Source: Bolinopsis microptera
Taxonomy: Eukaryota > Ctenophora > Tentaculata > Lobata > Bolinopsidae
Length of the DNA: 64,000 bases
Direction: 5' to 3'
NCBI RefSeq assembly: GCF_026151205.1
Contig: NC_087082.1
Coordinates: 14,975,365 to 15,039,364 of the forward strand
Numbering within the stretch: the first letter of the stretch is position 1; every line of letters begins with the position of its first letter. The notes under the pieces are model-generated. The model searched no databases. It was not told the DNA's origin and worked only from the letters and a program-made list of their open reading frames with translations. The translations under genes and the position numbers were made by a program. Positions 1-64,000 of this stretch are shown one piece after another.

Positions 1-625
1 TTTATCCAATCACCTTCATTTACGGACTCAGACAATTGAGTATTTATTTCTGGGTTTTCACGTTTTATTAGAACCGACTGCCACAATTGACGGTCCACAT
101 AGTCTTTACATCTTTTTCGAACTATAAACCGAAACGGTATGTTTGGCATTGAAATGTCTGCATGCTCCTCTAGGTAGTGCTTCCCCATGGCCGTAGATTT
201 GTTGCCATCCCTTACTGATTTGTAGTGTTCCCAGGCTCTACTTCTTTTAAACCTACCAGTTTCCCCAATGTAGGACTTATTACATATTTGGCATATTAAT
301 TGGTAGCAAATGTTTTTGATCATGCAGGATTTATCGCACTGGTAGCATTTGCTGTCACTTTGTTTATTGCATTTTGTTTGCTGCAGGCTAGATCTTGTTA
401 AAGCTTCCATGAGACGTTGACCTGATGTGAATGTTACCCTGGTGGAATCCAAGAGGTTTTGATTTCTTAGGGTATAGTAGACTTTTCGACACGTCTGTTC
501 ATTTATATAAGGTAATGATAAGTAAGCTATTTTTGAGTTCTTTTTAGGCGCATTTTGTTTATCCAGTGTATTCTGTGTTTCTCGAATAAGTTTCTTGACA
601 ATATTAGGAGGGAAACTATTCTTCT
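1..625 (-). mobile_element. Penelope-like element, 5'-truncated copy a (cut by window edge)
   Basis: This is the minus-strand half of a head-to-head pair of truncated PLE copies. It encodes the C-terminal part of a PLE polyprotein, including the GIY-YIG nuclease; the last few codons and the 3' UTR lie outside the window. It mirrors copy b (from 636) about an axis at 630.5 with a 10-bp spacer, and it is the equivalent of 2433-3057 in the second dimer at an offset of exactly 2,432 bp. The frame opens at an ATG at 630-632 in the spacer, which is fortuitous. The reverse transcriptase part of the element is missing. Confidence 0.85.
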
Positions 626-635
626 TTAGCATATC

Positions 636-1676
636 AGAAGAATAGTTTCCCTCCTAATATTGTCAAGAAACTTATTCGAGAAACACAGAATACACTGGAT
701 AAACAAAATGCGCCTAAAAAGAACTCAAAAATAGCTTACTTATCATTACCTTATATAAATGAACAGACGTGTCGAAAAGTCTACTATACCCTAAGAAATC
801 AAAACCTCTTGGATTCCACCAGGGTAACATTCACATCAGGTCAACGTCTCATGGAAGCTTTAACAAGATCTAGCCTGCAGCAAACAAAATGCAATAAACA
901 AAGTGACAGCAAATGCTACCAGTGCGATAAATCCTGCATGATCAAAAACATTTGCTACCAATTAATATGCCAAATATGTAATAAGTCCTACATTGGGGAA
1001 ACTGGTAGGTTTAAAAGAAGTAGAGCCTGGGAACACTACAAATCAGTAAGGGATGGCAACAAATCTACGGCCATGGGGAAGCACTACCTAGAGGAGCATG
1101 CAGACATTTCAATGCCAAACATACCGTTTCGGTTTATAGTTCGAAAAAGATGTAAAGACTATGTGGACCGTCAATTGTGGCAGTCGGTTCTAATAAAACG
1201 TGAAAACCCAGAAATAAATACTCAATTGTCTGAGTCCGTAAATGAAGGTGATTGGATAAAATATACTTGGAAGTTAATGTAATATTGAACTTATAAACCT
1301 AGATAATTTTTGATTAATCAGTTTTATGAAGGAGCTATCTTGGTAAAATGTTTGTAGTATTATGAAGAATTGTTCACGGCTTGTTGCGATTTGGATTCTT
1401 TTAGCCGTTATATTTTATGTTTCTTTTGGATAAATTTGTGATTGTTGTTGTGTTTCAAGATGTTATTTGTTGTTGTTATATTTCGTAGTATTAATAGATT
1501 ATTTTAATAGATTATTTTAACATTGTATCTTTGCAGCTATGTAAGTTTTCAGTACGTCCTGTTTATGACAAAGGCATGTAGCCGAAACGTCGACAAAGAA
1601 TTATGTTTTAACACACTGAGTGGAGACTCTCATTTCGTCAACTACAATTAAAAATTAAAAAAAAAAAAAAAAAAAA
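636..1676 (+). mobile_element. Penelope-like element, 5'-truncated copy b (GIY-YIG end plus 3' UTR and poly(A))
   Basis: The open frame runs from about 638 to the TAA at 1280-1282 and encodes the region between RT and nuclease followed by the GIY-YIG endonuclease. Visible motifs are a CYQC zinc knuckle, ICYQL (the GIY strand), SYIGETGR (the YIG strand), an Arg/His helix (RAWEHYKS) and KRENPEIN near the end, all characteristic of canonical PLEs with a C-terminal nuclease. The RT core is absent, so the copy is not autonomous. The 3' UTR (1283-1653) holds a hammerhead-like motif and ends in an A-rich tail at about 1650-1678. The 157 C-terminal residues are identical to those of copies c and d, so duplication was recent. 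Confidence 0.88.
1558..1594 (+). ncRNA. Hammerhead-ribozyme-like motif in PLE 3' UTR (degenerate)
   Basis: A GGC-ATGTA-GCC hairpin is followed directly by GAAAC and GTCGAC, the layout of hammerhead stem II, the GAAA core strand and a short stem III. The expected CUGAUGA strand appears only as CTGTTTATGA. PLEs are known to carry minimal hammerheads in their terminal regions. Here the core looks altered, so activity is doubtful. Confidence 0.35.
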
Positions 1677-1680
1677 AATT

Positions 1681-2035
1681 GAACATTGTCCTAAAAATGC
1701 TCAGAACGGTTTAAAATTGGTCGGAAAGTGTTTATATTGGTCCTGCGACCACTCAAACCAAGTTTGGGAATCACTGCATGTCTAGAACCGATGTGACCTA
1801 TGTTCCAAAATGTTCCAATTTTGGGACAATAATCCTCCTGAGAATCCAGATTTTTGGAACATGGGCACATCGAAGTATTGGCTGTATTTAAGTGCTGGGA
1901 AGCCTCAATTCGGTAAAAACTAGGCATAAGAGCCATCAAAACTGAAATAACATTACCCAGGTTCATGTAATGAACGAAAATGAACAAAATTGAACATTGG
2001 TAATCTTGTTTTGCTCTTATGAGTGGGTCAATCAT
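1681..2035 (-). repeat. 331-bp satellite monomer, minus orientation, between PLE dimers
   Basis: About one monomer of the satellite that forms the array at 4.87-8.16 kb, here in reverse orientation. It begins straight after the A-rich tail of PLE copy b and ends next to the 3' end of copy c, so the PLE dimers appear to sit inside reverse-oriented satellite. The part up to about 1918 is repeated at 4113-4350. Confidence 0.8.
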
Positions 2036-2038
2036 TTA

Positions 2039-3057
2039 TTTTTAATTGTAGTTGACGAAATGAGAGTCTCCACTCAGTATGTTAAAACATAATTCTTTGT
2101 CGACGTTTCGGCTACATGCCTTTGTCATAAACAGGACGTACTGAAAACTTACATAGCTGCAAAGATACAATGTTAAAATAATCTATTAAAATAATCTATT
2201 AATACTACGAAATATAACAACAACAAATAACATCTTGAAACACAACAACAATCACAAATTTATCCAAAAGAAACATAAAATATAACGGCTAAAAGAATCC
2301 AAATCGCAACAAGCCGTGAACAATTCTTCATAATACTACAAACATTTTACCAAGATAGCTCCTTCATAAAACTGATTAATCAAAAATTATCTAGGTTTAT
2401 AAGTTCAATATTACATTAACTTCCAAGTATATTTTATCCAATCACCTTCATTTACGGACTCAGACAATTGAGTATTTATTTCTGGGTTTTCACGTTTTAT
2501 TAGAACCGACTGCCACAATTGACGGTCCACATAGTCTTTACATCTTTTTCGAACTATAAACCGAAACGGTATGTTTGGCATTGAAATGTCTGCATGCTCC
2601 TCTAGGTAGTGCTTCCCCATGGCCGTAGATTTGTTGCCATCCCTTACTGATTTGTAGTGTTCCCAGGCTCTACTTCTTTTAAACCTACCAGTTTCCCCAA
2701 TGTAGGACTTATTACATATTTGGCATATTAATTGGTAGCAAATGTTTTTGATCATGCAGGATTTATCGCACTGGTAGCATTTGCTGTCACTTTGTTTATT
2801 GCATTTTGTTTGCTGCAGGCTAGATCTTGTTAAAGCTTCCATGAGACGTTGACCTGATGTGAATGTTACCCTGGTGGAATCCAAGAGGTTTTGATTTCTT
2901 AGGGTATAGTAGACTTTTCGACACGTCTGTTCATTTATATAAGGTAATGATAAGTAAGCTATTTTTGAGTTCTTTTTAGGCGCATTTTGTTTATCCAGTG
3001 TATTCTGTGTTTCTCGAATAAGTTTCTTGACAATATTAGGAGGGAAACTATTCTTCT
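2039..3057 (-). mobile_element. Penelope-like element, 5'-truncated copy c (C-terminal GIY-YIG, 217-codon frame)
   Basis: The frame at 2411-3064 gives the longest view of this family: residues 1-90 are the linker after the RT thumb (PPNIVKKLIRET, LPYINEQ), C96/C99/C103 form a zinc knuckle, ICYQL at 108-112 and SYIGETGR at 120-127 are the two GIY-YIG strands, RAWEHYKS lies near 132-139 and KRENPEIN at 180-187. The nuclease would nick target DNA to prime reverse transcription. The first Met lies in the 10-bp spacer shared with copy d and is not a natural start. The 3' UTR is at 2039-2410 and lacks the long A tail of copies b and d, passing instead into AAAATAAATG-type sequence. Confidence 0.87.
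2099..2136 (-). ncRNA. Hammerhead-ribozyme-like motif, PLE copy c
   Basis: Minus-strand counterpart of the motif at 1558-1594, in the same place relative to the PLE stop codon, with the same hairpin and GAAAC segment and the same departure from CUGAUGA. Confidence 0.33.
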
Positions 3058-3067
3058 TTAGCATATC

Positions 3068-4108
3068 AGAAGAATAGTTTCCCTCCTAATATTGTCAAGA
3101 AACTTATTCGAGAAACACAGAATACACTGGATAAACAAAATGCGCCTAAAAAGAACTCAAAAATAGCTTACTTATCATTACCTTATATAAATGAACAGAC
3201 GTGTCGAAAAGTCTACTATACCCTAAGAAATCAAAACCTCTTGGATTCCACCAGGGTAACATTCACATCAGGTCAACGTCTCATGGAAGCTTTAACAAGA
3301 TCTAGCCTGCAGCAAACAAAATGCAATAAACAAAGTGACAGCAAATGCTACCAGTGCGATAAATCCTGCATGATCAAAAACATTTGCTACCAATTAATAT
3401 GCCAAATATGTAATAAGTCCTACATTGGGGAAACTGGTAGGTTTAAAAGAAGTAGAGCCTGGGAACACTACAAATCAGTAAGGGATGGCAACAAATCTAC
3501 GGCCATGGGGAAGCACTACCTAGAGGAGCATGCAGACATTTCAATGCCAAACATACCGTTTCGGTTTATAGTTCGAAAAAGATGTAAAGACTATGTGGAC
3601 CGTCAATTGTGGCAGTCGGTTCTAATAAAACGTGAAAACCCAGAAATAAATACTCAATTGTCTGAGTCCGTAAATGAAGGTGATTGGATAAAATATACTT
3701 GGAAGTTAATGTAATATTGAACTTATAAACCTAGATAATTTTTGATTAATCAGTTTTATGAAGGAGCTATCTTGGTAAAATGTTTGTAGTATTATGAAGA
3801 ATTGTTCACGGCTTGTTGCGATTTGGATTCTTTTAGCCGTTATATTTTATGTTTCTTTTGGATAAATTTGTGATTGTTGTTGTGTTTCAAGATGTTATTT
3901 GTTGTTGTTATATTTCGTAGTATTAATAGATTATTTTAATAGATTATTTTAACATTGTATCTTTGCAGCTATGTAAGTTTTCAGTACGTCCTGTTTATGA
4001 CAAAGGCATGTAGCCGAAACGTCGACAAAGAATTATGTTTTAACACACTGAGTGGAGACTCTCATTTCGTCAACTACAATTAAAAATTAAAAAAAAAAAA
4101 AAAAAAAA
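3068..4108 (+). mobile_element. Penelope-like element, 5'-truncated copy d
   Basis: Plus-strand partner of copy c, mirrored about 3062.5. It is a 2,432-bp-offset duplicate of copy b; the frame from about 3070 to the stop at 3712-3714 encodes the same 157 C-terminal residues without any difference. It ends in an A-rich tail at about 4080-4110 that abuts reverse-oriented satellite. It carries the nuclease domain only, with no RT. Confidence 0.87.
3990..4026 (+). ncRNA. Hammerhead-ribozyme-like motif, PLE copy d
   Basis: Same motif 2,432 bp downstream of the one at 1558, inside the duplicated PLE dimer. The altered core is shared, so it predates the duplication. Confidence 0.33.
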
Positions 4109-4111
4109 AAT

Positions 4112-4680
4112 TGAACATTGTCCTAAAAATGCTCAGAACGGTTTAAAATTGGTCGGAAAGTGTTTATATTGGTCCTGCGACCACTCAAACCAAGTTTGGG
4201 AATCACTGCATGTCTAGAACCGATGTGACCTATGTTCCAAAATGTTCCAATTTTGGGACAATAATCCTCCTGAGAATCCAGATTTTTGGAACATGGGCAC
4301 ATCGAAGTATTGGCTGTATTTAAGTGCTGGGAAGCCTCAATTCGGTTTTCTAAGATGGATATAGGTAAAAACTAGGCCTAAGAGCCATCAAAACTCAAAT
4401 AACATTACCCAGGTTCATGGAATGAACGAAAATGAACAAAAATGAATATTGTCCTAAAAATGCTCAGAACGGTTTAAAATTGGTCGGAAAGTGTTTATAT
4501 TGGTCCTGCGACCACTCAAACCAAGTTTGGGAATCACTGCATGTCTAGAACCGATGTTACCTATGTTCCAAAATTTTCCAATATTGGGACAATAATCCTC
4601 CTGAGAATCCAGATTTTTGGAACATGGGCGCATCGAAGTATTGGCTGTATTTAAGTGCTGGGAAGCATTTATATCAAAAT
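4112..4680 (-). repeat. 331-bp satellite, minus orientation, about 1.7 monomers
   Basis: Reverse-oriented satellite directly after PLE copy d. The segments at 4113-4440 and 4441-4670 are successive monomers; the second breaks off near 4670. An unrelated AT-rich stretch (4671-4850) then separates it from the plus-oriented array, so this is the inversion boundary of the satellite block. Confidence 0.8.
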
Positions 4681-4849
4681 ATTGGAGGATTATTAAAACA
4701 AAAATATTTGCCCAATAAAATAATTTCTGTTTAATTGTACATAATTCTGAATGCAACTTTAAGACCCTGTTGGACGAAAATATTGACTCTTTGCCACCAT
4801 TTTTTAACCATTCTGAGTGCTTTGAGGAAAATTTTCATGTTCTTTGTTC

Positions 4850-7800
4850 ATTCCATAAACTTGGGTAATATTATTCGACTTTTGATGGCTCCTCTATAAG
4901 GCCTAGTTTTTTTATATCCATCTTAGAAAACCGAATTGAGGCTTCCCAGCACTTCGATGTCCCCATGTTCCAAAAATCTGGATGCTCAGGAGGATTATTG
5001 TGACAACATTGGTAACATCGGGTCTAGACATGAAGTGATTCCCAAACTTTCCGACCAATTTTAAACCGTTCTGAGCATTTTTAGGACAATATTCATTTTT
5101 TGTTCATTTTCGTTCATTCCATGAACCTGGATAATGTTATTTGAGTTTTGATGGCTCTTAGGCCTAGTTTTTACCTATATCCATCTTAGAAAACCGAATT
5201 GAGGCTTCCCAGCACTTAAATACAGCCAATACTTCGATGTGCCCATGTTCCAAAAATCTGGATTCTCAGGAGGATTATTGTCCCAAAATTGGAACATTTT
5301 GGAACATAGGTCACATCGGTTCTAGACATGCAGTGATTCCCAAACTTGGTTTAAGTGGTCATAGGACCAATATAAACACTTTCCGACCAATTTTAAACCG
5401 TTCTGAGCATTTTTAGGACAATATTCATTTTTGTTCATTTTCGTTCATTACATGAACCTGGGTAATGTTATTTGAGTTTTGATGGCTCTTAGGCCTAGTT
5501 TTTACCTATATCCATCCTAGAAAACCGAATTGAGGCTTCCCAGCACTTAAATACAGCCAATACTTCGATGTGCCCATGTTCCAAAAATCTGGATTCTCAG
5601 GAGGATTATTGTCCCAAAATTGGAACATTTTGGAACATAGGTCACATCGGTTCTAGACATGCAGTGATTCCCAAACTTGGTTTGAGTGGTCATAGGACCA
5701 ATATAAACACTTTCCGACCAATTTTAAACCGTTCTGAGCATTTTTAGGACAATATTCATTTTTGTTCATTTTCGTTCATTCCATGAACCTGGGTAATGTT
5801 ATTTGAGTTTTGATGGCTCTTAGGCCTAGTCGTTACCTACATCCATCTTAGAAAACCGAATTGAGGCTTCCCAGCACTTAAATACAGCCAATACTTCGAT
5901 GTGCCCATGTTCCAAAAATCTGGATTCTCAGGTGGATTATTGTCCCAAAATTGGAACATTTTGGAACATAGGTCACATCGGTTCTAGACATGCAGTGATT
6001 CCCAAACTTGGTTTGAGTGGTCATAGGACCAATATAAACACTTTCCGACCAATTTTAAACCGTTCTGAGCATTTTTAGGACAATATTCATTTTTGTTCAT
6101 TTTCGTTCATTACATGAACCTGGGTAATGTTATTTGAGTTTTGATGGCTCTAAGGCCTAGTTTTTACCTATATCCATCTTAGAAAACCGAATTGAGGCTT
6201 CCCAGCACTTAAATACAGCCAATACTTCGATGTGCCCATGTTCCAAAAATCTGGATTCTCAGGAGGATTATTGTCCCAAAATTGGAACATTTTGGAACAT
6301 AGGTAACATCGGTTCTAGACATGCAGTGATTCCCAAACTTGGTTTGAGTGGTCATAGGACCAATATAAACACTTTCCGACCAATTTTAAACCGTTCTGAG
6401 CATTTTTAGGACAATATTCATTTTTGTTCATTTTCGTTCATTCCATGAACCTGGGTAATGTTATTTGAGTTTTGATGGCTCTTAGGCCTAGTTTTTACCT
6501 ATATCCATCTTAGAAAACCGAATTGAGGCTTCCCAGCACTTAAATACAGCCAATACTTCGATGTGCCCATGTTCCAAAAATCTGGATTCTCAGGAGGATT
6601 ATTGTCCCAAAATTGGAACATTTTGGAACATAGGTCACATCGGTTCTAGACATGCAGTGATTCCCAAACTTGGTTTGAGTGGTCATAGGACCAATATAAA
6701 CACTTTCCGACCAATTTTAAACCGTTCTGAGCATTTTTAGGACAATATTCATTTTTGTTCATTTTCGTTCATTCCATGAACCTGGGTAATGTTATTTGAG
6801 TTTTGATGGCTCTTAGGCCTAGTCGTTACCTATATCCATCTTAGAAAACCGAATTGAGGCTTCCCAGCACTTAAATACAGCCAATACTTCGATGTGCCCA
6901 TGTTCCAAAAATCTGGATTCTCAGGAGGATTATTGTCCCAAAATTGGAACATTTTGGAACATAGGTCACATCGGTTCTAGACATGCAGTGATTCCCAAAC
7001 TTGGTTTGAGTGGTCATAGGACCAATATAAACACTTTCCGACCAATTTTAAACCGTTCTGAGCATTTTTAGGACAATATTCATTTTTGTTCATTTTCGTT
7101 CATTCCATGAACCTGGGTAATGTTATTTGAGTTTTGATGGCTCTTAGGCCTAGTCTTTACCTACATCCATCTTAGAAAACCGAATTGAGGCTTCCCAGCA
7201 CTTAAATACAGCCAATACTTCGATGTGCCCATGTTCCAAAAATCTGGATTCTCAGGAGGATTATTGTCCCAAAATTGGAACATTTTGGAACATAGGTCAC
7301 ATCGGTTCTAGACATGCAGTGATTCCCAAACTTGGTTTGAGTGGTCATAGGACCAATATAAACACTTTCCGACCAATTTTAAACCGTTCTGAGCATTTTT
7401 AGGACAATATTCATTTTTGTTCATTTTCGTTCATTACATGAACCTGGGTAATGTTATTTGAGTTTTGATGGCTCTTAGGCCTAGTTTTTACCTATATCCA
7501 TCTTAGAAAACCGAATTGAGGCTTCCCAGCACTTAAATACAGCCAATACTTCGATGTGCCCATGTTCCAAAAATCTGGATTCTCAGGAGGATTATTGTCC
7601 CAAAATTGGAACATTTTGGAACATAGGTAACATCCGGTTCTAGACATGCAGTGATTCCCAAACTTGGTTTGAGTGGTCATAGGACCAATATAAACACTTT
7701 CCGACCAATTTTAAACCGTTCTGAGCATTTTTAGGACAATATTCATTTTTGTTCATTTTCGTTCATTCCATGAACCTGGGTAATGTTAGTTGAGTTTTGA

Positions 7801-8165
7801 TGGCTCTTAGGCCTAGTTTTTACCTATATCCATCTTAGAAAACCGAATTGAGGCTTCCCAGCACTTAAATACAGCCAATACTTCGATGTGCCCATGTTCC
7901 AAAAATCTGGATTCTCAGGAGGATTATTGTCCCAAAATTGGAACATTTTGGAACATAGGTCACATCGGTTCTAGACATGCAGTGATTCCCAAACTTGGTT
8001 TGAGTGGTCATAGGACCAATATAAACACTTTCCGACCAATTTTAAACCGTTCTGAGCATTTTTAGGACAATATTCATTTTTGTTCATTTTCGTTCATTCC
8101 ATGAACCTGGGTAATGTTATTTGAGTTTTGATGGCTCTTAGGCCTAGTTTTTACCTATATCCATC
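4850..8165 (+). repeat. Satellite array, 331-bp monomer, about 10 units
   Basis: A fixed point in the monomer (GAATTGAGGCTTCCCAGCAC) falls at 5196, 5527, 5858, 6189, 6520, 6851, 7182, 7513 and 7845: eight steps of 331 or 332 bp. A more diverged first unit starts near 4850-4934. Units differ at only a few positions (for example CGTTACC versus TTTTACC near the TAGGCCTAG box), so the array is homogenised. The monomer contains an internal near-repeat of TTGGAACA and GTTCATT-type words. The small reading frames here are by-products of the repeat. Confidence 0.95.
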
Positions 8166-9130
8166 ATTTACAATTATTTTTGGCACTATTTAGAGCTTAT
8201 TAGGGCAAATAAATGCATGGGACACTTTTGGGACAATTTTGGGACATGTTCCAAAAATGTTCCAAAAATGTTCCAAAAATCTGGATTCATCAACTCGTTC
8301 AGACAATGCTAGTTCTGAAGCACATTTGCAAATAAAGGCCCATCTAACCATGGGTTTACGCCAAATGGCTGTCGCGCGCTACTGCACAAGCGCGAAAGTG
8401 TCTGCAGAACAGATCAGGACTTTCGACAAATCTGTTCCAAATAAAAAGTTCGAAATTCGAGTGTTTTAGTGAATAACTTAGAATATATTTTTGATTTTCA
8501 CAAGATCTGAATGACAGATTTTCTTCAAACTTTCCAGATAGTTAGATGGCTATATGACAGATAATGTGTGAGAGTTTGGGAGAATTTCTATATGCCAAAA
8601 TGGAGATATGACTTCAAACACAAGAAAATATCTCCAAATTGGCGGGTTCTAGCGGAACACAGGTATATATTTAGAGATCTGAATGATAGATTTTCTCTAA
8701 ACTTTCCAGATAGTTGTATGGCTATCAGACGAATAATCTGTGCGATTTTGGGCGAGTTTCTATGTGCCAAACTTGAGATATGACTTCAAACACAAGAAAA
8801 TATTTCAAAATGGCGGTTTCTAGCGGAACGCAGGCATATATTTCGAGATATATGCTGGAGAATAATGCACCTCTAAGTCAGCATAAAAAGCACATGAAGA
8901 AGTTGAGTTACAATCAGTTATTCTCAGATTTACATCGACACGCCGAGCTAATCAGCTTGTCTTTGTACTATGGAGTTCAACTCTGGAAAATTTGAACAAA
9001 CTTGAAAAAGAGTTATCGCTGGCGATGTATTAATGCTTTTCATACAAAATTGATGTCTCGGACCAAAGTACTAACAATAAAGTATGGAACTTTGTAACTC
9101 TCGAAAACTCAAACCGTTAACAAAGCTGAA
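8166..9130. other. Gene-free stretch with a two-copy 172-bp tandem repeat
   Basis: After the array ends, about 120 bp of satellite-like words (TGTTCCAAAAA three times near 8247-8280) lead into unique sequence. A 172-bp unit occurs twice (beginning at 8503 and 8675; both contain AGATCTGAATGA and CTTTCCAGATAGTT) and ends near 8845. I see no convincing gene. A 12-bp motif (GATGGGTATAAC) repeats about three times at 9143-9176. Confidence 0.7.
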
Positions 9131-9169
9131 TCATTCGAGATTGATGGGTATAACGATGGGTATAACGAT

Positions 9170-9720
9170 GGGTAAATCTGCAGCCAGTACGAGACAGATC
9201 AGTTCAAACAGCAACAGAAAGAGATCGACTCTGTCCAGCAAACTGTACAAACTGAGATGAAAAAACTTGGTGTGACATCGTGAAGGAGAACTGTGAAAGG
9301 GCTGTGAAACAACTACCGGTGCTCCGTCGATTAAGACAGTATAAAGACAGCTGTTAAAAACGTCCGCAGAAAGAATTTCATTGTATACGGTGTACCAGAC
9401 AATTAGGGCAGTGATCCACATATAGTGGCAGAAGAAGTGATCACCGAGATTTGGGAATCATCGGTAGTGTGATCCTGAATTGGTGACAGAAAATTTGATC
9501 AGGATTAAAAAACATGCAGATAGTGGTGAACCGAGACCGATAAAAGTGACATTGGCTTGCATGGGATCAGTCAAAATGGTTGCTGCTCGAGCAAGAAACC
9601 TGAAGAAATCTAAATGTGCAGCGTACCATATACGTGGTTCATCACACCTGACAGAAATAGGGAGGAGAAAGCAGCTCATCAGAAACTTATTATAAAAATG
9701 AAGGAAAGTAATAAGTATCA
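9170..9720 (+). pseudogene. LINE ORF1 fragment (CR1/L2-like)
   Basis: In plus-strand frames this stretch reads like the ORF1 protein of CR1/L2/Jockey-type LINEs: IVYGVPD near 9380-9400 matches the common 'NLVIFGIPE' box, and GEPRPIKVTL near 9522-9551 followed by ARARNLKKSK matches the 'RPRPIKVTL...AK.LK' box. The longest uninterrupted part is 9480-9695. The remainder needs frame changes and contains stops, so it is decayed. The protein would be an RNA-binding chaperone of the retrotransposon. It lies in the same orientation as the RT tail at 10.2-10.8 kb; both may come from one internally deleted insertion. Confidence 0.6.
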
Positions 9721-10209
9721 TTATATTACAAACGTGATTGTAACTCAGGTATGTGATGACTTGTAGAGCACACATCACTGAATAGCAATCGCGATGCAGG
9801 TCTCACCCAGGCCAGGTTTATCTATGCATATAGGGCTCTTTTTTTTTAGGAAAAACTACCAGTTGTGTTGTGTGCTAAGCGTAAGGTACATCGTTTCATT
9901 TTTGGATATCATATTGGTATATCCTAAGCAAAAGAAATTCATATTTATCTAATTCTATGTAATTACTCTACATGTAATACTTTGAAATATTATAGTAAAC
10001 ATTAACCATGAATGTACCAAAAGCTGGTCCCCAAACAAACAAACAAAAGTTGACGTAAGCGGTAGGGCCATTTCAATATTACTTCCGAAGAGCTAATAAA
10101 ATGATAAACAATTATACAATGACGTGGCGTGTTAAAAGTATTGATTGTACAATCGCAACATTGGCTCATTATGATAGGAGGCTAGGCGGGACCGGCTTTT
10201 CTTAATAAG

Positions 10210-10813
10210 TATAACATTTCCATATAGACAAGTCCGTGAAAAAAGCAAAGTCTGTTATAGGCTGGATCGAAGCTTGATCTGCCGTAACAAATTTGTTATG
10301 CTAAATGTCTACAGAACTCTAGTTCGACCTCACATCGAATACGCTGTGCAAGTGTGTAATCTACCAGCAGAGCACGGAAACTGGAGAACTATTAAAGTAT
10401 TAAGACTATTAAGAAGATGTTCAAGAGAGAATTTACACGAATAATCGACGGGATTGGTATTCTACCATACGATGAGAGACTGAGAATCCTCCAGTCAACA
10501 ACACAACTGGAGTGCCGTATGAGGGGTGATCTTATTGAAACCTTTAAAATAACGAAGGGCAAAGTGGACTATGGACAAGATCTTTTCAGGATATCACGTA
10601 GCGGTACCAAGATTCTAATTAAGATAAAAGAGGAAATCAGGTCCTCAGTAACCGTGTTAACAATTACTGGAACAGGTTAAAGAAGCCAGTTCAGTAGACG
10701 CATTCAAAGCTCGACTTCAATGTTATAAAACTGAACTGATAGCGAGTGCAGCATCGTCAAAGGCTAACTTCTGGGATCTTAACGAAACCTTGATGTCAAA
10801 AATAAATAAATAG
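10210..10813 (+). pseudogene. CR1/Jockey-like LINE, C-terminal end of reverse transcriptase ORF
   Basis: The translation includes RPHIEYAVQV (about 10325-10355), the RRCSREFTRII segment, YDERLRILQ and RGDLIETFKI, a block order standard for the post-thumb end of CR1/L2/Rex-type LINE polymerases. The longest frame is 10417-10680. A one-base shift separates it from the upstream RPHIEYA part and further shifts follow. The catalytic fingers and palm are not present. The copy ends in a short AAATAAATAAATAG tail, as CR1-like LINEs often do. About 490 bp of unrecognised sequence (9721-10209) lies between this and the ORF1 fragment. Confidence 0.75.
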
Positions 10814-12259
10814 ATTCATATGCATATTTCATGTCTAATAAGCCATTGATTGCTAAATACCGAGGAATCAATGTTTCTTGGTTGTTAAATTCAGAACTAC
10901 ATGTTCTAAAAATAATTAATCATAACGCTACAAATAATTAATCATAACATATTCCGGATAGGAACATTTTTCTTTTTGAAAATATTGTGTGAACTGCAAT
11001 AGCGAAGAGTGCAGTTCATGGGTTTCAAGTTTTGTCGAGATGGCTATGTGGCCATAGCCCATAATCCTATCATTATTATTATAATTAGTATTTCAGCCCA
11101 AGGTTACATTTAATTCAGAAATTTTGTTATTAAGCATTACACAATATGTCGGTGGATGTCGGTGACTACGATAATCTTATCTATAACGAAGGCTTAAACA
11201 GAAATGCCCCAAGTTCCAGTTCACTGCAACAACCATGGGAGGGCTAAATTACCAGGGAGACAAGAAGTTAGTAAAAGTGATATTCTCACTACTGAGAAGT
11301 TATTAAAATAAAACGTACCGTGCTCTCTGTCTACCATAGTACTGTGTATAGTGTGTGTACTACCTCCGTTGAACTTTTGCTTTATTAACTGGCACCAACT
11401 CACTGACAGAAGAAATGATATTAACTGCGATATAGTGAGTTTATTGTTTATTGACCAATAAAATTATTGACCAATAAAATAAATCTAATAAGTTCAGCGT
11501 ATTAATTGTGCATCAATTAAACCAACAACATACTATTCTATTTGTTGAGGTTATAATATTATATTGAACATCAGTCAATTTGAATAAACACAGCTCTACT
11601 TACAACAGGTTTTTTGGACAATTGCAATTATAGCGACAACAATAAGCCGCCGATCAGGGAAACAGGCCCTCCTCACGAACTCTCTGCTGTGCTGGCGCAA
11701 CAAGCGATACTGGTGGGGTGGTCAGAAGATGTGATGGCCCGTCAAGTCTTGGCGAAACTCAGCAGAGGTCACATATAGGATAGAAAACAATGTTACCCAA
11801 GAACTTCTTGGTCCAACCTATTGAACTTATATAGAAGAGTAGAAATAGGTAAGTTCACGGTTATCACGCAATCTGCGGTTTCCCGTTTCCGAGAAATGTC
11901 TTGAAGCTTGCCAAAGTCTTTTGATATTGTCACTATTGTCAATTTAGGGGAGAAAATTCCAAGTCTTCCAGCTTTCACTGGAAATGAGTAGCCGTAGGCA
12001 TGGAGCGTGCAGAAGCTGATTTTTTTTGTGAGAGAAGAGAGTATTACTTTAACTCTCAGTCTGGCATTCTCTCTGAACTGTACATCGATCATCTATAGGT
12101 AATTTGGACATATCCCTGGAGAACTTTCCACAGATGTATGATGGAGTCTAGCCTTCTCAGCATCTTAGCAGCCAGCAGGGATATAAGTTTCAGTTCCTTC
12201 GGTCTATTCCAATAGTCGGTGTTTTTGAGCCCTAGAATCTGTCTACAATTAACTGGCGT
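10814..12259. other. Gene-free AT-rich stretch
   Basis: No recognised gene. It contains a short direct repeat (ATTGACCAATAAAAT at about 11452-11480) and AT-rich unique sequence. Small minus-strand frames at 11793-12277 show no family resemblance that I can name. Confidence 0.6.
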
Positions 12260-14095
12260 TGTATGCTCTAAGAACAAGAAGCCTCAAGCATCTTGTGTCC
12301 GGGACAAGGACGGTAGGAAGATCACGGATCCCCAACAGCAGAGGGATAGGTGGAAGGAGCACTTTACTGAACTTCTGAACCCTCCATTATCAAGTGTCGA
12401 CCTTGCCGACCTTGACACAGTACCACCCCAACCCCACTTTAACTCTCTCTCTTGTTCGGATGGACCACCTACCAGAGACGAGATTAGTTATTCCCTGACA
12501 AAGCTTAAGAACAACAAAAGCCCAGGAGTGGACGGGATAACTAACGAGCAACTGAAGTATGGTGCGAGTGCTCTAGTTGATCAACTAGAGTGTCTATTCA
12601 AGAAAGTGTGGGAAGAAGAGACTGTTCCTGAAGATTGGTTAAAGGGTGTGATCATTGTTATTGGGAAGAAAGGAGACACTTCAGTCTGCGGGAACAACAG
12701 AGGGATCACCTTAAGGTCTACAGCATCCAAGCTTTTTCAGATGATTCTTCTTAAGCGGTTACATGCTGGTATGGAGTGTCTCCTTAGGGAGAATCAGTGC
12801 GGATTTAGACAGAACCGCTCATGTATTGATCAGATTTATTCTCTCCGAACTATTATTCATAACTGTCTTGAGTTTAACATTCCTCTTTACATTAATTTTG
12901 TGGATTTCAAGGCAGCGTTCGATTCTATCAGAAGGGACTTTATTTGGTGCAGTATGAGACACTATGGGCTGCCTGAAAAATATGTCAGAATATTTCAGTT
13001 ATTTTTTGGGGGTACCATGAGTGCCGTGAGGGTTAATGGGGAGCTGACAGAATGGTTTGATGTTAACTCAGGCACAGGTCAGGGTGACATTCAAGCACCT
13101 CCTGTCTTTAATTTCTGCCTAAACTTTTCTGCATTTCTGGCTGAGACCAACAAGATCATCAGTCAAGGCGCAGTGCTGCAGAAAGAGATGAAGACGGTCG
13201 AGGAAAAGGTCATTCTGGACACCGATTATGCTGATGACATGGCTATTATGGACAACTCAGGGGAAGGCCTACAGGAATCAACTGATCTATTAGTTCATTA
13301 CAGCTCCTACGCTGGGCTCAGAATAAATGCAAAGAAGACCCAATGCATGGCTGTAAGCAAGTGCGCCTCCCAGCGACCTTTCATCAAGGATGATTGTATT
13401 GAGCTGTCGGTTGAGGGTGAACCCGTCGAGCAGGTTAGCAACTTTGTCTACCTGGGTGCAACTATCAGTGGGGATGGGACAATCAACAGAGACCTGGATG
13501 TCCGTATCCAGAAGGCTAATGGCGCCTTTCATCAGCTCTAGAACATTTGGAATAGCAGAACTATAAAGACTCCAACCAAGATCAGGATCTATAGGGCTGC
13601 TGTCCTCACCATCTTGTTGTATGGAGCTGAAGTCTGGAACACCACCAAAAAGCAGATGAAACGCTTCGAGGTTTTCCATCAAACCTCTTTGAGAAGGATC
13701 CTTAGGATTAAATGGTTCTTTCATGTGACCAACGACGAAGTTCTTAGGAGGGCCGGCATCAAGTCGGTTGAGACTTTCATCAGTGCTGCCAGGCTACGTT
13801 GGTATGGACATGTAGTTAGAATGCCAGACTCTAGACTACCGAGGTTTCTGTTGAACTGGAAGCCAAATTATGGAAAGAGGTCAAGGGGCAGACCCCGTAA
13901 GAACTGGAAGTCCTGCGTACTCGAAGATGCTGCTAAGTTTACAGGTGTTGAAAACATCGACAACGACACAACAGAAGCTTTGGCTACCAACCGAGTACAG
14001 TGGAGACATATGTTACGCCGCCAACGCGATGTGTGTGATGCAGGCCACTCCAACGACTAGGAGGAGACCTTACCATGTAACATGTATGTATGTAT
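12260..14095 (+). mobile_element. RTE-like LINE, 5'-truncated, reverse transcriptase with one in-frame stop
   Basis: One frame (12219-14060) encodes the polymerase part of a non-LTR retrotransposon. It contains the pre-RT box (WKEHFTELLN), SPGVDGITNEQLK, the NNRGITL box, CGFRQNRSCIDQI, FVDFKAAFDSI (palm, first catalytic Asp), TGQGD, and DYADDMAI with the catalytic YADD near residue 330. After the palm, RTE-type tail motifs appear: RLRWYGHVVRM and RGRPRKNW. A single TAG at 13539-13541 splits the frame; everything downstream (13542-14060) remains in phase, so decay is slight. The apurinic endonuclease domain is missing, which indicates 5' truncation near 12.26 kb. The 3' end is a short (ATGT)n run at 14078-14093, usual for RTE-like elements. 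Confidence 0.85.
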
Positions 14096-15258
14096 GCTCT
14101 CGACTGACTGGATATTATAGATATTTTTTGGATTCCAGAGCAGCAGTACTCCACTCGCTGGATCTTAATACCATGGATTTGTAGAGCTGGAGCATTATAG
14201 GTTTTGTCCTGTCTTTGAATAGTCCAAGAACCCAAGGTGTATAGTGTGTGATGCCAGTCATAAATGGCAGCTCCTAGAAAAGTTACACTGGTTAATACTC
14301 AGGTTTGTGAGAGAACAAGATAAAATTAGATGACCAATTTCTGTCAGTGTAAATATTGTCGAACATGAGCGGGCTTTACAATCATTTGAGGGGAAAGAGC
14401 CCTGAAGATCAGCTATCTAAAAGTAACTTGGCTCTAAAGTCTAAATTATATTGCAGCGATATAAAAAGTCGCTGTATCATAGAAAATCTTGCTTTTTCAG
14501 AACTACTAGAAAGTTTGGGACTATAATTGGGAGCAAAGTAAAGTCTAAATGTACAATTGTAGCTGCTGTAGTGATGTGCTGCATCAAATCAAATATTAAA
14601 GATCAAAACGTACACACAACGAGAGCGTGTATATAACGACAGTATACATGCCAATTATGAAACGATCTGTTTGATCATAACACGTGTGCGCGCGCAATTC
14701 TGGAATAATCCATTAAGAGATGAACTGTAGATCAGTGTAACTTTACACTGTAATGTGTATTATATAGCGTGTACATCAATCATCAATGTATTAGTGCTTT
14801 TCATGCAACAAGTAAAACAAATCCTTTATGTCATGTTTCCAGGGTTTGGACTGGAATTGCCTGCTTAAAGAACCTCCATCGCATTACATTACATAATTTT
14901 CTGAAACATATATTACATTTACAATAAATTATGCAATATCACAACATTACAATCAACAAAATAAATTTAATCGCAGAATCTCAAATGCAAATAATCGTAA
15001 ATTAAACACAAAAAACAAACAACAAAAAACAAACAACAAATTAAACATGCAATAAATGAATATACGAATGCGCATCTTTTGTCAACTTACTCCTTCATAA
15101 AATTAATTTTTGACAAAAAATTTTTTAGACGGTAAAATAATGGTTACTAATTTATAAGTCACAAGTAATAAATCAATACAAATTAATCACAAATACTAGA
15201 ATAATTAATAGATATTAGGTAACTTATATAACTGAAAAACGATATATGTCGATACAAA
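14096..15258. other. Gene-free AT-rich stretch downstream of the permuted PLE
   Basis: No gene seen. Up to about 14.9 kb it is unique sequence. The part near 15.0-15.25 kb is very AT-rich with ACAAACAACAAA-type runs and probably includes the 3' UTR of the minus-strand PLE that ends at 15259. I could not locate that element's exact 3' terminus. Confidence 0.5.
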
Positions 15259-17940
15259 TTACAAAATAATATTAGGTGATTGAAACATTTCAATAAATTC
15301 ATCATAAATATCACTACCATATTTACCCCAAATATTTAATCTTGATTTATAAAACTTGACAAACTTGTTACGCAAAGCAGCTAACTTAAATCCTTGCGCA
15401 ACCAATTTACCTAAAAGTTCGGTAACACAATTTTTGAAACCCTTAAGTGTCGAATTAATTCTGGCTAATCGTACTAATTGAGAAATAAATATTCCATAAG
15501 ACAAATTATTTGGAACGTTTCCATCCAAAAAAGGATAAGATATAACTTTAAAATTATAATCTTTTCTTTTATCATATAACGTCACTCTAAACTTTCCTTG
15601 ATAAATACTAATGTTTAAGTCTAGATAGCAACATTTACGAGCCGAAATATTAGTATTATTTACTATCATTTCTTTAGGATAAATATCTTCTAATACATTC
15701 TGTAATAAATTGAAATCATTAAAAACTATCAAATCATCTTGATAACGAAATGTGTCTTTTAATCTTTTTAGATTTTCTGTATCCCCTTGTTCTATCAAAA
15801 GTTTAATATATTTATATTCGTAAACATGTAAATAAACATTAGCTATTTGTGGTGCTGCATTGGTACCCATTGGTATTCCAATAACTTGTCTATAAATTTG
15901 ACCCTGATAAGTAACATAAGAATTATCGATCAAATAATTAAGACATTCCAAAAGTGTATCTTTAGAAAAATGAACTTTATTTTTACTAACATTATCAGAG
16001 AAATAGGCCTTCTTAGTATAAAGATTAGGAATAATATAAGACTTATCTTTAAAATCAAATACTCTTTCTACAAACATACGAAGATTATCCTTCAATTGAA
16101 TATGAGGAATAGATGTATATAAAGTTGAAAAATCATAAGTACTGACAGACTTTAAACCTTTCTGGGTATTATCATAACTAAGAAAATCTAAGATAGGCTC
16201 ATTATTATCAATAACAAAATAATCATTTCTAACGTGAAATTTATTATCATATATAGATTTATTTTTAGCTGAGTGAAGCATAGATTTAATACAAATGCTA
16301 AGATAGACTGATAATTGTTGTAAACTACTTCCACTACCAGACGTTATATATCTAACTCCGACTGGCTTTTTATGCTGTTTTGGTGTAATATATAAATAAG
16401 GTAATTTGCTATTATCTTCATCAAATTTAATACGATGTTTAAGTAAGAATGCTTTATGCTCATTAATTATATCATCTTCTGAACGATTAACTTTAGTAAA
16501 TGTATTCGATGATAATTCCTTTTCAATCATACTAATATAGAACTTTTTACAAACAATAGTAATATTATTTTTGGCTTTATCGGTAGGAACCAATACAAAA
16601 TCTTTATGAAGCTCATCTAAATCTGCTAAGACTTCAACATCTGATAATACTGAATAATAGGGATATGGTTTAGCTCCTTGCAGTTGAATTTTCACTTGCT
16701 CTATGATTAGTGTTTTCCACTCTTGAAACTCTTCTATAGGTTTATGCCATAAATTAGACAATTTATCGCAATAGCTTTTGAGTGCCGTCTTTACTGATTT
16801 TAAAGCTTTTTCAGTACATGGTTTAGCTTGGTCTCTATAATTTAATCCCTTCATTAGGAGATTACGAAGTTTATCATTACTGATCATTGATAGCTCTCCT
16901 GTAATGACATGTTTATGAGTAGGGTCTGTATAACGACTTGATGCACAATTACATTTCAATGTTTCTGAGTCAATGTTAGCTTCATTATATACTTTTTTGT
17001 AGTTAAGTACTTTAGATCTGATTGTTGGAGGGTATTTGTAGGACAATGTAGGTTGCTGATGATACTTTGACTTGAATGGTGCAGCTTTAGTAACTTGTTC
17101 CATTTTAAATATCTTTCGAAAATCAATATACTCGACAAATTTATTAACATAATTAACTACAATAAAAGAATTTGATTTACTATTATTCTTACACGCTAAA
17201 CCCATTCTTGTAAGGTAAAACCATGATAAATCTTTAACTAAGAGAATTTTATGAAATCTATATGTCGTTATACTACTATTAAAATTATTAATATAAGATA
17301 TAGCTTTAATATATACTAACTTAAGTTGTTTCTTTTTAAGATTACATAGATTAGTACGAATATCATGCATATCAATCATATTATCATCATCCAGCAAATC
17401 TTCATAAAATACATCGATATCAAATTCTTGTCTTTCACTTACTATATTACTAATAAATCTACCTCCACGTGAATGTCTATTTATTTTAACTATATCGAAC
17501 TGACTATAAATCGTTGTTTTAGAGTTCATCACAATATTGCAGGCATCTAGTATGTTCTTCTTTTTAACACGAACGTTGAGACCATATGGGAAAACTGTAT
17601 TTAACTGCAACATACAAGCTTCTTCAATGTCTTCTCTTTCTTTCAATGTAGTATTATTAGGTAAGAGTTTAATCGGCATGATAGCCATGTTTTCAGTGCT
17701 ATGAATTTTAGTGAAGTGATCACGAAGTATTTTGCAGCCTCCACCACGTTTTATAGTAGATTTATGTTGGCTTATTCTAGAAGCAATTGAATTGATAGTG
17801 TGCCCAATGTATTGATATTTACAATCTTTATGCAAGCATTTTATCAAGTAGATGCAATTCTTCGTTTGACATGATCCATTAAAGTCGTATGCTATTTCTG
17901 ACGACCTGTGGTCCTTTGTATAATAAGGGGTCATCCACAT
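15259..17940 (-). mobile_element. Permuted Penelope-like element (Naiad/Chlamys-type): N-terminal GIY-YIG plus reverse transcriptase, 893 codons, uninterrupted
   Basis: Retroelement polyprotein with nuclease and polymerase in one frame. Residues 28-122 form a GIY-YIG nuclease: CIYLIKC (29-35) is the GIY strand, YQYIG (42-46) the YIG strand, ASRISQHK follows, and a Cys/His set (C35, C40, H75, H80) resembles the CCHH feature of this clade. Residues 330-350 hold CNC followed by HVITGEL. The RT spans about 450-830: DKAKNN (454-459), PKQHKKPVGVR (520-530), TYDFSTLYTSIPH with a catalytic Asp (601-613), IGIPMGTNAAP (687-697) and RYQDDLIVF with the catalytic DD (732-740). Canonical PLEs, such as those at 0-4.1 kb, have the nuclease at the C-terminus. 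I chose the Met at 17940 because a TGA closes the frame four codons upstream. There are no stops or frameshifts, so the copy may be young. Flanking ends were not identified. Confidence 0.92.
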
Positions 17941-18594
17941 GTTTAGTAATCACTCGCTCAGGAGAAGGGGGTGGTGGGGGGGGGGAGATGTTGGAGGGTT
18001 TTAAACGCTTAATATGTACCCTATTTGTATGTAAACATGTATACTGTATAGCAGGGTACCAGATAATGAGATAAAGCTAAACTAGTAGGCAGAGCATAGC
18101 TAATACTGTGGTACTGTTGGCTAACAAATACTGGGGTATAGGTTCGCTTATATAGTATTTTTCAGAGATCATGGCTGTAAATTATGCTAATAAATAACCA
18201 CTATTTTAGACCGAAAACGGGAATAAGACCGGGACCAAGCCGGGTTTGGGACCAGGATCGTAGCTAACAAAAATGTTACTCTCAATATTCTTTCATCTTA
18301 TAATGTATAATCAATAATGGCGTTAGGTGCAGTATATTTTAAATACAAGAGTATTATACCCAACAATCAACATTCAAGACCAGCGAACTGATAGCTACTT
18401 CAGAAGCAATGAAACTACGATCTTCTAGATAAAATGAGTCATAGTACTTTCAGCCGGAGCCATCATAAGTGACATAAATCTAAAAGATAGTATGGTTATG
18501 GTTTTCAATACTATTTAAACAATGTACTATGTCAGCAAGTTGGTTGATATTGGATTTCTAGAATGTTCTACATTCGATTTTAGCGTAAAAAATA
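17941..18594. other. Gene-free stretch upstream of the permuted PLE
   Basis: Contains a G-rich run at 17967-17986 that probably lies in the 5' leader of the minus-strand PLE, and near 18200-18250 a small repetitive GGGACCA/CCGGG-type segment. No gene recognised. Confidence 0.5.
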
Positions 18595-19362
18595 CAGGGT
18601 GGGCCAAAAGTCAGTACCCATTCGTTGGCCTTAATAGCTCCGCCGTGTTTTATATTTGAGAGCTGTTGCTTTGCAGATGGCATACTGTACTTACTGGTTC
18701 GAGGATTCCGTCGTCAAAATTTGAAAATTCGAATATTTTAGACCACGCCCCTACAATATTAAAACACCTATATTGTTTTCTCTAAACATACTGAACGCCT
18801 AATTTTTTTCAGAGACGGTAGATTATCAAATGTTGCATATGATCTGAAAACATGAGGCAAAACGGATTAGAAATGACGAAGTTATCAAGCATTTTCTGTA
18901 TCTCGTTAACAATATTGACTGGGTTATTATGTGACACCGTGACACGACACCTTCATTGGGCACCCTTAACAATTCCCACAATGTTTAACGGGGTAGTTAG
19001 CGGGGGCACCTTATCACGTGATTAGGTAAACCAATCACCTGATCACACGTAATGAATAAACTCGTTATGCTTCATATCTCGGTCATCTGAGAAGCTACAG
19101 TTCTAATTCTTTCAGGACAAACGTAATTCGAATGGCCAAACACAATTCAATAACATTTAGCTTGATCCGACTATCCAAACTATCAAATAAATGTGAAAAT
19201 GAACCTCCATTTGAAAAAAATGAACGCGAATATTTTTCGAGTTGACAAATTCCTCGAACCAGTGGTGGTACTAAGTCATACCAGAAAGAAGTATTTAAAT
19301 TGGGCACTCAGTGACTGAGCTATAAAGGCCAACGTATGGGTACTGACTTTTGGCCCACCCTG
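18595..19362. mobile_element. Tc1/mariner-type MITE, 768 bp, TA target-site duplication
   Basis: Terminal inverted repeats of 46 bp (18595-18640 and 19317-19362) match at 44 positions, begin with CAGGGTGGGCCAAAAGT, and are flanked by TA on both sides (18593-18594 and 19363-19364). The interior has no transposase; the 70-codon minus-strand frame at 19095-19307 has no recognisable motif. The TIR start and TA duplication fit non-autonomous Tc1/mariner elements mobilised in trans. Confidence 0.85.
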
Positions 19363-20005
19363 TATTACTGGTATTTTTTATCCGAATCTATTGGAGTCCG
19401 ATTAGGCGTTGCACTGTGGTTACCTAATTACGAGAAATATTTAAAAGGTCGAAATTAAATACGGTGGTTTTCCAAAAACAAAAAAACATCATATTTTCAC
19501 GTATTTTCTTAGATTATGACTTTGTCGATTTACTATCAATATAGTTAACTATCAGTATATGATTCATCTAACAAATGAACACTAGTATTTCAACTAGGGG
19601 ACTACACTGGAGAAAGAAACGTCCCTGAACCAGAAGATCAAGAAGAAATTGACTTGTAATTCTTCACATTTTATTTAATTGATTTTCTCATATATAATAT
19701 TGGGTTTTACTTTTTGTAAAATGTTAAGAAATGAAAAAAATCTCTAAATACCATGATTGAATGTGGGGTATGAAATGAGATGGTTTTCGGTAAGAAATCC
19801 CATATTTTCGGTCCCAAATCAAATTTAGGTCACCGGAATTTCGTACCTTTTAAATATGTCTCGTAAGGTAATCAGAGTGACTCTTACCTACAAAGCAATC
19901 TCAAACCGCCAAAATTCCTGATCTCCAAGTCTAAGAGAGGTGGGCTTCCGACAAATAAAGAGTACAAGAATCAGTGCAGACAGTGATATCGAGAAGGGAA
20001 GAAAC
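19363..20005. other. Gene-free stretch
   Basis: Unique AT-rich sequence between two MITEs; no reading frame or RNA gene that I recognise. The last eight bases (19998-20005, GAAGAAAC) are the left target-site duplication of the next element. Confidence 0.55.
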
Positions 20006-20306
20006 TAGTGGCGTAACGTTGCCTGTTGGCGCCCCCCCCCCCCCCCCCCCCCCCGCCGAAAAAGCACCCCCCTGTTGGCGCCCCCTCCCCTTTTGGTGCC
20101 CTTCCCTAAAATTGAACAAATTAGGTGATTTTAGAGGATACGCCGGTAAAATCTCTAAAAAAGTGTGTATCTAGAGCAAAACACGCAGTTTTGCTAGTAC
20201 TTTAGTTAAGTTTTCGAAATTGTCCCACATTCAAACGACGATTTGGCCCCCCCCCCCCCCCCCCCCCCGCACAGCGGGATCAGCGGGGCCCTTCGTTACG
20301 CCACTG
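20006..20306. mobile_element. hAT-type MITE, 301 bp, 8-bp TSD GAAGAAAC
   Basis: Imperfect TIRs start with (T/C)AGTGGCGTAACG at both ends. GAAGAAAC at 19998-20005 is repeated exactly at 20307-20314. The 8-bp duplication and the CAGTG-like end fit the hAT superfamily. The interior carries two poly(C) tracts of 23 and 22 bases (20032-20054 and 20247-20268) and no coding capacity. Confidence 0.85.
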
Positions 20307-20314
20307 GAAGAAAC

Positions 20315-21654
20315 AGTGATACTGACGACTCAGTCAGAAAGATTGACGATGATGCAGTGACTTGGAACCAACTGACAAAATCCTACGCATTACTTCAGAC
20401 GGGTCCGAATATCTGAACAACGTGATAAGGGACAAGGTTACAAGATATTTGAAAGACAAGCTGGAGCCCCAGAGACGAAATCTCCTGGAGGTCTGTCGGA
20501 AAAATCACACTCTGTACATCTGAACCAGCTTGTCTGAATCTATCTGTGTCCACCTCCTTTCTCAGTCGCGAGTGAAAGGGGGCCGGCTTTCAAGGTGACG
20601 AAAAACTTGACTGAGCATACTGCCGGAAAACTTAGAAATCAACTTGATGATCAACTACGACTGAAGAGCCAGAAACTACGAAATATTATATCAGTTCAAG
20701 TTCCCTCCTGATTGTTTATTGTTTATATTACATTACCCCGAACAATATGAACAAAGACGACTCGTACGACGAGAGTATGGTTACGGAGTCAAATGAAGAG
20801 CCAGTTAGATTGATACTGACGGATCAGGTGATGAGGACATTGCGTAGGGTAGCATACTAGCATGTGTTAATTTACAGATTCTGACACAACAACTTTTGTA
20901 TCCTTTTATAGCTGTACTGATTACAAGCCGTCTCACCATAATTAAAAACTGCAGCACTTAACTCTGACACTAAAACCTGGTATCCGCTACTTTATAGGTA
21001 TTACAATACCTATTTTATAATTACGATAGTATGTACAAGCACAAACACAGCATAAGCTTACCCAACAAACCAGCTTAACCAACTCTGACATTATAACAAC
21101 CCCATGTGGTATCCTTTATTGATTACAAGCACAAGAACATCTCACCTAACAAACTGGCACTTATAACTCTGACAGTGTTTCATTGATTAATTAATAGCGA
21201 ATTAATTGGGGACGAATAATTGGAAGATTTTTGACCGACATCGGGATTAAGCCGGGATCCCGGTCGAACCTTAACCGCAATCATAACAGTAGCCTCAGAC
21301 CGGACCGAAACAGCTTTTGCCCCTAATTCTTTAGGGAAGCATTTTTACTACGTCATCGACCAGGTGATTTGGAATCAGCGTCCAAAAATACACCGGTTCA
21401 AGTTACTTTCATACCCTGATTAGGACCTTTTTATTTCACACAATATTTTATTGAGACGAGCGATTTAGTAGGAGCGGATTATTTGAATTGTTTTGATATG
21501 GTGTGATGAAAACCCCGTTAATTTATTAAAATGGTTTTAAAATCGATGGTCATTCTTGTTTCTCAATTCTATGCGAAAGATTAAAAACTTGATAATCTAG
21601 TTGAGAACTTTATATTGGCTGTAACTAATACTATAAGTGCCTCAACTTTGACCC
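20315..21654. other. Gene-free stretch with degenerate short repeats
   Basis: From 20320 to 20720 the sequence has coding-like composition but no frame longer than a few dozen codons and no motif I can name. From 20860 to 21190 a phrase around AACTCTGACA and GGTATCC recurs about three times with loose spacing. Confidence 0.45.
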
Positions 21655-21990
21655 GGGGATATACTTTAATATACTTTAATATACTTTAATATACTTTAAT
21701 ATACTTAAATATACTTTAATGTACTTTAATATACCTAAATTATAAAAAAATATGTGAAAAATGTTGTTTTATTTCATGTATAGATTAGATTTACCTTTCA
21801 TGTAAAGTTAGTCTTGTTCAAAGATATTGATACTTGACCAATTTATGAGCCAAAATATATGAAGTATGAGTTCAGGGGACTAGCAACTGGCTTATCTTCT
21901 AATCTACTAATTGTAGGTATATTAAAGTATATTAAAATGTAGGATTTTTTCCGATTTTGACCCGGGATATACTTTAATATACTTTAATAT
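21655..21990 (+). repeat. AT-rich tandem repeat, (ATACTTTAAT)n, flanked by GACCCGGG copies
   Basis: About seven copies of ATACTTTAAT-like 10-mers run at 21661-21735. The phrase GACCCGGG(G)ATATACTTTAAT occurs at both 21651 and 21960, bracketing about 300 bp that also holds an inverted set (TATATTAAAGTATATT near 21917). A 22-base poly(C) tract follows at 21996-22017. Confidence 0.75.
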
Positions 21991-22017
21991 GGTTGCCCCC
22001 CCCCCCCCCCCCCCCCC

Positions 22018-22880
22018 TATATTATGAATTTTAAAACCTATACCTGTTGTGAACTCGGAGATCATAATAACAGTATTCACTATTCATGGGGTTCCTAGAG
22101 GGGATATTAAAAACATATAAGTGATACGCAAGGATTTTATTAGCAGGAGCTTTCAAAATATTTATGTAAATCGTCTTCAGCTGACCTTCAGACACCTTTA
22201 AAGTTGTCTCCCTTTGAATCATCCGCCGAATGATCTGATCAGCTGCCGAATAAAAGCAACGAACAAAGAAACATCCGCCGAATGATCTGATCAGCTGCCG
22301 AATGATGGCAACGAACAAAGAAACAGTTGTAAAATGAAATGACTGAACTATACTATAAGTGCCTCAATATATTATGAATAAAACCCATACCTGTTGTGAA
22401 CTTGGAGATGATAATAACAGTATTCACTATTCATGGGGTTCCGGGTTGCTTGACCAAAGAGACTAAATTAGTTCCCTACAAAACTCTATTTCGAAATTAT
22501 AGACAATGACAACCTTTAACATATTTTAAGTCCAATTGCAAATGACAAAAGTGTAGCAAAGTCTGCTGATTACTGACAATTTAACAGAAACCTTTGAACC
22601 TAGAGGGGATATTAAAAACATATAAGTTGATACGCAAGGATTTAATTAGCAGGAGCTTTCAAAATATTTGTGTAAATCGTCTTCAGCTGACCTTCAAACA
22701 CCTTTAAAGTTGTCTCCCTTTGAATCATCCGCCGAATGATCTGATCAGCTGCCGAATAAAAGCAACGAACAAAGAAACATCCGCCGAATGATCTGATCAG
22801 CTGCCGAATGATGGCAACGATCAAAGAAACAGGAAACAGTTGTATAATGAAATGACTGAACAAAGAGATTAAATTAATTC
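22018..22880 (+). repeat. Direct duplication of a ~330-bp block; copy 2 has a ~155-bp insertion
   Basis: Copy 1 (about 22018-22345) and copy 2 (about 22368-22862) share the phrase TATTCACTATTCATGGGGTT and the CATCCGCCGAATGATCTGA motif, which itself appears twice within each copy. In copy 2 the order is interrupted after GGGGTTCC by 22443-22598. The segment with TTAGCAGGAGCTTTCAAAA (near 22140 and 22645) also occurs at 44.70 kb and 61.98 kb, so it belongs to a dispersed family. Confidence 0.85.
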
Positions 22881-23015
22881 CCTCCAAAAACTCTTATCCC
22901 ACGAGAAAATATTGCACTGATTATATATGTGCAAATGCAATGCACGAGTCTAACAGTTGCAGTAACTAGAAATGACTAACACGTCGCGCGCGGCATCAGA
23001 AATATGGGAGGAAAT

Positions 23016-23040
23016 CTGGCACCACGATTTGTGGTGCCAG
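23016..23040. other. Perfect hairpin, 10-bp stem, 5-nt loop
   Basis: CTGGCACCAC and its exact reverse complement are separated by GATTT. It sits 15 bp before a second hairpin (23056-23111), so the region could extrude as paired stems. There is no gene within 3 kb on the evidence here. Confidence 0.8.
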
Positions 23041-23055
23041 TTTGTGGCCATCTAT

Positions 23056-23111
23056 AGAGCCCTCTTTTGCCGCCCACGGCGGTCGCGCGCTACTGCAAGC
23101 GAGAGGGCTCT
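23056..23111. other. Inverted repeat AGAGCCCTCT/AGAGGGCTCT with a 36-bp loop
   Basis: An exact 10-bp inverted repeat encloses the GC-rich phrase GGTCGCGCGCTACTGCAAGC. That phrase, with the following GTTAGAGCAAC, also occurs in both arms of the fold-back element (about 31810-31860 and 32385-32430), so this is a related fragment rather than a unique site. Confidence 0.7.
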
Positions 23112-23343
23112 GGTTAGAGCAACTACCCGTGCGTTAAATATGCCTTATAACCGTGCTTTAACAATAACCCTGCGTTATGAGTCCATCGACAGATTATATA
23201 AACGAATTGAAGATGTTGCTTACCTTCATACCTTGCTATAGGTATAATAGTATAATAAATACAATGATTACAGATCTCACAAATTTAATGATAGCTCGAA
23301 GTGTTGATCTCATATTGATATATCATTTTATTACGAAAACAAT

Positions 23344-23395
23344 TAAAAAGAGGATTTGGCATGCCACACGTGTGGCATGCCAAATCCTCTTTTTA
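23344..23395. other. Perfect 52-bp palindrome without spacer
   Basis: Every base from 23344 to 23369 pairs with 23395 back to 23370; the centre reads ACACGTGT and includes two GGCATGCC-like halves. The A5/T5 ends give it a terminator-like look, but no transcription unit is near. Perfect spacerless palindromes this long are unstable in cloning. Confidence 0.9.
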
Positions 23396-23669
23396 CACCC
23401 TAGCTCTGTAATCGACGAAATTAAATTTTAAGAAAATTTCAGCGAACATAATATTTGACCCATATCTGTAATCCCTGAAATTTGTAAACAATTATGAACA
23501 ATGAAACGGATTTCAAGAGTTATTGAAGGGTTGCTTGTTACTTCTACTTTTAGGCAACCCTGTATTAGTACACAGTACATACGTGTTCGTGTTCGTGGAT
23601 TGAGAATTTTATCAAAGATACAGCCATCTTTTTGGAGCATGGCCATCTCTTGGGTTAAAAGTGAGTTGG

Positions 23670-23790
23670 TTCACGATGTCAATCCTTCCTAGCTCGGCGA
23701 GGCCCAGTGGTGCATCTCGCCGATCTTTGGTTGCGAGAAGCATTATTGGATGCGCGCGCGACCCAAGTGCATCGCGCTACAATAACAAAT
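23670..23790 (+). repeat. Dispersed repeat with GGTTGCGAGAAGC core (copy 1)
   Basis: Contains GGTTGCGAGAAGCAT, a GATGCGCGCG segment and GCATCGCGCTACAATA. Related copies occur at about 24090-24160 (minus), 43000-43090 (minus) and 63590-63700 (plus). The left part (23670-23728) is also found inverted at 25550-25612. Family unknown. Confidence 0.65.
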
Positions 23791-24089
23791 AAAGTGAGGT
23801 ACCCCTCCTTGACTGCAGCCAATGCCATGCCATGAGTTGACTGCAATGCCATGAGTCCCTGGTTATACACTAATAAATACAAAATAGTTGTATCACATCG
23901 TGACCCCCACGGTCGTTTCACTGTAAAGTTTGAACAATTCAGGGGAGCCGCGCACTCGTGCGCGGCGGGTCATACAACGTATGACAAATAAATAGTGGTT
24001 ATGAGAAACCGACTTCTTGGATGATGTTAGTTAGAAAAACAAACAAAGTACAATTACTTGGAGTGGTTTCATAAAGCAAAAATGAAAGA

Positions 24090-24160
24090 TAACCGAAATT
24101 TTGTAGCGCGATGCACTACTGGGCCGCGCCGCGCAACTTCTCGCAACCACAACTTCTGAC
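24090..24160 (-). repeat. Dispersed repeat with GGTTGCGAGAAG core (copy 2)
   Basis: Reverse-oriented partial copy (TAGCGCGATGCACTACTGGG ... CTTCTCGCAACCAC). Together with 23670-23790 it forms an inverted pair about 300 bp apart. Confidence 0.6.
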
Positions 24161-24169
24161 TTCCGTAAA

Positions 24170-24499
24170 CCCAGGAAACCCTACCGGCTGGGGTATATCT
24201 CCAAAAGTAAAATAGATAGAACCTTCCGGTTTTCAACAAAATTTCCGTCTCGTAAATTTAAAGTTAGCTCCCCAGGAGCCAAATTTGAGACAACGTAGAT
24301 TCTGAATTAAACCGAAAAGTTTGATTTTGGGCTAAATAAAAGATCACAGCTTTTAAACTTTGCAAAGAAATGTCGTTGACATGACTACTAGGCTCAATGC
24401 AGCGTGCGAAAGGTAAACTTGACGTGACGCGCGACGCCAAACGTGCTGTTGAGAATCTATAACCTCTAGCAAGCCCAGCAGCCGGTAAGGTTTTCTGGG
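24170..24499. mobile_element. 330-bp TIR element (MITE, family A), copy 1
   Basis: Ends in imperfect 21-bp inverted repeats (start CCCAGGAAACCCTACCGGCT, end mirrored as AGCCGGTAAGGTTTTCTGGG, two mismatches). No transposase. An almost identical copy lies at 25217-25546. No clear target-site duplication, so the superfamily is open. Confidence 0.7.
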
Positions 24500-25216
24500 T
24501 AGGCGAGAGAGCTGAGAGTTCATAGTTCAGCTGCAAAAGAAAGCAGAAGGAAGGGGGGGGGGAGAAGTGGAGGGGGGGGGGGGAGGAGTTGCAGGGAGGT
24601 AGGGGGATGTTTTGCGATATAAGACTTATAATTTAATTTCGGCGGAAAAGGTATGAAGTTTTAAAAGTCGATTTTGAGGGCGAAGATCGCGTTTTTACCT
24701 ACCCATCCAGGAGCCCCCTTTCTTGTTGGTGAAATTCTCGACTTTCTTTTGATATTTTAAAATTGAAATTTGACTTGATTGGTGGAGAGTTATGGCTTGT
24801 CAAAGTGAACGTTTTAAAATGAAAGCACAAATTCTTTTAAACGCGCGTAGGTTCTATAGGCGAGAGAGCTGAGAGTTCATAGTTCAGCTGCAAAAGAAAG
24901 CAGAAGGAAGGGGGGGGGGAGAAGTGGAAGGGGGGGGGGGGGGAGGAGTTGCAGGGAGGTAGGGGGATGTTTTGCGATATAAGACTTATAATTTAATTTC
25001 GGCGGAAAAGGTATGAAGTTTTAAAAGTCGATTTTGAGAGCGAAGATCGCGTTTTTACCTACCCATCCAGGAGCCCCCTTTCTTGTTGGCGAAATTCTCT
25101 ACGTTCTTTTGATATTTTAAAATTGAAATTTGACTTGATTGGTGGAGAGTTATGGCTTGTCAAAGTGAACGTTTTAAAATGAAAGCACAAATTCTTTTAA
25201 ACGCGCGTAGGTTCGG
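24500..25216 (+). repeat. Two tandem 357-bp units (family B) between the two MITE A copies
   Basis: Unit 1 begins at about 24501 and unit 2 at about 24858 (AGGCGAGAGAGCTGAGAG), with only a few differences, mostly in G-run length. Each holds runs of 9-13 G. Flanked by MITE A on both sides, this gives an A-B-B-A block order. Confidence 0.85.
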
Positions 25217-25546
25217 CCCAGGAAACCCTACCGGCTGGGGTATATCTCCAAAAGTAAAATAAATAGAACCTTCCGGTTTTCAACAAAATTTCCGTCTCGT
25301 AAATTTAAAGTTAGCTCCCCAGGAGCCAAATTTGAGACAACGTAGATTCTGAATTAAACCGAAAAGTTTGATTTTGGGCTAAATAAAAGATCACAGCTTT
25401 TAAACTTTGCAAAGAAATGTCGTTGTCATGACTACTAGGCTCAATGCAGCGTGCGAAAGGTAAACTTGACGTGACGCGCGACGCCAAACGTGCTGTTGAG
25501 AATCTATAACCTCTAGCAAGCCCAGCAGCCGGTAATGTTTTCTGGG
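25217..25546. mobile_element. 330-bp TIR element (MITE, family A), copy 2
   Basis: Near-identical to 24170-24499 in the same orientation, with the same TIRs and length. Its flanks differ from those of copy 1, and it adjoins the second B unit. Confidence 0.7.
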
Positions 25547-25574
25547 AATCGGCGAGATGCACCATTGGGCCTCG

Positions 25575-26162
25575 AGCCGAGCTGGGAAGGATTAACATCG
25601 TGAATCAAACCGAAACTCAACCTCCAGAAATTCGAATCTTTCCGTTAATTTTCTATCAAGATGTTACCTGGGGATCTCAGGCTATCATTTTCATTAACAT
25701 GATAGTCGATAGAAATTCAACATAATAGAGATTCGGCGGAATGACAGGCTGAGCGCGGCCCAGTAATCAAAATGAAGTCATGAATTAAATGACTTAAGAT
25801 TTTTAAGTCAATTCTTAATAAGAATTAAATTGCCTCACGTACTGCTCACGCTGTACAACTACATTGCAAGCCGAGCTGGGAAGGATTAACATCGTGAATC
25901 AAACCGAAACTCAACCTCCAGAAATTCGAATCTTTCCGTTAATTTTCTATCAAGATGTTACCTGGGGATCTCAGGCTATCATTTTCATTAACATGATAGT
26001 CGATAGAGATTCAACATAATAGAGATTCGGCGGAATGACAGGCTGAGCGCGGCCCAGTAATCAAAATGAAGTCATGAATTAAATGACTTAAGATTTTTAA
26101 GTCAATTCTTAATAAGAATTAAATTGCCTCACGTACTGCTCACGCTGTACAACTACATTGTA
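25575..26162 (+). repeat. Two tandem 294-bp units (family C)
   Basis: AGCCGAGCTGGGAAGGATTA recurs at 25575 and 25869 with near-identical sequence through to ACAACTACATTG. The unit start overlaps a segment found inverted at 23670-23728, linking it to the GGTTGCGAGAAG dispersed family. Confidence 0.85.
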
Positions 26163-26818
26163 GGCCCGCCGCGTACGAGTGCGCGGCTGTATCGCGTGGC
26201 CCTTTTGCCCCGGCCGATACTAAGTGAAATGACAATTAATGGGGCTGGTCACGACGTGATACAAATCATGAATTATAGACGGATCAGTGATTACCAGTCT
26301 CATACATATAACTATAATATAATTCAATAAGCATTACGTGTTGTAGTACTAGTTGTACAATTCGGTAAATTGGGATTGCGAAAAACTTAATACATAATTA
26401 TATTATGCATTATGGTAATCACCGATTTTAGTTTTATTTCATTAATTTCAATTTCCTCAATAAAACAACAATCGAAATTTGAAATATATTACGTTTGTAA
26501 TTCAATGCAAAAAACAATGATGACATCATAAAAAACTCGACACTCACAAAAAAATAACAAAAGTTTAAAAAATAAGATTAACAAAAGTTAAAAATAAAAT
26601 TAATAAATTTGCAAATTTTCTCTGAATATGAGTTTTTAGCTGTAAAACCGTTCCAAATTTTGCATTCCCATTTACAGGCATGATGGAAATTAGCAGAAAT
26701 AGGAAGAATTAATATGAAACGTAATACATAAACCGTCATAAAATAACATATATGACACTATAAGTACCAGTATAACAGTGCATATAGAATATGACGATTG
26801 TTCTCCAGCTGAACGTAT
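26163..26818. other. AT-rich 3' flank of the transporter gene
   Basis: Begins with a GC-rich piece (26160-26215) related in inverse to 23900-23970, then becomes AT-rich. A minus-strand AATAAA (plus TTTATT at 26433-26438) about 385 bp below the transporter stop codon is a possible poly(A) signal. No other gene seen. Confidence 0.45.
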
Positions 26819-28201
26819 TTAATATATTTTGAGATTTTCATCAGGGCTGTCCACTTGTGCATAGTCACCATTCTCTGCTACCTTCGTCTTTGTTTTCGTC
26901 GATGACATGACCTTGATACAAAAAGCAATACATAGCATTGATTCTGCGATGTAAATCAATCCCAGAATGCCTGTAGACCAGCCAAAAGATGCGAATGGTG
27001 CGATCAGTCCGGATGTTGTGGTGCCGATGAAGATACCAATAGGAAATGCAGCACAGTACAAGGAAACCAGTGAGTTGATGACGATGATGGGCAGCTTGCC
27101 TCCATTCCTCGCTTGGTAAACCTTGAACATGACTGGTAGAGCGGAGACGCACGCCATTGGAACAGCTAATCCTAGCAATGCAAGTGAGAGGATGACTTGA
27201 GTTTTGGAGGGAGTGATGAAGGAGAGTAGCGGGAGAGGACCCACAAAGGCGTACACCAAGGGTAAACTCACACAGGAGGCCATCAACATCTTACAAGGAC
27301 CGTACCTGTCTATCGCCAGCCCGATGATTGGTGAGAAAATGCAGATACCCCCCGTAGTGGCAAGAAGAGCGGTCCCAGACCAGACGACGTCCGCGTTGAA
27401 GAATTCTTCCGCGTAGGGAGAAAGAAGAGGCATGGGATAGCTGACGAGGATGAGAGCAGATGCAAGATGCCACAGTGGGAATAGAACCAGAGGATCCAAG
27501 ATACTGGTCCAGCTTGATTCTTCTTCACCAGCTCGTCTCTTCTTGCTGTTAAGACTAGAAAGGAAGAAAGCCGGGATAGCACTTACAAATATTAGTGCAC
27601 CTGGAAAGACAGAAGCTGCTGTGAAACCGCCTGCATCGTACAGGACTCCCCCCAAAAAGGGCCCTAAAGCACATGCTCCGTTAATAAAGGCCTCCCCAAT
27701 TGCTGTGACAGTGCCAACATACTCGGGGTAGATGGCTAAGTAAGCGGCAAATATGGTGACGTTGAGAGTACCACCAAATGCTCCGGCTGAAAATCGGAAT
27801 ATCAAAGACAGAATCTGGTAAATCACCAAATTCTCGATGGAATCCAGCACGCTAAAGAGTAATAGGGAGATACCAAGGCCAGCTAAGCCCCCCGAAAGGA
27901 CAATTCTGGTTGAAAACTTGGACATGACGACAGGAGCGATCACTCCACACGACACCGCCATTCCTGAAGAAGTTGATCCAAGTATCAGTCCGGTCCAGAA
28001 GGTTGAGATCTCTCTGCTCTCATTGTAGAGCGGGAGGTAAGAGTAGGGCATATGGAACGAGACGAAGGTTAGGAGGTGGAAGAGGCACATGGCAAGGAAG
28101 AGGAACCTTTTTTTAGTCGGGGAAAAGGAAGTTATGTCCCATTTAGCAGCGGGAATTTCGGCAGATGTTTCAAGTTTGTCAGCATTCTTTGATTCCGTCA
28201 T
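26819..28201 (-). CDS. Major facilitator superfamily transporter, SLC18B1-like, single exon
   Basis: 460-residue membrane transporter with about twelve hydrophobic segments in two halves split by a charged loop (residues about 208-222, KKRRAGEEESS). Residues 169-185 read GEAFINGACALGPFLGG, the antiporter-type motif C (G-x3-GP-x2-GG) of the drug:H+ antiporter and vesicular amine transporter branch, followed by LYDAGGF. The second half carries a motif A form, GLAIDRYGPCKML (284-296). The whole fits animal SLC18B1-like proteins (vesicular polyamine transporters are the studied members); the substrate here is unknown. The start Met at 28201 gives a short cytoplasmic N-terminus rich in polar residues before TM1 (about 32-55). 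The frame is uninterrupted, with no introns, which could mean a retrocopy or naturally single-exon paralogue. The C-terminal tail is hydrophilic. The 5' flank is partly duplicated at 29.9-30.6 kb. Confidence 0.9.
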   Translation of the reverse strand: MTESKNADKLETSAEIPAAKWDITSFSPTKKRFLFLAMCLFHLLTFVSFHMPYSYLPLYNESREISTFWTGLILGSTSSGMAVSCGVIAPVVMSKFSTRIVLSGGLAGLGISLLLFSVLDSIENLVIYQILSLIFRFSAGAFGGTLNVTIFAAYLAIYPEYVGTVTAIGEAFINGACALGPFLGGVLYDAGGFTAASVFPGALIFVSAIPAFFLSSLNSKKRRAGEEESSWTSILDPLVLFPLWHLASALILVSYPMPLLSPYAEEFFNADVVWSGTALLATTGGICIFSPIIGLAIDRYGPCKMLMASCVSLPLVYAFVGPLPLLSFITPSKTQVILSLALLGLAVPMACVSALPVMFKVYQARNGGKLPIIVINSLVSLYCAAFPIGIFIGTTTSGLIAPFASFGWSTGILGLIYIAESMLCIAFCIKVMSSTKTKTKVAENGDYAQVDSPDENLKIY

Positions 28202-29284
28202 ACTTTCTGGAGAACTACTAGGGAACTAGTTATAAAATTAGGGGTTATAATTTGACTACATAATCTTCGTTAGAACTAGCGGGAGTCATTTTAAATTGTG
28301 ATATATGGTTTATCCCGAACCCAGTATCAATACAACTCGATTAATTATTACTATTATGCTAATTATTACTAATATGCTAATTATTACTACATATTACGCT
28401 TTCTTGAAATGAACCAAACGATAAGGTTATTTACAACTAATTTAACATTACAAGTTTAGCCTTTTGCTGAACAACATAAGGTGAATCAATTTGGTTTCAA
28501 ATGAAATATCAAAGAAAACTGGAGAGTGGAGATTCTCAAAATGTCAAGAACATAAATACTACAGTTCTACTACCGTTCTTCAGAATGAAATCTCAACGAG
28601 AAGTTTAAAAATCTCATCGCTTATCTTAATTTTACGGGTATTATCTTAATTTTGAGGGTGTTCTGTAAATCAATTATGATCACCATTATACTTAGCAGTG
28701 ACCACTGACCCGGCAACAGGGTGGCAACTGGCAATATAACGGCAGAGTCTGATACTGGCAGACAACGCACGTTGCGGGACATGGCGATTCTTGCTGTTCA
28801 ACTTACCTCTTTCATATTGCACATAACTGCCAATCACTGATTGCCGTATCTAAACATTTAATCAAGATAAGACGTTTGCTGAATTATACGATCAGTGTTA
28901 TTCCCTATAAAGAGGGCCTGAACCATTAGAGTTAGATCCCATTTCTTATCAAGGTTTTCGTCTGTAAATTATCTTGCGACCAAGTGATTAAATTATTACA
29001 TAATCATGTTGCACGTACCGTATTCTGCAGTATGCAGCTGAAAGTGCATAATATGGACTCTTAGAAATCGATAAGAAAATTTTCAGGAGATGTAAAACCT
29101 TATTTGTTACACGAACAGGAAATTGGGTTAGCTGAATTGTCTTTACGTAATTAGGATCTAATTCATAATTACCCTTTCTGCATGATGAGTTCAGAAAATA
29201 AATCGTTATTTTCAGTTAAAAAATCTTCCAAACCCAAACTTTAAATTGACAGATAAAATAAACTTACATACACCTCTATAAGTG
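28202..29284. other. 5' flank of the transporter gene, sharing blocks with 29.9-30.6 kb
   Basis: Segment 28560-28690 (TTCTTCAGAATGAAATC ... GTAAATCAATTATGAT) resembles 29965-30075, and 28790-28855 (ACTTACCTCTTTCATATTG ... CACTGATTGC) resembles 30490-30555, in the same order and orientation. This looks like an old direct duplication of the upstream region. I cannot place a promoter with confidence. Confidence 0.6.
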
Positions 29285-29758
29285 CAGGGGACAGGGGACA
29301 GGGGACAGGGGACAGGAGACAGGGGACAGGGGACAGGGGACAGGGGACAGGGGACAGGGGACAGGGGACAGGGGACAGGGGACAGGGGACAGGGGACAGG
29401 GGACAGGGGACAGGGGACAGGGGACAGGGGACAGGGGACAGGGGACAGGGGACAGGGGACAGGGGACAGGGGACAGGGGACAGGGGACAGGGGACAGGGG
29501 ACAGGGGACAGGGGACAGGGGACAGGGGACAGGGGACAGGGGACAGGGGACAGGGGACAGGGGACAGGGGACAGGGGACAGGGGACAGGGGACAGGGGAC
29601 AGGGGACAGGGGACAGGGGACAGGGGACAGGGGACAGGGGACAGGGGACAGGGGACAGGGGACAGGGGACAGGGGACAGGGGACAGGGGACAGGGCACAG
29701 GGCACAGGGCACAGGGCACAGGGGACAGGGGACAGGGCACAGGGCACAGGGGACAGGG
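29285..29758 (+). repeat. (GGGGACA)n minisatellite, about 67 copies
   Basis: A pure 7-bp tandem repeat with one early variant (GGAGACA) and a cluster of GGGCACA variants in the last 60 bp. The plus strand has a G4 run every seven bases and could form G-quadruplexes. Because 7 is not divisible by 3, several frames stay open on both strands; these are artefacts of the repeat. Confidence 0.97.
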
Positions 29759-30795
29759 TGCACCCCGAATTTATTATGAAACTCGTTTTCGAGATAGCAG
29801 ATTACCATTAAACTGGTACCCATGACCAACCTTTTGGTTCTTTTTTGAACCAATTTTGAAAAATTACCTAATTACTTGCTCAAAAGTAAAAGCAACATAA
29901 AATAATTTTAAAAAACCAAAATATCATAGAAATCTACGGAACATAACAATTCAGTAGCATAAATACTCAAGTTCTTCAGAATGAAATCCTATTGAAAATT
30001 ATGAAAATCTCCTCGTTTTAACTTTACGGGTATTATCTTAACTGTTTGGGTATTTCGTAAATCAATTATGATTTAAGCTGATTACCATTATTCTGCTACA
30101 ATATGGCAAAATAAAATATGTTTACATTGTTGGGTCTCTCAAATAATATGGTGCTCATCGCTGCAGTCCGAATATAATTAAATCCTAATTGTATTTAGTC
30201 TCTCTTGTCGATTTCACTCAATTATTTGTGCCAAAACAAATCGTGAACATGTTGTGATGTTGCTCAATTATTTGAGCCAAAACAAATCGTGAACATGTTG
30301 TGATGTTGACGCATAAAATTATTTCACTCAAATAATATGGTGCTCATCGCTGCAGTCCAAATTGATATTAATTGTATTTAGTCGTTGATCAGGATTCAAT
30401 CTGTTGTCTTGATTGGTCGGTCCTCCTGCTGACCTTACACTGCCCAGACACCACCAGTACTGGTATAGTATAGGTATCAATTACTTGCTGCTCAACGATA
30501 ACTTGCCTCTTCCATATTGAACACTACAAGACTGTCAGTCACTGATTGCTGGTAATGTCTAGAAACCCCGACTCAGTCCGCGGACTACTTATGCCTTGAT
30601 AAGTGGGTGCTACTTGTGATGAACTCTAGAAGTATGGGATGGTACTACTCGGTCTGGCCGTCTGGAAGCCCATAGAATTCCAGTTCAGAATCCGAGTAAG
30701 GAGGTGCGGCTACTGATGAGAAGCCTCATTAAATTTTATTTAGGTTAGAAACAACATCTGGGTCCCTACCCAGTACCCTCACACAAAATTATACT
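29759..30795. other. Gene-free stretch with internal duplications
   Basis: A 46-bp phrase (CCAAAACAAATCGTGAACAT core) occurs twice, near 30232 and 30275. AATATGGTGCTCATCGCTGC occurs near 30146 and 30334. Also contains the second copy of the transporter 5'-flank blocks (29950-30075, 30480-30560). No gene recognised. The last 8 bp adjoin the fold-back element's left TSD. Confidence 0.7.
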
Positions 30796-30803
30796 CAATT
30801 GTC
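30796..30803. repeat. Left target-site duplication CAATTGTC of the fold-back element
   Basis: Exact match to 33468-33475, bracketing the inverted-repeat element. Confidence 0.85.
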
Positions 30804-33467
30804 GGCACTATCCGTCGCGGAGTCGAGTCCGCGGCGGAGCCGCCGGACTCCGGGCGGACTCCGAGCGGACTCCGGCGGAGCCGCCGGACTCCGAGCGGAC
30901 TCCGGCGGTGCTCCGCCAAAATGTATTTACAGTGGACTCGAGTACATTTTGGCGGACTCCGAGCGGAGCCGAGCGGACTCCGAGCGGACTTTAAAGTCCG
31001 CCGCGGACTCCGAGCGGCTCCGCGGCGGCTCGGCGGAGTGTCCGCCGCGGACTAAGCCACTAGGCGGACTCCGGTCCGCCGCGGACTCCGGCGGAGTGCT
31101 TGGCGGACTCCGCCGGACCTCTCCGCCAGACTTGAATCCGGCGGAGTCCGGCGGAGCTTGGCGGAGTCCGCCAGCTCGGCGGACTCCGCTCGGAGTCCGC
31201 CGGACTTCAACAGAGTCCACTGACTTCCGACCTCCGTCTTCCGACCCTCGGCTAAATTTGTCACGTGACATACAACATAGCATTTTGCAATATTGTGGTC
31301 AGATGAAAAGGTCGCTAGTGATAAACCTTAACCATTACCCTCACAATGTCAATAGTGTACAACTCTAGTCCTAACTTTGACCCTATAATGTATAAACGTT
31401 GACCCTAACCCTCCACCAAACCGTCCGCAGCGAAATATCAATGTCATTGACTGGTCACGTGACCAAAACAATTTTTGTCATATTATCTCATATGGGGAAG
31501 CGTTTTTAGCAAGCAAAAATACGTCGACCATCACAGGACGACGCCAGCCAGCACTCTCTACGCTCTTCGAGCTCCGATCGTCCTGTGCATGACGAAGTAA
31601 GAACGAAGCCTGAGGTCCTCAGGTAACATCGACCACCGATTGAAAATTCAAAGATTTTTTGACATAAAGGTCTTTAAAATGTAAAACTAAAATCTTGATG
31701 TTGATTGATTGACGACGTCAATTTTTGAGCACAGCGCGAGCGCATATTGCGGAAAAGGACCGCGTAGCTAGTCAAGATGTTGATAAATATTTGGCCCTTG
31801 TGGCGCGATGTGTTGCTCTAACTATAGCCCTCTCGCTTGCAGTAGCGCGCGACCGCCGGAGGCGGAAATGACCTGGTTAGCTAGGTAAACGCGATGTGCC
31901 TTGTAGGATGAAATCCTACTAGCTGACGCCATTCGCAGCTGTGCTGCTCGCTGTACGTCAGCGATCGAAATTTATACGCGTATCCCCCGTTAAGATGTGC
32001 CACTCGACGCGCCACACAATTTTTTTCGTTGCTCGTCGCACGTCGACGAACAACGAAGCTCGTTGCGACGCGCCGCGCAATGAGCTGCCAGGCTAGGACA
32101 TCGTCCTGGTCCAACAAATTTTGGCGAGCGATTTTCTCCAAAAATTTAATGAGGGCGTCGACGTGCGACGAGCAACGAGAAAAATTGCGTGGCGCGTCGG
32201 GTGGCACATCTTAACGGGTGATACGCGTATAAATTTCGATCGCTGACGTACAGCGAACATCACAGCTGCGAGTGGCGTCAGCTAGTAGGATTTCATCTAC
32301 AATGCAAGGCACATCGCGTTCATTTAGCTAACCAGGTGCTTTCGCGCCGCTGCGGGCGCGCTTGTTCCACAAGTCATTTCCGGCGGTCGCGCGCTACTGC
32401 AAGCGAGAGGGCTATAGTTAGAGCAACACATCGCGCCACAAGCCAAATATTTATCAACATCTTGACTAGCTACGCGGTCCTTTTCCGCATGCGCTCGCGC
32501 TGTGCTCAAAAATTGACGTCGTCAATCAATCAGCATCAAGATTTTAGTTTTACATTTGACCTTTATGTCAAAAAATCTTTGAATTTTCAATCGGTGGTCG
32601 ATGTTACCTGAGGACCTCAGGCTTCGTCCTTACTTCGTCACAGGACGATCGGAGCTCGAAGAGCGTAGAGAGTGCTGGCTGGCGTCGTCCTGTGATGGTC
32701 GACGTATTTTTGCTTGCTGGGATCCGGCCGAATGACGCCACATGCAACGTGTAGGGTAAAACTAAAAACGCTTCCCCATATGAGATAATATGACAAAAAT
32801 TGTTTTGGTCACGTGACCAGTCAATGACATTGATATTTCGCTGCGGACGGTTTGGTGGAGGGTTAGGGTCAACGTTTATACATTATAGGGTCAAAGTTAG
32901 GACTAGAGTTGTACACTATTGACATTGTGAGGGTAATGGTTAAGGTTTATCACTAGCGACCTTTTCATCTGACCACAATATTGCAAAATGCTATGTTGTA
33001 TGTCACGTGACAAATTTAGCCGAGGGTCGGAAGACGGAGGTCGGAAGTCAGTGGACTCTGTTGGAGTCCGGCGGACTCCGAGCGGAGTCCGCCGAGCTGG
33101 CGGACTCCGCCAAGCTCCGCCGGACTCCGCCGGATTCAAGTCTGGCGGAGAGGTCCGGCGGAGTCCGCCAAGCACTCCGCCGGAGTCCGCGGCGGACCGG
33201 AGTCCGCCTAGTGGCTTAGTCCGCGGCGGACACTCCGCCGAGCCGCCGCGGAGCCGCTCGGAGTCCGCGGCGGACTTTAAAGTCCGCTCGGAGTCCGCTC
33301 GGCTCCGCTCGGAGTCCGCCAAAATGTACTCGAGTCCACTGTAAATACATTTTGGCGGAGCACCGCCGGAGTCCGCTCGGAGTCCGGCGGCTCCGCCGGA
33401 GTCCGCTCGGAGTCCGCTCGAAGTCCGGCGGCTCCGCCGCGGACTCGACTCCGCGACGGATAGTGCC
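30804..33467. mobile_element. Fold-back (long-TIR) DNA element, 2,664 bp, 8-bp TSD, superfamily unassigned
   Basis: Both ends read GGCACTATCCGTCGCGGAGT inward. The arms (30804 to about 32060 and about 32160 to 33467) mirror each other almost completely about 32135, with only a few insertions (about 45 bp near 32720-32765 and about 35 bp near 32337-32372 on the right arm). Each arm has a GC-rich outer third built of GGCGGACTCCGAGC-like words (30815-31210, 33062-33455), a middle of ordinary composition, and an inner GC-rich part. I see no transposase; open frames in the arms (for example 30799-31368 and its mirror) are low-complexity Ser/Arg/Gly-rich translations. The 8-bp TSD recalls hAT, P or Merlin, but the GGCACTATCC end is not a standard hAT terminus. 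Confidence 0.85.
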
Positions 33468-33475
33468 CAATTGTC
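33468..33475. repeat. Right target-site duplication CAATTGTC
   Basis: Exact copy of 30796-30803 immediately after the GGATAGTGCC end of the element. Confidence 0.85.
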
Positions 33476-33875
33476 TTGTTATGTTCCACAACAATGGTAT
33501 CTTGGATGCAATTACTTACAAATAATTAATTGACATGCTGATTACTACCATATCCTGTACCTCATACGAACCTGACATGGAATTAAACGAAACCAGTACA
33601 CTGTCAACAGCAGCTGCAACAGGTGAGTGAGTGATAATTTATTTAAGGCGGATTTTTTCCCCTAAAAGGTACACTACATGAATTTTTAAAAACATTTAAA
33701 AGATTTTCCTTTATGACGGCCATACAAATCTTTCAAGCCAAACCACTTGTAGTCGTAAATTTTGGCTAATCCATCAATTCGATTTTCTGGACAATTTTGT
33801 GGAAGCAAATCAAACACATAAATAATAAATTTTAAAATACATAAGTAAACAACACATTAAAAGGTTAATTGCTGA
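33476..33875. other. Gene-free stretch, 3' of the cysteine-rich frame
   Basis: AT-rich. A minus-strand AATAAA (plus TTTATT near 33638-33643), about 235 bp past the stop codon at 33876, could serve as a poly(A) signal for the cysteine-rich frame. Confidence 0.4.
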
Positions 33876-34181
33876 TTAAAAACATGACTTGCCATCTACA
33901 CATCTGGCTCTACACCAGTGTTCCCCTGCTGGGCACTCGCCCCACTTATCCCATCTCTTCTCCAGCTCCTTCACTTCCTCTGTCTGCAGTTGAGCTCCAC
34001 TACAGGACTGACTGTTCTTGAGACATCTATTAGGACAGATTCTGTCTCCAGTTTTGCAGATAGGAGGGGCACGTTTCTCCATCCTCAGTCCGGACACCAC
34101 AGCAAGAGTAAACAGGCATTTCTTGACTTGTACGAGGCCTTTTGGCATGCAAAAAGACCTATCTAAACTAAACCGATTCAT
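33876..34181 (-). CDS. Putative cysteine-rich secreted-type protein, probably the last exon
   Basis: The 101-residue frame ends in two similar cysteine modules: C-x6-C-x3-C-x6-C (CKTGDRICPNRCLKNSQSC) and, after a Glu/Lys-rich linker (TEEVKELEKRWDKWGE), C-x6-C-x3-C-x5-C (CPAGEHWCRARCVDGKSC), followed by a final Phe. Regular spacing and internal duplication argue for a real protein rather than a chance frame. The N-terminal part includes a hydrophobic stretch (CLFTLAVVSG) before MEKR, but it is too short and oddly placed to be called a signal peptide; part of it may be intron. The true exon start is therefore uncertain. I do not recognise the family. Neighbours are a fold-back element upstream and non-coding sequence. 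Confidence 0.4.
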   Translation of the reverse strand: MNRFSLDRSFCMPKGLVQVKKCLFTLAVVSGLRMEKRAPPICKTGDRICPNRCLKNSQSCSGAQLQTEEVKELEKRWDKWGECPAGEHWCRARCVDGKSCF

Positions 34182-34666
34182 TGTCTAACATATTGGAAAA
34201 TGGACAGTGACCGAAAAGAAACCTGAAATGAGGAGGCATAACATTTGAGAACAATATTAAATCAGTAGAGATTTGTATGGTTTTAATTTTAGGCGCAACA
34301 GTCTTAATCAAAAAATAAATGGAAGAAAAGATCAAGATTTAAATTCCCAGAAGATATATTTACAACACTTCAAACTGTGTCAGTTACAAACAAACTTAAG
34401 CCAATGGACAGAAAACCTACCTCTCTCATATTGAGATGAAGTCAATCATGGTATATGAAGTCCATTAACATGATTCTAAATGACTCGAGTTAAAAAGACA
34501 GAGAAACATTCTAAGACACGCAATTATTATTTTAGGCATAAGTCTTATAAGTAATTAGTTAAAATCTAGAACATTCTATGCTGATGAGGAATATAAACAT
34601 TTAATAGGAAGACAACATTTGTATAATAATAATTTGCAGCGTGAAATAACTGCTTAGTGGTGTCCA

Positions 34667-34876
34667 TTAATTCAGTGAGATACTTCCTAAGAACTGAACC
34701 CCATACTTAAATGTTTTAATGTCATTTGTACCAACACTCAATATAATATATTCAATATCCTTCAGCTTCTGCCACTGCCTGATTTGAAATGAAAATTTAA
34801 TGAATGTTTTCATGATGACTCTAATTTTTGCACTCACTTGGAGTACATCATTGAATACTTTCCTTCCCCATCCCAA
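34667..34876 (-). pseudogene. Possible SGNH-hydrolase-like fragment (VGTND box)
   Basis: The 69-codon frame contains DIEYIILSVGTNDIKTF, which resembles SGNH-hydrolase block III (hydrophobic strand then GxND). The start, MGWGRKVFNDVLQVS, resembles the segment that precedes it in LINE-associated esterase-like proteins. The catalytic Ser and the C-terminal Asp/His block are not visible. Some CR1-type LINEs encode an esterase domain, so a decayed retroelement piece or a host exon are both possible. Confidence 0.3.
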
Positions 34877-37559
34877 CTATTTGTCCGTACGAATTTTGTC
34901 TTGACTACCAAACAGGACAGTGTCTTTCCTGCTCTTATCGTATCTGGAGAATTCGTTAAAGTAAAGGGTTGAGGTTGAGGAGGTGGGTGGGCGCATAAAG
35001 GAATTGTAGTTCTTGCAATCGCTCCTGACTACATTTGTATCTTGTCTTCGTATCTGCAGCGAGAAAAAGATAATCTATAACGATCCCCTTAACTGAGCTC
35101 TCTGCACGAACGCTTGTGAAGACAATATTCCTGACACCTCCGGTTCATAATATACAAACTACAGTCCTTTGGGGTTATCTACATATTACGTTACAGCGCT
35201 TATCCCCATTTTCTGAATTATTCGATGGACCCTCTCAGCTCCAAATGAAACTACTAAATAACCGTGTGTGACTGGTCAATGAGACACCTATCGTCGTGGT
35301 TGTGGTACCTAGTTGCACAAAACAACTTGTACATGCATGCTAGGCATGAGTTAGCTTTTGCAGCCCAACTTGGAGTTGATTATCATCATAAGCTCTGAAT
35401 AATGCCAGAGAATAAAGTTTAACAATATCGATTGGCTCCTTCGTCGTGGTGTGTCCATTTGAGAAGACCTTACATATTCATCTCCAGTCGAAGTTGAGCC
35501 ACTTTGTGGCAGTTTTCCACAGCATTTTGCTGGCCATAAGTGTTTCAAGGTTCAGCAACATCAAAGTGCCATGTTAACACTCTTGTTCTGAACAAAATCT
35601 GAATGCAACTCCAAGAAACGTCCCGCATTTCACAGAAAATTCTCCTTAAGTTCATGACATTACTCACAACAGCCTTGAGACTTTAGCTCATTAATAAAAC
35701 GAGTTAAAAACATTGGGTAAACCAGAATTCAGATCCATAGTGATGTAGAAGAGGAGAGAAATAGCGTGAAGGGAGGAGAAAATGGCGAAGTCAATACTGT
35801 ACCCAGAAGTAGATGCTTGGCTTAGGAAGCAAACCCCACTCCATAGTCTCTTCCAATCGCTTTGACATGGGACCTAAATTATATTGTTAAATGAGTAGTG
35901 TGCGAAATATTAAAACTGAAAACAACTATTTTTACGATTAACACTCGTTGGATTTGAAAGAAAAAAAAAAAGCTCAAAAATAATTGTTACAGTTTCCCTT
36001 TTCTCCGTAAAAAGCACAATTAATTGAATTGCGTGATATAGCTTTGTCGAAATATTTTAAATAATTTTGAGCATGCTTCGATTGACCAGAATGTTGTTTA
36101 TTTGCAACTATAAGATGACTCGTTGAACAATTTTTGTTGTAGGTTTATAACCACCATGACGCCGCCGAGATTTTGGACTCGTCCCACGAAAGATTTAAAA
36201 TCAAATATTTAACAAGTATCGCCCGTTTAAAATGTTTTGTCGAAAATAGGAACACAAATTTTTTTGAAAACAAATTTTAAATTTTGTATTTTATTAATAA
36301 AAATCAAAACATATCCTATCAAAAAATAAAGCCACGCGTTGGTTGACTGCCTCAGTAAGTGAATAATTTAAGCTTGAAGGTGCCCTTGCGCATTTACAAA
36401 CCTTATGCGCAATCATTCATGAGGACCTGTGAGCGCCAAAATTAATTGAAGTTTCTAGAATCAATCATCACTACGAGTTACTCATTTTTGGATTAGTAAA
36501 AGCATGCTGATTAGTCAGTTATTTCATTCATTCATACTTAAACGGTTTAAAGCTGTAATTTAGAACTCACCTATTGATTAAACTACGAAAGCAGAACGTA
36601 GATAAATGAGGACAATATACGACGACACTACCAAGGACCCGAGTGCCGCATTGACTTTTCCATCCGTTTTTACCGAAGGCTTATCCACCAGTTACTCATT
36701 GTGCATGTATAGTCTTAATATTTTGTCTTACTCTACAAGCATCTGAAATTGAAGTGTCGTAATTTATTATAGAAGAGCCACCAACCTCCGCATTATAATC
36801 TTTGTATGCAAGTTCGTTTATAAAATCTAATCTAATAATCAGAATTGATCCATTAGTCTTAAGATGAACGTGTATATCCAAGCTCAACGTTATGTAAAAT
36901 CCCGAATGGATGAATTAATCACGAGTAATGTTTCCCTTTCAACACAACTAAACAACAAACAATGCTTTGCTCACCATGGTGACGCAAATCGTATGGGTCC
37001 AACATTTGGTTCAGATAACCCTCACCCCGACGAACTGCGTCGAGAAAATTATCAAATTACTGCATTTGGCGCCAGTACTGGACACATTTTATATTTAATA
37101 TTTGTGTGTTTTGTAGAAATAGTGTCATCTACTGCAGTAACTCTTAACTGTCGATCAAGCATCGTCCCGACAGCGGCAGGGACGAAAATAACGAGTCAAT
37201 CACAGAAAGTTAACCAAAAGATAAAAACAACAAGAGCTCTATCTGACAAGTTCTCCCCCCACACCCTATATTCACTCTTTTGAACTTTCGCCTGTCTCAG
37301 TGCCACACCAGATTCACAGACAAAATTACTATACACCTACGACTAAGTAATGGCAAACTTTTAAAAAAAAGAGAAGACTCTGTCTAGAAATTAGTAAAAC
37401 GATATAGGAAAGGATTCCACCACGAGCTGTAACACATTTGACTCTTTCGGCAGTAATTTCCAAGAAAAGATAATTTGTCTGCAAACTATCTAACTCCCTA
37501 GAACAACTAAAATCGTAAACCGCTACCAACCCTTGGCTCACCCGCACATTAACTCCATC
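34877..37559. other. Gene-poor AT-rich stretch; sequence quality may begin to fall here
   Basis: No gene recognised. The longest frame (36864-37283, 139 codons, plus) has no motif I can name. On the minus strand, 37329-37628 reads SDGVNVRVSQGLVAVYDF and NYLFLEI, faintly like a LINE endonuclease stretch. Everything else is unannotated. Confidence 0.4.
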
Positions 37560-39600
37560 TGACAAAAAGCTATGTTTGATATCGAAAGGAAGAAGACTTG
37601 TTACATTAAAACTACCTGTGGGATCCAAACAAGCACATATATACTACAAGGAATTCGCAAGTTTCTCAAGAGCTCATCAAGATTGGCAAAGGCTATGTGC
37701 TATACTCAAAAATTCGAGAATACAGCATGAACTCAAAAAAGACCTGGGAAATTATAATGAACTCCGTGCAAAAATAAACTAGATAGTAAGACGATTTTGC
37801 ATAGATGGCCAAGTATTACTTGCAGACGATTAATTGCAAACAATTCTGTGAATATTTTACATCTCTTGCAAGAAATCTCAATATCAATTGTACTGTCAAA
37901 CAATATATTCCTCTGAAACCAGTAGAATCATTTGCTCAGAGTTAATGTCTAACTCGGTATCTGACTCATATACCTGGAAGAAACTGAATGAAAGAAGAAT
38001 TTATAGAGGTGATCCGAGATGTTTCAAAATAGTATGGCCATTGACGATAACCTGTAGATTGTTGTAAAAAACCGGCAAAACTCATTGCCGTACTTTGTCT
38101 AGCTTACAGACACATGTATACAAAGTGTACCTTCCAGTATTTTTAAACTGTAAAGGTTATTCCTATTTACAAAAAAACCAATAATGAATGCATATGAAAA
38201 TTATCGGCCTGGTATCAATATTAACCTTTATTTGGAAAGATCTTCGAGAAGGTTATTTATAAACGCCTCTATAATTTCTTCAATCAAAGGTTGATACTAA
38301 CAGACCTCCACATTTATTGAGAAAAGGCCAGTTCTACCACCCAATGCACTACACCAATCTATTGACCTCCGTTACAAGAATCTCTGGGCCAGCAATAAAC
38401 AGTCCTAGGGATATTCTTGACTGAGCAAAGCCTTCGACATCCCTTGATCACGATATTCTTTTAGTGCAAATTAAATTCCAACGTAAAAAGGGGCACAGCA
38501 CTGACCTACTAAAAAGCAAATTTTACTTAAACAGAAAATGCATTATGTGTTTATGTATAACGGATGTACCATCCGCAACAATGGACGTGAATATATGAGC
38601 GTACCACAAGGGTCAATTCTAGGCCGTTACTCACTTCTAATGTAAATGAAGGAATAGTAAACCCCCTCCCCCAGGGTCTGTTTCAACAGTGAATGAAATT
38701 GTACTTTATGGCTGATGACACTAATTTTCTTCATATCAGGACCATCTAGAAAGCAACAAACAAAAAAGCCAACTGTAGTACTTTAAACATGTCTCGATTT
38801 ACATGAGATGTAATCTACTCCATATCAAGCATGTCGCAAGATGCTGCTACATGGTACATTTTAAACTCTTCCTCATTGAATTATGAAGAACACCTGTGCA
38901 CACTGGCCCAGACATTTGCTATCCTGCAAGATAAATCTAGATCAATATTCATCAATGGTGAAGTTATGACAAAAGTCAAGATTAACCAAATATCTGAGTG
39001 GTTGTTATAGATAAGTAGCTAAACTGGATTGACCCAACATGCACTACCTCCTTACAAAAACAGCGATCTAGTGACGTGGATCAATTGCAGAATTCGGCAC
39101 TCGATGACCGTTCACTATATTTTGAAAATATATAATGCTCTTTTTTCGAATCACATCACATTTACGGTAAAAGTGAGTGGGTGTTGTCTCAAAGAACTTT
39201 CCAATGTTGTCGTTAATCACACAGAAGCACAGTATAATGGATCCTTTATGCGACCTTGAGACTCATATTTAATAAACAATCACAGTGCACCTACTAGTAC
39301 CCATATCGTATGCACAAACTAGACCATATACACTTAAGAAAAAGAACATACAAAACCCATTTTTAATAGATTAAAAAGACTTACGGCTCAAAACATGTAC
39401 AAATATCACTGCATCACTAAATTTTCTAAGATTATCATACCGTAGCAACCGCACTAACTCCCTTTACGAGACCCTTTTTTTTATCAACAATCAAGACCGT
39501 GCAACGATCGTCACGGTTATTCTCCTAAATAAATCAAATAACCTTTTAGTTTAATCAGCCAAGCTTGGAACAAGCTGTTCATAAAAAAATTTTAACTTCA
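37560..39600 (+). pseudogene. CR1/Jockey-like LINE reverse transcriptase, frame broken by many small indels
   Basis: Family motifs appear in order on the plus strand but in changing frames: a linker (FCEYFTSLARNLNI, near 37845-37880), NYRP (38199), LSKAFD (38421-38438), VPQGSILG (38601-38624), the catalytic ADDTNF (38708-38729), ILYxALFSNHI-like sequence near 39125-39150, and a C-terminal segment with KYHCITKFSK near 39400-39425. Stretches between frame changes match the family well at the amino-acid level, for example FEKVIYKRLYNFF-like sequence after NYRP with only single-base gains. That points to sequencing indels more than to age. Orientation is plus throughout; the 5' limit is uncertain. 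Confidence 0.75.
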
Positions 39601-39899
39601 AGACAATTGCATAGAACGTCCATTAGCTTGATAAAACTGAAACAAAAGCACTATTAATACATATCACAGCAGCTTGACGTTAAAAGATATTGACTCCAAA
39701 CAATTTTAAAATGCAGAAAACAAGTCCTAATTGCAGCGGCGCACACTTACTATTAAGTTACAATCAAGATGTACTATAACAGAGACTCATCAAATCATTT
39801 GCGCTTTTTTAACCATCTTTGGGGAGAATCCATGTCATGTTTTACTGGTTCATTCCAGGGCTCATGTCTGTCCCATTGTCACTTTGTGGCGAGCAGCAT

Positions 39900-40053
39900 A
39901 GAGTCTAAAAATAATCTGTGCCTAGCGAGGACTCCAATGCATGGTGGCTATGATACCCCTTCTAACTCACGAGGCAACTCGCAAAAGCCATGTGGCCTTG
40001 AATACGCCAGCACCCTCGGTTACTGATGAGCCAACAGCGCTATTGGGCCCCCT
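39900..40053 (-). mobile_element. tRNA-like SINE head (A and B boxes)
   Basis: On the minus strand a candidate pol III promoter starts with GGGGGCCCAA. TAGCGCTGTTGG (40042-40031) fits the A-box pattern TRGCNNAGTNGG, and GTATTCAAGGCC (40005-39994) fits the B box. The spacing (about 10 and 48 nt from the start) is that of a tRNA gene. There is no tRNA cloverleaf, so this is a SINE-like unit, not a tRNA. The tail is not clearly defined. Confidence 0.45.
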
Positions 40054-40344
40054 ATGTATCAAGGACACTACCGCAACGATCTGACTAACGCCCAGATATA
40101 AGCAAAGATTGGCGCGCCAGTCCAAAAACAGCGGTCGCGCACAGAAACAGCTTCCCCTAGTAGCCATAACACTCACCTGACTCCCACAGTACACTAACCT
40201 CACGCCGCGTGCGGTTTTCGACTGACACAAACCAAACCGGATTAAACCACTGTTAATATAGCCGTTCTGTCTGCTTTGCCAGTCTCTACATTAATAGCCC
40301 GCTGTATTTGCTGCCCCCTGATAGCCAAATGTTGCCGCCCCCTC

Positions 40345-40880
40345 GAGAGTGAATGGGATATCCTACAATGTGGGAGTGCGTAATGTGGAGTATCTCTACA
40401 ATATGGTAAGTTTAATGGGATTATCGCTACAATGTTGGGAGAGGGGGAGGGTGTAATTGGGAGTAAACGCTACAATATGTCGTGTAATGGAGTATTGCTA
40501 CAATAGTGGAGGTTCAATGGGAGTATCGCTACAATATGGGATTTTAATTGGGAGTATCGCTACAAAATGGGGAGTGTAATGGGAGTATCGCTACAATTGT
40601 GGATGTTATGAGATATCGCACAATGTGGGAGTATATATGGGAGTATCGCTACATATGGGGGTGTAATAGGGAGAAATCCTACAATTGGAGTTAATTTGGA
40701 GTATCGCTACAATATGGCAGGAATGGAGTATCCTACCATGAGGAGTGTAATGGGAGTATCGGCTAACAATGTTGATTGTTTATGGTAGTAACCTACATTG
40801 TTGGGAGATAATGGATATCGCTACAATTGGGAGTGCAATGGTAGTATCGCTACATTTTTTGGAGTGTTATGGGATAATGT
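40345..40880 (+). repeat. Ragged ~30-bp minisatellite (GGGAGTATCGCTACAATNTG core)
   Basis: Roughly 17-18 units share the words GAGTATCGCTACAAT and GGGAGTGTAAT. Unit length drifts through single-base gains and losses (TATCGGCTAACAAT, TATCCTACAAT and so on). In contrast to the exact 331-bp and 7-bp arrays upstream, this pattern suggests noisy reads or an old array. Confidence 0.8.
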
Positions 40881-41689
40881 ATATTAGTATACCACAACCA
40901 GTTATCCACACCAAACAAGTTAAATGTTGAAAATGGCAAAAAAATGAAACAGATCAGAACCTGTATTTCCTTTCGTACAATATTGATCCCTGCTCCTGTA
41001 TTTTCTGACTGAGTGAAGAGTCCACCTCACGTGACGTTCCCCAACAAACCCTCCACGTGTTTATCTCACCACCAAAAGGCAGATAGTATCAATACAGTTC
41101 CCGCACCACCTAACACACTAATCCCAAACGTTAAGCACACCAGCAACGCCAGTTTGCAACCTACGTCTCCACCACGTCTCAAAACCAGCATTACTCATCC
41201 CGGGCTTCCGTCCTTTCATGGTGTTTAGCGGCAGGTAACCTCCCAGAACTTCCCTAGTGGACCGAAGTTTAGTAAATCTCCGGAGTGCAACCCCGATTGC
41301 GGCTGATACCTTGGCAGGTATTATCATTCCATTTGCCCTCAGGGAAGGGCTAGATGCATAAGTGATGGACTCCTTTAGGACGCTCCCCAATGAGTGTCCG
41401 CCACCTCTATATGACTGTTGTCAGTGGTTGTCGCGACAAAAAAAAAAAAAAAAAAAAAAAAAAACAAAAAAAAAAAAACAAAAAAAAAAACCAAACTGAT
41501 GTAATGTTTTTCTAGATACTAAATATCTAAGATTTATAAAATTTTTATCGTAATAATTATTGATTGAAATATAATAATTTATATTGCGTGTAGGTTTTAT
41601 CTGGTATGATATGATTATATTGATATTGTATTATTTGAACGAAGCTAACTCTAGACATAGTAATACTACTTCTTTACGAAAGGGACTTG
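40881..41689. other. Gene-free stretch with an A-rich run
   Basis: An almost pure A run with a few C (41440-41491) follows a moderately GC sequence (41000-41430) and could be the tail of a retroposed copy, but I see no recognisable head or coding motif. Short frames at 41013-41390 lack family signatures. Confidence 0.45.
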
Positions 41690-41969
41690 GAGTATGAAAC
41701 GACCAAGGTTTGTCTTAAATCTTTCTATCCAAAACTCAAGATCTCAGGATGCAAAGTGTGGGGGGCGTAAACTTTTGGTCTGCACTCTCACGATCCTGTA
41801 TCACCCTGATTCCTGTCTCGACCTAATCTTTGTAAAAGGTTATATACCTACTCGACAATCACTTGCTACTTCCAAGTCCCCTAAGATAATCTATCTAAAG
41901 ATTCGAGCTAGTAATATATATAGAAAATATGACTTTTGTCTGTCTTTAATGATACTAAATAAAATTGAT

Positions 41970-42660
41970 ATGTTTTCTTGAAAATTGTTTTCTTATTAAT
42001 TGGAACATCCCATTTTACTTTTCGAGTCAATAATAACACCTAAAAACATTGTCTCTCTACTTCTATATTACCGAAATTCAGAGTTAGTATATAATACTGA
42101 TTACGTTTAACTGCCTCATTATCAAGAAGCATGTACGTGACAGATTTAAGTATGAATGTAGCAGCTTTCTTTATACTTTATAAGTATAATTCATTTCATG
42201 ACTGTTGTAAACAACGGCGAATTTCGTTTGCTCTTCATACAGTTTTTTTTCTACCATTCATCACTACGAATAGTTTTGACATCTGCAATATATGGAGACT
42301 TGACCGCAGATCAGTGTATCTAAATAAGTCGTTAACATATATTAAAATAGCAAGAGTGCTCCGATACAATAGCTGGAGGGAACTCCAAAAGCGAACAGGC
42401 AGCTTGTCAGAGCACTCGCCCAGTACAGAGACCATATTGATATCTAAAGCGAATAAGATTAAACTAGCGATGAGTCTATTGGCGATTCCACGATAATCCA
42501 TAGATTTCCTAGTTTAATAATAGTTTTTCTCATGTGAGATCGTGTCAACGCTTTAGATAGATCAATAATATATTCAAGTAACATGACACTTTTTTGCTAA
42601 GACATGATTCTATGTAATTCACGAGGATTGAGGCATGTCTTCAACTGATTTCATAAATAA
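41970..42660 (-). pseudogene. CR1/Jockey-like LINE reverse transcriptase fragment, minus strand
   Basis: Minus-strand translations contain a DLSKA-like box near 42550-42575, NYGxRGIANRLIAS near 42460-42500, LIYVNDLFRYTDLRSSLH near 42290-42345 and FLGVIIDSK near 42020-42046. These follow the order of LINE RT motifs from palm to thumb. Frames change between them, as in the LINE at 37.6-39.6 kb. The expected VPQG and ADD boxes fall in shifted sequence. The element lies just outside the visible part of the left palindrome arm. Confidence 0.65.
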
Positions 42661-42999
42661 TTACTCGACTTATCTATCTTTGATCATGTAGTTTATAACA
42701 TACCAGACGCGGCGCCTGAATTGGACACGAGTCAGCGGTAATAAATGGGAAATGTGAATACAAATATTTACGAGTAACCACCCGTTAAGACTTATAATTA
42801 TCCGACCCGACTAGACTTAGGGCGGCTTCAAACGGTCCGAACAGAGATATTTTATTTCCTAAATCTAGTCTATCCCGCATGATTTGTTAATTTCCTAATT
42901 GCACATCCTCGCGCTGACGTCAAGCTCGGGTCCTTCCTAAGGATGTCAATTTGTAGGTTTTATACCTACCAGTAAGCTCGCCGATTTGGACTCCTCTAC

Positions 43000-43090
43000 A
43001 ATATTGAACAAATATATGTGCTCGAATGCACGCTTGGTCGTGCGCGCATCAATAATGCTTCTCGCAACCACAATCTTAAGCATATCGGCT
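43000..43090 (-). repeat. Dispersed repeat with GGTTGCGAGAAGC core (copy 3, left arm)
   Basis: Contains GCTTCTCGCAACCACAATC and GTGCGCGCATCAATAATG, the reverse of the unit at 23.7 kb. Its mirror in the right arm is at 63590-63700. Confidence 0.6.
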
Positions 43091-43499
43091 AAATGCGAAG
43101 GATTGACTACGTCACTCAAGAACAAATATTTTGATATATGATATTCGTATCCAAATATCAAGATAATTTTCCGCTTCGCGGCGCGCGCTCACGCGCACAA
43201 GTGCGATGCAACGAAGGTCAACAATTAGTTACGAGTATCACCGTTAAATGTCAATATATGTAAGTGCAGTGTATTACTCCCCTTCGACATTTCCTTGAAG
43301 GGTTCCCGAAAAAAAGTGAGACTCAGAAGTTTCACATAGCAAGGTGCCTACGCGGGGGTACTGCGTGACGCGCTGTTTCACAAGTAGGCAAGGCACATAC
43401 ATATCAGCAGTCACAATAAGAAGTACGTGTGCGCGCGGCGCAGTGCTGACAATAGCGTCGTATTTAACCCCGGGTGCACTACATCGGGAGCGATGATTG

Positions 43500-44650
43500 G
43501 TATACTAATGTGAGTTATGTCTATTCCAAAAGTTTTTAGCCGATAATCAGGAAAACAGGAATTGTGGTACAGATAAGAAATTAGAAATTTATAAAAATCC
43601 TACGATTGAAAAACAATTTGAATTACAACAGGATTACATAAAAATTATAAGTATTCGATGGTAATTAATAAAGAAACTAAAAGAGCCCGGGTCACACAAA
43701 GGAATCTAATCGTATTCTTTTTAAGTCATTTTAATCGCATCAAAAAATATCTGTCACACCGAGTATACAGCCATTAAAATATAGCTCGCAATAACACTAC
43801 GATCATTACCAACAACGGATAATTAACCAACAAACCGATGAAAATGTCGTTTTAACAACTTCAGACGTGGACGGTCGTACATTACAAAGATAATTCATAA
43901 TATAAGTAGAGATAGTTTTACAATTTGAATTGCATTTAAATAATTTCAAATGAGTCTGTCAATAATGCTAAAAACAATTTCGTACATAAACAAATATATG
44001 TACTAAATAACTCAAACAATTCATAGAAATGATTACGGAAGATTACAGATTGAAAGTAATAATGATAACGAAGATTACATCACACTTCCTATCCGCAAGA
44101 AACGGATTCTTTTGCATAACATAATAACATCTAACAATCCGGTGACCGAACAACCAATCCAATCCGGCCGCAACAAACACTTCGCGATCATTAAGAATTA
44201 GGTTAGAATCTTCATTCCCAACTTTGACGTCGGATCAGTAATAAACCGTTAGATCTTGCAGCCCAAACATAGACTTCGTGAATCCTTAAGAAACGGATTC
44301 TTTCCTGCAGGCCCAACTCCCGACCGATCTGAAAAAGTACATGTTGTCATTGACATATTTACGTCATCTGTAATGTAAATCTACTAATCTTTACGTAAAA
44401 CAGCAAATGATAATCCTCCCCTATCACTTGTTCGTGCTAAATGATTAAATATCTAAATACATTTTGTATCTTTACTACTGCCCATCGGATAACTGGGAAG
44501 TTAGGGAGAAAAGAGAACTAATAATATTTTCACATATAAAGTATATTAATTTTAATTGCGGTTAGTAGAGTAAGTAAAACATTGAACACCAGAAATGATG
44601 CGAGAGATACTTCATTTGTAGCTAATAAGGACATAAGGACTCGTGTGATC
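43500..44650. other. Gene-free part of the left arm with AAACGGATTCTTT repeats
   Basis: AAGAAACGGATTCTTT occurs near 44095 and 44286, with related GGATCAGTAA/CCGTTAGATCTT words between. The right arm has the mirrored set at about 62340-62600. No gene recognised. Confidence 0.5.
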
Positions 44651-44659
44651 ATATAGCTT

Positions 44660-44770
44660 AGGTGCATGTGACTTGAAAGACAATTTACAACAAGTATTTT
44701 GAAAGCTCCTGCTAATAAAAATCTTTCATAACACTTGTATGTTTAAAATACCCTCCGGATAGTGTGAAGT
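44660..44770 (-). repeat. Dispersed repeat shared with 22.1 and 22.6 kb (left arm)
   Basis: TTTTGAAAGCTCCTGCTAATAA and the following CATAACACTTGTATGTTT are the reverse of the segment at 22100-22165. Mirror copy at 61930-62010. Confidence 0.75.
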
Positions 44771-45124
44771 GTGTTGAGCAGTGCTAGTAGCGCCAACGGC
44801 GAATTGTGTCGCTCCTACTGCTTACACTCCTTAATCTCGTTTACCGTGCAACTGCAAGCAAAAAGGCAGAAGATGTTACTATTTCAAAGTTAGCTACTAT
44901 AGCAAATCAAAGAAAGCTAGTAGGATCAGAGGTTATAAGTAGGCAACATACAGCTTAAAACTGAATATAGGTTGCAAGTTTGTGAGATGTTGTCTTCATG
45001 AGAGCGAAATTTAAAGTGCCCAGACGACGTCTTGCCAGATAGTGAGTCAGCGAAAGCTACATTTACACGAGCTACTAATCCCTGACCTTACAAAATAGTT
45101 ATGGCACAGAATGATGCAGTTTAT

Positions 45125-48100
45125 GTGTCAATCTGTGAACAATACGTAACAAAGGTTTGTCACAGGAATGTGATGTCATGTCCCCAGGAACCCACAAAAA
45201 AAAAACCTCCATGCTTGAAACTTTTGGTCACAAATTTTTATAGTTCCATTTTCCTCCAGGCCCATACTCCCGCACCCTAATATGGATATTCGGCTCCCGA
45301 AGGTCTTGATATCTCATAGGTGAAAATGACCGAAATGGCCACATTATGGCAGGCGAAAAGATAGTATTCAGAACGATTGAGCTTTATGTTTCGAAATAAA
45401 ATGGAATTTTTCGAATTTTTCTCAATTTATTGAAATTTCCGTAAAAAAATATCACCAAATTATTTTAATAACGCTTATTTCAGAATCAATTAAAAAACTT
45501 ACTAACAAATAACAGAATACAGTTAGTCCAAAAATGTGTATGCTCCGTAATATCCATGACAATTATAATACGACAGTTAATATAATCAAAAATTCGCTGT
45601 TCTCAGTTCATCATTCTAAAATGTTTGTGCAGTGCATGACCATGTCCTCGACCACAAGCGTCAAACAATTGAAGCCTTATTTCCTACATGACCAGTGCTG
45701 AAAGTCAAACAGGCCTTTCCACATCGACAGAGACAGTTACAACATATAGGTATCACAATAGACTCTGTGCAACTGGTTTACGAAGTCCACCAGAGCCAAG
45801 TTCCAGCCGTATCAAGGGATTCATACTAGTCAGCGTAAAGCATGACTCAATAAGTTACTGTAAGTAAGCTCTAAGGATGTGCACCGTTGCTGAAGCTGAT
45901 TGTTGGAGTAGCCTAATTCGGATTGAGACACACTTTTCGCTACCATCCTAATGTATGCTAGGAATCTCAAAGCATAAAGAAGTCTTTTCTGTCACCATAA
46001 ATGTACAGTGCAAGAAACAGAGGTCCTCCTCAATATATTTCTTTTGATTCACTCTACCGAAAGAAATGTTAGTCTAACTGAACTTTGCTCATCAAAGTGG
46101 AGCTTCTTTTAGCACTTTAACCTTGCTAACTACCAAACATTCCACTGACGCTAGTCACAACCTGAAATACAATTAATAAGAAGAAGTATCTCATTTCTTT
46201 ATGATCTAGATGACTATGATATTTCTATAGATTGAAATTTACCCTTCCTTCGTTGTTAGATAAATATCATTGAGAGGTCACTGTTGAGATGATGTACTAA
46301 TAGACTTATGAGACTAAATTCGGTATCCACTGCCTTCAAATCAACATCGCCAAGGAATTGACATTATCCAATGTTATTTCTTTGCAATTAAAGTATCAGC
46401 AATCGTTACAAGCTCTGAACACTTCACTACTTTTAACAGTAAAAATGCTTGAGATGATAAGGTCGGATCAGTTCTTTTTTGTATTGTTGTTGCCAGAATG
46501 TGGTTTGTGAAGTACCAAAGGTGGATTTCTTTAACAGCAATATTAAGCAACAGGCACGCTTTTACTCTCCACTTGTGCTCGTAGATCTTATAGAAGGCTC
46601 AAATCCATCAAAAATCACAGTATAAACTTCCCGATTTTAGGATAACAGCATCAAGTTCTCTCCATTGCGACTCCACCTAATTTTCCCACCCTTTTAAAAT
46701 GAGTTTTTCTAACTTATTTGGTGAATTAGCCACCCTGCCATCAATGACTAGTGGAGGATCAGTGAAGCTGGCAAAAATTTAAGTGTAGATTGTTTTAATA
46801 AACCAAAGCAGCATTAATAAGATTTCCTCTCATCTTGTATTGATCAAATAAGCTCATCGCACACATTAACTCGTATGTTAGGGCATTCTCTATGAAGTCA
46901 CTCTAATTCAGCAACCAAGACTAGACGGTAAACACTTCAACGGATTCGACTGCAACGCTTTATTTAATTCACTTTAAAAACCTGCTTACTTAGTTGGTCA
47001 ATTCTTTACTTTACCTTTGACCTATCTTATCGAATGACTGTCAACCCAACTAGCTCACGTTGAAAGGACAGCCCCAACGGCCAAACATTCCTCGGTATCA
47101 CCTCATCGCTCCAGGCTTTGATATAAGACCAGTAGAAAAAGATATTACTTAGACATATCTTCGATTCCTGTAAAGTCGACAGTAACATTTAAACCAAGTT
47201 AAAAATTGTCCAAATACATCACAGTTTTTCTGATAGATGAATTGGTAAGATCTAGTGGATGGCAGCTTTAGTTGGTACACCTCTCTTCGATGAATTAGCT
47301 AAATGAATCTCCAAAAAAACTGATTTATTAAAGCCATCTATTCAGGGTGGCCACATAACTTGAGCGGACTCACATTACGCACTCCTCCACTTGTACTCCA
47401 CCACTAGATTTAGCTGCCCACATAAGACTCTGCCTATGGAAGGTCAGTTCCACACTCCGGCCCCACTCGTGTCGTTGTCCAAACCGTGTGAAGCCCAGTA
47501 ACTTTAAAGGACTTTTAAAGCGCCCCATACTTGACGTTAAAAATAGCATCCGGCTCCAATACAGTCTTTAAGCATTTAGCATACGGTCCATCCCAGCTGC
47601 TGGCGAAGTAGGCATCACAAAGCTACTGCGATTAAAGTAGCATAATGTAGTCGTGTGCAACTCTCTTCTGCTCTTAAGAAGACCTTTACTAAGATATCAT
47701 GTTGTGGTAATAACCCAAAGGCTGCAGTTCTAACTGTTTGAAAACAGTTTCTATAGAAGCATAGTTATTTTCTCTGATAGATTCCCTGGAATAAGTTAGT
47801 CTTAAAGTTAAAACACCTATAATTTTCGTTCCCAGCATATGTGATGTAACCTTCCAAGTCTACTATTTCTCGCCGAAAACTTCTTCCACTAAATGAAACA
47901 ACCAAAGAGCGGCGATCGATCAAAAGTGGCTCTCAACGCTTTATAGTAAATCCTCCATCCGATATATCGTGACGTCCCAGGATACACGAATTTGATGACT
48001 CCTCTAACCCGAGTTCGCCATTATATAGCCTATGCAGCCAAGAAAACTCGTGAACTGTGAAGCCCTCAAAACCCATTACCTCACAATAGTAATCCCAGTT

Positions 48101-48665
48101 TCCAGTACTATACGGTGGCCTTTAACCATAATGGCAAATCAATGTGATTATCGATCGGCTCACTGTAGGATAACTTTTAAAGGAGCATTCAACCATAGTG
48201 CAATTACCGTCGAATAGCTGTCTGGGGGTTGGTCAATAATCTGTTGTTTGTTTAGTTAACCTTGATATTTGTTAATTGAAGTTTATTTCCCGAGTAAATT
48301 TGAAATAAGCGATAAAAATAATTTGGTTGTAAATTTTTCGAAATTTCATTAAAATTGAGAAAAATTGAGAAAAATTCCCTTAATTCGAAAAATAAAGCCC
48401 CAATTGTTCTGAAATCTATCAGTCGCCTGCCATATTTTGCCATGCGGTCATTTTTGGCACCCCCTATGGAATCTCAATAGCCTTGGGAAGCCGAATAAAC
48501 CAATATTAGGGTGGGCGATATGGGTTCCTGGAGAAAAATTTACTATAGAAAATTTTTGCCCAAAAATTCATCTGGACGGTTTTTTTTTAGGTGGTATTCC
48601 TGGGACTTTAATGGACAACACATTCCAGTAGACAACCTTTTGTTACGAATTTGTTCCAGAAAAAT
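45125..48665. mobile_element. Unidentified ~3.5-kb element with ~430-bp terminal inverted repeats (left arm)
   Basis: The sequence at 45125-45560 recurs inverted at 48240-48665, starting from a GTGAACAA...CGTAACAAAGG end and containing a GGACGGTTTTTTTT/AAAAACCTCC box and GAGCCGAAT-like words. About 2.7 kb lies between. On the minus strand the interior has stretches of coding character in shifting frames, including a Cys-rich C-terminal segment (pattern CNCxxxCG), but no motif that I can assign to a transposase family. The right arm has the mirror copy at 58060-61590. Confidence 0.55.
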
Positions 48666-49739
48666 CAACTCTCAACTCTTGCCTAAACTAAAAATGTAAT
48701 TCCAATGAATCGCAAATTGAAAGAATTAGCTGACGTAACAAGACATCTGTCCGACAGCGACGTATTGGTCCGACTCAAGTTATCAGAAAAAAACATATGT
48801 TCCGGAATTGTGATATAAGTTTCAATACGACAACATTCCAATTAGAGACATGATCTGCACTGTTACTAGCTACTTTGTAACGTAAACATTTCCAATTTGT
48901 TATAGGATCTGAGCTGAAACCATCCATAGTTTTATTATCATTTGAGCCGATATATTGGACGAATGTTATATATAATACATTTCAGTACATGGTCCTTCGG
49001 CCTTGCTTGCGTCGAGGTTAAACTGAAAGATTTGGTGCGTTTTTGGATTGACGATCGACGAAATCCCATACCGCTCATCTTATAAGCACTGTAGGCTGTG
49101 AATGTTATCGACAGCCTGTTACGCTTGGTTAATGTACGCTAGTCACGATCCTACCTCAAATAGTCAATCACGTATCGATGATCGAGATCTCCAATGGATC
49201 AATCAGATTAGGACAGTGGGAGCCACTGGGAGACCTTGGGTCAGAAAACTGAACCGGCCCCAAGATGGGTCAGATACACATCACAAATTAGCGACGTATA
49301 ATTAGTGATGTGAATTCACAGATCATGGATTGAATATAAATGACACATAAATGGGCTAGTATCTGGGTAGAGTTCACATGTAAATCTGTAAATCATAAGC
49401 TGAACTCTTAAGAAGTAAACATGATCTGACTGCTCTACTCGTAGACCACATAAGGACTGGAAAGCTCTTGGCTTAAGGGGGGGTTCTCGTATCAAGGGAT
49501 GTTGAGACGTACTGCCAAAGGATGTAAGGGAGTGACCGGTAAAAAAAAAAAAACAATTGTTCTTAGGTAAATATACCAGGAATATAGAAAGGTCGCATTC
49601 TATCACAGTCATGCCTACCTCATCCAAGTTCCTAAATCTGGTTTCAGAGGATTCAAGGATGTCCACAAGTGCTTGAATCTGACAGAATATATCTACACCG
49701 AAAGAAATCGATGACAGCGTCCTTCTCCTCTGCTTGGCG

Positions 49740-50420
49740 TTGCAAAGAACAAAACTCTTAAATGTCCCTCGCCACTGTAACCTTCTCCTCGACAGACACA
49801 CTCTTTTCCATTGGTGACGTAAACCATATTCGGCCTACCCCACTAGACTCGAACCCTTACAACGCACAGAGGAAGGCTGCAGAACAACCCTGTCTGCGAC
49901 TCAGAAACCTGATATCAGAAGTCCTTGCTGATGCTTCAACAGAAGATAAACCAGACGCTCAACCTATTCGAAGCCTTCCGACTGAATTCGTACTCCTCCA
50001 GCTGCCACATCTACAGAAGAGACGAACATTATATCCTCTTTGATGGGGAAAAAAGAAAAAAGACAGACAGAGATGAGAGAATATATTTCCCCAAAGTTAC
50101 ACCATACATATCCAAGGATATGTGGGTGTTCTTGAATCATTTACGCCAGTATGTATTCAGGACCCAGAGCTCCCTCGAGAGAGTTTTTTAAGAGGTTTAT
50201 CAAAGAGGTTTCATACCCCGAGTGAATCGTTCGCCCAAAGCCCTCTGTTCAAGAATATTTTCGTGCTAATTAAGAACAACCGTTGTTATGACAGATTATC
50301 ATGCTGGTAACGGCTTGCTGTTGAAAGAGCCCTTCCTAAAAAAGAGGATTTCACAGTATCTGTAAACCTTTCATCTACAAAACGGCAATACCCAACAAAG
50401 ATTGATTAAGTTTGTTCGCT
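49740..50420 (+). other. Coding-like segment of unknown identity (left arm)
   Basis: In plus-strand frames the segment gives long amino-acid stretches with even composition: ISEVLADAST, LFEAFRLNSYSSSCHIYRR, DEHYILFDGE, ERIYFPKVTPYIS, DMWVFLN and PESFAQSPLFKN-like. They need frame changes at homopolymers. Since the mirrored right-arm sequence (56330-57000, minus) yields overlapping peptides, a real exon or transposon protein is likely. I do not recognise the family. Confidence 0.4.
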
Positions 50421-51449
50421 GTTGCGAAAATACTTAGTAGATTATATTTGAGTAATGTGTTGTAATCTGAAGTATTATATTCATAATCGTATTAACATTT
50501 AATAACATTTTACAACCAACCAATACATGTCTCAATTTAAAACATGTTCACTTTCTTATTAATAGCTTCTATGTACAGAGATGTCATATGAACTCTAACC
50601 CCAGATCTAGCCCATTTTCCAGCTCAATTATATTCAATCCATGATCAACTCACTAATTATACAGACACGCTTCAAGCTTGCCTGTTACTTACTTTATGAC
50701 TAATGGTAGACCATAATCACTTCTGACCCCAGCGGGCAGCCGAGGGACAACGTCACGAGCATACCCGTGAGCTTGTGAAATACGAATGTGATCCAAATTA
50801 CAATTGAGATCCGAAAGTTCGGAGTACAAGATGTCGCCAATAAGATACTTCTGTCCTAACCCGCTAATTCGGCTGTCGGATAGATCAATAGCTACTAAAT
50901 TCAATGGCAATTAAAAAAAGCATTTAAACCTGTAATACAGTTACTATACCCATATACATTACTATACTGAAAAAAAATACGATCATATTCGTAATTTTCA
51001 CAAGCTCACGGTAATGTGGGGGGGGGCTGCTGGAGACGAAGAAGTTCAAATCGGAACAAAATCCGAGATGGTTACGTGCAAAGGTTGAGGAGTAACTTAA
51101 TAGCTTGTAATTACTGAATAGCTAATACGGAAGTCACAAATAGCTCATACTTTTGACATGCCGTGTTTCTTAGAATGAGTTTAAATATCCTAATCTGTTT
51201 ATGGTAAATGGTCCCCTTATCTCTAATGAGATTAACCATTTCAGAAAAGTTGCTCAATACTTGTGCAGTTGAATAAAGCATTTTCCAATGAATCACGTTC
51301 ATTTTCCCATTTTACCAGTAAGTACGACCAGGTAAGTTGACAAGTAAATACTCCCAGACTTTAGCTCGCTAAGTCGAGACATCCAGGATACGATTTTCTC
51401 GCATTACATAAGCTCAAACCCAGACCACCCCCCACATGTTCGGCAGTAA

Positions 51450-52095
51450 TCTAGATAGAAGCCGACCCTGTCCCGCGGACACTGTCCCACGGACACTTTC
51501 CACGAACAACTGTCCACTAATCACCTGTCTACCAGATCTGTTTATAACTGCATAAAAACATTATTCCCCAGTAATCAAGCAACAGTGTTGTGAATAGTTT
51601 GATTGGTTTTACCAAACATATGAACCTAGCAAATGTTAGTGAATTGAGATGAGTATGTATGGTATCTTGGATGCAATGTAGTAACGACTAGCATAATCAA
51701 ACTATTGATTACGATTCCAAATTGGGTCCTTGGATAAATGAGTTTACGAATAATCTTGAGTGTAGCGTATATATTCCAGCCATGGTAATCTTCTGTCTAA
51801 TGGAACGAAATTAATGGACCCCCGGCCTCCTTTAGAGAATGCTCGAGACTCTATTCCAGAAAAACCTCCTAAGAGCTCTCATGCCAGTCCTGTGTAACGC
51901 AATCTATGTCCCTGGTACCCTGCTCCGTAAGGTTGCTTAATCTTTCATAAGCTTGACACCACCGCATGATTGAAATTCGCGTTCGATGATGTAACCCTCA
52001 TGATTCAGGGGATACTGTATATTATGCAGAATAGGATCCTGGTTACAGTTGTTTCGAGTGGACAGTTGTCCGCAGGACAGGGATCGGGCTATCTA
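51450..52095. mobile_element. MITE with TIRs rich in CCCTGTCCGCGGACAACTGTCC-like words (left arm)
   Basis: The start (GCAGTAATCTAGATAG then GCCGACCCTGTCCCGCGGAC) is mirrored at the end (GTCCGCAGGACAGGGATCGG then GCTATCTAGATACTGC). About 640 bp, no coding capacity. Mirror copy at 54615-55260. Confidence 0.65.
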
Positions 52096-52249
52096 GATAC
52101 TGCAACAATTTCAAACTTTAATTAATTTCAATTTTCGCAAAAGTTTGTCTTTGGCAATTTCCGATTAGTCGCAGCCTAATAGCGACAGCTGGTTCGCAAT
52201 TAAAACCTTGATTCTTTCTACACATGGCAACCATAACAAGGATCTGAAG

Positions 52250-52700
52250 AAATATTCCGGTAAGAAACGTCTTCCGCCCCGAGGTAATAAGTACATAAAT
52301 TTTCGACTCGCGTAGAGCCGTACAAATAGGTTTTGACCTAAGACCTCAACAACCTGAAGTCTTAACTTTAAAACAATGCGCTATCCACCCACTTAATGTA
52401 TGATCTGAACCATTTTATGCCCAAGATGTATCCCTTAGCTCCTCCTACAGAAGCTGTAGATATCTTGAATAAGTACAATAAATTTTGGGCCCCCACTCGC
52501 GAGAGCGTAAAATAGGTTTTGACCTAATACCAAACAAACCGGAAGTCTGTATACTTTAAAACTATGCCTACACCTCTCAATTGTGATTATACTGACATTT
52601 CATACCCAAGTTTATATCCTTTCTCAATCAAAAGTGGAGATATTGGGGGTTAGAATCACGAAAGCGTCAAAAAGAGGCGTGGTCAATTGAGCAAAACAGC
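52250..52700. repeat. Two diverged ~190-bp tandem units near the palindrome centre (left arm)
   Basis: The sequence GTAGAGCCGTACAAATAGGTTTTGACCTAA near 52312 recurs loosely near 52493 (GAGAGCGTAAAATAGG and then TTTTGACCTAA), followed in each by AAACAATGC/AAACTATGC and CATTT-ATGCCCAA-like words. Mirror copies are at about 54060-54430. Confidence 0.6.
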
Positions 52701-52859
52701 CCCATATTCCAAAAGTCTACCAAAGCCAAAATTTGTTCCTCGGGCGGAAGAACGTGTCTACCGGAATATACTCAGACATGTCTAGATTGCCTGCTGTAAG
52801 GAAAGAATTAAAGTTACATTGTGACCAGCGTGCTATTTGACTTGCAACTAATTGGAAAA

Positions 52860-53880
52860 TAGCTAGTAGTGGCCTGATATGTACCACTTGGTGGCTACTA
52901 GCCGATAGCAAGCCGGTTAGTAGCCGTCTATGACCACTTCAAGTGCCGGCTATTAAGCCTGCAAAAGCCGGTTGGGACTCTCGAGAAAGATATGTCTTCT
53001 TTAGCGACCAAGCTAATAGCCGGCTAGTGACCGCCTAGTAGCCACTTTAAAAGTGTCACTAGCCGGCTAGTAGCCTGTTAAGTAATCGCCATAGACCACT
53101 AATTAAGAGCCGAGGTACTGGTTTTCATAGTAAAATATCTTTTAAGTGCCCGTACATGGCGCATATAACTATAGAGGCCGAATAGAGGCCGTATAATAGT
53201 GGCCCGCATAAGTAAAGGGCCAAACCTACTCGCCCATTTTTCCCCATAAGGGAGCATATCAACTTACTTGGTTTACATTGGGTTGCTCTCATAGATCCTC
53301 TATCCGGGTCACAGAACGGCTTTAGACCACTGCCGTGCGCGAATTTGCTGTCTTTCTGCGCTCCATTCCATAACGAATTCCCGTTCAGTGCAACAACTTC
53401 GCTGCACGGGTGTCAGTCCGTTCTGATGAACCCGATAGAGTATCTATGAAGCAACCCCAATAACCCAAGAAAGAAGATATGCTCCCATATGGAAAAATGG
53501 CGATTAGGTTTTGGCCCCTATACTATGCGGCCACTATTAATACTGCCAAACGGCCACTATAGTCTATAAGGCCACTGTAACGGGCACTTAAAAGATATTT
53601 GAACATGAAACCAGCTACCAACCGCACTTAATAAGTGGTCCACTTAGCCGATACAAACAGGCTGACTAGCCGGCTAGTGACCAAAAGTGGCCTACTAGGT
53701 CGTTCACTAGCCGCTAATAGCTTGTCTTCTAAAGCAGACCGTACTTCCTCGAGGTCCCAAACCGGCTTTCTATCAGCTACTAGCCGGCACCTGAAAAGTG
53801 GTCACGAGACGGCTACTAACCGCTGCTAATCGGGCCTAGTAGCCACAAAGTCAACACCACGTCCACACTACTATTAATTA
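52860..53880. repeat. Palindrome centre with AGCCGGCTAGTAGCC-type short repeats
   Basis: Words such as GCCGGCTAGTAGCC, GCCGGCTAGTGACC and AAGTGGTC recur many times on both sides of the axis (52900-53080 and 53630-53830). The loop itself (about 53345-53390) is unique. Most of these words are near-palindromic, so this stretch can pair within each arm as well as between arms. Confidence 0.7.
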
Positions 53881-54614
53881 CCAATTAGCTGCAGTCAATA
53901 GTCACTGACAGTCACAATTTTACTTTAATTCTTTCTTACAGCAGCCAACTAACAAGGTTTCTGAGAAGTTTCCGGTAGACACTCTTCCGCCCCGAGAACA
54001 AAATTTGGCTTTTGTTAGACTGTCTGAATGAGGGGGCAGTTTTGCTCAAATTGACCACGCCCTTTTTGAACGCTTTCCGGAATCTAACCCACATATCTCC
54101 ACTTTTGATTGGAGAAAAGGATATCAACTTGGGTATGAAATGAACAGAAACATCACATTGAGTGGGTAAGAGGCATAGTTATAAAGGTCTACATACTTCA
54201 TGTTTTTAGATTAAATAGGGTCAAAACCATTTTTACGCTCCGCGAGCCAAAATTGTATGTACTATTACAAGATATCTCAGCTTCTTATGGAGCTAAGGGC
54301 TCATCTTGGCATAAAAATGTCAGCATCATCACATTAGAAGTGGGTAAGAGACATAGTTTTACAGTCTACAGACTTCAGGTTTTTGAGTTCATAGGTCAAA
54401 ACCTATTTGTACGCTCTCGCGAGTCGAAATTATAAGTGTACTTGATTACCTCGCGGAAGAACGTTACTACCGGTTATAATCCTCAGATCCTTGTTTAAGT
54501 ATGTCCTGCTGAAAGAAGAAGCAAAGTAAATTGCACCTGCTGTACTATTTGCTGCAACAATCGGAAAATAAGCAAGACACAACTTTTTGCGAACATTGAA
54601 ATTAATTAAGTATA

Positions 54615-55260
54615 AGCATGTGGCAGTACTAGCAAGCCCAACCCTGCCGCGGACAACTGTCCTCGAACAACTGAATACCAATCAATTCTCATAATAACAG
54701 TATCCCCTGAATCAAGCAGGTTCACAACATCGCACGCGAATTTCACATCACGGTGTTGATCAAGGCTTAAGAACGAGTTACGCAACCTAACGACATTGAA
54801 CCAGGGACATAGTACGTTACCACCAGGACATTACATGTAGCTCTTAGGAGGTATTTTTCTGGAATAGGTAAGTCTCGGCATTCTCTAAGGAGGCCGTTGT
54901 CCATTAATATCGTCCCATTAGACAGAAGAGAACCATGTCAGAATATACTACCTACAATCAATATTATGTCGTAACTCATTATAACCAAGGGACCACAATT
55001 GGAATCTAATCAATAGAGTTTGATAATGCTAGTCGTAACTATTGCATCCAAGATACCATACTACCATTCAAATTCAATAACATTTGCGGTCAATATATTC
55101 TGTAACCAATCAACTATTCACAAACCCCTGTTTGCTTGCTTCAGGGGAATACTGTTATAAACAGTTATAACATGATTCTGTAGACAGTGTTCTGGACATT
55201 GTTTCGTGACAGTTTGTCCGTGACAGTTGTCGCGGACAGGGTCGGGCTATCTAGATAACG
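54615..55260. mobile_element. MITE with CCCTGTCCGCGGACAAC-type TIRs (right arm)
   Basis: The same element as at 51450-52095 in mirror order. Ends: GCAAGCCCAACCCTGCCGCG and GCGGACAGGGTCGGGCTATC. Confidence 0.65.
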
Positions 55261-56329
55261 CCGAACATTGGGGGAGTTCTGGTTTTGAGCTTCTGAATAA
55301 CGAGAAACGTTCCTGGGATGTCTCGACTTATCGACCTAAAAGTCGGAGTATTTACTTGTCAACTACAGTCGAACTACTGGAAAATCTGAAATGAAAGTGA
55401 TTTCATTGGAAAATTGAGTACTTCAACTCGCACAACGTTATGACAACTTTTTGAAATTGGTTTATTATTATTTTTAATCCCCCCCCATCAATTTGAAAAG
55501 GGACCATTGTACCAAACCAATTAGGATTATTTAAACTACTAGGAAACGGCATTTCAAAACGTAAGAGCTATTGTGATTCCAGTATATATTACCATAATTA
55601 CAGCAATAATTTAACCTCAACCTTTGCACGTAACATCTCGGATTTGTTCCGTATGTAACTTCTTCGTCTCCAGCAGCCCCCCCCCCACATTACCCGTGAG
55701 CTTGTGAAATACGAAAATGATCCGTATTTTATTTCAGTATAGAAAACTGTATATGGTATAGTAACTGTAGACAGTAGTAAGCTTTTTATCATGCCATGAA
55801 GTTATTAGCTAATGATCTAGTCCGACACCGAATAGCGGGTTTCGGACGAAGTTAATTTTTGGCGACATCTGTCCGACTTTCGTGGATCACAATGTGTAAT
55901 TTCGGATCACATTCGGTAATTCACAAGCGCACGGTAATCTCGTGACTTTTGCTCCCCCGGCTGCCATACCTTGGGTCAGAAGTGAAATATGACTACCATA
56001 TTACGACAACAAGTAAGTAAATTCAAGCTTGAAGCATTGTCTCGTATAATTAGTGATTTGAACATGGATTGACATATAATTGAGCTGGAAATGGCTAGAA
56101 CAGGGGTAGAGTTCATATGACAGACTCTGTACATAGAAGCTATAAATTAAGAATTGAACATGTTTTAAATGAAGACAATGTATTGGTTGGTATAAAATGT
56201 TTATTAAAATGTTAAAACTGATTAATGATATAAACTTCAGAATGTTACCAAAAACCCTAAATTACTCAATATAATTTAACTAAAGTATTTCGCAACAGCG
56301 AACAATAACTCCAATCTTGTTGGGTATGC

Positions 56330-57000
56330 CGTGTAGAAATAAAGGTTTGTTACAAATACTGCTGGAAATCCACTTCTTTTTTGAAGGAGTCCTTTCCAAC
56401 AGCAAGCCGGATCCATGAAATCTGTAACAACCTTTGTTCCTTAATAGCACGAAAATATTCTTGACAAGGGCTTTGGCGATTCACTTCGGTTTGAAACCTC
56501 TTTGAAACCTCTTTAAAACCTCTCCGAGGGAGCTCTGGACCTCATAATACTGGAGCGAAATGATTCCAGAACACCCACATATCCACAGATATGTAATGGT
56601 GTAACTTGGAAATATCTTCTCTCATCCGCTGTCCCAGTCTTCCCCATCAACAGAGTGATAAATGTTCGTCTCTTTGTAGAAGTCAGCTTGGGAGGAAGAC
56701 GAATTCAAGAGAGTCTTGCACTAGTACGTCTGGTTTACTTCTGTTGAAGCATCAGCAAGGACTTCTGATATCAGGTCTGAGTCGCCGACCAGGGGTTGTT
56801 TCTGCAGCCTTCCTCTGAGCGTTGTAAGAGATTTCGAGTCTCAGTGGGTACCTTTAAAAAACAAAAAAAGCAAAAAAAAAAAATAAAAAAGAAATAAAAA
56901 AAAAAAAAAAAAAAAAGATCTGGTTTAGTCCGAATGGAAAGAGTGTTTCTGGTGAGAGCGAGGTAACAGTGGCAGGGGACATTTAATAGTTTTGTTCATC
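56330..57000 (-). other. Coding-like segment of unknown identity (right arm)
   Basis: Reverse-complement counterpart of 49740-50420. It contains a long interrupted A run (56860-56915) that has no equivalent in the left arm and probably reflects read error or a local insertion. Confidence 0.35.
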
Positions 57001-58059
57001 TGGCAACTGCCAACAGAGGAGAGGACGCTGTCGTCAGATATCTTCCTGGTGTAGATAAATCTGTCAGAATCAGCACATTGTTGTCGCCTTGATCCCTGAA
57101 ACCAGTTAGGAACTGTGGAGAAGTAGGCATGACTGTTGATAGAATGCGACCTTCTATCTTCCAGTAAATATACCTAAGAACAGCTGATCCGGCTCACCCC
57201 CCTTACATGCCTTTGGCAAGTACGTCACTCACATCCCATGATACGAGAACCCCCCTTAAGCATAGAGCTCCGTCCCTATTGGTCTACGAGTCGAGCAGTC
57301 AATCATGTTTACTTCTAATGTACAGCTATGAATTACAGATTTACATGTGACTCTACCCAGATTCTTGCCCATTTATGGTGTCAATAATATTCAATCCATA
57401 ATCCAGAGAATCACATCACTAATGTATACTCACTAATTAGTGAAGTATCTGACCCCTCTATGGAGGCCGTATCAGTATTCTGACCCAGGTCTCCCAGTGC
57501 TCCACTGTCCCTAATCCTGATTGATCCATTGAGATTCCGATCTCATCGATACGTGATTGACTATGTGAGGACAGGATCGTGCTAGCCCGTACTCCTAACA
57601 ATCGATGTAACAGGCTGTCGATCACATCACAGCCTACAGTGCATATAATGAGAGCGGTATGGGAAATCATTATATTCGCAAACCCAAAAACGCAACAATC
57701 TTCAGTTTACCCCTCGACGGCAAGCAATGGCTCGAAGGACATGTCCTGAACTAGATTTTATAATATAACATCGTCCAATAAATCGACATCAAATGAAAAT
57801 AAAGCATGGTAGAGTCAGCTCAGATCATATAACAAATGGAAATGTTACGTAATTCAAAGTAGCTAGTAACATGTTCAGATCATGTCTCTAATTGGAAATG
57901 TGTCGTATGAAATTATATCAAATTCTCGGACATATGTCCTTTTTTCTGATAACTTGAGTCTGACAATAGTCGCTGTCTGACAGATTCTTGTTACCTGAGT
58001 AGCTAATGTCTTTCCAAATTGCGATTCATTGGAATACATTTTTTAGTTAGGGCAAGAGT

Positions 58060-61000
58060 TATTTTTCTGTGAACAAATTCGTAACAAAGGTTTGTCTACT
58101 GGAATGTGTTGTCCATATTCCCAGAACCACCAAAAAACGTCCAGCTGAAACTTTTGGTGCAAAATTATTATAGTAATTTTTCTCCATGACCCATAGAGCC
58201 CCACCCCTAATATTGGTTATTCGCTCCCGAATGTCTTGAGATCTCCCTAGGGGGTGCAAAATGACCGCATGGCCAAAAAGTAAAAAAAAAAAAATAGGGA
58301 ATAAATAAAAAACATTATGGCGGCGAAATGATAGTTCAGAACAATTGGGGCTTTATTTTCGAAATAACATGAATTTGTTCTTAAATTTTCTCATTTTAAA
58401 TTGAAATTTCGAAAAAAAATATTCCACCAAATAATGTTTAACGCGTATTTTCAAATCTACTCGGAAATAACTTCCATTAACAAATATCAAGGTTAACTAA
58501 CAACAACAGATTAATGACCACCCCCATACAGCTATTCGACGGTAACATGCTACTCTGGTTGAATGTCCTTTAAAGTTATCCTACAGTGGAGCCGATGATA
58601 ACTCACATCTGATTTGCCAATTATGTTGTAAAGGCCACCCGAAAAGTAACTGGAAACCTGTGATGCCTATGGGTCAGGGTGAGGCTTCCACATTCTCTAC
58701 GAGTTTTCTTGGCGCCTAGGCTATATAATGCAGACTCGGTTAAGGAGCTCTCAAACCGTGGTATCCTGGAACGTCACGCATATATCGAGATGGAGGATCT
58801 TACGATAAGCGTTGAGAGCCCCCTTTCCTGATCGACGCCGCTCTTTGTCGTTTCATTATATATGAAGAAGTGTAGACGACGATGAACTAGTTAGACTTGG
58901 AGTTACATCAACAAATGTGGTGAACGAAAATATAGTTTAACTTAATGACTAAATCATTCAGGATCTATCAAGCAAAATCTCTGCTTCTAAAGAACGTGTT
59001 TTATCACACAGTAGAACAGCAGCTCTATTGTTAGTTACCACAACATGATAACACTGTAAAGGACTTCATAAGAGCAGAGAGGTTGCACGACTACATTATG
59101 CATGTTAACAGCATAGCTTTTGATGCTATCCCTACTTCGCAGCAGCTGGAGGGACTGTATGCAAAAGCTGTAGACTGTATTTGAGCAGGATGCTATTTTT
59201 AAAGTCAAGTAATGGGCGCTTTCAAAGACTTTCAAGTAACTGGGCATCAACACGGTTTGTACAACTACGCACGAGTGGGCCGGATGTGACTGACACTCTC
59301 CATAGAGCAGAGTCCCTTATGAGGGCAGCTAAAACAAGAGTTGGATTAACAAGTGGAAGGATGCTTAAATCGAGTCCGCTCCCAAGTTATGGTGAGCCAC
59401 CGCTGAATCAGATGGCTTTTTAATAAATCAGTTTTGGAGATTACAATTAGCTAATTCATCGAAGCGAGGAAGTACCACTAAAGCTGCATCCACTCAGAAA
59501 ACTAACCAATCATCAATCCAAGAAAAACTGTGATAATTTGGAAAATATTAACTTAGTGTTTTTTGATATTTACTGTCGACTTTACAGAATCCTAAGATCA
59601 GACTAAGTTAATATCTTTTTCGACTGGTCTTATATCACAGCCCTGGGATACGATGAGTGACTCCCGTGAATGTTTGGCCGTTGGGCTGTCCTTCACGAGA
59701 GCTAGATGGGTTGGACATTCATCGATAAGATTAATGTCAAAGGTAAAGTAAAACTTGACACAACTAAGAAGCAGGTTAAAGTGAATAATAAAGCGTTGCA
59801 GCGATCCGTTGAAGTGTTTTAACCGTCGAGTCTTGGTTTTGCTGATAGAGAGACATCAATAGAGAATGCTAACATACGAAGTTAACTGTGGTGCCATGAG
59901 CTTATTTGAATCAATATCATTGATGAGGAAATCTAAAAAGGCTGCTCATGGTATAAACCAAGTCTACACTTAAATTTTGCAGCATCACGATCCCACTAGT
60001 GCATTGATGGAGGTGGCTAATTCGACCACTAGCTCCAATTAAAGGGTGGGACATATGGTGAGGTAAGCAATGGAGGACTTGAAGCTTATCCCTAAAAATC
60101 GGACGGATTATACTGAGATTTTGATGGATATAGCCTTTTACTAAAGATCACGAGCACAATATAGTAGATTTAAAGCGTTCTGTGCTAATAATGCTGTAAA
60201 GAAAACCACCTTTGTACTGTCACCAAAACAACATTTCCATGAGGCAACAACAATAACAAAAAAGAACTGATCGACCGGATATCTCAACATTTTGTACTGT
60301 AAATGGTATTGAAGTATCAGAGCTGTACGACCTATTCTTAATTGCAAAGAAAACATTGAAATGTCATTGCCTTGGCGATGTTGAATTGAAGCAAGGTTAC
60401 CGATATAGTCAAGTCTATTATACATCAATTCAACATTGACCATCACAATGATATTAATCTTAACAACGAAGAGGTAAATAATTCAATCAAAGAAATATCA
60501 AGTCAATCTAGATCCTAAGAAAATGGAGATACAACTTCTAATCAAATATTTCAGGTGTGATAGCGTCAGTGGACTGTTGGTTTTAGCAAGTTAAAGTGCT
60601 AAAGAAAGCACTCACCTTTGATGAGCAAGTTTCAGTGTCAACAATAACATTCGAGTGAAGAATCAAAAAAGATATTATTGATGCATGAGGCCTCAGTTTC
60701 TTGCAGATACATATTCTGGGTGACAAGAAAAAGACTCTTTTCAGCTTGAGATTCCTAGCATACAATAGGATGGAAGCGAATAAAGTCTCAATCCCGAATC
60801 GGCACCTCCAACAATACTTCCATCAACGGAGCACACCTTAGAGCTATACTTACAGTACCATAACTGATCCTGCTTAACGCTGACAGTCCTGAATCCCCTT
60901 GACTACGCTTGGAAATTGGCTCCTGGTGGCACTTACGAACCAATGAACCAGAGTCTATTTGAACTATATGTGTAACTGTTCTGTCGAGTGGGAAAAGGCC

Positions 61001-61590
61001 GTTTTACTTTCAAGAAGTTTTCATGAGGAAATATGCTTAATTGTTTGCCAGCTTGTGGACGATGCATGGTATGAACGCACAAACATGATACATTATGACC
61101 TGAAGAGACAGCGAATATGATAAATATTAACTGTGTATCATAATTGTCATGGTACTTACTGAGAATACAACATTTTAGACTAACTGTATTTGTTATTTGT
61201 AGAAAAAGTATTTTAAATAGATTTGAATAACGTTGTAAAAATACTTTGGTTGTATTTTTTTTCGTGAAGATTATATCAATAAAATTGAGAAAAATTCCAA
61301 AATTACCATTAATTTCGAAAAATAAAGCCCAATCTACTGAAACTTCATTTCGCCTGCCAAAAAGTGGCCATTTCGGACCATTTTTCCCACCCCATGTGAG
61401 ATCTCAAGACCTTCGGGAGCCGAATAACCAATATTAGGTTTGGGCTTATGGGTCCTGGAGAAAAATGACTATAAAAAATTTTTGCCCAAAAGTACAGCTG
61501 GACGGTTTTTTTTTTGTTGTTCCTGGGACCATGACACACACATTTCCTGTAGACCAACCTTTGAGTTTACGATTTGTTCACATGATTGAC
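58060..61590. mobile_element. Unidentified ~3.5-kb element with ~430-bp terminal inverted repeats (right arm)
   Basis: Mirror of 45125-48665. TIRs are at about 58060-58500 and 61240-61590. Both ends show TGTGAACAAATTCGTAAC or its complement. Reading frames are short and frequently interrupted, as in the left-arm copy. Confidence 0.55.
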
Positions 61591-61929
61591 CATAACAGCA
61601 ATTCTTGCCCTAACTATTTAGTAAGGTCCGTGATTAGGAAGACTGTAAATGTAGCTTCGCTTGACTCACAATCTTGCGACGTCGTCGTGACTTTAATTTC
61701 CTGCTCACTGTAAGCACATCTCACAAAACTTCTACCTATTATTCAGTTAATCTGTATGTTGCCAACTTATAACCTCTGATCTACAATCTTTCTTTGATAG
61801 TATATGTAGCTAACTTTGAAATAGAAAATCATCTGCCTTCTGCTTGCGTTGCCCGTAAACGAGATAAAATGTAGCGTAGAGCACACAATCCCCGTTCGCT
61901 CAGCACTGCACACACTCACACTAACCTGG

Positions 61930-62010
61930 AGGGGGATATTTAAAACATACAATGATATTGAAGGATTTTATTATCAGGAGCTTTCAAATACATGTGTAAA
62001 TTGTCTTCAG
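61930..62010 (+). repeat. Dispersed repeat shared with 22.1 and 22.6 kb (right arm)
   Basis: GGGGGATATTTAAAACATAC, then TTATCAGGAGCTTTCAAA and GTAAATTGTCTTCAGCT, follow the same order as 22105-22185. Confidence 0.75.
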
Positions 62011-63589
62011 CTCCACTGCACACTAAGCTCCTTCCTGATCAACCGAGCACTTTATGTCCTTAATAGCACAAAAGAGTAGCTCTCGCATCATTATCATTGT
62101 CAATGTTTAACTATACTCACAACCGCAAATTAAATAAATACATTATAGTGCAAATAGTATTATTTCCACTATTCTCCCTAACTTCCCCAGTCATCCGAGT
62201 CGGGCAGTAGTAAAAGAACAAATTATCTTACGCATATTAAATATTAGCAAGATCAAGTGATAGGGGCTGAATATATCATTTTCGTTTTACGAAACAGATA
62301 TAGATTACATTTACAGATGAGTAAATATGTCAATGACAACATGTACTTTTTCACATCCGTCGGATTGGTGAGCCTGCAGGAATGAACCCGTTTCTTACTG
62401 ATGTACGAAGTCAAAGTTTGGACAGCAAGATCTAACCTGTTTCTACTGATCACGCAGTCAATGTTGGGACTGAAAGATCAACCTATTTATCTTACTGATC
62501 GCGAATGAGTTTAGCGGCCGGATGGATAGTTGTGGATCCCGATTGTATAAATGTTTATATGGTTAAGCAAATGAATCCTATTTCTTGCGGATCCACAAGG
62601 TGTGATGTAATCTCGTTATCATTTATACATTCAATCTGTATCTTCCGTAATCATCTTCTATGAAATTGTCCTTTAAGTTATTTAAGTACAATTATTTGTT
62701 TATGTACGAAATTGTTTTATTAGTCATTCATGACAGAATCATTTGAAAAGTTATTTACATGCAATTCCAATGTTCAAAATCTATCATCTACAATAATATC
62801 TAGACTTATCTATACATTGTACGACCGTCGCACGTGAAAGTGGTTTTAAAACGACATTTTTTATCGGTTTTTGTGAAATAATACGTTTGTTGTATTTATA
62901 CGATGTGTTCATAGCAGCTATATATTAATGGGCTGAAACTCGGTCGTGACAGATATTTTTTGACGCGATAAAACTGTACTAAAAAGAATACTAATAGCTT
63001 CCTTTGTGTGACCACGGGCTTTTTAGTTTCTTTATAATATACAAAGAATACTTATATATGTATGTAATCCTTTGTAATTCATATTGTATTTCAATCGTAG
63101 AGATTTTAAAATTTCTCTTTCTTATTGTACCACAATCCTGTATTTCTGATTTCATAGTCTAAAAACTTCTTGAATAGACATAATCCCCACAAATCTAGAT
63201 ACCAATCTTCGCACACGATGTACGTGCACCCGGGGTTAAAATACGACGCTATTTGTCAGCACTGCGCGCTGCGCACACGTAACCATCTTATGTGTGCTGC
63301 TCAGTAAGCTATCCTACTGTGAAACAAGCGCTACACCAGTACGCGTAGCACATGTGCTTATTGAAACTTCTGAGTCTCAACCTTTTCTTATCGGACCCTT
63401 CAAGGACATCGGCGAATGGAGTACTACACTGAACCTTACATATATTGACATTAACGGATGATACTCGTAAAATATTTGTTGAACTACGTTGCATGCCACT
63501 TTGTCGCGTGAAGCGCGCGCCGCCCGAAGGCGGAAAAAATCTTTGATATTTGGATCCTAAACAAATATCAAAAATATTTGTTCTTGATT

Positions 63590-63700
63590 GACGATGTCAA
63601 TCTTCGCATTTCTCACGATCTGCTTAAGATCTGTAGGTTGCGAGAAGCATATTTGATGCGCGCACGAACCATTATTGCATCGCGCTACAATATTTGTCCA
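63590..63700 (+). repeat. Dispersed repeat with GGTTGCGAGAAGC core (copy 4, right arm)
   Basis: Reads GGTTGCGAGAAGCAT, GATGCGCGCACGAAC and GCATCGCGCTACAATA, closely like 23730-23790. It shows that the palindrome comes from the same genome as the first part of the window. Confidence 0.65.
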
Positions 63701-64000
63701 AATTGAGGAGTCCAAATCGCGCGCTGTCCTGGTAGGTATACACCAACAAATATGACATCCTCCGGAAGGAACACGGAGCTGAACGTCAGCATAGCAATTA
63801 GGAAATTAACAAATTTCAGCGCAGGGATATACAGATTTCGGAAAAAACTATCTCTTGATCGGACGTTAAGCCGACCTAGATTCTAGTCGCTGACGATAAT
63901 TATAAGTCTTAACGGTGATTACTCGTAAAATATTTGTTTCCATTTTCCATTATTACCGCTGACGAAGTCCAAATTCGGCGCGCGTCCTGGGATGTTATAA

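Follow-up and report, generated by a model that had tools for sequence, protein, structure and literature searches.

A twister type-P5-like fold in the pseudo-LTRs of Naiad-type Penelope-like elements of the ctenophore Bolinopsis microptera

Introduction

Among Penelope-like elements (PLEs), the Naiads are reportedly organised with an N-terminal GIY-YIG endonuclease, a CxC linker and a C-terminal reverse transcriptase (RT), and are said to carry pseudo-LTRs and to occur as tandem and partial copies. An insertion-in-fingers domain in the RT and a bias for microsatellite targets are reportedly further marks of the group. PLEs with such N-terminal nucleases are also said to lack canonical hammerhead motifs, and the presence of both PLE architectures, nuclease before RT and nuclease after RT, in one genome has reportedly been described before.

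Canonical PLEs, in which the nuclease is C-terminal, carry dimeric minimal hammerhead ribozymes (Cervera & de la Pena 2014 and Lunse et al. 2017, both through the excerpted text of PMC7761336), and pairing of two hammerhead copies is described in the same excerpts. These also mention, as 'in preparation', truncated twister ribozymes at the 5' ends of RTE retrotransposons (PMC7761336). The pseudoknots T1 and T2 of known twisters arise from pairing of loop L4 with L1 and L2, and stem P1 is dispensable for cleavage, according to the excerpted review PMC6154101.

Here we describe a PLE in a 64,000-nucleotide stretch of the Bolinopsis microptera genome (NC_087082.1, positions 14,975,365 to 15,039,364, forward strand; hereafter the window). 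The element resembles the Naiad clade (Craig et al. 2021) in its order of nuclease, CxC motif and RT, in the pseudo-LTRs and the tandem and partial copies of its relatives, and in that no hammerhead was found. It differs in having a twister-type fold in the pseudo-LTR, a feature that the description of the clade (Craig et al. 2021) is not known to mention.

Results

Domain order of the 893-codon frame

The minus strand of window positions 15259-17940 contains an uninterrupted 893-codon open reading frame, as the first-pass annotation had claimed for this interval; the plus strand there is full of stops. Pfam reports a GIY-YIG endonuclease domain at residues 28-82 (window 17695-17859, minus strand; PF01541, E 1.6e-6, above its cut-off). 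A CxC motif (CNC, residues 330-332; 16945-16953, minus strand) lies between nuclease and RT, and both of its cysteines, C330 and C332, are invariant in an alignment of N-terminal-nuclease PLE proteins comprising five rows from four families. The RT occupies about residues 450-830 (15451-16593, minus strand) and includes the motifs DKAKNN (residues 454-459; 16564-16581, minus strand) and RYQDD (residues 732-736; 15733-15747, minus strand), which were read directly from the translation. Because Pfam RVT_1 reports nothing in the 893-codon protein, the RT call rests on these two motifs and on homology. The annotated order of nuclease then RT stands for the nuclease by Pfam and for the RT by its motifs and homology. 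A search of the whole genome with the RVT_1 profile, which listed at least 150 matches from about 6,500 candidates, was uninformative on PLEs, and a PDB sequence search was empty. Judged by its motifs, the frame has the Naiad layout of GIY-YIG nuclease, CxC linker and Penelope-type RT.

The window has other features. About 1.2 kb from the 3' end of the Naiad-type element lies a 440-codon LINE-like frame with an RVT_1-family RT (E 1.5e-26; 12219-13541, plus strand). An uninterrupted 460-codon frame for an MFS transporter (PF07690, E 3.1e-24) is found at 26819-28201 on the minus strand, and at 29285-29758 the 7-bp unit CAGGGGA is repeated about 68 times.

Copies, ends and truncation

The first-pass annotation had proposed a search of the genome for further copies in order to fix the ends of the element, and such a search (264,652,675 bases in 232 contigs) found many, fixing the shared 3' end and exposing a 5' truncation of the window copy. 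There are at least 52 protein matches to the frame in this genome (51 of 1,157 candidates scored), at least nine of which, the window copy counted, are 98-100% identical and near full length (two of the nine have one in-frame stop); the frame is therefore not a chance product. At least 40 matches came from a DNA search that used 500 bases of the 3' end as query (40 of 487 candidates scored), so that both copy counts are lower bounds.

Seventeen loci of the window family were read. Their 3' end is common to within a few bases and their 5' truncation points vary, in keeping with target-primed reverse transcription. The upstream extent of the window copy is exceeded in nine of the 17 (L009-L016 and L019). 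Seven copies were compared with it, and DNA homology to every one of them ends at window 17886, so residues 1-18 of the frame (18 codons, 17887-17940) are flanking host DNA and the element itself spans 14789-17886 on the minus strand, with its 3' end at 14789 and its truncation at 17886. Window residue 19 aligns with residue 57 of the L009 frame, and untruncated copies have 56 different residues, a Cys-rich CDRKSCVTC stretch among them, in place of window residues 1-18. The final 560 bases or so of a full copy also occur upstream of its frame, forming pseudo-LTRs (3245-3802 and 6561-7117 in L009). The window copy has the 3' repeat only, without the Cys-rich N-terminus and the 5' pseudo-LTR, and the earlier description of it as apparently intact must be given up. 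It is 99.5% identical to L005 over 3,099 bases; these comparisons make it a recent copy that is truncated, not intact. The flanks of the window copy share no stretch of 7 nt or more and so give no sign of a target-site duplication. Tandem-repeat DNA borders three (L018, L026 and L027) of the 17 window-family copies whose flanks were read. No relatives in other species were found among the viral contigs or genome contigs searched.

Families with an N-terminal nuclease

Protein comparison distinguished four families in which the nuclease precedes the RT: the window's family and those of L022, L030 and L029, which are 62%, 33-34% and 30-31% identical to the window protein, respectively. The Pfam GIY-YIG domain is reported in the window and L009 proteins and falls below its cut-off in L029; in L022 and L030 Pfam reports none and the nuclease is visible by alignment alone. 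A fifth group, represented by 401 bases of one 3' region (L056), is 45-54% identical to L029 over parts without the nuclease. Pseudo-LTRs and tandem arrangements are present in other copies of these Naiad-type elements, including head-to-tail arrays of the L029 family on C5 and C6 with units about 3,350 bases apart. The arrays comprise three units on C5 and four on C6, 99-100% alike in protein, and two L029-family copies that were read (L029 1-7501 = C5:23560000-23567500) have the RT motif RLIDD, not RYxDD.

In an RT-only maximum-likelihood tree of nine rows from this genome (four N-terminal-nuclease PLEs, four C-terminal-nuclease PLEs and one TERT), the two kinds of PLE separate with support of 95/99 and 100/99, with TERT on a long branch. 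Domain order, the CxC linker, the pseudo-LTRs of full copies and this own-genome tree support assignment of the element to the Naiad-type, N-terminal-nuclease PLEs, and with it the first-pass reading to that effect. The first-pass annotation had also named a reading that would undo it, in which nuclease and RT belong to two adjacent independent elements. This reading is excluded for practical purposes, with a probability close to nil, because a single frame encodes first the nuclease and then the RT, both in the nine near-full-length window-family copies and in near-full-length copies of the three families at lower identity.

A twister-like fold near the 3' end

About 45 nt near the 3' end of the element, repeated in both pseudo-LTRs of full copies, fit a type-P5 twister ribozyme. 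In the window copy the core lies in the 3' pseudo-LTR at 14839-14883 on the minus strand and consists, in order, of P2, the G-motif GATGG, the P1 segment, TAA, P2' and P4 with an 8-nt loop; it matches both Rfam RF02684 (30.1 bits, under the cut-off) and the descriptor introduced below. Cleavage is predicted between U at 14867 and A at 14866 (minus strand). The proposed arms of P5 were read from the sequence (5' arm TTATGT, 14891-14896; 3' arm ACATAA, 14826-14831; both minus strand), and a rival 10-bp pairing competes with them. In L009 one twister-like fold, in the 5' repeat, precedes the start codon by about 120 nt, and a second is near the 3' end of the element.

By eye, the 3' ends of four families have in common the order P5, P2, Gnnnn, P1, UAA, P2', two T1 bases, P4 and P5'. 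The P4 loop in these families has eight bases, UnnnnAnn: positions 2-4 pair with positions 3-5 of the G-motif, and positions 7-8 with the two bases that follow P2'. The base numbering of the Naiad fold presumably fits that of Osa-1-4, and we take the first G of the G-motif to be the catalytic G of twister. All five families have this active-site G and the cleavable UA step in their matches, both being demanded by the descriptor.

Rfam scores for the fold are low. A scan against all of Rfam that covered L009, L015, L029, L030 and L036 (39,451 bases) gave sub-threshold Twister-P5 matches at a shared position in the two pseudo-LTRs of L009 and likewise in those of L015 (26.8-28 bits against a cut-off of 37.6; E 0.054-0.11); the rows with better E values were miRNA families, far under their own cut-offs and outside the mapped elements. 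The 30.1 bits of the window core are likewise under 37.6 (E 2.7e-4, for a 701-base stretch chosen after the five-locus scan), and RF02684 does not report L022, L030, L029 or L056. A genome search with RF02684 gave at least 45 matches, none of the 45 over the cut-off and the best at 34.3 bits (80 of 5,887 candidates scored). Of the two top-scoring matches, one is a truncated window-family copy of which the last 101 bases align, and eight of the 45 fall in places found by the 3'-end DNA search; the window's own match is absent from those listed. The Rfam match could be taken for chance, as its P1 loop would be of 2 nt, but the pattern across families speaks against that view.

A second repeat family (L054 63-120 and L055 78-126) has a Twister-P5-like core of the same layout, with E values of 0.016 and 0.0043. 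Both fail the twister descriptor, L054 by one T2 pair, and their P1 segments contain perfect 8-nt palindromes. Eight more of the listed RF02684 matches share the score and length of L054.

Descriptor test and a held-out family

After comparing the four families we wrote a twister descriptor that includes both pseudoknots and leaves P5 optional, and with it scanned both strands of the window, L009-L030 and L040-L052 (L001-L008 and L031-L039 were left out). It gave 38 matches in 569,068 bases, all at Naiad pseudo-LTRs or 3' ends and none elsewhere: 19 in the window's family, five in that of L022, eight in that of L030 and six in that of L029. Since most of these bases had been chosen for holding Naiads, random sequence is the wider control, and here the rate was 1.1 matches per Mb (189 in 170.4 Mb from an order-1 model of 270,921 bases). 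The descriptor itself requires the G, UAA and T1/T2 pairing, so that their presence in the first four families is partly by construction. Because pairing of own strands, G and UAA were all conditions of the descriptor, the fair tests are this null rate and a held-out family, for which L056 is the sole case. Before its sequence was seen we predicted that the fifth group would match the descriptor 150-600 bases downstream of its frame. The 401 bases of L056 contain one match. It lies on the sense strand, about 285 bases downstream of where the frame should end, and its T2 pairing, TAG/CTA, is absent from the other families; the chance of a held-out match is about 4e-4.

These results bear on the view that the window holds an ordinary Naiad copy and that the twister fold is a chance match through a flexible descriptor composed after the fact. 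The tuning on four families and the silence of Rfam on four of the five speak for it, but given the low null rate, the lack of any off-target match in 569,068 bases and the agreement of the fifth family with a prior prediction, we hold it to be very improbable.

Pairing, covariation and substitution

P2, T2 and T1 are fully paired in each of the five families (40/40 pairs), and only one of 120 strand permutations reaches 40/40. When strands were swapped among the five families, full pairing persisted in 0/20 combinations for P2, 3/20 for T2, 12/20 for T1 and 3/20 for P4, against 5/5 each for own strands. Pairs were counted on structure-based rows, a MAFFT alignment of the cores having misaligned the families. 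Within the window family P2 shifts from UGC/GCA to CGU/GCG and CGC/GCG (U-A to C-G). By these counts, stems P2 and P4 and the T1 and T2 pseudoknots covary. A subfamily of four loci (L014, L015, L016 and L028) has a U·U that breaks one P2 pair, and it fails the descriptor.

Between L043 and L045, substitutions number 0/61 in the fold and 30/215 in the flanks (p 6.7e-4), and two pairs from the L029 family have 0/86 in the fold against 13/216 and 11/203 in the flanks (p 0.02 and 0.04). Over all eight comparisons, a lower substitution rate in the fold is significant in one, marginal in two and not significant in five.

The P1 segment

In three families, leaving L029 and L056 apart, a closed P1 stem is lacking, the segment being 8-9 nt and without room for a stem and a loop. 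Four of the five families, all but the window's own, have in P1 a perfect palindrome of 6 nt; with a chance per segment of 0.06-0.29, it is only suggestive. Pairing between two copies may occur through it.

Canonical PLEs and hammerheads in the same genome

Window 1-4090, about 11 kb from the Naiad-type element, holds four fragments from the 3' end of a canonical PLE (C-terminal GIY-YIG), arranged as two head-to-head inverted pairs; these are context and no part of that element. Each has 217-224 codons and no RT core. Their nuclease was identified from its motif and from homology to longer relatives at other loci, in which the RT comes before the nuclease; Pfam reported no family in the single fragment scanned. 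The longer canonical PLEs, in which the nuclease follows the RT, are L036, L040, L041 and L042 (nuclease by motif; below the Pfam cut-off in L041). The first-pass annotation had seen both architectures displayed side by side at this locus. They do coexist in the genome, while the neighbour at 0-4.1 kb, consisting of 3'-end fragments, exhibits the nuclease end only. A 331-bp satellite DNA lies beside and between the fragments; its array at 5046-8165 (within window 1-8165) adjoins the inverted blocks, which are two near-identical units 2,432 bases apart with inverted arms of up to 1,023 bases.

A genome search with the hammerhead model RF00163 gave at least 74 matches, 67 of those listed being over the cut-off (74 of 35,380 candidates scored). 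One above the Rfam cut-off, at C4:11003307-11003353, lies about 190 nt upstream of the frame (start 11003545) of L041, a C-terminal-nuclease PLE, and by eye is the only one of the 74 listed within 4 kb of a known canonical PLE place. No hammerhead was reported in the sequences of L035, L036, L037, L038 or L040-L042, loci that contain little non-coding DNA. By eye, none of the 74 listed is within 5 kb of a known Naiad place. Hammerheads were also sought in the Naiads directly, with none in the window at Rfam cut-offs and none in L009, L015, L029 or L030 at E values up to 5. Elsewhere, tandem hammerheads over the Rfam cut-off and about 277-278 bases apart occur at C1:2501259-2502413 and C6:1742030-1743465, resembling retrozyme or satellite arrays.

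Discussion

We consider it likely that the window holds a recent, 5'-truncated copy of a Naiad-type PLE whose pseudo-LTR contains a twister type-P5 fold, and that this fold would self-cleave. The fit of the fold, its place and its covariation come from the sequences. Transcripts through the repeats would be cut at the U|A step (window 14867/14866, minus strand), and cleavage would trim pseudo-LTR RNA in the part that carries the hammerhead in canonical PLEs. Six full copies have 5' ends that cluster within about 17 bases, away from the predicted cut, so cleavage would not set the ends of the element. Because three families have no usable P1 loop and four of five have a palindrome in P1, cleavage may, speculatively, need two ribozymes acting together.

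The fold might instead serve to bind protein or to start reverse transcription, as a structured RNA that resembles a twister and does not cut. It sits near the 3' end, where reverse transcription begins, and its Rfam scores are all under the cut-off among the matches listed. In one canonical PLE, moreover, reverse transcription starts in a stem-loop and insertion in vitro had no need of hammerhead cleavage (PMC11167929, excerpted text). Every family, however, has a match that keeps the G, UAA and both pseudoknots while the pairing bases vary, which a binding hairpin would not require, and we regard a non-cutting RNA as unlikely.

A self-cleaving twister would agree with type P5 (RF02684) in the order P2, G-motif, P1, UAA, P2', T1 strand and P4 with an 8-nt loop and in the T1 and T2 pseudoknots. 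Unlike that type, it has no proper P1 hairpin loop in three families and scores under the Rfam cut-off, and its pseudoknots show compensated changes at bases that known twisters strongly conserve. It is like the dimeric hammerheads of canonical PLEs, as these appear in the excerpted sources, in that the pseudo-LTR houses a ribozyme motif, one of whose stems is too short to close alone, and unlike them in ribozyme class. With the truncated twisters of RTE elements (PMC7761336) it shares the reduction of a twister within a retroelement, whereas the class of retroelement and the position differ. We found no report of a twister in a PLE pseudo-LTR in the literature searched, a body that misses many subscription papers and all preprints; PMC7761336 and PMC10085705, in their excerpted parts, report no twister-type fold at this place. 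The twister fold seems to be the new part, the truncated Naiad-type element itself being of a known kind.

The contrast between hammerhead and twister draws on one canonical copy in this genome and on the literature (PMC7761336 and PMC11167929, as excerpted). We put forward tentatively, at somewhat less than even chances, that Naiads replaced the hammerhead with a twister in the same region and that both act as dimers through a short palindromic stem, P1 in the twister and stem III in the hammerhead. If the fold is a twister, this suggests that self-cleavage is a shared need of PLEs met by unrelated ribozymes, and not a matter of one particular cutter; one genome would then offer two independent cases for what a PLE ribozyme does. 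If, further, a twister has taken the place of the hammerhead and both are dimeric, the PLE life cycle would need a paired self-cutter in the pseudo-LTR, of whatever class.
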